Shown piece by piece: positions 1 to 36,012 of a stretch of DNA of 36,012 nucleotides. Source of the DNA: Candidatus Poribacteria bacterium (GTDB lineage: Bacteria > Poribacteria > WGA-4E > PCPOR2b); assembly GCA_021295755.1 (NCBI GenBank), contig JAGWBT010000036.1, positions 1 through 36,012 of the forward strand. Direction: 5' to 3'. Position numbers and translations under genes: made by a program. Below the pieces are notes generated by a model. It saw only the letters and a program-made list of their open reading frames with translations. It did not search any database and was not told the DNA's origin. The stretch's first letter is position 1. Every line of letters starts with the position of its first letter.

Positions 1-589
1 CTGCATTCTGATCTGCAAAAAATCCGACAGCATACCCGCCTTTAAGCGCACGAAGAGTTTCTCTCACTGCTTGCCTCCGGATGATTAACTTTAGGCTCAG
101 GCGCTCTCGATATTGAGAGACAAGCGCGTTGAGGTGTCTGTTTTTGAGCGGAAACGCAATTGCCTTTGCTCGATCCGGGATAAGTGCTCCATAGACAAGG
201 GCGAGAAGTTCCCAATTCCCAAAATGGGGCAGAAACACAATGGCACCCTTGCCCTGATTCAATGCACCTATCAGGTGCTCTTTTCCCTCAACGGTCACTT
301 CCTGCCAGATGTTCTCGAAGGTTAATTTGGGGAAACGGAGAAATTCGATTGCGGTTTTCCCCATCTGTTTAAAACTTTCGCGACAAATTTGTGCACGCTC
401 ATCAGCGGACATCTCATTGCCGAACGCAATTTGCAGATTTTCTAGAGCGATCCGACGGCGCTTCTTTAGGGCAAGATAGAGAAAGCAGCCCAGACCGCTC
501 CCCAGCATCAGGGCATACCCCTTGGGAAGCCATCGGATGATTATGGCCAATATGCGAATGATAAAAGTAGTAAACCAGTCGATAATCAA
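1..589 (-). CDS. Lipid A acyltransferase (LpxL/HtrB family), C-terminus outside window
   Basis: Inner-membrane acyltransferase that adds a secondary acyl chain to lipid A or a related lipid. Read on the minus strand it has a hydrophobic N-terminal anchor (about residues 5-40), an arginine/lysine patch (KKRRRIALENL, about 42-52) and the family's HX4E catalytic box as HFGNWE (H122, E127), followed by the FPLKNRHLN region. About 196 residues are present of the usual ~300; the rest lies before position 1. An in-frame TAA at 602-604 limits the start, so TTG at 589 after a short AGGGG stretch is the best candidate. It begins 20 nt after the stop of the broken phhB, so the two were probably co-transcribed. 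The presence of this family implies an outer membrane. Family call is sure; exact acyl substrate is not. Confidence 0.85.
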   Translation of the reverse strand, partial: MIIDWFTTFIIRILAIIIRWLPKGYALMLGSGLGCFLYLALKKRRRIALENLQIAFGNEMSADERAQICRESFKQMGKTAIEFLRFPKLTFENIWQEVTVEGKEHLIGALNQGKGAIVFLPHFGNWELLALVYGALIPDRAKAIAFPLKNRHLNALVSQYRERLSLKLIIRRQAVRETLRALKGGYAVGFFADQNA

Positions 590-608
590 AACCCCTACGC
601 ATTAGATT

Positions 609-864
609 TTATGAAAGTGCATCAATTTTCTTCGCCAATTCAAAATCTAATGCGCTAATTCCTCCGGCGTCGTGTGTTGCGAGATCAACTGTCACGCGAT
701 TATAGACGTTAAACCATTCGGGGTGATGATTCATTGATTCTGCAATCAGGGCAACGCTCGCCATAAAACCGAAGGCTTCTACAAACGAGTCGAACTGAAA
801 TCCAACCCGATATTCCCTCTAGTTGAGCGCTGATTTCTATATCGGTTAGTTTTGTGGCTGCCAT
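609..864 (-). pseudogene. phhB: 4a-hydroxytetrahydrobiopterin dehydratase (PCD/PhhB), broken by internal deletion and frameshift
   Basis: The enzyme recycles the pterin cofactor of aromatic amino-acid hydroxylases. A good ribosome site (AAGGAG, 8 nt) precedes ATG 864, and the first ~16 codons read as a normal start (MAATKLTDIEISAQL). The conserved remainder, [13 protein letters not shown] then [15 protein letters not shown] and [11 protein letters not shown] up to the TAA at 609, is in another frame. Compared with the family pattern, the GW...KL segment of about 12-14 residues is missing at the junction (about 811-825), so this is a deletion of about 40 nt rather than a one-base slip. The HHPEW active-site region is intact but cannot be reached from the start codon. 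It could be decay or an assembly fault. Confidence 0.8.
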
Positions 865-969
865 CTTAGAATCTCCTTAAAAACTGAGTTATTTTAATGC
901 CTATATCCCGATGGCATTGTATTGAGATTGCCGAGCAAAGTCAAGTTAAAATTCCACAGATTTCTGTTG

Positions 970-998
970 TTGACAGAAGATCGTAGTTGATGTATTAT
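970..998 (+). promoter_or_regulatory. Sigma-70 type promoter
   Basis: TTGACA at 970-975 and TATTAT at 993-998 with exactly 17 nt between them. The next plus-strand gene starts at 1385, so the leader would be about 380 nt and would contain the palindrome and hairpin repeats. Judged by eye on consensus match only. Confidence 0.55.
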
Positions 999-1059
999 AT
1001 GTTGATGCGTCATATATCAAGGTTTTGGACGCTAGGGCGTGTTGACATTTTGCAGAGTT

Positions 1060-1087
1060 GTAGTGAACAACGATCGTTGTTCACTAC
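1060..1087. repeat. 28-bp perfect palindrome
   Basis: The two halves GTAGTGAACAACGA and TCGTTGTTCACTAC are exact reverse complements with no spacer. It could be an operator for a dimeric regulator or, as RNA, a hairpin in the leader of the 1385 gene. It lies 62 nt downstream of the -10 at 993-998. Confidence 0.85.
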
Positions 1088-1152
1088 GAAAACCCTTACC
1101 ACAACACAGTTCCAAACCACCGGGATAATTGTCAGTCTCCTGCACTTGTGTA

Positions 1153-1231
1153 GGTCAAGATTCATATCTCGACAACGCACTGTCGATTTTGGAAAATCGA
1201 CCTACAATAGGGCAACCACGAGGGTTGCCCC
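1153..1231. repeat. Cluster of short inverted repeats (REP/MITE-like debris)
   Basis: Three hairpins in a row: an imperfect one at about 1153-1172 (GTCAAGAT / ATATCTCGAC), a 9-bp stem at 1182-1201 (GTCGATTTT / AAAATCGAC), and an 8-bp stem at 1210-1230 (GGGCAACC / GGTTGCCC). GTAGG/CCTAC words recur between them. The arrangement resembles dispersed intergenic repeats; copies elsewhere in the genome cannot be checked from this window. Confidence 0.6.
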
Positions 1232-1384
1232 TACAACAAAGCGGCTTGTGCCTACCCACCGAAGATTCTCGGAGCAGAGATGAATTAATTTCTTAAATGT
1301 CAACAGAACCTAAACGTTTGATATACAGTTGACTGATACCGGGCTATAATTCGTTGGGAAATTGTCCAACAACTGGATGAAAAA

Positions 1385-2533
1385 ATGGCTGAATTGCATT
1401 TTGATTTCCGAGATATTTTCCGAGCCGGACGTTACGGTTTCGATGTAAAGAAGATTTTAGTTCATCTTTTCGGGCTGGTCCTCGGTTATCTCATATATGA
1501 AATATTGGTATATGCAAGTTTGTTCATCGCAGGCGGTAGTGCGGTCAAACAATTTTGGGATACCTACGCACTCCTGCCCGTTTGTCCTCTTGTCGATTAT
1601 ACTTTTGAGGCCATTACAATTGGTGCGATGTGGCTCGGCACATTCATCCTGTTCGTACTCTTTTTCTTAACGAGCACGATGGTCTCGAAAATCACAATAG
1701 AGCAACTGCGGGGCGACTATTTCTTTTCTATGAAGGCGTCTTGGGGCTTCGTCCGGAAACATTGGAAATCGGTTTTCGGGACGCTTGTCGGTTTAGTTGT
1801 GATTCTGGTAATTCTAGCATTAATACCCACTTTCGTCGGTTTGCTGGGCAAGATTCCAACGGTGGGGCGGGTTATCCTGATGTTTGCATCGGTCTTGACC
1901 CCTTTTGCCTTCTTTCTCGGATTGCTAATAGCTTATCTCCTTGTTGGTTTGGGGATAAGTCTGTTTTTCGCGCCCTCTGTGGTTGCTGCCGCGGAGGCGG
2001 ATGCTTTTGAAACGGCGTATCAGCACCTCGCGATGATTTGGAATCAACCGTGGCGGGTACTTATCTACGAAGTTCTTCTGTTTGGCGTGAAGGTGATTTG
2101 CCTCCCGATTTGGATAATCTTTTGCTTGACTGGGTTTGCATTAGCGATGCTGCCAACCCACTTTCTGATCCCTACGGATATGCAGCATATTATGTGGCAA
2201 GCGGATCGGTGGCTTGGTGGCTCAATTGCTAAACTTGCTGCGTTACCATACATGGAGCATTTCAAAGTATTTGATATTGGCTCCGAACTCACCAATTCGC
2301 CAATTACACTGAATATCGCCGCGATTTTTATGACGTTGTCTCTGCTATTTATCGCGGGTTTGGTTATTGCTTACCTCTTTTCGATTGCTTCGGCGGGTAA
2401 TACCCTCATCTATACGCTACTGAGAAGACGGGTTGACGGGGAGAACTTATTAGAAGTTGAGGATGAGGACGATATGTCTAATCCAATTTCAGTCTCACAA
2501 GCAGCGGGAACTGACTCTCTAGATTCCCCTTAG
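1385..2533 (+). CDS. Multi-pass membrane protein of unknown function
   Basis: 382 residues, not assigned to a family. Long hydrophobic segments occur at about residues 26-50, 78-98, 130-152, 165-200, 225-255 and 312-340, suggesting at least six membrane helices. The C-terminus ends in a soluble acidic, serine-rich tail (LLEVEDEDD, then a disordered stretch). The layout of paired helices with small residues and proline between them resembles integral-membrane proteins of the DUF975/glycerophosphoryl-diester-phosphodiesterase membrane-domain type, but I see no decisive motif. ATG 1385 follows a weak GGATG-like ribosome site. A TATAAT box sits 35 nt upstream. It stands alone on the plus strand. 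Confidence 0.75.
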   Translation: MAELHFDFRDIFRAGRYGFDVKKILVHLFGLVLGYLIYEILVYASLFIAGGSAVKQFWDTYALLPVCPLVDYTFEAITIGAMWLGTFILFVLFFLTSTMVSKITIEQLRGDYFFSMKASWGFVRKHWKSVFGTLVGLVVILVILALIPTFVGLLGKIPTVGRVILMFASVLTPFAFFLGLLIAYLLVGLGISLFFAPSVVAAAEADAFETAYQHLAMIWNQPWRVLIYEVLLFGVKVICLPIWIIFCLTGFALAMLPTHFLIPTDMQHIMWQADRWLGGSIAKLAALPYMEHFKVFDIGSELTNSPITLNIAAIFMTLSLLFIAGLVIAYLFSIASAGNTLIYTLLRRRVDGENLLEVEDEDDMSNPISVSQAAGTDSLDSP

Positions 2534-2562
2534 CAAATTAACTCGCGAGCCGCCCTTGCTAT

Positions 2563-2927
2563 ATGAACTTCCTTGGATTTCAGTATAAAAACTGGATAGA
2601 TCAGACTGTCACGAAAAAATGGGGTGCTGAAATAGCCATGAGAGCACACCATATCATCGAAAAAGGATTCGATTGTAAGATCACTGACAAAAGAAAAAAG
2701 TAGAGGTTAAGACGCATCAACTGAAAGTTGAAGAAACGCGTCAACTCTCTCAATTACTTGAATTTCCATCTGCGGAAAATATCTACCACATCAGTCTAGT
2801 GCTGAGTTGGCTTGCCAATGAACAAAGAGCGATAGAAGAGCAACTTAAACGGTTGGGGCAGATTCGCGATTTAATGGATGCCTTGCTTTCTCAAACCGAA
2901 AGTCAATTCGGTGCTGAAAAAACTTAG
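2563..2927 (+). CDS. Small unknown gene split by a -1 frameshift at A-AAA-AAG
   Basis: Frame 1 runs from ATG 2563 (MNFLGFQYKNWIDQ...) to TAG at 2701-2703, 46 codons. The -1 frame is open from the last base of the slippery site and continues for 75 codons to TAG 2925-2927 (VEVKTHQLKVEE...LSQTESQFGAEKT), giving a 121-residue product if joined. The junction carries the heptamer A AAA AAG (2694-2700) in the right phase, directly before the stop, with a hairpin 10 nt downstream. The second half is helical and charged; its LKRLGQIRDLMDALLSQ segment loosely resembles the C-terminal coil of type I restriction specificity subunits, which is only a hint. A lost A in the A6 run would explain the same picture. 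Confidence 0.5.
2694..2742 (+). promoter_or_regulatory. Candidate -1 frameshift signal (slippery heptamer plus hairpin)
   Basis: A AAA AAG at 2694-2700 in phase with the upstream frame, TAG stop immediately after, then a hairpin at 2711-2742: outer stem GACGC/GCGTC, inner stem TCAAC/GTTGA with loop TGAAA and a 6-nt bulge on the 3' side. The 10-nt spacer is slightly long for a bacterial stimulator, and no stimulatory Shine-Dalgarno is seen upstream. Confidence 0.4.
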
Positions 2928-3066
2928 TGAAGGAAAACTTTAGCAATCCCAAGTATTTATGCTTGGGTCAAACTCCGTTTTTTTATTGCAAAATGTTGTA
3001 AAATATGTTGTAATTGGCTTGTCTTTCAGTGAGAGGCTCCACCGCTCGAATGAAAGGACAATCCTA

Positions 3067-3471
3067 ATGCCTACAAATAATTATCGAACTTATATCATCA
3101 ACACCAGTAAACGAACTGAGCAATTAGACACTATTACTCAATTGGCGGGGCGCATCTATTCCAAGACGGTATCTCTTATTCACAAGGTCAAGGACAACAA
3201 GGATTTCTGGCTGTCTCAAGGGGGTGCTAAGAAATACCTCAAGTTCATGGAGTATCCCTGTCATGCTCATAGTGTACAAGCCATAATTGATGACTATTAT
3301 GGCGCGCTCAAGTCCTTTTTCCAACGCCAAAAAAAGACCCCAAAGCCCGTCCCCCATATAAGGCAAGGAAATATCACACATTTATATGGCGAGCGAGTGG
3401 TATATCTGCTAAGGGAAATGCGCTCTACCTGTCTATGGGGAAGGACCGTGTCCCTATCATTATTGAAGTAG
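3067..3471 (+). pseudogene. tnpB: TnpB, N-terminal part (frameshifted)
   Basis: Start ATG 3067 follows AAAGGA at good spacing. It encodes the N-terminal helical region of an IS200/IS605 TnpB (MPTNNYRTYIINTSK...). The family reading continues correctly only to the AAG at 3334-3336. After that the 0 frame runs on meaninglessly to 3471, while the TnpB sequence (DPKARPPYKARKYHTF...) goes on in the -1 frame. The junction is A7G, again in the phase of A AAA AAG (3330-3336). Joined, the protein would be 408 residues, normal for the family. Loss of one A from an original A8 run is the simplest explanation. Confidence 0.8.
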
Positions 3472-4292
3472 AACCTCATTATGCCCAAGTACCAGCAACA
3501 GTTAAGATAGTCTATGACCGGCACACACAGACCTACAAGTTTCATGCCACGTATGCTGTGAGTGTTGATGAGGAACAGGATAGTGGTAACGTGGTATCTG
3601 TAGACATGGGGGAAATTCACCCAATCGTTTCCTTTGATGGCAAGGATGCCACAATTTACAATGGACGTTCTCACCGCTCTATAGTCCAATACCGAAACAA
3701 ATTCCTTGCACGGATTAACCAGAAACTCTCACGTTGCACACGAGGGAGTAGACGATGGAAGCAGCTTAAGGCAACAAAAAAGAGGGTGCTCGCCAAACTT
3801 GCACGGCAGCTCAAAGATTGTCGTCATAAAATCACATCAAGATTCGTTTCCACTTCCAACAAAGAAGAAGTGCAAACTATTGTGTTAGGAGACTTGACGG
3901 ATATCCGTCAATCTATTAACTATAGTAAGAAGTCTAACCAGAAATTGCATCAATGGTCCTTCAGTGAGATTGCTTCACAGATTCAGTATAAAGCTAAGCA
4001 AATAGGAATCAAGGTCAAAACTGAATCTGAGAAGTATACTTCCCAAACCTGTCCTTCCTGTGGGCATCGAAAGAAACCTTCAGGGCGGACATACAAGTGC
4101 TCTGAGTGTGATTGGGAAGGACACCGTGACATTGTAGGCGCAAGCAATATCTGGACAAAGTATCAGGGTTGGCTATTCAACCCTGTAGTCGGGGCAATGG
4201 CGTCCCCCGCGGGAGTCAGGTTTAACTGGCATCTGTGTCGCTTGGACTCGTGGTCGCCGTTCATGGGACTCATGTCTAAGAAATCCCGATAG
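3435..4292 (+). pseudogene. tnpB: TnpB, RuvC and zinc-ribbon part
   Basis: C-terminal 285 residues of the RNA-guided nuclease TnpB; the family reading begins upstream at about 3336. The RuvC-I aspartate is in VSVDMG (about D180 of the joined protein), the zinc ribbon is CPSCG...CSECDWEG, and the RuvC-III aspartate is in HRDIVGASNI (about D355). The usual RuvC-II glutamate position is a glycine (IVLGDL, about 275); glutamates about 45-47 residues later, in KTESEKYTSQTC, are candidates for the relocated glutamate described for Fanzor-like TnpBs. The ATG at 3435 is internal and has no ribosome site, so this half is probably not expressed alone. Its 3' end overlaps the expected omega-RNA. Confidence 0.85.
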
Positions 4293-4337
4293 AATCGGGG
4301 TAAGAATCCCAATGCTTTAGCTTTGGGAGTACGTCAA
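4140..4337 (+). ncRNA. Predicted omega-RNA scaffold of the tnpB element
   Basis: In IS200/IS605 elements the guide RNA scaffold overlaps the tnpB 3' end and stops at the right end, with the guide copied from flanking DNA. Here that stretch contains hairpins (CCCGAT-AGA-ATCGGG at about 4284-4299 and the terminal hairpin) and ends at GTACGTCAA; the guide would begin at about 4338. Placed by analogy; the 5' boundary is a guess. Confidence 0.35.
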
Positions 4338-4426
4338 ATGTAACTAAATTGTGTGTTCAACGTCAAACGATAAGTAGGATCAGATAATTCTGAAAATTTG
4401 TAAACTGTAAAGGGTGATGATGTTTC

Positions 4427-5107
4427 ATGCTTCAAAAAGTTTTGACTAAGGTTTTTGGCAGTAAACAGGACCGGGATATGAAGTCGCTCCAACCGATTGT
4501 GGATAAAATCAATCAGTTGGAACCGGAGATGCAACGTTTATCCGATGCTGCCCTCCAATCAAAGACACCGCACTTTCGGGAGAGATTGGATGCCGGTGAA
4601 TCCCTCGATTCTCTTTTACCTGAAGCGTTCGCCGCTGTGCGTGAAGCAGGGGTACGGACCTTGAGCCAACGCCACTATGATGTTCAGCTCATGGGCGGGA
4701 TTGTGTTTCATCAAGGCAAAATCGCCGAAATGAAAACAGGCGAGGGAAAGACGCTAACCTCGACGCTCGCCGTTTATCTGAACGCTTTGGCGGGTAAGGG
4801 TGTCCACGTTGTGACTGTCAATGATTATCTCGCCAAGCGTGATGCGGAATGGATGGGAAAGATTTACACCTTCCTTGGATTGAGTGTGGGTTTAACATAC
4901 AGTGGATTGCCCCATAATTTGAAGGCACTGGGATATAAATCTGACATTACTTACGGTGTACACAGTGAATTCGGCTTCGATTATCTATGGGACAATAAAG
5001 GGCAGACGCTTGAGGAAAAGGTACAGCGTGGTCATCATTACGCCATCGTTGATGAAGTCGATAGCATCCTGATTGATGAAGCGCGGACCCCGCTGATTAT
5101 CGTATAA
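4427..5107 (+). CDS. secA: Preprotein translocase ATPase SecA, N-terminal part (interrupted)
   Basis: SecA drives protein export through SecYEG. This part holds the start of nucleotide-binding fold 1: the MKTGEGKT Walker A loop (about residues 102-109), the [12 protein letters not shown] region, EFGFDYL, and the Walker B/DEAD-like box [18 protein letters not shown] near the end. Instead of the usual continuation SGP..., the frame stops at TAA 5105-5107. The family sequence resumes at TATAAAAAGATAGAC (5103 onward) in another frame, with about ten conserved residues lacking between the two. SecA is normally essential and single-copy, so a real lesion here would be surprising. A GATAAT box at about 4383 is a possible -10; the IS ends only 90 nt upstream. 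Confidence 0.9.
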
Positions 5108-5123
5108 AAAGATAGACGCTGCG

Positions 5124-7331
5124 GTGCGACGATTGCAAAGTGAAAGACATTATGAACGTGACGAAAAAAGTAGCAAACGCGGCACTGTCGCCCTCACTGA
5201 GGAGGGTGTGGAAGAAATCGAACGCCTTCTAGGGGTAGAAGATCTCTACGGTCACGAAAGCATGAATTTGGTACATCACGTCAATCAGGCACTGATTGCA
5301 CATACCCTTTACAAACGTGACGTGGACTATGTCGTGCAGGGTGGCGAGGTCATCATTGTCGATGAGTTTACCGGACGACTACAGGAGGGTAGGCGGTTTA
5401 ACGAAGGTCTCCATCAAGCCCTCGAAGCCAAAGAGCGTGTACAGATTAAGCAGGAAAACCAAACCGGTGCGTCAATTACCTATCAAAATTATTTCCGGAT
5501 GTACGAGAAGTTGGCGGGCATGACCGGTACAGCGGAGACGGAAGCAGCTGAATTTGCACATGTCTACGGCTTGGATGTCGTTGTTGTCCCTACGAACGAG
5601 CCGATGATTCGTATAGATCACCCGGACGTTATCTATAAGACAGAAGATGCAAAATACCGGGCAGTCCTCGAAGATATTATAGAGCAGCATGAGCAGGGAC
5701 GCCCTGTGCTTGTTGGCACCATTTCAATCGAAAACTCTGAAAAATTGAGTCAGATGCTCCGCAAAAAACGGCGTGATATCAAACACCAGGTGTTGAATGC
5801 TAAAGAACACGCCCGTGAAGCAACGATCATTGCCCAAGCGGGTGTCCCCGGCAACGTAACGATTGCAACGAATATGGCGGGGCGTGGTGTGGACATCCTG
5901 CTCGGCGGAAATCCGGAGGGTCTGGCGAGGGAGATCCTACTGAAGAAGAAAGTAGATCCATCTACCATTGACGAAGGTTCCGCAGAATGGAAGGAAGCAC
6001 TTGCTGAAGCAGAAGCTATTTGCGCCCCAAATCGGGAACAGGTGTTAAAGGCAGGCGGATTGCATATCGTTGCGACGGAACGGCATGAAGCGCGGCGGAT
6101 TGATAACCAATTGCGTGGGCGCTCTGGGCGTCAAGGCGATCCGGGATCGTCTCGCTTCTACCTCTCACTTGAAGATGACTTGATGCGGAAGTTCGGATCT
6201 GAGCGCTTATCTGGTATCATGGATCGGTTGGGCATGGAAGAAGATATACCGATCGAACACAAAGCGGTGACCAACGCGATTGAAAAAGCGCAGAAGCGAG
6301 TTGAGCAGGTTTTCTTCGAGATGCGAAAGAATCGGCTTAAGTTTGACGACGTGATGAATTCGCAACGTCAAAGCATCTACAGTTTGCGCGATAGCATTTT
6401 GGAAGGGAACGACCTCAAAGAGACTATTTGGGAGATGATCGAAAATGTACTAGACGATTACCTTGAGGAAAATCTGCCGGAACATATCAATGACGCGAAA
6501 TTGTCTAGTGTTCACCCGGAATTCCAAAATCAGTTGGACAGTAGCGAACCGATCTCGGCGGATTCGTTGCAGGAACTTAGAGCCAATGGACTTGCTCTGT
6601 CTGAAAATGTATCCGTTTCGACCCCTAAAAAGGGCAGCGAGTGGTTGGTCTCCGATGACTCCGACGATGAGGATCAAAGCACATATGTTATCAGGAAAGA
6701 AGGGGACCAGCTAAACGTTTACGACGGTGCCATTGAAGGTTTCAAGACTTGGCTGACGAATATTTTCACGATTGATGCAACAGATTTGCAACAACCGTTG
6801 AACATGGATCAATCCGAACTACGGGAATATCTGCTCAAATCGTTGCGCGAGCGTTACGAACAGCGTGAAGCTGAAATGGGTTCAGATTTGATGCGTACGC
6901 TTGAACGGTTGATTCTGCTTGACCGCATTGATCACCACTGGAAAGATCATCTGTATAATATTGATTACATCGAAGAGGGAATTTATCTGCGTGGTTACGC
7001 TGGTAAAGATCCGATTGTTGTCTTCAAAAATGAAGCCTTCAGCGTCTTTGAAGCGATGCATCGACGGATTGAAGAGGAGGTCAGTGAATATATCTTCAAA
7101 GCACGCATTGAAACCACAACTCTGCAGAGCGATCGACCTCGGCGAGCTCCCCGTCGTAGAGAAGCCGTGAACACCCACGGGCCCCTCGCAGGAACGCTCG
7201 ATGAGCAATCAGCGAGTGACACTGCTGAATTTGCTTCCCGTCAGGCGGCTGGTGGACTCCCGAAGGTAGGACGCAACGCTCCATGTCCCTGCGGAAGTGG
7301 TAAAAAATATAAAAAGTGTCACGGTAAGTAG
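5124..7331 (+). CDS. secA: SecA, remaining part including C-terminal zinc motif
   Basis: Continues SecA after the break; family similarity starts at 5103, and the GTG at 5124 is only the first possible start in this frame, without a ribosome site. In order: the preprotein cross-linking domain ([42 protein letters not shown]), nucleotide-binding fold 2 ([57 protein letters not shown]), the helical scaffold and wing domain, and a C-terminal SEC-C zinc motif ([15 protein letters not shown]). An acidic insertion (DDSDDEDQ) lies in the middle of the helical region. Together the halves give about 970 residues, within the family range. Trm112-like gene follows 57 nt later. Confidence 0.9.
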
Positions 7332-7388
7332 AAGGTCAAGAATCGGTAAACACTCCAACGAAGGGGCACACAATTATGGGGGATTCCC

Positions 7389-7586
7389 TTGAGTTCACCG
7401 GCACAAGAGATTAGTAGCGAATTACTTGAGATCCTCGCATGCCCGGCTTGTAAGGGCGATATTGAGTATAATCAGGAAAATCAGCAGTTGATTTGCATCG
7501 GTCAATGCAAGCGGCGTTACCCAATCCGCGATGGGATTCCAGTCATGCTAATTAGCGAAGCGGAGATGCCGGCAGATGAAACATAA
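7389..7586 (+). CDS. Trm112/UPF0434-like zinc-binding protein
   Basis: 65 residues. Bacterial relatives of Trm112 are small zinc-ribbon proteins; eukaryotic and archaeal Trm112 activate SAM methyltransferases, and a similar partner role is only suspected in bacteria. Seen here: LEILACPACKGDI, then CIGQCKRRYPIRDGIPVML, which supplies the two cysteine pairs and the YPI(R)DGIPVML signature. The start is a TTG after a GGGGGA stretch; the nearby ATG at 7376 is in a different frame and soon hits a stop. It follows secA closely. A class I methyltransferase lies 3 kb downstream, but nothing links the two directly. Confidence 0.85.
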   Translation: MSSPAQEISSELLEILACPACKGDIEYNQENQQLICIGQCKRRYPIRDGIPVMLISEAEMPADET

Positions 7587-7606
7587 TGTTTGGTCAATTA
7601 CATATA

Positions 7607-7978
7607 GGACTTACGCACTTCAGAGTTTTGACCTGTCAGGGACCTGACAAATCCCTAACATTTGGCAAGGTTATGGTGACAGTTCAGTGAAAAACGGTTC
7701 ATAAATAGTGCGTATTTGGCAGGTCAGCCAGCCGTATAGACGCACCTTCTCTTGTGTAGTAAAAATCTACAAACGCCCTGAAGCTAGGCCCCATCGGGAT
7801 TCAGAGAGATATCCGCCAATGATGAACCCCCGATGGGAGGGTAAAATTTTTTCTGGGACCTGACAGGGCCCTGCCAAATTGCCGAATCGTGCCGATGGGG
7901 CATTGAAATAGAGGTGTAGGTTCCTATGAATCGGGACTAGCGGAAGGGGTTAGCTTTGAGCGTTCAACTGCGTAAGTC
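7607..7978. mobile_element. MITE-like element with GACTTACGCA inverted termini
   Basis: GACTTACGCA at 7608-7617 and its exact complement TGCGTAAGTC at 7969-7978 bound a stretch with no coding capacity. With one mismatch the termini extend to 13 bp. No transposase is present and no clear target duplication is seen, so boundaries are approximate. Repeated CCTGACAGG-type words occur inside. Confidence 0.5.
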
Positions 7979-7989
7979 GAAATTTCCAA

Positions 7990-8386
7990 CCTTGCTGACA
8001 AGACCCCTTCCCTTTAGGGAGGGGATGTAGTCAGTCAAAAGTCAATGCAAGTCTAAACAATTTTACTTTCAGATATTGGTTGGTGGTAGTTTGAGTCCAC
8101 AGAGACGAGCAAGCAGGGTAAAATCTCTTGCTACCAGTCCCACAGACAATGGGGTGAACTTCAATCAATCCCTCTGGAATCATAGAGTATCCTCACAAGG
8201 GGCAGCAGCTAACTGCTACATTCTACCTTGTTTGGACGGGCAAGGCAGCCAAAAAGCGGGGCAGGGGGTTGTCTCATGAAGGAGCGGACGTAAGTCGTTG
8301 CTGTTTACGCAATCCGGGTTGATAGCACAATTCGACAGCTTGAACGGATGGGAATTCCCACCCTTCAGGGTGTGGGAGTACGTCAA
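7990..8386 (+). mobile_element. tnpB-less IS200/IS605 remnant with intact right end
   Basis: Ends in a hairpin (CCCACCC TTCA GGGTGTGGG, about 8357-8377) and GGGAGTACGTCAA (8374-8386), identical over 13 nt to the right end of the complete tnpB element at 4325-4337. A second GC-rich hairpin (CCCCTTCCC...AGGGAGGGG, about 8006-8027) may be the left end. No TnpB-like reading is visible between them. It may be a deleted element or a small palindrome-associated derivative that moves in trans. Confidence 0.5.
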
Positions 8387-8396
8387 CAGATAACTT

Positions 8397-9263
8397 ATGA
8401 CTCGTCGAAAAAAACTGATTATCATTTTGATTGTTGTTATTGGAGTGTTGTTCTTCTTATTGGTTGCTCGGACCTTGGTGCAAAGTGGGTCAATTGGAGA
8501 CAAGGTTGCGATCATCGATATCAATGGGGTCATTTCGCGCACACAAACAACCATTGATCAGATCCATCAGTATCGTGATGACCAGACGATTAAGGCAATC
8601 GTCGTGCGTATTAACTCGCCCGGCGGGAGTGTTGCCCCTGTCCAAGAAATCCATAGCGAATTAAAAAAATTGGAAAAACCGATTGTCGCCTCGATGGGTA
8701 GCACCGCCGCATCCGGCGGTTATTATATCGCCGCTATGGCTGATGAAATTCTTGCAAATCCCGGCACCTTAACAGGTAGCATCGGGGTAATCATGCAGTT
8801 TACAAAGATAAAGGGACTTTACGAAAAGATTGGGTTAGAACAACAGGTTGTTAAGAGCGGTAGATTTAAGGATACAGGTTCACCGGTGCGTGATTTGACG
8901 GACGAAGAACGTGAACTCCTGCAAGCAACGCTCGATGATGTTCACAACCAGTTCATTGATGCTGTCTTTGAAGGGCGGCAGGAACATTTGACCCGAGAGG
9001 AGATTGTTGCACTCGCAGATGGGCGAATCTTTTCAGGTCAGCAAGCGCTGGAACATAAGCTGGTAGATCAACTTGGTAACCTGTCCGATGCGATTGACCG
9101 TGCGGGAGAACTTAGTGGTATTGAAGGGAAACCGAAAGTGGTTCGCACAAAGCGTAAAACCTCTATGCTTGAGCGGATATTAGGCACGACCGGGAAAGAG
9201 AATTTAGATAGATTGCTTGACAATGCCGGTGTCACTTTCCGGTATGAACTGCATATCCATTGA
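8397..9263 (+). CDS. sppA: Signal peptide peptidase SppA (protease IV), short form
   Basis: Membrane-anchored serine protease that degrades cleaved signal peptides. 288 residues: one N-terminal membrane helix (about 7-29) and one ClpP-like peptidase S49 domain. The nucleophile serine is in MGSTAASGGYY and the partner lysine in VKSGRFKDTGSP, the Ser-Lys pair used by short SppA enzymes. INSPGGSVAP and TLTGSIGV are also typical. No strong ribosome site is seen: the start lies only 11 nt after the end of the IS remnant. The stop codon TGA (9261-9263) sits inside an inverted IS200/IS605 right end, so the native 3' end may have been replaced, though only a few residues can be affected. Confidence 0.9.
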   Translation: MTRRKKLIIILIVVIGVLFFLLVARTLVQSGSIGDKVAIIDINGVISRTQTTIDQIHQYRDDQTIKAIVVRINSPGGSVAPVQEIHSELKKLEKPIVASMGSTAASGGYYIAAMADEILANPGTLTGSIGVIMQFTKIKGLYEKIGLEQQVVKSGRFKDTGSPVRDLTDEERELLQATLDDVHNQFIDAVFEGRQEHLTREEIVALADGRIFSGQQALEHKLVDQLGNLSDAIDRAGELSGIEGKPKVVRTKRKTSMLERILGTTGKENLDRLLDNAGVTFRYELHIH

Positions 9264-9290
9264 CATACTCCCCGCCCTAAATGACGCGGT
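9260..9290 (-). mobile_element. Solo IS200/IS605 right end overlapping the sppA stop
   Basis: Read on the minus strand, 9260-9272 is GGGAGTATGTCAA, differing by one base from the two right ends at 4325-4337 and 8374-8386. It is preceded by a GC-rich imperfect hairpin (CCGC...GCGG). Only about 90 nt separate sppA and the next gene, so the rest of the element is gone. Confidence 0.55.
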
Positions 9291-9353
9291 TTTAGAACGG
9301 AATATTCTGATAAAGTTGTTGTGAGATTAATACTCAATAGCCGTATAAAGTAA

Positions 9354-10400
9354 ATGGCCGATCGTTACCAACTGAACCGTGATTGGGAAAACCTTGCTCG
9401 CAAGGTAGTACAACCTCAACAGATTGTACTAGTTATTGGTGCAACGGATGTCGGCAAATCAACATTCTGCCGGTTTCTCATTGAACGGGGTGTGACGAGT
9501 GGACTAAGGGTTGGCTTCGTTGATGCAGATGTGGGGCAATCACAGATTGGCCCGCCGACCACGATTGGGTTGAAAGTCGTTGCGCCAAACGATTCGATGG
9601 AACGCCTTGAAGAGATTGACACCGAACCTGATGCGCTTTACTTTGTAGGCTGGGCCTCACCAGAACGGCACCTGCTGCAATGTGTGGCAGGGACACGTCT
9701 GATGGTTGATGCTGCCTTGAAAACCGGGGCAGATTTCATTGTGGTCGATACCACAGGCTATATAGAAGGGGATACCGCGGTTGTTCTCAAGCAGCATAAA
9801 ATCGAGTTGGTTAAGCCGACACACCTGATTTGCCTTCATCGGTCACGCGAGTTGGAGGCGATTGTTGTCCCTTTTGAGAGTAACGATACAATACAGACGC
9901 ATCGTCTTTCGCTGCATAGGAGCGTTAGATCTAAAAGTGATGACTTTCGTAGGAAGTACCGTGAGTCGAGCTTCGCACGCTACTTTTCAGACTGCATGCA
10001 GGAGATGCTGCCCTTCGCTCAGATTCGTGGGCAAAGAACCCCATTCTTCAATGGGCGGCAGGCGAACCCCAAAGAACAAGAAATGCTTTCCGATTTTGTC
10101 GATGATCGCGTTTTTTATGCAGAATGGGGACACCGATCGTTGGTATTGGTCACGCTAGATGCACTGCCGAATCTAATCCAAGCACGGTTGAAAAATCATC
10201 TAAGTTTGAAGAATTTGGTCACTGAAACTCCCCAATACTTTGAAGGTTGTTTGGTCGGGTTACTTGACGCAGCCGGCACAACAATTTCAATTGGAATAAT
10301 CGATGCTGTGGATTTCAATACCAAACAGTTGGAAATACGCTGCAAGGTGGGAACCGCAGCCAAGACAAAAACCGTCCAGTTTGGACGGTATAGAATGTGA
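9354..10400 (+). CDS. Clp1/Grc3-like polynucleotide 5'-hydroxyl kinase
   Basis: 348 residues. Clp1/NOL9/Grc3 family P-loop kinases phosphorylate 5'-OH ends of RNA or DNA; in eukaryotes they act in tRNA splicing and rRNA processing, while the role of bacterial members is largely unknown. Seen here: Walker A GATDVGKST (29-37), the family hallmark VDADVGQSQIGPPT (about 56-69), and a Walker B-like IVVDTTGY near residue 130. The C-terminal third is a beta-rich region ending VQFGRYRM. No RNA-binding extension is obvious. The start has no clear ribosome site. The next gene begins 6 nt after the stop, so the two are presumably co-transcribed. Confidence 0.8.
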   Translation: MADRYQLNRDWENLARKVVQPQQIVLVIGATDVGKSTFCRFLIERGVTSGLRVGFVDADVGQSQIGPPTTIGLKVVAPNDSMERLEEIDTEPDALYFVGWASPERHLLQCVAGTRLMVDAALKTGADFIVVDTTGYIEGDTAVVLKQHKIELVKPTHLICLHRSRELEAIVVPFESNDTIQTHRLSLHRSVRSKSDDFRRKYRESSFARYFSDCMQEMLPFAQIRGQRTPFFNGRQANPKEQEMLSDFVDDRVFYAEWGHRSLVLVTLDALPNLIQARLKNHLSLKNLVTETPQYFEGCLVGLLDAAGTTISIGIIDAVDFNTKQLEIRCKVGTAAKTKTVQFGRYRM

Positions 10401-10406
10401 CGCACG

Positions 10407-12881
10407 ATGTGGGATCAGACCTATCTCCTTTCCGAACTCCCTCCGGCAGCAGAAGCACTCGATCTTGTGCAAGGAGCAACTGTCTTGGACCTCTGCTGCG
10501 GTCAGGGACGGCACGGACAACTCTTGGCGGACAGCGGCATGAAGGTTGTCGGCTTAGATAGCTCCCGTTTTCTTTTAGCGCAAGCGCAGAAAAATAGATC
10601 TTCAAGTCAGAGCCAAGTATACCTCGTTGAGGGCGATACACGCCATATCCCCTTAAAGCCAGTCTGTGACGCAGTCATTAATCTCTTTACCAGCTTCGGT
10701 TTTTTTGAAGATAACGATAATAAAAGGGTTATTACAGCGGTTGCGGCAGCTCTTAAGCCGAGCGGGAAATTTTTGCTGGAGCATTGGAATCCCTATGCAG
10801 TGTTTCAATTGGATCAAACGCGCAACTGGTGGTGGATGTCTGAATCGCTGCTAGCACTTGCGGAGGTCGAATACGATTCAACATCTGGACGGCTCTCCGA
10901 CCATCGAACGGTGATAGACCTCTCCACCGGTGCAGTTCAGGAATCGGTCAATCGTATTCGATTCTATTTCCCGACGGAATTAGAAAAGATGTTAGCATCG
11001 GCGGGCTTGAAAGTGCGCGCGATGTACGGCGACTTTGACTCTAGCCCGTTTCTGACGGAGTCGAGACGGCTCATAACGATTGCGGAAAACGCAAAGTATT
11101 TATCGCCGCACCTCGGTTCAATTATATTAGCAGTCGTTTGTGCGCTCCTGATTGCCTTCTGTGAAGCCGGCTATATTCATATTTTGGCGGATACAATTGA
11201 TGCACTCAAGCTGATTGAAACTCGACGCTTTGAAGATGGAGCCATTCAGATCCAGTATTTCCATTTTGAGGGAACATTTGATGGACTCGAAATTACTATT
11301 ACAAACGCGAGCGATGCTTTCAGACTTATCGGTTGGATCCTGGCAGGCATACTCACACTTGTCGTGGTAAAAGGAGGATTTACTTATTGTAACGATTACT
11401 TGATGGCGCGCGTTGGGTATCAACTGATTACCCGAGTGCGAAACGAGTTATACGAAAGAATTCTTTTCGCACCTTTGGGAGTACTGAAAGCGCATCGGAC
11501 AGGGGATTTGATGGCCCGCGTCACAGATGATGTCCGGACATGGCAATATGCGGTGGGATCTACGGCAAACACCATTCGTGCAGCTGTCTGTATCCCTGTC
11601 TTTATCTCGGTCATGCTGTTCCGAAGTGTCCAGATGACGTTACTTGCGCTGCTCGTTTTTCCATTGCTGGCCCATCTGATTAACCGGTTTGGACAACGGA
11701 TCCGCAGCACTAGCTCGGAAATCCAACAACAGACTGCGGACATTTCTTCGCAGCTGAAGGAGACGCTCTTCGGGCTTAAAATTATCAAGAGTTTTACCGC
11801 GGAGGAGGTAGAACGTAACCGCTTCGTCAAAACAAACAAGGGGCAATACCGCGTTGCCATGCGCCGTGTACGACTCACAGTGATGTTACCTCCACTTGTG
11901 GAATTTATTAGTGCAATCGGGATTGCAACCGTTTTTGGACTTGGCTGCTGGCAGGTTGTTCAGGGTAAGCTTACAACCGGTTGGTTTATCGGTTACATTG
12001 GGCTGGTCAGCTTGATGTTTAAGCCGATCAGAACTATTGGACTCTTCAACAATGTGCTACAGCAGAGTCTGGCTTCTGCTAAAAGAATTTTCTACGTTCT
12101 TGACTTTGAAAAAGAGGCATACAAGCGTGAAAACCAATTGAAACTGCCATCGGTTCGTGGCGAGGTAGAATTTCGGGATGTCTCCTTCGGATATGAGCAT
12201 GAGCCGGTCCTCCAGCACATTAGTTTTTGTGCTAGACCGGGCGAAGTTGTCGCGTTGGTTGGTCGGAGTGGGAGCGGAAAAACAACGTTACTCAATCTGC
12301 TGTCGCGGTTTTACGAGGTAGATTCCGGAGAGATTCTGATTGACGGGATTCCTACTTCCGCAGTGGCATTAGAAGACCTCAGACGCCATATCGCGATTGT
12401 TCCACAAGATACTATCCTATTCGATGGAACGGTAATGGAGAACATTATCTATGGCGCATCGTCAGCGACACAAGAGGGGGCAATTCAAGCCGCAAAGCAA
12501 GCAAATGCGCACGACTTCATTATTCAAATGCCCAAAGGATATAAAACACAGATTGGCGAATCTGGAGCCAAGTTATCTACTGGTCAGCAGCAACGCCTCT
12601 CAATTGCGCGGGCAATTTTGAAGGGGCCCCCTATCCTTGTGCTTGATGAAGCCACTTCAGCACTTGACAGTCAATCGGAGGTGCTTGTTCAAACCTCTCT
12701 TGAAAATTTAATGAAAGGCAGAACAACCTTCGTTATCGCCCATCGGCTTTCGACCGTTGTTCATGCGGATAAGATTCTTGTCCTGAATGGTGGGAAGATT
12801 GTTGAAAGCGGTACACACCAAGAGTTATTAAAAAATGGAGGACTATATCAGAAGTTGTGTCAGATGCAGTTTCGAGGCTAA
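10407..12881 (+). CDS. SAM methyltransferase fused to MsbA-type ABC exporter half-transporter
   Basis: 824 residues in one frame. Residues 1-225 are a class I methyltransferase (motif I VLDLCCGQGRH at about 26-36, VVGLDSS next) that lacks the ~30-40 residue N-terminal helix normal for this family. From about residue 232 a complete ABC exporter follows: six membrane helices with a long loop after the first, a coupling region, then Walker A GRSGSGKTT, signature LSTGQQQR (LSGGQ with one change), Walker B ILVLDEATSALD and the H-loop IAHRLS. The methyltransferase ends RRLITIAEN and the ABC part begins AKYLSPHLG, short of its usual first residues and start codon. The joint therefore looks like two neighbouring genes joined by a deletion rather than an evolved fusion, but this is inference. 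Confidence 0.85.
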   Translation: MWDQTYLLSELPPAAEALDLVQGATVLDLCCGQGRHGQLLADSGMKVVGLDSSRFLLAQAQKNRSSSQSQVYLVEGDTRHIPLKPVCDAVINLFTSFGFFEDNDNKRVITAVAAALKPSGKFLLEHWNPYAVFQLDQTRNWWWMSESLLALAEVEYDSTSGRLSDHRTVIDLSTGAVQESVNRIRFYFPTELEKMLASAGLKVRAMYGDFDSSPFLTESRRLITIAENAKYLSPHLGSIILAVVCALLIAFCEAGYIHILADTIDALKLIETRRFEDGAIQIQYFHFEGTFDGLEITITNASDAFRLIGWILAGILTLVVVKGGFTYCNDYLMARVGYQLITRVRNELYERILFAPLGVLKAHRTGDLMARVTDDVRTWQYAVGSTANTIRAAVCIPVFISVMLFRSVQMTLLALLVFPLLAHLINRFGQRIRSTSSEIQQQTADISSQLKETLFGLKIIKSFTAEEVERNRFVKTNKGQYRVAMRRVRLTVMLPPLVEFISAIGIATVFGLGCWQVVQGKLTTGWFIGYIGLVSLMFKPIRTIGLFNNVLQQSLASAKRIFYVLDFEKEAYKRENQLKLPSVRGEVEFRDVSFGYEHEPVLQHISFCARPGEVVALVGRSGSGKTTLLNLLSRFYEVDSGEILIDGIPTSAVALEDLRRHIAIVPQDTILFDGTVMENIIYGASSATQEGAIQAAKQANAHDFIIQMPKGYKTQIGESGAKLSTGQQQRLSIARAILKGPPILVLDEATSALDSQSEVLVQTSLENLMKGRTTFVIAHRLSTVVHADKILVLNGGKIVESGTHQELLKNGGLYQKLCQMQFRG

Positions 12882-13073
12882 ACCGTGTCTTTTGCCTGAA
12901 TTGAGATCGCCTCGATGCAGCAGCTTTAAAGATTCTTGTAAATTATTTGTAAACTGAATCGGGTATAAAAACGTCTCAATGTTGATCAAATAAATCTTGT
13001 GTTAATATTTAGGGGTTGACATCAGTGTTGGAAGTTGTGATAGTATATACCCCTTTGGGAGAATTTTCGGCGT
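12882..13073. other. Short intergenic stretch with promoter-like sequence
   Basis: TTGACA at 13016-13021 and GATAGT at 13039-13044, 17 nt apart, point plus-strand into the 3' end of the minus-strand pentapeptide gene. There is no plus-strand gene to serve nearby, so it would give an antisense transcript or be fortuitous. Confidence 0.3.
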
Positions 13074-13610
13074 TTAATCCCAAATTGATTCTTGAAATGC
13101 CTTTTTCGTAACTGCCCCTTCGAGGTCTGAAGATTTGTATACAGCTTCTGAAAGATCTACTTCGTATAAATAGGCACCCTTGAGGTTAGCTCCAAACAGA
13201 ATGGCGCCTTTCATCACAGTTTCACCGAAAATTGCATCTTCGAGATCGGCATTTTCAAAGCTGGTTAGGCTGCCAAACGCATCCGAAACGACCCAATCTG
13301 GTGCCCCAATTGTAGCCTTGCGTAAATTTGCGCCTCGAAAATTTGTGCCAGCAAGCACCGCACCACTGAGAAACGCGCCTCCAAGGTCCGCGTCTTCAAA
13401 GTTAGCGTTGGTTAAATTTGCCCCAACGAGGAAAACGCCTTTCATTATTGCGCCTTTAAAGTTAGCATTGGAAAGATTTGCGGCGTTGAAGTTTGCTTCT
13501 GTTAAATCAGTGGAAGCCCCCGACAGATCAATATCCGTCAAGTCTTCTCCAATAAATGATTCACCCCGTTGAAGGCGTTTGAGAACATCGGTTTTGGTAA
13601 GTTGATTCAT
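13074..13610 (-). CDS. Pentapeptide-repeat protein
   Basis: 178 residues, largely A(D/N)LXX repeats such as LTEANFNAANLSNANFKGA and NLTNANFEDADLGGAFLSGAV between about residues 20 and 165; these fold as a right-handed square beta-helix. A short non-repeat N-terminus (MNQLTKTDVLKRLQRGESF) resembles that of stand-alone cytosolic members. No signal peptide. One irregular stretch (KATIGAPDWVVSDAFGSLTSF) interrupts the helix in the middle. The start ATG is preceded by GGAGG at 6 nt. Function unknown; some family members bind DNA gyrase by mimicking DNA, but nothing here points to that. It is transcribed away from the sigma-factor gene. Confidence 0.9.
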   Translation of the reverse strand: MNQLTKTDVLKRLQRGESFIGEDLTDIDLSGASTDLTEANFNAANLSNANFKGAIMKGVFLVGANLTNANFEDADLGGAFLSGAVLAGTNFRGANLRKATIGAPDWVVSDAFGSLTSFENADLEDAIFGETVMKGAILFGANLKGAYLYEVDLSEAVYKSSDLEGAVTKKAFQESIWD

Positions 13611-13763
13611 AGTGACCTCCGAGTCGATAAATAATTATGTAGGTCGTTGAATAGAATTATGTTAAGATTTCATGCCCATGGCATCGGCAGCTTGAGTGGA
13701 GAGCTAAGAAAATTTCTCATGTTGCACGGCTGAACAGTAGTAGATTGGTACGATTATCGACGA

Positions 13764-13792
13764 TTAACTTAATTTTTTCTGATACTTATTAT
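13764..13792 (+). promoter_or_regulatory. Likely promoter of the sigma-factor gene
   Basis: TTAACT at 13764-13769 and TATTAT at 13787-13792, 17 nt apart, in an AT-rich stretch upstream of the leader ORF and the sigma gene. Consensus match by eye. Confidence 0.4.
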
Positions 13793-13856
13793 AACATATC
13801 ACGTTTCATACATCATGTTCATTGTATAAATGTGACTAATAAATAGTAGGAGATTT

Positions 13857-13919
13857 ATGGATTTTTTGTATATTTTTGACCTTTTTAAAGTTCGACAGAG
13901 TTTAGTAGAATGGAGATGA
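13857..13919 (+). CDS. 20-codon leader ORF upstream of the sigma gene
   Basis: ATG 13857 is preceded by AGGAG at 5 nt, a better ribosome site than that of most genes here. The 20-residue product starts MDFLYIFDLFKV and ends at TGA 13917-13919, 7 nt before the sigma start. The sigma gene's own ribosome site (TGGAGATG) overlaps the leader's last codons, so translation of the two may be coupled. No regulatory codon run is apparent. It could still be a chance frame. Confidence 0.35.
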   Translation: MDFLYIFDLFKVRQSLVEWR

Positions 13920-13926
13920 ACAAGAA

Positions 13927-15210
13927 ATGAGTAAAGAACGTAAATTCACACATAGTGGAACTGACGATGATCAAGCGGTTGAGTTGGAGTTTGAAGATAA
14001 CGATGAATTCCTGTCAGTACCCACCGATAGAACAAATGAAGTTAATGATGAAGAAGACAGTATGACGGAAGATACAACAGAGGATAGTCTGATTTCTTCT
14101 TTTCGACGACGTAGCGATGTTGGTGATGGTAACCGAGATGAAGCGTTTTCTTATCTGCAAGAGATTGCTCGTACTCCCTTGCTTACTCCTGAAGAAGAGG
14201 TTAAACTGTTTCAGAAGTTTGAAGAGGGAAAGCAGAAGGTAACAGCGTTATTGGATCAGCTGCCGCTCTGTATTTTAGAGAGAGTACGTCCAAAAACCGG
14301 GCGACGACGCGGTGCCAAACAGAAGGAAACGAACGGAATTTGGTGGAGTCCAATGCACGTTGCAACGCTTTTGGAACAAATTCAAAAGGAAATTAAGGTT
14401 TACCAAAAGCACGTTAGGGCGGATGTTACAATGACACCAGACGATCAAGCTGAAGAGTGCGAACGTCTTGATACGCTGCAGGACGACTTGCACGACGCTG
14501 TTGAAATCATCCAGAAAGCGAAGCGGAAAATTGTTGAGGCAAACCTATTGCTCGTTGCAAGCATTGCCAAACAACATAATTTCAACAAATCATCACTTTC
14601 CTTCCTCGACCTGATGCAGGAGGGAAGTGTTGGCTTGATGAAGGCTGTGGAGAAATTTGATCTCGCAAGAGGGTATCGCTTCAGTACTTACGCAACATTA
14701 GATCAGCAGAGCCAGACAATTCGTATCCCTTGTTACGTTGGGGAAACCCGGCGATCTATCAAGCAGGCACAGAGCAAGCTCGCTAGGGATCTCGAACGTG
14801 AGCCGGGCATCAAAGACGTCGCTGAAGCGGTAGGGATGCCCGAAAACCGTGTCATCGAAATTCTTCAAAGTACGAAGGGGACAATTTCGCTAGATTCGCC
14901 ATTGAGTGAATCTTCACCCGACGCAACGATTTCTGACCTACTGGCTGATGATTCGCAGGTGACTCCTGAGGAAGAATTGCTTTCTAATTCAGAGAAAGAG
15001 TCGCTTGAAATGGTCCTCGGCACATTAGCGGGTCGTGAAACGCTTGTAATCAAGATGCGCTACGGTTTGACTGATGGTACGGAGTACACTCTCGCTGAGA
15101 TTGGACGGCAACTTAACATTAGCCGAGAAAGGGTACGCCAAATTGAAGACGAAGCCCTTCGTAAGTTGCGCCATCATACGCGAGTGCAGTATCTACAAGA
15201 GCTTCTCTAA
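13927..15210 (+). CDS. Primary-type sigma-70 factor with region 2.3/2.4 deletion
   Basis: 427 residues. Acidic N-terminus (about 1-55), region 1.2 (RDEAFSYLQEIARTPLLTPEEEV), a non-conserved linker, region 2 (VEANLLLVASIAK, SFLDLMQEGSVGLMKAVEKFD, RGYRFSTYAT), region 3 and region 4 with the helix-turn-helix YTLAEIGRQLNISRERVRQIEDEALRKLR. Group 1 sigmas read STYATWWIRQAITRALADQ(S/A)RTIRIP; here it is STYATLDQQSQTIRIP. About ten residues, including the WW-IRQAITRA block that melts and contacts the -10 element, are absent in frame. Such a protein should not open promoters normally. Either it is not the housekeeping sigma or the deletion is artefactual. Confidence 0.9.
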   Translation: MSKERKFTHSGTDDDQAVELEFEDNDEFLSVPTDRTNEVNDEEDSMTEDTTEDSLISSFRRRSDVGDGNRDEAFSYLQEIARTPLLTPEEEVKLFQKFEEGKQKVTALLDQLPLCILERVRPKTGRRRGAKQKETNGIWWSPMHVATLLEQIQKEIKVYQKHVRADVTMTPDDQAEECERLDTLQDDLHDAVEIIQKAKRKIVEANLLLVASIAKQHNFNKSSLSFLDLMQEGSVGLMKAVEKFDLARGYRFSTYATLDQQSQTIRIPCYVGETRRSIKQAQSKLARDLEREPGIKDVAEAVGMPENRVIEILQSTKGTISLDSPLSESSPDATISDLLADDSQVTPEEELLSNSEKESLEMVLGTLAGRETLVIKMRYGLTDGTEYTLAEIGRQLNISRERVRQIEDEALRKLRHHTRVQYLQELL

Positions 15211-15240
15211 CCTTCCGAAGGTGCTTCACCTTTGGAAGGT
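15210..15240 (+). terminator. Hairpin after the sigma gene
   Basis: 14-bp stem with one G-T pair (ACCTTCCGAAGGTG / CACCTTTGGAAGGT) and a CTT loop, beginning at the last base of the stop codon. No U-run follows directly, so it may work with the second hairpin at 15272-15307. Confidence 0.6.
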
Positions 15241-15271
15241 CCTTCCTGAAACACAGCATTTGCATGCCTGA

Positions 15272-15307
15272 AATAGAAGGAAAATCTTTCACACTTTTCC
15301 TTCTATT
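15272..15307. terminator. Bidirectional hairpin between convergent genes
   Basis: Perfect 13-bp stem AATAGAAGGAAAA / TTTTCCTTCTATT with a 10-nt loop, between the ends of the sigma gene (+) and the cysQ-like gene (-). The stem itself supplies A/T tracts for both directions. Confidence 0.6.
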
Positions 15308-15336
15308 CCATTTTCTCCAATTTTCAATCGGCAAAT

Positions 15337-16128
15337 TCAAACATAAACCGGTGTACTTGAGTAACAATGGAGTATCTGTTTTACAAGAGTTGGGTTGCCA
15401 GCGAACAGACCCGTAGGCTGCTTAACTCTTTTTTTATTGTAACTTATGATCTGACCTGCCTTATCCCACAAGACACCGCCGGCTTCACACAGAATGAGAT
15501 CGCCGGCGCAGAAATCCCACTCGTTTTTAGGCCGTACAGTAACATAAAGATCGCCGGCGCCCGCCGCGAGCCTTGCCAGTTTATAGGTGACACTACCAAT
15601 ATACTGAATTTCTGCGACAAGCGGAATCAGCCCCGCTAATAGGCCTTTTCGGTGCTCCGTTTGGCTAACAAGCATTGATGCTTGCTTGAGGCATCGACAT
15701 GATGAGGAATAAATCGGCGTTCCGTTGCAGAATGCACCGCCGCCGGCATAAGCATAAAAGAGTTCTGCTGTAGCGGGATTGTGCAATACACCAATGACCG
15801 GAGTTCCCTCAACTACGAGGGCAATCGAAATCGCAAATTCAGGGGTGCCTGCGATGAATTCCTCTGTACCGTCAATGGGATCGACAACCCACACGCGGGA
15901 TTTTGCCAATCGATCCGGAGAATCCTCCGTCTCTTCAGAGAGCCAGCCATCGTCAGGGAAAGTATGGTAGATGATTTCTCGAATCCGCTGATTTGTCATC
16001 AGGTCAGCGGTGGTAACGGGGTTATTGGGACTCTTTTCGCGAACGTTGTAGCTGCCCTGATAATACCCCATCGCGATTTCGCCCGCTTCTTTGGCTGCCT
16101 GTATGGCAATTTCGAGTTCCTTCTGCAA
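15337..16128 (-). CDS. CysQ/inositol-monophosphatase family phosphatase
   Basis: 263 residues, Li+-sensitive Mg2+-dependent phosphatase fold. Substrate may be 3'-phosphoadenosine 5'-phosphate (CysQ role, sulfur assimilation) or an inositol/sugar phosphate. Motifs: TTADLMTNQRI, the metal-binding GWLSEETED (E-E) and WVVDPIDGTEEFI (DPIDGT), and NEWDFCAGDLILCEAGGVL near the C-terminus. The EEFI after DPIDGT is closer to CysQ-like than to classic inositol phosphatases. Start is TTG, fixed by GAGGAGAG just upstream. It is the last gene of the minus-strand run from 20608, 31 nt behind the dioxygenase gene. Confidence 0.88.
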   Translation of the reverse strand: MQKELEIAIQAAKEAGEIAMGYYQGSYNVREKSPNNPVTTADLMTNQRIREIIYHTFPDDGWLSEETEDSPDRLAKSRVWVVDPIDGTEEFIAGTPEFAISIALVVEGTPVIGVLHNPATAELFYAYAGGGAFCNGTPIYSSSCRCLKQASMLVSQTEHRKGLLAGLIPLVAEIQYIGSVTYKLARLAAGAGDLYVTVRPKNEWDFCAGDLILCEAGGVLWDKAGQIISYNKKRVKQPTGLFAGNPTLVKQILHCYSSTPVYV

Positions 16129-16159
16129 CGCACTCTCCTCTATTTACCAATTTACGCCA

Positions 16160-17386
16160 TTATCTTGACTGCAGCCAGCCGGTGGTAAAGTCCTCGACAC
16201 TGAAATCGGTAGGCATCTCATTGAAGTGATACCGCGACGGACGGTTCTCATATCCGGGGGCGGTGTCTTCAACAAGCGACTGGATGCGGGCATCAACCGG
16301 TTTGAACCGGTCCCACAAGGTTCGCGCTTCTTCAAAAGAGAATCGATCTGCAAGAGGTAGCCCCCATTGGAGCGTTATCGGATGTGATCGAATCGTCGAG
16401 TCACGGGTCTCCTGCGGTAGATTTTTAAAATTGGGGTGTTTACAATCATACACGCGTTTGGCAATCTTGCTCAGGTATACTGTCGAGAGCATTTTGCCCT
16501 TCTCGCCCCTGCCCGGATGGAGTTTTTCGAGACTCGCGTGGTAGGCGGCAGCATCTTTTTTGATGGCGGCTCGAAGTATTGATTCGGTGTGCGCTATCAT
16601 CTGATCACTGCACTGTATCCAACGGTCAAATGTCTCTTGGGCAGGTGTTGACAGATGTTTCATGTAACTCTGATTTTCATACTGAGTAAAGGTTGAAAAG
16701 CCGCCGTGAATCGTGCGCCGCATTTTGGTACTATAGTTACTACCCCAATGCAAAATCGGCAGAATATAAGCCACACCATCACCCGCATTGAGGTGCGTCT
16801 GAACGCCACCGGGAAAAGGACTATGGCGATTTGTCCCTAACAGTTCATTTTCTAGCTCTGTGTTGAGACGCGCGTGGCTACCGGGTATCACCCACAGCAC
16901 GTCATCGTCGTAAAGGCAGAGATTCCACTGCACATATCTGGGACCTGCCTCGACAATATCGTCCACATAACCTTGCAACGGTGCACCGTAAGGGGGATAT
17001 AAATCACGGTGCCAATGGGCGGGACCCCGATCTCGAACCGGATTACACATCAACATCATCTCTGTGACCGCCGCATCTGACACCCCCAACAACTCGCTGC
17101 TGGCGCCCTGTGTGTTTTCATGAAGCCAGATCTCCACAGCACTGGCAGTATCTTTATCTATCAAGTCTGCAAGCGGACTTCGGTGCAGGAGCAGCCGTGG
17201 TTGAGCAGAGGTCTCCCACACGCCGCCGGGCGAGTCGTCTGGCTCGCGTTCCTGTGCCCAGATTACTTTTTGCCGTTCAACCAGAATCTCGTAGCTTGCG
17301 CGCAGCGCATCTAGCTCATCTGCCGGAACAACGTTGCGTAGAACAACATACCCCTCCTCAAGGAATCGATTACGATCTATTTTCAT
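16160..17386 (-). CDS. Phytanoyl-CoA dioxygenase (PhyH) family protein
   Basis: 408 residues, Fe(II)/2-oxoglutarate-dependent oxygenase of the PhyH superfamily; substrate unknown. The iron triad is visible as H-x-D in HWHRDLYPP and a distal histidine in YILPILHWGSN, with the 2-oxoglutarate arginine in the following MRRTIHGGF. N-terminus FLEEGYVVLRNVVP is typical. Start chosen at ATG 17386 because AAGGAA precedes it at good spacing; a longer open frame to 17479 has no ribosome site. It lies 120 nt after the enolase-superfamily gene and 31 nt before the phosphatase, in a run of five same-strand genes. Confidence 0.88.
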   Translation of the reverse strand: MKIDRNRFLEEGYVVLRNVVPADELDALRASYEILVERQKVIWAQEREPDDSPGGVWETSAQPRLLLHRSPLADLIDKDTASAVEIWLHENTQGASSELLGVSDAAVTEMMLMCNPVRDRGPAHWHRDLYPPYGAPLQGYVDDIVEAGPRYVQWNLCLYDDDVLWVIPGSHARLNTELENELLGTNRHSPFPGGVQTHLNAGDGVAYILPILHWGSNYSTKMRRTIHGGFSTFTQYENQSYMKHLSTPAQETFDRWIQCSDQMIAHTESILRAAIKKDAAAYHASLEKLHPGRGEKGKMLSTVYLSKIAKRVYDCKHPNFKNLPQETRDSTIRSHPITLQWGLPLADRFSFEEARTLWDRFKPVDARIQSLVEDTAPGYENRPSRYHFNEMPTDFSVEDFTTGWLQSR

Positions 17387-17506
17387 GACACTATTTCCTT
17401 TCGCTGCGGCTTGTGTGGCGTAATTTATTGCAGACTTCAAAAAACCACGAGCAATTGATATGCTCGCGCGGATCGTCAATTAGATTATCTATACAGTCAA
17501 CGGGAT

Positions 17507-18676
17507 TTACTTGTGTACCCACGGTTTTATCCATTCCTCTTTGATTTCCATACCGAATCCCGGCGCGTCCGAAGGAACCAAGCAGCCATCCTTCGGCATC
17601 GCCATGCCGGGGATGGGACACACTTCGGAGAGCGGAACACCGGGGTCTGTGCCAAGCCAGTATTCTGCCATCGGTGACTCGGGCAGCGCTAGAGCGAAAT
17701 GCTGACCGAAAGGTGTATTGCCACCGCCATGAGGAATTGTTACAATGCCTGCTGCTTCAGCGATGGTATATACCTTGACCGCCTCGGAAAGCCCGCCACA
17801 CCACTTCAGATCGGGTTGTACGACGTCCACGCACCGGTGCTCGACGAGTTGTCGAAACGCATGTCGTCCGTGGTGGTCTTCGCCGGTGGCAATCGGCATC
17901 CATGGCACCGATTTCTTTAACTCAACGTGACCCTCAAGGTCTGTCGGAATCAAAGGCTCCTCCAGCCAACGCATCCGGCAAGGGCGCAGCCGTTCAGCGA
18001 TCTGTACGGCAAATTCCACGTTATATGACATGACCGCGTTGAGCATCAGTTCGGCGTCGGGACCGATCGTTTCTCTGGCCGTTGCAAGTTTCTTCTCGAC
18101 TAGATTCAATCCCTCAATGCCCATTTCGTAATGTGCAGGGTTTGTTACTTTGAAAGCCTTGAAACCGAGTTCCATGCTCCAGTCTAAGTCATCGCCCGTA
18201 GCATAGAGTTTAATTTTGTCTCGGCACGGTCCGCCGAGCAACCGAAACACCGGCAAATCCAGCAATTTGCCTTTGAGGTCCCATAACGCTAGATCTATGC
18301 TGCTCTGCGCCACCGCAGCATGGCCCGCTGCACCAAGTCGCTGCATTGAGCGCCACATCAGATCGTTGAGAAATTCGGTGGCAAGGCAATCCCGACCTTC
18401 TAACAGTGGTGCAAAGACACGGTCAATCAAGACCGCCACAGGATCACCAAAGCTGCAGGACCCCAGCCCCCATGTTCCATCTTCGGCGGTGACCTGCACC
18501 CACACCTGTCCTCCGCCCATGCCGGGCATTTGGCCAGGCAATCGGGAGAACTCTGGATATTTGTTGATGGGCAACGCACGTGGTGCACTCTTATTCCACG
18601 TCGGACGACGTGGTTTGGTTTTTGGTGGGGTCTGTGGGATATTTATGTTGACGGCGCGAATTTCTTTAATTTTCAT
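17507..18676 (-). CDS. Enolase-superfamily dehydratase, L-rhamnonate dehydratase-like
   Basis: 389 residues. Members abstract the alpha proton of a sugar acid and eliminate water. The N-terminal capping domain resembles the rhamnonate-dehydratase subgroup. In the barrel: metal ligands WLEEPL and ATGEDHHGRH, DVVQPDLKWCGG, and the catalytic histidine in PHGGG (about 318), as in RhmD. The first metal ligand, normally Asp (LMLD), is Asn here (LMLNAVMS, about 212), which is unusual. Ribosome site AGAGG at 7 nt. Flanked by an Idh-type oxidoreductase and a dioxygenase, consistent with a sugar-acid pathway. Substrate not determinable by eye. Confidence 0.88.
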   Translation of the reverse strand: MKIKEIRAVNINIPQTPPKTKPRRPTWNKSAPRALPINKYPEFSRLPGQMPGMGGGQVWVQVTAEDGTWGLGSCSFGDPVAVLIDRVFAPLLEGRDCLATEFLNDLMWRSMQRLGAAGHAAVAQSSIDLALWDLKGKLLDLPVFRLLGGPCRDKIKLYATGDDLDWSMELGFKAFKVTNPAHYEMGIEGLNLVEKKLATARETIGPDAELMLNAVMSYNVEFAVQIAERLRPCRMRWLEEPLIPTDLEGHVELKKSVPWMPIATGEDHHGRHAFRQLVEHRCVDVVQPDLKWCGGLSEAVKVYTIAEAAGIVTIPHGGGNTPFGQHFALALPESPMAEYWLGTDPGVPLSEVCPIPGMAMPKDGCLVPSDAPGFGMEIKEEWIKPWVHK

Positions 18677-18750
18677 GATAAACCTCTAAACAACATATCA
18701 GTGGGATGGTAAGGAACAAAGATCGTTGAACCCTACTCTCAGCAGCGATG

Positions 18751-19809
18751 TTAGGTGAGTTTCTCGTTCCACGTTTCGGGGCGGACAGGTTTGCTTGTCT
18801 GTGCCGATTCGTGCAGCGCGACTATTGTTGCGACATTCTTCCAACTATCTGTCAACGAGATGATGGGCTCGGCACCGTTCAGAACGCTCTCGACCATCGA
18901 ATCAATTTCGCACTGATAGGCGTTCATATTCTCGTACGTTTTTGTATTGGTCGTGTGACCTTCTATGTTATCACTAAAGGTTGATGTCTCTTCGGCATCA
19001 CCGCTTCGGGTAACTTGCACATTAGCCGAAGCACCAATGTGATTAGCCCATGGTATATCCGCATAGATTCTTCCTTCGGTGCCAAGAAAGTCTGCTTCAA
19101 TATGAGCGAATGATTGAAAACTGGAAAAGAATTGAACGAGTGTACCGGCGGGGAATTGCATCTGCGCCGATAAACTCATATCAACGCCGGTATCGCCGCT
19201 GACTTGATAGGCGCTGACCTCAACCGGTTCTGCTTGTAGCACCGTCCGCGCAAAACTCACGCAATAGCTACCTAAGTCCCACAGTGATCCGCCACCCATA
19301 TTTGCCTCCAGTCGGATATCCCCCGGATTTTCAAGAGTGAAGGCAAAAACGCCCCGGATTAGACGGATGTCGCCGATGGCTCTTTTGGCGACCAACTCGC
19401 GGAGATACTGGGTCTGCGGATGGAAGCGCATCATCGCGGCTTCTTGTATGATGACACCGTTTCTGTCAGCTGCCTGTGCCATCTGAGCCACCTCTTCGGT
19501 CGTTATGGCAATCGGTTTTTCGCACAGGATCTGCTTTCCTGCCTCTGCGCACTTGATAGCCCACTCGGTGTGCAGATGGTTGGGTAAAGAGAGGTAAATC
19601 ACGTTAATTGCTGGATCGGCAAGCATCTGCTCATACGTGTCGTAGGCGCGGGGAATGTCCCACTGTTTGGCATAAGTCTGCGCTCTTTCTTTACTACGAC
19701 TTGCCACAGCTACGAGCTCACTCCGTCCCGAACTACGGATGGCGGGGATTACTCGCTCATTGATTCGAGCGGTGCTTAACAATCCCCAATATGCCTTCTT
19801 CTCTGCCAT
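18751..19809 (-). CDS. Gfo/Idh/MocA family NAD(P)-dependent oxidoreductase
   Basis: 352 residues. N-terminal Rossmann fold begins YWGLLSTARINERVIPAI (a GxxS/TxxI variant of the nucleotide-binding loop), then the family's CEKPIA (lysine of the EKP motif, about residue 97). The C-terminal beta-sheet substrate domain includes GGGSLWDLGSYCVSFAR, with the G-x-x-D-x-G-x-Y/H signature. Enzymes of this kind oxidise or epimerise sugars, inositols and related polyols. Clear ribosome site AAGGAG. Gaps of 74 and 79 nt to its neighbours indicate one transcription unit. A hairpin repeat (19832-19858) sits just before the start. Confidence 0.9.
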   Translation of the reverse strand: MAEKKAYWGLLSTARINERVIPAIRSSGRSELVAVASRSKERAQTYAKQWDIPRAYDTYEQMLADPAINVIYLSLPNHLHTEWAIKCAEAGKQILCEKPIAITTEEVAQMAQAADRNGVIIQEAAMMRFHPQTQYLRELVAKRAIGDIRLIRGVFAFTLENPGDIRLEANMGGGSLWDLGSYCVSFARTVLQAEPVEVSAYQVSGDTGVDMSLSAQMQFPAGTLVQFFSSFQSFAHIEADFLGTEGRIYADIPWANHIGASANVQVTRSGDAEETSTFSDNIEGHTTNTKTYENMNAYQCEIDSMVESVLNGAEPIISLTDSWKNVATIVALHESAQTSKPVRPETWNEKLT

Positions 19810-19831
19810 AAGCCACTCCTTGTTGATTCGC

Positions 19832-19858
19832 CCCCGATAAGATTGGGATTCAAAGCAA
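19832..19858 (+). repeat. Dispersed hairpin repeat, copy 1
   Basis: 27 nt starting CCCCGATAAGATTGGGATTC; matches 27063-27089 at 25 of 27 positions and, with a 3-nt insertion, 28241-28270. The core CCCGAT-AAG-ATTGGG can fold. A related core (CCCGATAGAATCGGG) lies in the right end of the tnpB element at about 4285. Confidence 0.6.
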
Positions 19859-19888
19859 CCCGTAATTCAGCTATTAAAGTAAATCGGC

Positions 19889-20608
19889 TTAGTCCTCGAC
19901 CACATGCCGATTCATCGCTTGGATTTCTGGTGGCATCCGGTCGCGCACACTTCTCTTCATCAAATACCACCCTCCGGCGGCCGGATCCATCCAAGAAGCG
20001 TGAAATCCGCTTGACACGCCTATGCGGTGCTTGTCTGTAGTGACGTTCGCGCCTCCACGATGCCAGATGGCTCCGTGAAAAATAACGATAGAACCTGCGG
20101 GACCCTCGGCGGTTACTAGATGGTCGTAGTCAACTCCGGATCGCGGGGTTCGGCGCGAATGATGGCTGAAAGGCATTACCTGCGTGGCACCGTTTTCGAG
20201 TGTAAAATCGGTCAACATCCAAATGCAGTTGACGAGAAAGCAGGCGTCCGGTATAGTCAGGCCGGATTGGGGAAACCAGCCGATTGGTACATCTGCATGG
20301 AGATTTTGTGCCTCCGCCCCCGGCTTAATCCATCGCGCACCGACCTCTGCCATCTGGAATCCGGGTCCCAGCATGTGTGCTGCCAACTCCAAGTACACCG
20401 GGTGGGTAACGAGCGGGATGAACGTATCCTGGTCGTCGTAATTAAACACGCCACGCAGGTTCTGATTCGGCATGTCCCTATCGGGCTGCTGACGCATGAT
20501 GTCCATCAGGCGGTCTGTCATGCGGGCTGCTTGATTGGTCGGAATCAGATTATGTATGATGACGAAGCCGTATTCCTCTAGCTCGACTTTCAATTTGTCA
20601 ATGTCCAT
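19889..20608 (-). CDS. Phytanoyl-CoA dioxygenase (PhyH) family protein
   Basis: 239 residues, the compact form of the Fe(II)/2-oxoglutarate oxygenases. Iron ligands: H-A-D in NLHADVPIGWF and distal His in IWHRGGANVTTDKHRIG, with Arg after it for 2-oxoglutarate. Also ENGATQVMPFSHHSRR, the usual loop with a 'G(A/S)xxxxPGSH' character. Start at ATG 20608 is decided by GGAGGAG upstream; the longer frame to 20653 would place that site inside the gene. It is the first gene of the minus-strand operon, divergent from the mannonate-dehydratase-like pair. Unrelated in detail to the other PhyH gene at 16160-17386. Confidence 0.88.
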   Translation of the reverse strand: MDIDKLKVELEEYGFVIIHNLIPTNQAARMTDRLMDIMRQQPDRDMPNQNLRGVFNYDDQDTFIPLVTHPVYLELAAHMLGPGFQMAEVGARWIKPGAEAQNLHADVPIGWFPQSGLTIPDACFLVNCIWMLTDFTLENGATQVMPFSHHSRRTPRSGVDYDHLVTAEGPAGSIVIFHGAIWHRGGANVTTDKHRIGVSSGFHASWMDPAAGGWYLMKRSVRDRMPPEIQAMNRHVVED

Positions 20609-20708
20609 GCGCTTCTCCTCCAGTTTCGTTTCACCGTCCGCGACATCTTTCATACAATACTCTAGACGAGTGTATCATATAGCCACAATCGGGGTCAATT
20701 CTTTTCTC

Positions 20709-20738
20709 TTGACGCCAATCATGCGTCTTCGCTACAAT
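20709..20738 (+). promoter_or_regulatory. Promoter of the mannonate-dehydratase-like genes
   Basis: TTGACG at 20709-20714 and TACAAT at 20733-20738, 18 nt apart, in the divergent intergenic region, 65 nt before the ATG. Transcript would include the AAGGAG ribosome site at about 20790. Confidence 0.5.
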
Positions 20739-20802
20739 GTCCCACGAACTTGTATAGGTCGAAGAGGACACACGCATCGCCCCCAAAAAGGAGAATTTAG
20801 CC

Positions 20803-21795
20803 ATGAATCAATCACAACAAGGGAAAGCAAAAATGCACGTGGGCGTTCAAGGTATAGGAACGTCAAAACCAGAATTACAATTTCTTGTCCGGCATGGTGT
20901 GACGCACATGGATGCCTCTGTCGAAAACACAGAGACTGAAACGCTAATTCGACACAAAGAAGAAGCTGCCTCCGAAGGCGTTAGCCTTGATATGATTCAT
21001 ATCAATCTCCCGAGGAGTATCACTCTTGCTCAAGACCCACAGCGAGATCGAGACCTCGACACGGTATGTCAAGATATCGAAAATGCGGGCAAAGCCGGGC
21101 TCCGTGGACTGAACTATAACTTTTGCATTGTTCAGCATCAACGGACGGAGAGCACACCCGGACGAGGTGGAACAACGTACAGTACCTTCGATATGTCAAA
21201 ATTTAACAATGAAGCGCTGACCGAAGCGGGTCGGGTGAGTCGCGACGAAGCGTTTGAACGGGCTGCCTATTTTCTAGAACGCGTCATTCCGGTGGCAGAG
21301 GCAAACAGTGTGCAGATGGCGTGCCACCTCAACGATCCGCCAGCACCCGTTTTGAAGGGGGTCGAACGGTGGAATTACCCGGTCTTTGAGGGGTTAAAAC
21401 GTTTTGTTGAGTTGGTAGATAGTCCCTACCACGGATTCAACTTCTGCTGTGGAACCGCTTCGGAAGGGTTAGAAAATCCCGGCGAAGAACTGTACGAGAT
21501 CGTGCGGTACTTCGGGGAGAGAGGGAAGTTGTTCAATATCCATTTCCGTAATATCCGCGGCGGACTGCACAACTTTCAGGAGGTTTGGCCCGACGAAGGT
21601 GATGTAGATATGTACAAAGTGGCACAAGTGCTTGCAGATGTAGGATATCCTTATATGCTGATGCCTGACCATGCACCACATCATCCGGATGATGTCTCCC
21701 CGCCGGGGGTTTCGGGGCGGGTACGGCAAGCGTGGGCATTCCAGTTCGGTTATATCATTGCGCTCCTCCAAGCGGTGAATGCTGCAGCATCATAG
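20803..21795 (+). CDS. Mannonate dehydratase-like TIM-barrel enzyme, copy 1
   Basis: 330 residues, UxuA-like. UxuA removes water from D-mannonate in uronate catabolism, using a metal held by His/Cys/Asp at the barrel mouth. Here: AGLRGLNYNF, ACHLNDPPAPVLKG (His), GFNFCCGTASEG (Cys), FNIHFRNIRG (His-x-Arg-Asn), DVDMYKVAQVL and MPDHAPHH (Asp-His), matching the pattern of UxuA metal and substrate residues, though overall length is shorter than E. coli UxuA (about 394). Ribosome site AAGGAG at 8 nt. A near-identical paralogue follows at 22053. The product may act on another aldonate. Confidence 0.8.
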   Translation: MNQSQQGKAKMHVGVQGIGTSKPELQFLVRHGVTHMDASVENTETETLIRHKEEAASEGVSLDMIHINLPRSITLAQDPQRDRDLDTVCQDIENAGKAGLRGLNYNFCIVQHQRTESTPGRGGTTYSTFDMSKFNNEALTEAGRVSRDEAFERAAYFLERVIPVAEANSVQMACHLNDPPAPVLKGVERWNYPVFEGLKRFVELVDSPYHGFNFCCGTASEGLENPGEELYEIVRYFGERGKLFNIHFRNIRGGLHNFQEVWPDEGDVDMYKVAQVLADVGYPYMLMPDHAPHHPDDVSPPGVSGRVRQAWAFQFGYIIALLQAVNAAAS

Positions 21796-22052
21796 ATAGT
21801 AATCGCAGGTGCGTAGCTTTCTTCCCTAATCAGAGTTGGGATGACAGCGATTTGCTTCTACGAACCACACAAACTGGTGCGATTTTTGGGTATCAATTCG
21901 CAAATATTTGGTGGATAAAAACACGGAATGAATCGATGCAGAAACGAAAAATCTATGTGCCTATATCCCGACTCAATAGGAGCGTGAGAGTAGTTAGCCG
22001 GTCCATAGGTTGAGGAGAATAAACTCATCGCCCCAAAAAGGAGAATTTAGCC
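21796..22052. other. Spacer between the tandem paralogues
   Basis: 257 nt without a gene. The last ~30 nt (ATCGCCCC...AAAAAGGAGAATTTAGCC) nearly repeat the leader of copy 1, so the duplication included the ribosome site. The rest is unrelated to the promoter region of copy 1; I see no clear promoter. Confidence 0.6.
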
Positions 22053-23048
22053 ATGAATCAAGCACAACAAGGGAAAGCGAAAATGCACGTGGGTGTTCAA
22101 GGTGTAGGGACATCAAAACCAGAATTGCAATTTCTCGTCCGACACGGTGTGACACACATGGATGCCCCTGTCAAGAACACAGAGGTCGACACGCTGCTTC
22201 GACACAAGGAAGAAGCCGCAGCCGAAGGCGTTGGCCTTGATATGATTCATATCGGAATACCGCAGAGTATCACCCTCGCTCAAGACCCACAGCGTGACCG
22301 AGACCTCGATACGGTTTGCCAAGATATTGAAAACGCAGGTAAAGCTGGACTCCGTGGGCTGAATTATAACTTCCATACGGTTCACTACCCAATCTATCGG
22401 ACGGAGAGTACACCCGGACGAGGCGGAACGACATACAGCACTTTCGATATGTCAAAGTTTGACAATGAAACGTTGACCGAACTTGGACAGGTAAGCCGTG
22501 ACGAAGTGTTTGAACGGATGGCTTATTTTCTGGAGCGGGTGATTCCGGTGGCAGAGGCGAACAATGTGCAGATGGCTTGTCATTTCAATGACCCGCCAGC
22601 ACCGGTTTTGAAGGGCATCGAAGGGTGGAATTACCCAGTCTTTGAAGGATTGAAGCGTTTTGTTGAGTTGGCAGATAGTCCCTACCACGGATTCAACTTC
22701 TGTTGTGGAACTGCTTCGGAAGGGTTAGAAAATCCCGGCGAAGAACTGTACGAGATCGTGCGGTACTTCGGGGCACGGGGGAAGTTGTTTAACATCCATT
22801 TCCGTAACATTCGCGGTAGATTGCACAACTTTCAGGAGGTTTGGCCCGATGAAGGGGCTGTGGACATGTACAAAGTCGCGCAGGTGCTTCGAGACGTAGG
22901 ATACTCTTACATGCTGATGCCTGATCATGCACCACATCATCCGGATGATGTCTCCCCGCCGGGGGTTTCGGGGCGGGTACGGCAGGCGTGGGCGTTCCAG
23001 TTCGGTTATATCACTGCGCTCATCCAAGCAGTGAATGCTGCAGCATAA
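22053..23048 (+). CDS. Mannonate dehydratase-like TIM-barrel enzyme, copy 2
   Basis: 331 residues, the tandem duplicate of the preceding gene, aligned over the full length with the same metal motifs (ACHFNDPPAPVLKG, GFNFCCGTASEG, FNIHFRNIRG, MPDHAPHH). Differences cluster in one loop: copy 1 has NFCIVQHQRTEST where copy 2 has NFHTVHYPIYRTEST, next to the substrate pocket in UxuA-type barrels. This could give a different substrate preference. The start is fixed by the duplicated AAGGAG. Spacing of 257 nt leaves open whether both are on one transcript. Confidence 0.8.
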   Translation: MNQAQQGKAKMHVGVQGVGTSKPELQFLVRHGVTHMDAPVKNTEVDTLLRHKEEAAAEGVGLDMIHIGIPQSITLAQDPQRDRDLDTVCQDIENAGKAGLRGLNYNFHTVHYPIYRTESTPGRGGTTYSTFDMSKFDNETLTELGQVSRDEVFERMAYFLERVIPVAEANNVQMACHFNDPPAPVLKGIEGWNYPVFEGLKRFVELADSPYHGFNFCCGTASEGLENPGEELYEIVRYFGARGKLFNIHFRNIRGRLHNFQEVWPDEGAVDMYKVAQVLRDVGYSYMLMPDHAPHHPDDVSPPGVSGRVRQAWAFQFGYITALIQAVNAAA

Positions 23049-23198
23049 CAGATGGAGCAATCAGAACATCGGTACTCGGAAGGAGAACTAAATGCCCTAG
23101 AGTTGAATTGATTTTCGTTGACGACCAATACCCATTCTGATACCATTATGGTAGTTTTGGTTCATTGCAACTTTACGACACACGAAAGGAGATTTGGG

Positions 23199-23966
23199 AT
23201 GTACAGAATTGTTGTTTTGGGTTTAACAGCGCTCTTAACGCTCTCATTGGTAACTATAACAAACGCAGAAATGTCTGAAAAAGCCAAGATGGGGCGGGAA
23301 CTCTTCAGCGATCCGTCTTTTGGTGGAACACTTGACCCTGCCAAAGCCAGTGGTCTCTCCTGCTCAGATTGCCACGCAGATTTTGACGAAGCAGCAACCC
23401 CCGATGGGCGGATACGCGCGGGACACAGCATCGTTGGCGTGCCTCACCGTGGCACGGCAAAAGGTGGCATGATTACAGCGGATATCTTTGAACGGGCTGC
23501 CGGCGGCGGGGGCTTCTGCTATCAGCATTTTTTGCAAAAGATTCCCTCTGATAAAGTTGATCCAACTGCAATTCCTGAGGAGCAAGCTGCAGCTTTGATG
23601 GCTTATTTCGCGCATGTCTCTGGAGATAGCAAGGGACCGCAGTTTCAGATCACAATGCTAGATAAAGCCGCTGCGAGCGCAGCTGCCGATCAGATTATGG
23701 AGATGGAAGGCGACGCACAAAGAGGCTGGAAATTGTATGGTCAGGCATGCAACGTATGCCATCCAACCGCTAAAAAGGCGGGTATCGGTTCTCAACTCGT
23801 CAAAAGGAGACCACCGCGAGACTTAGAGAAACGGAAACACCAGATCGCTGCTTACGTCCGCAAGGGTGGTTTTATTATGCCCTTCTTTTCCGAGGATCGG
23901 TTGTCAGATCAGGCTATCGCTGACATCGTCGCATTTATAGCTAAATTAGTTGAGGAAAGTAAATAG
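23199..23966 (+). CDS. Secreted diheme cytochrome c
   Basis: 255 residues. Signal peptide 1-23 (cleavage after TNA), then two haem c sites, CSDCH (55-59) and CNVCH (about 184-188). GGFIMPFFSEDRLSDQAIADIVAFI after the second is the usual distal-Met region and final helix of class I cytochrome c. The first half resembles the MauG/cytochrome-c-peroxidase N-terminal style (MGRELFSDPSFGGT...SCSDCHADFD) but is too short for that enzyme and lacks a second peroxidase domain. Likely periplasmic electron carrier or accessory haem subunit. Start chosen at ATG 23199 after AAAGGAG; a longer frame from 23118 would hide the signal peptide. Confidence 0.88.
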   Translation: MYRIVVLGLTALLTLSLVTITNAEMSEKAKMGRELFSDPSFGGTLDPAKASGLSCSDCHADFDEAATPDGRIRAGHSIVGVPHRGTAKGGMITADIFERAAGGGGFCYQHFLQKIPSDKVDPTAIPEEQAAALMAYFAHVSGDSKGPQFQITMLDKAAASAAADQIMEMEGDAQRGWKLYGQACNVCHPTAKKAGIGSQLVKRRPPRDLEKRKHQIAAYVRKGGFIMPFFSEDRLSDQAIADIVAFIAKLVEESK

Positions 23967-24081
23967 GGGCGTGCCCTCACACGACAGGCGAGAAACCTAT
24001 TTGATGGCGTGAGTGATAGAATACTAGCTTCCTTTACTGTGATTTTTTGGGCGGGTAATTGGCAGGTGGTTTGTTCTGAGA

Positions 24082-24846
24082 TTATGAAGACCTTGAGGAC
24101 TTCATAAATTGCTGAAACAGGCTTTGAGTTTCGGTATTAATGTCCTCTTCATCTGTCTCCTCAGTTGGTGAATCTGATTGCGATGTAGCCGCTTCTTGCA
24201 GGTGTGAATTGCTTGATTGGGTGGGTGTTGTTTGTGACTCACTGCTTTCCCCCAGTTGGTTGTTTTCAACTGATAACTGCTGGATCTGTTTTTCTTGTGT
24301 TTCCAATTGCGCTCCGTATTCGCGTAAGATTCTTTGTGCCGCATGAAGTTCCCGTTGCAATGTATCAACGTGATTTTCTAAGCTAGTCACTGCATCAACA
24401 AGTACTTGAGGAACTCGCGCCTTCTGCTCTTGTGAAAGCGTTGCTGTCAGAGGTCGGCCACGATTAATCGGAGGGGAGACGCCAAGCGAGTTGATCTCGT
24501 ATAATCCTGATCTTAATCCCTTATGCTTAAAGTAAGAGATTTTTACGGTAATCTGTTGTCCAAGTTGTAACTGCGAAAGACGTTGACGAATGTTTCGGAT
24601 CACCGAGTCGTTGTGTCCGACAGCTCCTCTGCCACTATGACGGTTTAATTGACGAAGGTAGTTTGTCATAACCTTTACCTCCGCAATTGTTCGCGTAATT
24701 GGATTGGTTGTTAGAACCTCATCTGTCTCTGAGTCCGGATGAACAATTGACATAGGAACATCTCTGCTGTCCGCTTGCATCTCCATCGTCCATTCCGTAT
24801 CTGTTATTTTCTTGCAAGAAGCGAGAAAGTGATATTGTGTTGCCAT
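24082..24846 (-). CDS. Unrecognised protein with coiled coil and disordered tail
   Basis: 254 residues, no family recognised. Residues 1-125 look like a compact beta-rich domain (MATQYHFLASCKKITDTEW...ITVKISYFKHKGLRSGLYEINSLGV). About 135-200 is a heptad-like coiled coil (LVDAVTSLENHVDTLQRELHAAQRI...QIQQLSVENNQL). The rest is a serine/glutamine/glutamate-rich tail that is probably disordered. No signal peptide or membrane helix. A purine-rich GGAAAGGGAAAG precedes ATG. Base composition and codon use do not stand out from neighbours. It stands alone between the cytochrome (convergent) and the DUF547 gene. Confidence 0.7.
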   Translation of the reverse strand: MATQYHFLASCKKITDTEWTMEMQADSRDVPMSIVHPDSETDEVLTTNPITRTIAEVKVMTNYLRQLNRHSGRGAVGHNDSVIRNIRQRLSQLQLGQQITVKISYFKHKGLRSGLYEINSLGVSPPINRGRPLTATLSQEQKARVPQVLVDAVTSLENHVDTLQRELHAAQRILREYGAQLETQEKQIQQLSVENNQLGESSESQTTPTQSSNSHLQEAATSQSDSPTEETDEEDINTETQSLFQQFMKSSRSS

Positions 24847-24995
24847 CTTTCCCTTTCCAATCGCTATTTTGATTTCGGAAAGAAGTTAGTTATTCTGGCA
24901 GAGACCACGTAAAATTATACAACCCCACGCCGGGCGCCAACCAACCTCAGTAACAGGGTGTAATGTGCAAAGCGTAAACTGACGTAGACCATAGT

Positions 24996-25832
24996 TCACT
25001 TTTGTTCTTCTACTCCTGACTGTGCATTAAGACACCAGTCGTATGGGACATATTGAATCCGTATCTCTTTCCCTTTGAGAAAAGTAGCATCTGCTTCCGG
25101 AAGATATTCCGCAATGAAATTGATAACGCTACCGTGGGTGTCCTCAAAGTCTTCTGCGTACCACTCAAAAATCTGTGAAAGGTATAGCACACCATTTTCA
25201 CGGTCTAAACGTACTTTTTCTGGATTATTGATAAACTTTGCTGTGGAATTGTCGAGCCGCTCTTCAAGCGTTTCTGGAACGAACGCTCGCTTCTCCAAAA
25301 TTGGGCATCCTAGCGACGCACAAACTAGCGCGAAATGGATGCGCGGGTCCCCATATTCATATCGAATGATGTCATGTTCAATGTTGTCCAAGGTGTAGCC
25401 GCGTCCACCAACTTGGAACTTGATACGAGAAAAGAAACCGCCGAATAGCTTGATTTTACGAACGCTTGTTGTCGGGTAGTGGTCAAGGACACCCTTGATC
25501 GTGAGCGCATTGTAGGCGTTAATCCAAAAGGCGAGTCCGGTCTGAAAAGTCGCCTTATCGCTAGGCGCGTTCACGGCAAGCAGATCCAAATAAGATTGCA
25601 ACGTTCCCGGATCGTTTTTGAGCCCGGCGTAGTCAACTCGCCCTTGCGAATCGACATATTTTTGCAAAACTTGGTCAAATAGTTCGTGGCTAAATTTGTC
25701 ATCAGTTGTGGTAACTTGACTTTCTGTTCCGTCCTGCTCTTCGCTTTCAACCCGATGCGGATACAGAAACCACGTACCTAAAACACATAAGACAGTAACC
25801 CCGCCAATTAACCAACGTGTTGTTGATTTCAT
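24996..25832 (-). CDS. DUF547 domain protein, membrane-anchored or exported
   Basis: 278 residues. Residues 8-25 form an N-terminal signal/anchor helix (WLIGGVTVLCVLGTWFLYP). The rest is DUF547: FWINAYNALTIKGVLDHYP, YTLDNIEHDIIR, DPRIHFALVCASLGCP and the C-terminal YLSQIFEWYAEDF are its conserved blocks, with the HFALVCAS Cys/His stretch as a possible active site (the fold has been compared with cysteine-protease-like proteins, but no activity is established). ATG 25832 follows AGGGT, only 11 nt after the stop of the enolase-superfamily gene, so both are likely in one operon. Periplasmic location is inferred. Confidence 0.88.
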   Translation of the reverse strand: MKSTTRWLIGGVTVLCVLGTWFLYPHRVESEEQDGTESQVTTTDDKFSHELFDQVLQKYVDSQGRVDYAGLKNDPGTLQSYLDLLAVNAPSDKATFQTGLAFWINAYNALTIKGVLDHYPTTSVRKIKLFGGFFSRIKFQVGGRGYTLDNIEHDIIRYEYGDPRIHFALVCASLGCPILEKRAFVPETLEERLDNSTAKFINNPEKVRLDRENGVLYLSQIFEWYAEDFEDTHGSVINFIAEYLPEADATFLKGKEIRIQYVPYDWCLNAQSGVEEQK

Positions 25833-25843
25833 CGTATTTTACC

Positions 25844-26935
25844 CTATGACGCGTACTTCTCTATAACAGCCCGATCAATTTCAATGCCTAAGCCCGGTTC
25901 CTGCGGGACGGGGACGTATCCATCGACCGCCTGAATCGGTACTTTGGCGAGATCGGTGCGCAGACCGTTCTCCGTCATGTCGAACTCAAACAACGAAGGA
26001 ATGGGGTTTAACGCTTGTGGGGAATCCGGAATTGTTGCTTGCCAGTGCAATGTGGCGGCAAGACGGATGCTACTGCCCCACATGTGCGGCAGTACACGGA
26101 GATGGTTGGCGCTCGCCATCGCGGCGATCTTGCGGCATTCGGTGAATCCGCCCGCAATACTCACATCGGGCTGGACGATGTCATATCCACGCCTTTGGAT
26201 CAGGTCTCGGAACCCCCAGCGCCCCTGTAAGCCCTCGCCGCCGGCAATTCGCATATTGAGTGCGCGGCGGATCTCTACGTAACCCTCCACATCGTTTGTC
26301 GTAATCGGTTCCTCATACCAGAAGAGATCATTCTCAGCGATCTTCTGTCCCACATCAATTGCTGTCCCAACATCATAACCGCAATTCGCATCAACTGCAA
26401 GGATAACCGTATTTCCAACCGCTTTCCGCACAGCGGCTACATTTTTAACATCATAGGCTTCTCCAAATCCAACCTTCATTTTCATCGCGGAGAATCCTTG
26501 ATCAACGTAACTTTTTGCCTCGTCCATCAAGGTTTGGGTGATGTCAGGGACGTCTTTTTTAAACAGCCCGGTGGCATAGGCAGGGATCCGGTTTCTGAAC
26601 GCGCCACCGAGGAGACGGTAAATAGGCTGATTCAATGCTTTCCCCACAATGTCCCACAGTGCGATGTCCACTCCACTTATGGCGGCGGCATTGCTCCTGC
26701 CTTGGTGCATCGTGTTCCAGATGACCTCTATATCAAACGGATCCTTTCCAATCAAGCAGGTGTCAATCGCCACTTGCGATGGCGTGCTTGTACCTTCGCC
26801 CCAGCCTACAATGCCAGCATCGGTGCGAATCTCCACGATACCCGCATTTCTCGTCTTTGACCATGATCGTGCGTTTGCAAACGGTTCGATTAATGGATAA
26901 CTGAGATTGTAGGTTTTGACCTCGGTGATTTTCAT
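25844..26935 (-). CDS. Mandelate racemase/muconate-lactonizing enzyme family protein
   Basis: 363 residues with a complete MLE-subgroup active site: KxK in AMKMKVGFG (about 153-155), metal ligands Asp in LAVDANCGYD, Glu in WYEEPI and Glu in AGGEGLQG, plus the QPDVSIAGG strand and a histidine in LPHMWGSS. A KxK with a His suggests a racemase or dehydratase of the mandelate-racemase/galactarate-dehydratase type; substrate unresolved. Only distantly similar to the rhamnonate-dehydratase-like gene at 17507-18676. Ribosome site AAGGA. DUF547 gene follows after 11 nt. Confidence 0.9.
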   Translation of the reverse strand: MKITEVKTYNLSYPLIEPFANARSWSKTRNAGIVEIRTDAGIVGWGEGTSTPSQVAIDTCLIGKDPFDIEVIWNTMHQGRSNAAAISGVDIALWDIVGKALNQPIYRLLGGAFRNRIPAYATGLFKKDVPDITQTLMDEAKSYVDQGFSAMKMKVGFGEAYDVKNVAAVRKAVGNTVILAVDANCGYDVGTAIDVGQKIAENDLFWYEEPITTNDVEGYVEIRRALNMRIAGGEGLQGRWGFRDLIQRRGYDIVQPDVSIAGGFTECRKIAAMASANHLRVLPHMWGSSIRLAATLHWQATIPDSPQALNPIPSLFEFDMTENGLRTDLAKVPIQAVDGYVPVPQEPGLGIEIDRAVIEKYAS

Positions 26936-27311
26936 GTTTTCCTTGATGCGCGATATATGATAGTGCAGGTTGTCGTCCCTCGTTCCGGCGTTGGTCTAAA
27001 TCGTGAAACGTGAAACGTAATGCGTAAGAAGTTCATTATGCACAAGGGTTACGGGATATGGACCCCGATAAGATTAGGATTCAAAACAATATATCTACTA
27101 CTAGCAACCTGAATTATGATAGGCAGAACATTCAGACCAAATACAGATATTCTGAGATTGCTTTATCGTGGTAACTTCAGTCAGTCTATCTTGGAAAATT
27201 ATGGCATTATAACATAAGTGCACGCCGAAAGCGAATACTAAATGCCTCCTGAATGTAGAGCAATGCGCTACAACCGAAAAAGGTATCACTGAAGTGAATG
27301 GAACAATGACT
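26936..27311. other. Intergenic stretch with hairpin repeat copy 2
   Basis: 376 nt without a gene, upstream of the enolase-superfamily gene and downstream of the nucleotidyltransferase gene (both minus strand). It contains short tandem CGTGAAA words at about 27002-27015 and the hairpin repeat at 27063-27089. I see no strong promoter. Confidence 0.6.
27063..27089 (+). repeat. Dispersed hairpin repeat, copy 2
   Basis: Same 27-nt unit as 19832-19858 with two changes (CCCCGATAAGATTAGGATTC at its start). Confidence 0.6.
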
Positions 27312-29237
27312 TCACCACCTCATCTCTTCCAAGAAGGGATTGTTTTCATCGTAGTAATATGCAGCCTCTTCAACAGAGATTTGACTCTCTTTGGTGAGTC
27401 GCAGTGGGGAAGAAAACTGCTCGATAACCCCCTTTTGAGCCAGCCATTCGCAGACAAGTCCGACCCAAGCCTGCCGCACTCCGAAGTAGTCACTCAACTC
27501 AGTGGCGGTGCGTGTACCGCCTGCGCTCGCCAAGAAATCGAAAAGCGGCTGAAAAAGGGTGAAGGTTTGATCATTCAGATAGCGGTCAATCGTCTCAAGT
27601 GTGCGACGAACCATTTCCTCATCCTTATCTTTATGGATTAAATCTGTAAAAACCGCGTCAAAGAAATTGGGGTTATGTTCCCTCGCTTGATAAATAGCTT
27701 TCCGCTTCGGCACCTCTCCGTGCATAATGGTCTCAACCCGTGCCAACTGCTGAACCACAAACATAATGTATAAAAAACTATAGCTGAGATCTTTTTTTAT
27801 ATAGAACCACTTTTCTGCCTTTGTCAATAGCGCGAAGATACTATTTCCGGCGTTTATAAGTTGTGTTTCTTGGTCTCTTTGACCGATCTGTTTCAGGTCG
27901 CTATGCCATTTCTCGATGGCTTCATCCCTCGTAAAAAGCACTCGACTTCTGGATAGAATTGAATGCAATTCACTTCCCTGCAATCCACCTTCTAGGAGCT
28001 GCTGGTATCGCTTTCGTGGATGCATCGTCACATTGATATTCACACCATTTTCTACTAGGCTGTAGTGTTCATCGAATTTTGCGTCGTCGCGCCCAATGAG
28101 GAGGAGGTTGACGTTAGTATGTTGCCAAACATTATCTTCTGCGAGGTTACTTGTGAGAATCGCTGCGATGATGTACCGATCGTCTTTGACCTTATCCACG
28201 AAGGCCCCCAGCGCAGCCATAATCTGAGGGTGTGCGTCCGCCCCGATGCGAAGATCGGGATTCAAAGCAAATTTCAATTGTGGGGGAGGCGATTTGCTCA
28301 TTGTGACAGTTTCTTTCCGGTCATAATAGTAGGCAGCTTCTTCCATTTCGATCTGACTTTTCAACGTGATCTTCACAGGGGTAGATACCTGTTGAATGAT
28401 GCCTTTTTGCGCTAACCATTCATAGGCAGCATCAAAACGATTGTCACCGATCTTCTTTTGGAAGTAATCATTTAACTCCGTTGTAGATCGAGGACCGGCC
28501 GCTTCGGCTAAGAAATCTAGGATTGGTTGGAAGATAAATAGTTTCTCGTTAAGGTAGTCACTGATAGTATCTAGAGCGTTTTGGATGACCCCTTCATTCT
28601 TCTCACAGTTAATCAGATCTGAATAGGTAACACGGAAAAAGTCGGGATTATATTCAAGCGCGGGCTGGATGACCTCTCGCGACGGCACCTCATCGTTCAG
28701 GATTACCTCAATTCTCGCCAAGCTTTCCACCACACGCAGGATGGACAGGAAGCTATAATTGATGTCTTCGTTGACATAAAACTGCTTTTCGGCATATCTC
28801 AATGTGGGGAGCAGTCCGGTTGTAACAATGAGGAGTTGGAGCGCCCTATCTCTCCCACCGATATTATGTAGATTGGCGTTTTGATACCACGTTTTGACTG
28901 ATTCATCGCTACAGAAAAGGAGGGTACTACGGGAGAAGAAGGAGTGCTCAAATGAGCCTTGCAGCGCTGCTTCCTGCCATCGTCTTAATTGACTTCTTGG
29001 CACGACTTCCGCATGGATGTTGACATCGTTTTCTGCTAAAGTGTAACCTCTAGGATTACCTTTTCCCTCTCTTTGGACGAGTAGGAGATCGATGTCGGAT
29101 TTGTCCCAGACTTGGTCGTAGGACATACTACCGCACAGAATAGCAGCGATGATATTCCGATCTTTCTGGACCTTTGTGACGAGGGAATCCAACGCATCAC
29201 GATAGCGTTTTTCAACAGCAGCTTGCGATTCCATCAT
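27312..29237 (-). CDS. Duplicated nucleotidyltransferase-fold protein with degenerate second half
   Basis: 641 residues made of two tandem units (about 8-306 and 335-629). Each unit is a MNT-type nucleotidyltransferase domain, an alpha-helical region and a winged-helix-like segment ending EEAAYYYD. Unit 1 has an intact site: G36-S37 and D48-x-D50 (CGSMSYDQVWDKSDIDLLL), third acid E77 in VNIHAEVV. Unit 2 has lost it all: S363-N364, N375-x-N377 (TNVNLLLI), T in VNINVTMH. One active and one dead half suggests a built-in regulatory or binding domain. Relatives include aminoglycoside-type and toxin-antitoxin (MNT) transferases, but no partner HEPN gene adjoins. Start at the first of two ATGs after AGGAG. 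Confidence 0.85.
   Translation of the reverse strand: MMESQAAVEKRYRDALDSLVTKVQKDRNIIAAILCGSMSYDQVWDKSDIDLLLVQREGKGNPRGYTLAENDVNIHAEVVPRSQLRRWQEAALQGSFEHSFFSRSTLLFCSDESVKTWYQNANLHNIGGRDRALQLLIVTTGLLPTLRYAEKQFYVNEDINYSFLSILRVVESLARIEVILNDEVPSREVIQPALEYNPDFFRVTYSDLINCEKNEGVIQNALDTISDYLNEKLFIFQPILDFLAEAAGPRSTTELNDYFQKKIGDNRFDAAYEWLAQKGIIQQVSTPVKITLKSQIEMEEAAYYYDRKETVTMSKSPPPQLKFALNPDLRIGADAHPQIMAALGAFVDKVKDDRYIIAAILTSNLAEDNVWQHTNVNLLLIGRDDAKFDEHYSLVENGVNINVTMHPRKRYQQLLEGGLQGSELHSILSRSRVLFTRDEAIEKWHSDLKQIGQRDQETQLINAGNSIFALLTKAEKWFYIKKDLSYSFLYIMFVVQQLARVETIMHGEVPKRKAIYQAREHNPNFFDAVFTDLIHKDKDEEMVRRTLETIDRYLNDQTFTLFQPLFDFLASAGGTRTATELSDYFGVRQAWVGLVCEWLAQKGVIEQFSSPLRLTKESQISVEEAAYYYDENNPFLEEMRW
28241..28270 (+). 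repeat. Dispersed hairpin repeat, copy 3, inside a coding linker
   Basis: Matches the 27-nt unit with a 3-nt insertion (CCCCGAT-GCG-AAGATCGGGATTC...). It lies in frame within the nucleotidyltransferase gene and encodes linker residues about 323-332 between the two units. Confidence 0.5.
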
Positions 29238-29587
29238 TTGACATTCTCCTTTCCAGATGGCATTTCAATATAGCACATATATGTGAAGTGTTCAAGAAAA
29301 ATCTAAGGACAATCACTGAGCGTAGCGAGTGTAGCATTTCTGCGACGATGGTGTGGCATAGTTTCGACAATCTCTTTGTTAGCACGATACTCCGTTGCAA
29401 TCACAGCGTATATCAGAAACAGATACAAAGTCGCCCGGAGAAAGCGTTTTCTGCAAAACTTGGATTTTTTGACAACCTCTTTCAGTGATTCAAGATAGCT
29501 GTGGTATCGAAATTGCGCGTGGTTGGTGAACAAGTAAATTTCGTTTTGAGATTGAATCCGGTTCCACTTCAAAAGGAGGATTACCCC
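29238..29587. other. Divergent intergenic region before the WD40 gene
   Basis: About 350 nt. A possible plus-strand -35 (TTGACA, 29469-29474) is followed by a weak -10 after 19 nt. The imperfect palindrome CACTGAGCGTAGCGAGTG lies at about 29315-29332. An 89-codon minus-strand open frame (29303-29572) has no ribosome site or family features. Confidence 0.5.
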
Positions 29588-32056
29588 ATGAAAAAGGAAC
29601 TGTTTTTCAAGCTAAGCCTTTTGTTCGTTTCTGTTCTGTTTCTACAGGATAGCTTTGCCCAAGATTCTCCGCAATGGCGTTTACCCGAAAATGTCAAGGC
29701 GCGCCTCGGTAGGGGAAGCATAGTTGAGATGCGGTATTCTCCGGACGGAACTCGCCTCGCGGTGGCTAGCTCTATCGGGATTTGGTTTTATGATACAACA
29801 ACCCTTCAAGAGGTTGATCTGTTCACCGGGCATACCTCTTGGGTCACTAGCATCGCGTATAGTCCAGATGGACAGATGCTAGCGAGTGGTAGCGCTCGAG
29901 GGGATAACACCATCCGTCTATGGGATGCCATCACGGGTGAACACAAGCGAACCCTCACCGGACATAGTTGGACTGTCCATAGCATGGCATTTAGTCCAGA
30001 TGGGAAAATGCTGGTAAGTGGGAGTGGAGACCAGACCGTCCGTCTGTGGGATGTCGCCACGGGTGAAGAAAAGTGGAGTTTCAGCGATTCCAGATCTTGG
30101 GTACAGAGCGTTGCGTTTAGCCCAGATGGAGAAACGCTGGCATGTGGACATTCGATCGGTACATTGCGAGTGTGGGAGGTTACGACGGGTGAACAAAAGT
30201 GGACAGACGGGCATCCAATTGTGATTTGGAGTATCGCATTCAGCCCGGACGGCGAGATGTTGGCGAGTGTGAGTGGGGACAAGACCATCCAACTATGGGA
30301 TACCGTGACAGGTGAACGCAAACGAACCCTCACTGATCATACAGATAGGGTCCGTAGTGTTGCCTTCAGTCCGGATGGGGAGACGCTAGCAAGTGGAAGT
30401 TGGGATGGCACAGTGCGGCTGTGGAATGTTGCGACGGGTGAACAAAAGCTGAGGATCGGAGGCCTAGGTTGGGTCAAAAATGTTGTCTTCAGTCCGGATG
30501 GGGAGACACTAGCAAGTAGGAGTAATGATGAAACCATTCGTCTGTGGGATGTCACGACGGGTGAACAGAAGGGGAGGATCACCGGGTATGCATCTGAGGT
30601 CTCTAGTGTTGCCTTCAGTCCGGCTGGGGGGATACTGGCAAGTGCGGAGGAAAATGGTGTGGTGTATCTTTGGGACGGGGTGACCGGAAGGCACAAGCGG
30701 ACCCTCGCTGGGCATACGGATTGGGTCCATAGCGTCACGTTCAGTCCGGATGGGAAGACGTTGGCAAGTGGAGGTGGCGATGAAACCATCCGTCTTTGGG
30801 ATGTTGTAACGGGTGAACAGAAGGGGACAATCAGGCAGACATCTGCTGTTGGTAGTGTTGCGTTCAGTCCGGATGGACGGACGCTGGCGAGTGAGGGTAA
30901 AAATACGGTGTATCTATGGGATGTTATGGCAGGTGAACGCAAGAAAGCATTCACCGGGCACACGGGAGGGATCCAGAGTCTTGCGTTTAGTCCGGCTGGA
31001 GAGACGCTGGCGAGTGGGGATTGGAACGGTACTATCCGTCTGTGGGATGTCGCAACAGGTGAACAGAAAGAGACCCTCTTCGCCCAAGGTTCGACTATCT
31101 GGAGCCTCGTATTTAGTCCAGATGGAAACACGCTCGCAAGCGCGGGTAGCCGAGAGATTCGTCTGTGGGACACCGTGACAGGCGAACAGAAGGGAACACT
31201 AGTCGGGTATGAGGATGATATCTTGAGCCTTGCGTTCAGCCCGGATGGGCGGACACTCGCTAGTGGCGGAGGACGATGGGATTATACTCTTCGTCTGTGG
31301 GATGTCGTGACGGGTGTCTCCAAGGGGATTCTCACCGGGCATACGTGGACTGTCACTAGCCTTGCGTTCAGCCCGGACGGAGAGACACTGGCAAGCGGGA
31401 GTGGGGATGGCACGGTGCTCCTGTGGGAACTCCCGCCCCCAACGGTGTTCGGAGATGTCAACCGCGATGGTGTGGTGAACCTTCAAGATTTGATGTACGT
31501 TCACTCAAACTTTGGGAGGATAGGACAGGACGGTGCCGACCTAAACGGGGATGGCGTGGTCAACCTCCTGGATCTGGTCACGGTTGCCGGGGCGATAAGG
31601 GAGGCTGCGGCGGCTCCTTCCGCACATTCGGTGGCACTTACGTCCCTTACCGAGGCGGCGGTCCGGGGCTGGCTCACTCAAGCACAGGGGTTAGATCTCA
31701 CGGATCTAAGGTTACGAAGGGGAATTTTCTTCCTTGAGCGGCTCCTTGCTGCAGTAACGCCGAAAGAAACAGGACTGTTGCCCAACTATCCGAATCCGTT
31801 CAATCCAGAGACGTGGATACCGTATCACCTCGCCCGCGCCTCCGATGTGACACTCACAATCTACGACACAACAGGTGCGATGGTTCGCCAACTATATATG
31901 GGACATCAGCCGGCAGGATTCTATACCGCTCGGAACCGCGCGGTGTACTGGGATGGACGTAACGAAAACGGGGAACCGATCGCAAGTGGTATCTATTTTT
32001 ACCAACTCCGGGCAGGGGATTATACCGCTACAAGGCGGATGGTGCCTGTTAAATAG
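29588..32056 (+). CDS. Secreted WD40 double-propeller protein with dockerin and C-terminal sorting-type domain
   Basis: 822 residues. Signal peptide (1 to about 22, ends DSFAQ), then 14 WD40 repeats (residues about 45-617; AFSPDGETLASGS...IRLWDVATGEQK type), enough for two seven-bladed propellers. A dockerin type I module follows (about 620-675) with two calcium loops DVNRDGVVNLQDL and DLNGDGVVNLLDL. The C-terminal ~90 residues begin LPNYPNPFNPETW and end YFYQLRAGDYTATRRMVPVK, a FlgD-Ig-like/type IX-style sorting domain. Probably a surface-exposed protein-binding scaffold; a dockerin implies a cohesin partner elsewhere. Start ATG 29588 set by AAGGAGG at 9 nt. Repeats are very similar also at DNA level, producing long spurious antisense frames. 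Confidence 0.92.
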   Translation: MKKELFFKLSLLFVSVLFLQDSFAQDSPQWRLPENVKARLGRGSIVEMRYSPDGTRLAVASSIGIWFYDTTTLQEVDLFTGHTSWVTSIAYSPDGQMLASGSARGDNTIRLWDAITGEHKRTLTGHSWTVHSMAFSPDGKMLVSGSGDQTVRLWDVATGEEKWSFSDSRSWVQSVAFSPDGETLACGHSIGTLRVWEVTTGEQKWTDGHPIVIWSIAFSPDGEMLASVSGDKTIQLWDTVTGERKRTLTDHTDRVRSVAFSPDGETLASGSWDGTVRLWNVATGEQKLRIGGLGWVKNVVFSPDGETLASRSNDETIRLWDVTTGEQKGRITGYASEVSSVAFSPAGGILASAEENGVVYLWDGVTGRHKRTLAGHTDWVHSVTFSPDGKTLASGGGDETIRLWDVVTGEQKGTIRQTSAVGSVAFSPDGRTLASEGKNTVYLWDVMAGERKKAFTGHTGGIQSLAFSPAGETLASGDWNGTIRLWDVATGEQKETLFAQGSTIWSLVFSPDGNTLASAGSREIRLWDTVTGEQKGTLVGYEDDILSLAFSPDGRTLASGGGRWDYTLRLWDVVTGVSKGILTGHTWTVTSLAFSPDGETLASGSGDGTVLLWELPPPTVFGDVNRDGVVNLQDLMYVHSNFGRIGQDGADLNGDGVVNLLDLVTVAGAIREAAAAPSAHSVALTSLTEAAVRGWLTQAQGLDLTDLRLRRGIFFLERLLAAVTPKETGLLPNYPNPFNPETWIPYHLARASDVTLTIYDTTGAMVRQLYMGHQPAGFYTARNRAVYWDGRNENGEPIASGIYFYQLRAGDYTATRRMVPVK

Positions 32057-32112
32057 TACCGCAAATTAGGGAGAAGCAGGAGGTTTCCTATTGTCTAAGT
32101 TTCAACCGAAGT

Positions 32113-33156
32113 TCAAAACTTGCCATCCCGCACTTCAAACTTCGTCGGTTTCCCCAAGGTTGTTCCTCCGATTTCTGCCCAATGCGCTACCCACTGTACC
32201 ATCTGTTCAAGTGAAACTCGCGGATAACCAAAAAGCTGATGACAGTGAGCGGCGTTACTCAAGAGTGCGGTTTCTGCTTCTATCCCTTCAAAGGCGGGTG
32301 TTTTTCCGAAAATTTCACCGAATCGTGTGGCGAGCCAGCGAATCGAAACGATTTCTGGACCTGTGAGATTAAGAAGCATCGGTGGACTTTGGCAGTGCAT
32401 GAGGGCACGTAGTACGACTGCGTTTGCGTCTCCTTGCCAGATGACGTTGGCAGCTCCCATTGTCACATCTACAGGTTTTTCGTAATAAACTTTTTCTGCG
32501 ATGTCCAGTAGGATGCCGTACCGCAGATCGATGGCGTAGTTCAAACGGAGGATTGCGAGAGGGGTGCCAAATTGATTTGAGGTGTGCTCAAACACCCGCT
32601 CGCGACCAAGGCAGGATTGTGCATATTCGCCGATCGGCTCCACAGGGTGCATCTCCGTCGCACCGCCGTGTGAAATGGGTGTTAGTGGATAGACGTTTCC
32701 TGTTGAAAAAACGACGATTCGGGAGTTCCGATATTTTTTTGCCACTCGGCCGGGCATATAGGTATTCATTGCCCATGTCAGGGGTTCATTGCCGGTGGAG
32801 CCAAACTTCCTGCCCGCCATAAAAATCACATTGGGGACCTCCGGCAACGCTTGCAACTCGGTTTCGCTGAGCAAATCACACGCAATGGTCTCAATGCCAA
32901 CCCGATTCAGATCTGCCTGTAAGCCGGGTGATGAGAAACGGGACACGCTGATCACTCTCTTGTCCGAACCAGCTTCATCAATGGCGCGTTTTGCCAGTTT
33001 TGCGAGCGTTGGTCCCATCTTCCCACCCACACCGAGTATAAGCAGGTCGCCCGCCATTTCTCCCATCGCTTCAACGACCTCTAGCGTCGGTGTAGACATC
33101 ACGTCCTCAAGTTGCTCTGAATCCTCAATGTATTGGGGATGCAATATTGTTCCCAT
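32113..33156 (-). CDS. NAD-dependent epimerase/dehydratase (extended SDR)
   Basis: 347 residues. Rossmann nucleotide loop LGVGGKMGPTLAKLA near residues 41-55, FMAGRKFG (in place of the classic NNAG), VFSTGNVYP (Ser of the catalytic triad region) and EYAQSCLGRER, where the catalytic motif YxxxK reads YAQSC, so the usual lysine is cysteine. C-terminal NLTGPEIVSIRWLATRFGEIFG is the substrate-side region of nucleotide-sugar epimerases. About 40 residues precede the Rossmann fold, longer than usual. The gene follows DUF58 by 14 nt and converges on the WD40 gene. Confidence 0.85.
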   Translation of the reverse strand: MGTILHPQYIEDSEQLEDVMSTPTLEVVEAMGEMAGDLLILGVGGKMGPTLAKLAKRAIDEAGSDKRVISVSRFSSPGLQADLNRVGIETIACDLLSETELQALPEVPNVIFMAGRKFGSTGNEPLTWAMNTYMPGRVAKKYRNSRIVVFSTGNVYPLTPISHGGATEMHPVEPIGEYAQSCLGRERVFEHTSNQFGTPLAILRLNYAIDLRYGILLDIAEKVYYEKPVDVTMGAANVIWQGDANAVVLRALMHCQSPPMLLNLTGPEIVSIRWLATRFGEIFGKTPAFEGIEAETALLSNAAHCHQLFGYPRVSLEQMVQWVAHWAEIGGTTLGKPTKFEVRDGKF

Positions 33157-33170
33157 TGTATCTATCCCTT

Positions 33171-34061
33171 TTACTTCCGTCGTGAAAGATAGGACGAGAG
33201 CGCATAATCAAACGGTGTTGCTGTGTCAATTTGTACGTAGTCAATTAGGCTGGCACCGCATCCCCGACGATAGGCTTGAATGAATTCCCCCAACTGTTCC
33301 AGATAGCCAGCTTTGAGTGCCTCTGCTTGCGTTGAGAGGGTTCCCTCCGTCTCCATATCTCGAAAAACTACTGGTCCCTCAAACGGGAATGTCATCTCGG
33401 CTTTGTCGAGCAGATGGAAAACAATGACCTCATGCTTGCGGTGGCGAAAATGTTTGAGGGCAGACAGGACTTCTGACGGTTGATCGAGGAGGTCGGAGAT
33501 TACGATGACCAATCCACGACGGATAATCCGTTTGGCGAGTTCGTTAAAAGTGGCGCTGATACTCGTTTCTTCGCCCGGCTGGATACTTTCTAAGGTAGAC
33601 ATGATAGCGTGCAGATGGGTTGCAGCACCGCGTGGTGGGATGTATTCCCTGATATGTGTGTCAAAGACCGCTAAACCTGCGGAGTCCCGCTGCTTGAGCA
33701 TGAGATACGTCAACGATGCGGCGAGGTAACAAGCGTATTCGAACTTAGTGATGCCGCTGTCGTCATATTTGTAGTTCATTGATCCGCTGGCATCGAGCAG
33801 GATATAGGCGCGAAGGTTGGTTTCCTCCTCAAACTTTTTGATGTAGTAACGGTCGGATTTACCGTACACCTTCCAGTCGATATAACGGATGGCGTCGCCG
33901 GGCATGTATTGCCGATGCTCTGCAAATTCCACGCTGAAGCCCTGATATGGACTTTTGTGCCGTCCCGTGATAAAACCCTCCACGACAAGACGGGCGACTA
34001 GTTCCATACCGCCGAGCCGGGAGAGTGCTGTGGGATCTAAGTATCTGTGAGATGTTCTCAT
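33171..34061 (-). CDS. DUF58 (vWA-like) protein
   Basis: 296 residues. DUF58 region: GRHKSPYQGFSVEFAEHRQYMPGDAIRYIDWKVYGKSDRYYIKKFEEETN, split by the usual short loops, followed by a von Willebrand A-like MIDAS start LLDASGSM and VIVISDLLD. Such proteins usually pair with a MoxR AAA+ ATPase as metal- or protein-maturation chaperones; no MoxR lies in the window, although the rest of the operon may continue upstream or downstream. No signal peptide or membrane helix. Gaps of 33 and 14 nt to neighbours indicate one transcription unit with the MetH-activation and SDR genes. Confidence 0.92.
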   Translation of the reverse strand: MRTSHRYLDPTALSRLGGMELVARLVVEGFITGRHKSPYQGFSVEFAEHRQYMPGDAIRYIDWKVYGKSDRYYIKKFEEETNLRAYILLDASGSMNYKYDDSGITKFEYACYLAASLTYLMLKQRDSAGLAVFDTHIREYIPPRGAATHLHAIMSTLESIQPGEETSISATFNELAKRIIRRGLVIVISDLLDQPSEVLSALKHFRHRKHEVIVFHLLDKAEMTFPFEGPVVFRDMETEGTLSTQAEALKAGYLEQLGEFIQAYRRGCGASLIDYVQIDTATPFDYALSSYLSRRK

Positions 34062-34094
34062 GATCTTTCCGTTCTTTGAAGAGGAATGTTGAGA

Positions 34095-34925
34095 TTAAGA
34101 TGATTGTATGTTGAATATTCTTGCCTCTGGGTGAGGCACAATAATCGCAGCGACCGAACCCTCCGGCATCAGTTGAAATTCCTCCGATAGCTCAACACCG
34201 ATTCGCTCCGGTTCAAGCAGCTGTCGTAGCTTGGCGAGCGCTGCTAAGTCTGGACAGGCAGCATCCCCAAACCGAAAACGTGCACCCTGATAGCTCCCGT
34301 GAAACAGATCGAGGACGTACGGACTATCTTCTGCAGCGATGTCAAGTTCAAGACGGATCTGCCTGTGCGCATACTCTTCCAGTGCCTCAGTCGTCTCAAT
34401 AGCCATGCCGCGTAGATGCAGGTATCTTCCCTCATTTCCTTCAGCCCTAGCGTGTTCCATAACCTCCGTAATTGTCGGTCCAACCGTGACAAGCTGAAAC
34501 GCCACGACATCCATCTGAATAGAATCAACGCTGGCAAAATAATCGGTGATACAGCGTCGCTCTTCGGTGTGGGTCTGACGGGGAAAAGTGAAACGAACCC
34601 ATTCGGTCTGCGCATCGGCGTGGTAGATGATGAGGTCGTCGCCCTCCGACTGGGCATGAAAATAGCCGTACACCACCAATGGACGCAACCAATCGTTATC
34701 CATGCAGAGCTGCTTGTAATGTTGGTATATCGGCACAACTTCTCGCTCAATGAAGCGATCATACTCATGCTGTAACATACCTGGCTGACGGCGATACCCC
34801 CACTGAACGCGAAACAGTACCACAGGATTGATATAGTTGTAGACCTGTTCTAACGAGATGTCGGTAACGACCCTTGCGCCGTAGAATGGTGGCGTTGGAA
34901 TGCTGGAGTTAGACGCAAGCTGCAA
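34095..34925 (-). CDS. Free-standing MetH activation domain protein
   Basis: 276 residues covering the vitamin B12-dependent methionine synthase activation domain (the AdoMet-binding module that reactivates oxidised cobalamin) and nothing else. Matching blocks: GARVVTDISLEQVYNYINPVVLFRVQWGY, VVYGYFHAQSEGDDLIIY, VRFTFPRQ, DVVAFQLVTVG, YLHLRGMAIETTEALEEYAHRQIR and ELSEEFQLMPEGSVAAIIVPHPEA (each shortened here). In the AdoMet-contact motif RxxxGY, the final Tyr is Asp (RFRFGDAACPDL). The catalytic, folate and cobalamin modules are absent, so it must act on a separate MetH or another corrinoid protein. Start is TTG after AAGGAAGGA; sulfatase ends 37 nt upstream. Confidence 0.88.
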   Translation of the reverse strand: MQLASNSSIPTPPFYGARVVTDISLEQVYNYINPVVLFRVQWGYRRQPGMLQHEYDRFIEREVVPIYQHYKQLCMDNDWLRPLVVYGYFHAQSEGDDLIIYHADAQTEWVRFTFPRQTHTEERRCITDYFASVDSIQMDVVAFQLVTVGPTITEVMEHARAEGNEGRYLHLRGMAIETTEALEEYAHRQIRLELDIAAEDSPYVLDLFHGSYQGARFRFGDAACPDLAALAKLRQLLEPERIGVELSEEFQLMPEGSVAAIIVPHPEARIFNIQSS

Positions 34926-34962
34926 GGTGTGAATCCTTCCTTCTCTTCTTGAGAACCGTCCT

Positions 34963-36012
34963 CTACTCTACTCGCCCAGAAGCCAATTCGTACTTGCCCT
35001 GAATCCCCTTGACGGCTGTTGCACTCCCATGTCGCCAGAAGTAATTCCCGAACTGTGATGCCAGCCGAATAGCCTCATTTGGCTGCTGATCAATGAGATT
35101 ATTTCGCTCACGCGGATCTTCAAGCAGGTTGTAGAGTTCGTCAGGCTCGCCTTCAGGGCGCTGGATATAGCTCCATGTCGCATCCCGGACACACCGATCC
35201 GCACCCTCATGGTATCCCGTAATAATCGTGTCGCGATGTGAGTCGTTGTTCCCTTTGAGAACACTGAGGAAACTGTCACCGTGCATCGACGAGATATTAT
35301 TCCCAAATCCGAGCGCCTCAAGCACGGTCGGAAGGAAATCTTGGAATTGGACGATTGCACCGGTTCGGCGTGCACCTTCACCCTTCGGCAATCGCACCAT
35401 AAAGGGAATCTTGAGAAGTTCGTTGTACATCCGATCTGCGCCCTTGAGGAATTTCCCGTGATCGCCGAGGGGGTGTCCGTGGTCTGCAAGCAGGAAGATT
35501 AGCGAATCGTCATAATACCCAAGCTGTTTCAACTGGTCAAAGAGGCGACCAAGGCAATGATCCACAAAAGCTGCCTCGCCGGCGTAAAGCCCCTGAATAT
35601 GCTTAATCTCGGCACCGCTCGCCCAATCGCTTGCCATGCCACCCATCGGCATAACGATGCGAGGTCCACTATAGTCCGAATCGGTATAGGTATCCCACGG
35701 ATCCGGCGGATCCCACGGTTCGTGTGGGTCAAAGGAATCGATCCAGAGGAAGATTTTCTCATGTGGACGGTTATCCTCAAGCCACTCAGCGGCTTCGTCC
35801 ACCACCTTATGGGCAAACCAATCCTCGGGTCCTGCGAACTGATCGGTATTTGCTAGAAACTGACTGATTCGATTGCGCCACTCTTCGGGGAAATTCGCGT
35901 TGAGATAGTCGTTGAGATTCCGTTTCAGAGGGGCGGACACATACGGATCATACTCCTGCCCACGAATCCAACGGTACGCGTGGAAGTCACGGTGGAAGTT
36001 CATCCTCGGTGC
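34963..36012 (-). CDS. Sulfatase (alkaline phosphatase superfamily), C-terminal part
   Basis: At least 350 residues; the frame stays open to the window edge and the ATG at 36003 is internal, so the N-terminus and the formylglycine site (C/S-x-P-x-R) lie outside. Visible family blocks: IFLWIDSFDPHEPWDPP, GLYAGEAAFVDHCLGRLFDQLKQLGYYDDSLIFLLADHGHPLGDHG (metal-binding DHG and the later lysine of KFLKG), PFMVRLPKGEG, FLPTVLEALG and the C-terminal ELYNLLEDPRERNNL. Such enzymes remove sulfate esters from polysaccharides or glycolipids; the specific substrate is unknown. It opens the minus-strand unit that continues with the MetH-activation gene. Confidence 0.92.
   Translation of the reverse strand, partial: APRMNFHRDFHAYRWIRGQEYDPYVSAPLKRNLNDYLNANFPEEWRNRISQFLANTDQFAGPEDWFAHKVVDEAAEWLEDNRPHEKIFLWIDSFDPHEPWDPPDPWDTYTDSDYSGPRIVMPMGGMASDWASGAEIKHIQGLYAGEAAFVDHCLGRLFDQLKQLGYYDDSLIFLLADHGHPLGDHGKFLKGADRMYNELLKIPFMVRLPKGEGARRTGAIVQFQDFLPTVLEALGFGNNISSMHGDSFLSVLKGNNDSHRDTIITGYHEGADRCVRDATWSYIQRPEGEPDELYNLLEDPRERNNLIDQQPNEAIRLASQFGNYFWRHGSATAVKGIQGKYELASGRVE

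Follow-up and report, generated by a model that had tools for sequence, protein, structure and literature searches.

Nucleotidyltransferases of the kanamycin nucleotidyltransferase (KNTase; ANT(4')-Ia) and LinB type are homodimers of identical chains with two sites, and one published account describes their active sites as shared between subunits (PMC4631478). The same source has AadA, a protein of the same broad fold, working as a monomer (PMC4631478). The Poribacteria protein described here differs from the two dimeric enzymes in being one chain with one dead half. Its first unit has in common with them the fold (Z 11-13), the G-S and D-x-[DE] motifs and a helical domain that follows the transferase domain; it probably differs in having His75 at the place expected for a third carboxylate, and the protein gives no sign of drug modification. 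Another relative is PDB 3c18, a nucleotidyltransferase-like protein of Exiguobacterium sibiricum, which we take to be YgxA-like from a Pfam match (PF22339). It has the three-part build common to both of our units, but is a single unit and, unlike unit 1, reads D-V-L at the place of D48-x-D50. With the second aspartate missing in the profile alignment, 3c18 appears to be catalytically degenerate.

The window, that is, the whole stretch of DNA analysed, is 36,012 bases long and corresponds to bases 1-36012 of a 42,469-base contig in a genome of 5.03 Mb, in which we found a single copy of the two-unit transferase. A first, sequence-only reading had proposed two nucleotidyltransferase units in a single chain, and this build holds: the minus-strand ORF encodes a protein of 641 residues made of two units, whose 296 aligned residues are 45% identical (E 4e-90). 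The features are:

27312..29237, minus strand: two-unit nucleotidyltransferase-like protein P0001, 641 residues, from the ORF and its translation; orthologues occur in the same order.
28320..29237, minus strand: unit 1, residues 1-306; Polbeta match, model pLDDT 76, 3c18 Z 18.8, ANT(4') Z 11-12.
Parts of unit 1: active-type nucleotidyltransferase, residues 1-112; helical bundle, 113-247; winged-helix-like part, 248-306 (borders placed by us from the model and the alignment).
29127..29132, minus strand: G36-S37 motif of unit 1, in 61/61 unit-1 rows and 8/8 single-unit rows.
29088..29096, minus strand: D48-x-D50 of unit 1, in 61/61 unit-1 rows and 8/8 single-unit rows.
29013..29015, minus strand: H75 of unit 1, in 61/61 unit-1 rows and 8/8 single-unit rows; mostly R, L or N in unit 2.
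28743..28796, minus strand: helical segment of unit 1, residues 148-165; Y148, Q152, N156 and S165 deviate from a conserved patch and Y161 is retained.
28233..28319, minus strand: linker between the units, about residues 307-335; low model confidence, length differing between relatives.
27348..28232, minus strand: unit 2, about residues 336-630; same build, catalytic residues gone, 3c18 Z 18.8 over model residues 338-620.
28146..28151, minus strand: S363-N364, in place of G-S in unit 2 (unit alignment).
28107..28115, minus strand: N375-x-N377, in place of D-x-D in unit 2 (unit alignment).
27768..27821, minus strand: helical segment of unit 2, residues 473-490; patch retained as K473, W477, K481, Y486 and Y490, equivalent to 148, 152, 156, 161 and 165.

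Predicted structures place both units in the nucleotidyltransferase fold. An AlphaFold2 model of unit 1, built with 12 aligned units, reached a mean pLDDT of 76.4 and a pTM of 0.71; the full-length model was weaker (pLDDT 63.5, pTM 0.37), and the arrangement of the two units is not confidently placed in it. In comparisons by Foldseek and VIA-align, the unit 1 model matched 3c18 first (E 2e-11; Z 18.8 over 258 residues), followed by ANT(4')/kanamycin nucleotidyltransferase at Z 11-12 and LinB at Z 11. Unit 2, taken from the full-length model (residues 338-620), matched 3c18 at Z 18.8 and KNTase at Z 12-13. From these 3c18-type matches, both units have a nucleotidyltransferase domain, a helical bundle and a winged-helix-like part. 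The models thus support the proposal that a transferase domain is present and that its fold is kept in unit 2, with 3c18 the best match for each unit. Evidence for the winged-helix-like ends proposed with it is weak to moderate: RuvB and a human Z-alpha domain match model residues 232-298, at Z 8.1 and Z 7.0 respectively, where a Z below 8 can reflect a common arrangement. The matched parts of RuvB and Z-alpha are winged helices.

By sequence, the two-unit protein is a relative of the YgxA-like family, not a member. Pfam Polbeta (PF18765) matches unit 1 only, at 28 bits against a cut-off of 26.9. The model PF22339 (YgxA-like_sub_bind) scores 27.0 bits for the whole protein, which equals its cut-off, and 15.5-16 bits for each unit, which is below it; the two-unit protein of locus L045 scores 22.7 bits. 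PF14540, which we take to be the N-terminal nucleotidyltransferase-like model of YgxA, is absent from the Pfam matches of the protein at E values up to 1, with Polbeta matched instead. A PF22339 search of 21 genomes gave no match, controls included, and is uninformative. A single-sequence search of the PDB found no match; a profile search found 3c18 (E 1.8e-9) and no other credible match.

Relatives from one Poribacteria order provided 61 unit-1 and 62 unit-2 rows. Loci L031-L035, the same places as L002-L005 and L017, were removed beforehand, and three partial rows without motifs (from L061, L062 and L067) were left out of the catalytic and patch counts. Unit 1 had been read as active, with GS and DxD motifs, and these are present: G36, S37, D48, D50 and H75 are invariant in all unit-1 rows and in 18 of 18 complete single-unit relatives. 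Unit 2 had been read as dead, with both aspartates replaced by asparagine and GS lost, which is what stands at the equivalent places in the window's protein. The asparagines are not themselves conserved, position 48 being mostly A, N or T and position 50 mostly H, N or E. D48 is left in two unit-2 rows and D50 in one, never both together, and G-S in none. Catalytic loss is uniform across unit 2, beyond chance, and the two-unit proteins in these rows include none with two active units.

One part of the early description of unit 1, a third acid for which no residue was named, is not borne out. The strand expected to carry it (residues 72-80) has E77 as its only acid, which varies in relatives, and H75 is invariant there; E69, just ahead of the strand, is conserved, yet the dead unit 2 has it as well (62/62 rows). 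H75 probably lies near the position where other enzymes of the fold carry a third carboxylate, although the alignment register between the strand of H75 and E77 and the KNTase third-carboxylate strand is uncertain.

Comparison with 18 complete single-unit relatives from two phyla indicates that loss was not confined to unit 2. For this comparison we left out L148-L150, which comprise the protein of genome G397 split over two frames, its duplicate and a 129-residue partial sequence of G396. One residue class is held in all singles at 93 columns. At thirteen of these, including the five catalytic ones, unit 1 has the residue class of the singles and unit 2 does not; at eight, unit 2 has it and most unit-1 rows do not. 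Five of the eight (148, 152, 156, 161 and 165) fall within 18-20 residues, a clustering equalled in 508 of 100,000 random draws. In the unit-2 rows that have a letter at these positions, K148, W152 and K156 are found in 62/62, Y161 in 61/61 and Y165 in 60/60. All 18 complete singles, across both phyla, have K148, an aromatic residue at 152, K or R at 156, Y161 and W or Y at 165. (G397 enters the patch counts twice, L148 and L150 belonging to the same contig, and carries N at position 48 in its front fragment.) In the 61 unit-1 rows, positions 148, 152 and 165 are changed in every row, 156 in 59 and 161 in 53. What remains of the patch is Y161 in eight rows, among them that of the window's protein, which reads Y, Q, N, Y, S at the five positions, and K156 in two. 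The deeply divergent f4 protein has all five residues in unit 2; its unit 1 has 156 and 161 and is without 148, 152 and 165.

The location of this patch may explain the pattern. A profile alignment to ANT(4')-Ia, weak by hhalign (P 0.083), places family K151 and position 152, the tryptophan of unit 2, on KNTase K149 and W150, with KNTase numbered by our own match of its S39, D50 and E52. The same weak alignment sets KNTase Tyr146 at position 148, where unit 1 and not unit 2 has tyrosine. The patch largely lost from unit 1 would thus be located where, in KNTase, one subunit extends into the active site of the other. These sequence comparisons, by analogy with KNTase, are most simply read as a single-chain pseudo-dimer with one composite site, to which unit 1 would contribute the transferase domain and unit 2 the helices. 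The second pseudo-site may have a role in binding or assembly. Several observations weigh against a composite site, including the patch residues still present in unit 1 and the KNTase tyrosine at position 148. At the level of whole domains, the split of complementary losses is not significant with the 18 singles (Fisher p 0.085), and p is 0.043 with a looser 85% threshold and eight singles. The helices of unit 1 are not simply surplus, because P144, L167 and E188, lost in unit 2, are retained there and its helical domain is better conserved than that of unit 2, which changes faster (differences 0.364 versus 0.488).

Alternatively, unit 1 could be a self-sufficient nucleotidyltransferase, and unit 2 a ligand-sensing pseudo-enzyme that regulates it allosterically, much as the first reading had suggested. 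Unit 2 is conserved yet dead, unit 1 has its own well-conserved helical domain, and the monomeric AadA (PMC4631478) offers a precedent in the same broad fold. This explanation nevertheless does not account for why a patch found in 18 of 18 singles has largely gone from unit 1 but persists in unit 2. In addition, of the two nearest fold matches, 3c18 and KNTase, the second is a homodimer with shared sites (PMC4631478). A sensing dead half is therefore possible, but the pattern of loss better fits a shared composite site, and we regard allosteric control by unit 2 as somewhat unlikely.

The pseudo-enzyme duplication is genuine and ancient, and purifying selection acts on it. A search with P0001 of 145 genomes matched 72, one of them (G001) through a remnant, and all lie among the 84 genomes of the window's phylum (G000-G083). 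Relatives of the same two-unit build, which the first reading had proposed looking for, were found in three families of the order (f1, f3 and f4), always with a dead unit 2, and single-unit proteins occur in f2 and f5. In a tree of 64 unit rows, selected by hand from 134, unit 1 and unit 2 each form one clade (support 99/94 and 98/92); a tree of 31 hand-selected rows again gave one clade each (93/92 and 94/90). The f4 protein has long branches. One duplication-fusion before the split of f1, f3 and f4 is the simplest reading of these trees. Unit 1 has a median dN/dS of 0.088 over ten within-genus pairs and unit 2 one of 0.101, so unit 2, too, has been maintained. A profile of active units (A4) matched 100 of 386 genomes. 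Outside the phylum two matches were strong, in G194 and G331 of one family; the remaining ones had E values of 1.7e-6 at best and, among the matches listed, covered mainly the transferase motif.

The gene is closely tied to a UvrA paralogue, by linkage and by co-occurrence. When the ORFs around the transferase were clustered for 70 Poribacteria loci, 48 of these had a same-strand UvrA gene downstream: 39/54 in f3, 6/6 in f5, 2/2 in f2, 1/1 in f4 and 0/7 in f1. From transferase stop to UvrA start the distance is less than 1 kb in 47 of the 48 loci and about 6 kb in one. (Among these measurements, L139 and L144 repeat L136 and L137, and a value of -82 for L138 is an alignment artefact.) In four of the six f5 loci the genes overlap by 4 bp, and in one by 16 bp, an arrangement seen with translational coupling. 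Four more g6 genomes (G021, G022, G055 and G058) have UvrA about 5 kb downstream. In the window's genus it is found on a separate contig (G000:C26:3388-6252), not adjoining the transferase, and in G049, an f3 genome in one contig, the two genes are 3.3 Mb apart. We infer from the arrangement an operon and a physical partnership of the two proteins.

Like canonical UvrA, the linked protein is full length and has the same domains, but its gene is coupled to a transferase gene. It has 956 residues and scores 73.5 bits for UvrA_inter (cut-off 23.3) and 60.1 bits for UvrA_DNA-bind (cut-off 23.2). Its match to canonical UvrA structures (9gxk, 1047 bits over residues 4-955) is better than that to 2vf7 (652 bits), a shorter chain that we take to be Deinococcus UvrA2. 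Most of these Poribacteria genomes also encode a fused double UvrA of about 1,800-1,990 residues, and the linked UvrA forms its own clade, apart from the double UvrAs of the seven genomes compared.

Conserved gene order of this kind, together with a C-terminal part that resembles winged helices, could mean that the protein is a DNA-binding regulator, whose winged-helix ends control expression of the UvrA paralogue and whose transferase fold does no more than sense a nucleotide. That unit 1 and the singles keep every catalytic residue argues for chemistry instead, and the linkage is gone in the window's genus while both genes persist there, although a regulator could still act at a distance. 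We consider purely regulatory function unlikely.

Co-inheritance of the two genes extends beyond their adjacency. The 84 Poribacteria genomes include 67 with both, four with the transferase only, three with this UvrA only and ten with neither (Fisher p 9e-8, or 1e-5 if G014 and G074, which have only end fragments of a similar UvrA, are counted as UvrA only; the test ignores relatedness, and the genomes are not phylogenetically independent). The transferase-only genomes (G063, G065, G067 and G068) are all 73-86% complete. In the three UvrA-only genomes (G010, G018 and G039) the gene is close to a contig start; in G018, 1,046 bases 5' of UvrA hold no trace of a transferase, so true absence is possible there. 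Most informative is G001, which is in one contig and belongs to the window's genus. It lacks both genes, which its congeners carry on different contigs, and is counted as having neither because only a 37-residue transferase remnant is left. G006, G011 and G073 are also without both.

The pair recurs in a second phylum, where single-unit relatives were found in 11 of 14 genomes of one family; two other genomes of that phylum are without them. In all 11 carriers the same kind of UvrA is next on the same strand, cut by contig ends in three. Gaps are about 80-190 bp, and about 1 kb in G397, measured to the base aligned with UvrA residue 1. Of the three genomes of the family that have no transferase, two are without this UvrA and one has a 54-residue fragment. 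The UvrA of G194 is 57-62% identical to six Poribacteria UvrAs, and in a quick UvrA tree the second-phylum copies are nested inside the Poribacteria ones. This nesting suggests that UvrA and transferase were transferred between the phyla as a pair; the 31-row transferase tree leaves such a transfer undecided.

Other neighbours were considered as partners. Some loci have WD40, enolase-like, DUF547, amidohydrolase-like and nucleotidyltransferase-HEPN genes close to the transferase; these were rejected as a constant partner because none spans families as UvrA does. Eight ORF clusters occur in at least three families: the transferase, UvrA, WD40, an oxidoreductase-like gene, a short ORF and three that appear by eye to be antisense shadows. 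A HEPN-containing gene is found upstream in 15 of 70 loci, with no constant HEPN neighbour.

These neighbourhoods bear on whether the locus is a toxin-antitoxin or anti-phage module in which the transferase is a toxin or a neutraliser. MntA is the nucleotidyltransferase of a toxin-antitoxin system, and the MntA antitoxin of type VII (HEPN/MNT) systems belongs to the same superfamily of minimal nucleotidyltransferases; the Poribacteria protein is larger. A PIN gene sits between transferase and UvrA in 7 of 70 loci, and nucleotidyltransferases such as MenT act in toxin-antitoxin systems (PMC11375011). The NCBIfam model NF047752 (MntA), however, gives 13.7 bits against a cut-off of 60, and a PADLOC scan of 12 units returned weak matches (best E 0.00045). 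A search of viral contigs gave 25 pattern matches and no relative of the transferase, a search of plasmids gave no match to it, and each unit forms one clade across an entire order. A module of this type is thus very improbable. Nor is the suggestion of a defence protein supported, given the weak PADLOC matches, the absence of relatives from these viral contigs and plasmids, and a conserved neighbour that is UvrA.

We propose, with a probability of roughly 0.5, that the protein is a fused pseudo-homodimer with one composite site that transfers nucleotides and works with a dedicated UvrA paralogue. The ancestral enzyme would have been of the YgxA/kanamycin nucleotidyltransferase type, with a site formed, as in KNTase and LinB, where the nucleotidyltransferase domain of one chain meets the helical domain of its partner. 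Two such subunits would have been joined when the gene was duplicated and fused in an ancestor common to this Poribacteria order, and one of the two composite sites would then have been given up, with unit 1 retaining the catalytic domain and unit 2 the helical patch that completes it. The single resulting site, built in trans from the nucleotidyltransferase domain of unit 1 and the helices of unit 2, would presumably transfer a nucleotide from an NTP. Its partner would be the UvrA paralogue, whose gene originally followed closely behind that of the transferase on the same strand. Given this dedicated UvrA, the target would most likely be a UvrA-DNA complex, UvrA/UvrB or a damaging compound that this UvrA handles; the substrate we infer is accordingly one of several possible candidates, namely UvrA/UvrB, damaged DNA or a damaging small molecule.

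A broader version of this proposal is more tentative. The two genes, in Poribacteria and one other phylum, could form a mobile system in which a dedicated UvrA locates DNA that is damaged or foreign, or a natural product that binds DNA, and the nucleotidyltransferase then puts a nucleotide tag on the site, protein or compound, with the homodimer having been fused to a single composite site in one order by complementary loss. We found no description of a UvrA and nucleotidyltransferase gene pair in a literature search, most subscription journals lying outside it.

If the proposed fusion is correct, this family would be a natural case of a homodimer turned into a single-chain, single-site machine through complementary loss, with intact single-unit relatives for comparison. 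UvrA, among the best-studied sensors of DNA damage, would gain an enzymatic partner from a different superfamily. The pairing points to a connection between DNA repair and nucleotide transfer that is so far unstudied.

In one genome assembled as a single contig (G047), two-unit transferase genes stand as a tandem pair directly upstream of UvrA, and in another (G001), which belongs to the window's genus, a tblastn search for the transferase gene returned nothing beyond a remnant of unit 2, 37 residues long and 78% identical:

L058:4044-8231, tandem pair of two-unit transferase genes (G047)
L099:5297-5407, unit 2 remnant found by tblastn (G001)

Two further copies are each split over two frames in their assemblies, which may reflect sequencing error or real decay. 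The break falls between the units in L064 (G064) and within the single unit in L148, a locus of the second phylum (G397), where the front fragment has asparagine at the position of the first catalytic aspartate, D48.

Several kinds of gene flank the transferase. Upstream of it and on the same strand, 15 loci carry a single open reading frame that combines nucleotidyltransferase and HEPN domains, as assigned by a Pfam run on one of them, L051. In the window, the transferase adjoins a large WD40-repeat protein whose start looks leader-like, and whose tail looks sorting-like, on inspection by eye. Counting the window, 12 loci have WD40 genes from the same cluster close to the transferase.

L051:6095-6922, minus strand, nucleotidyltransferase-HEPN gene
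window:29501-32056, plus strand, large WD40-repeat protein

Between transferase and UvrA, a PIN-domain gene is found in seven loci (L015, L021, L025, L046, L057, L064 and L067), the domain being assigned by Pfam on the L046 copy alone.

Most of the Poribacteria searched, and the second phylum as well, also encode a double UvrA fused into a protein of about 1,800-1,990 residues (for example on G000:C97), which is additional to the transferase-linked single UvrA. When seven genomes were compared, the halves of this double protein fell into two separate clades.
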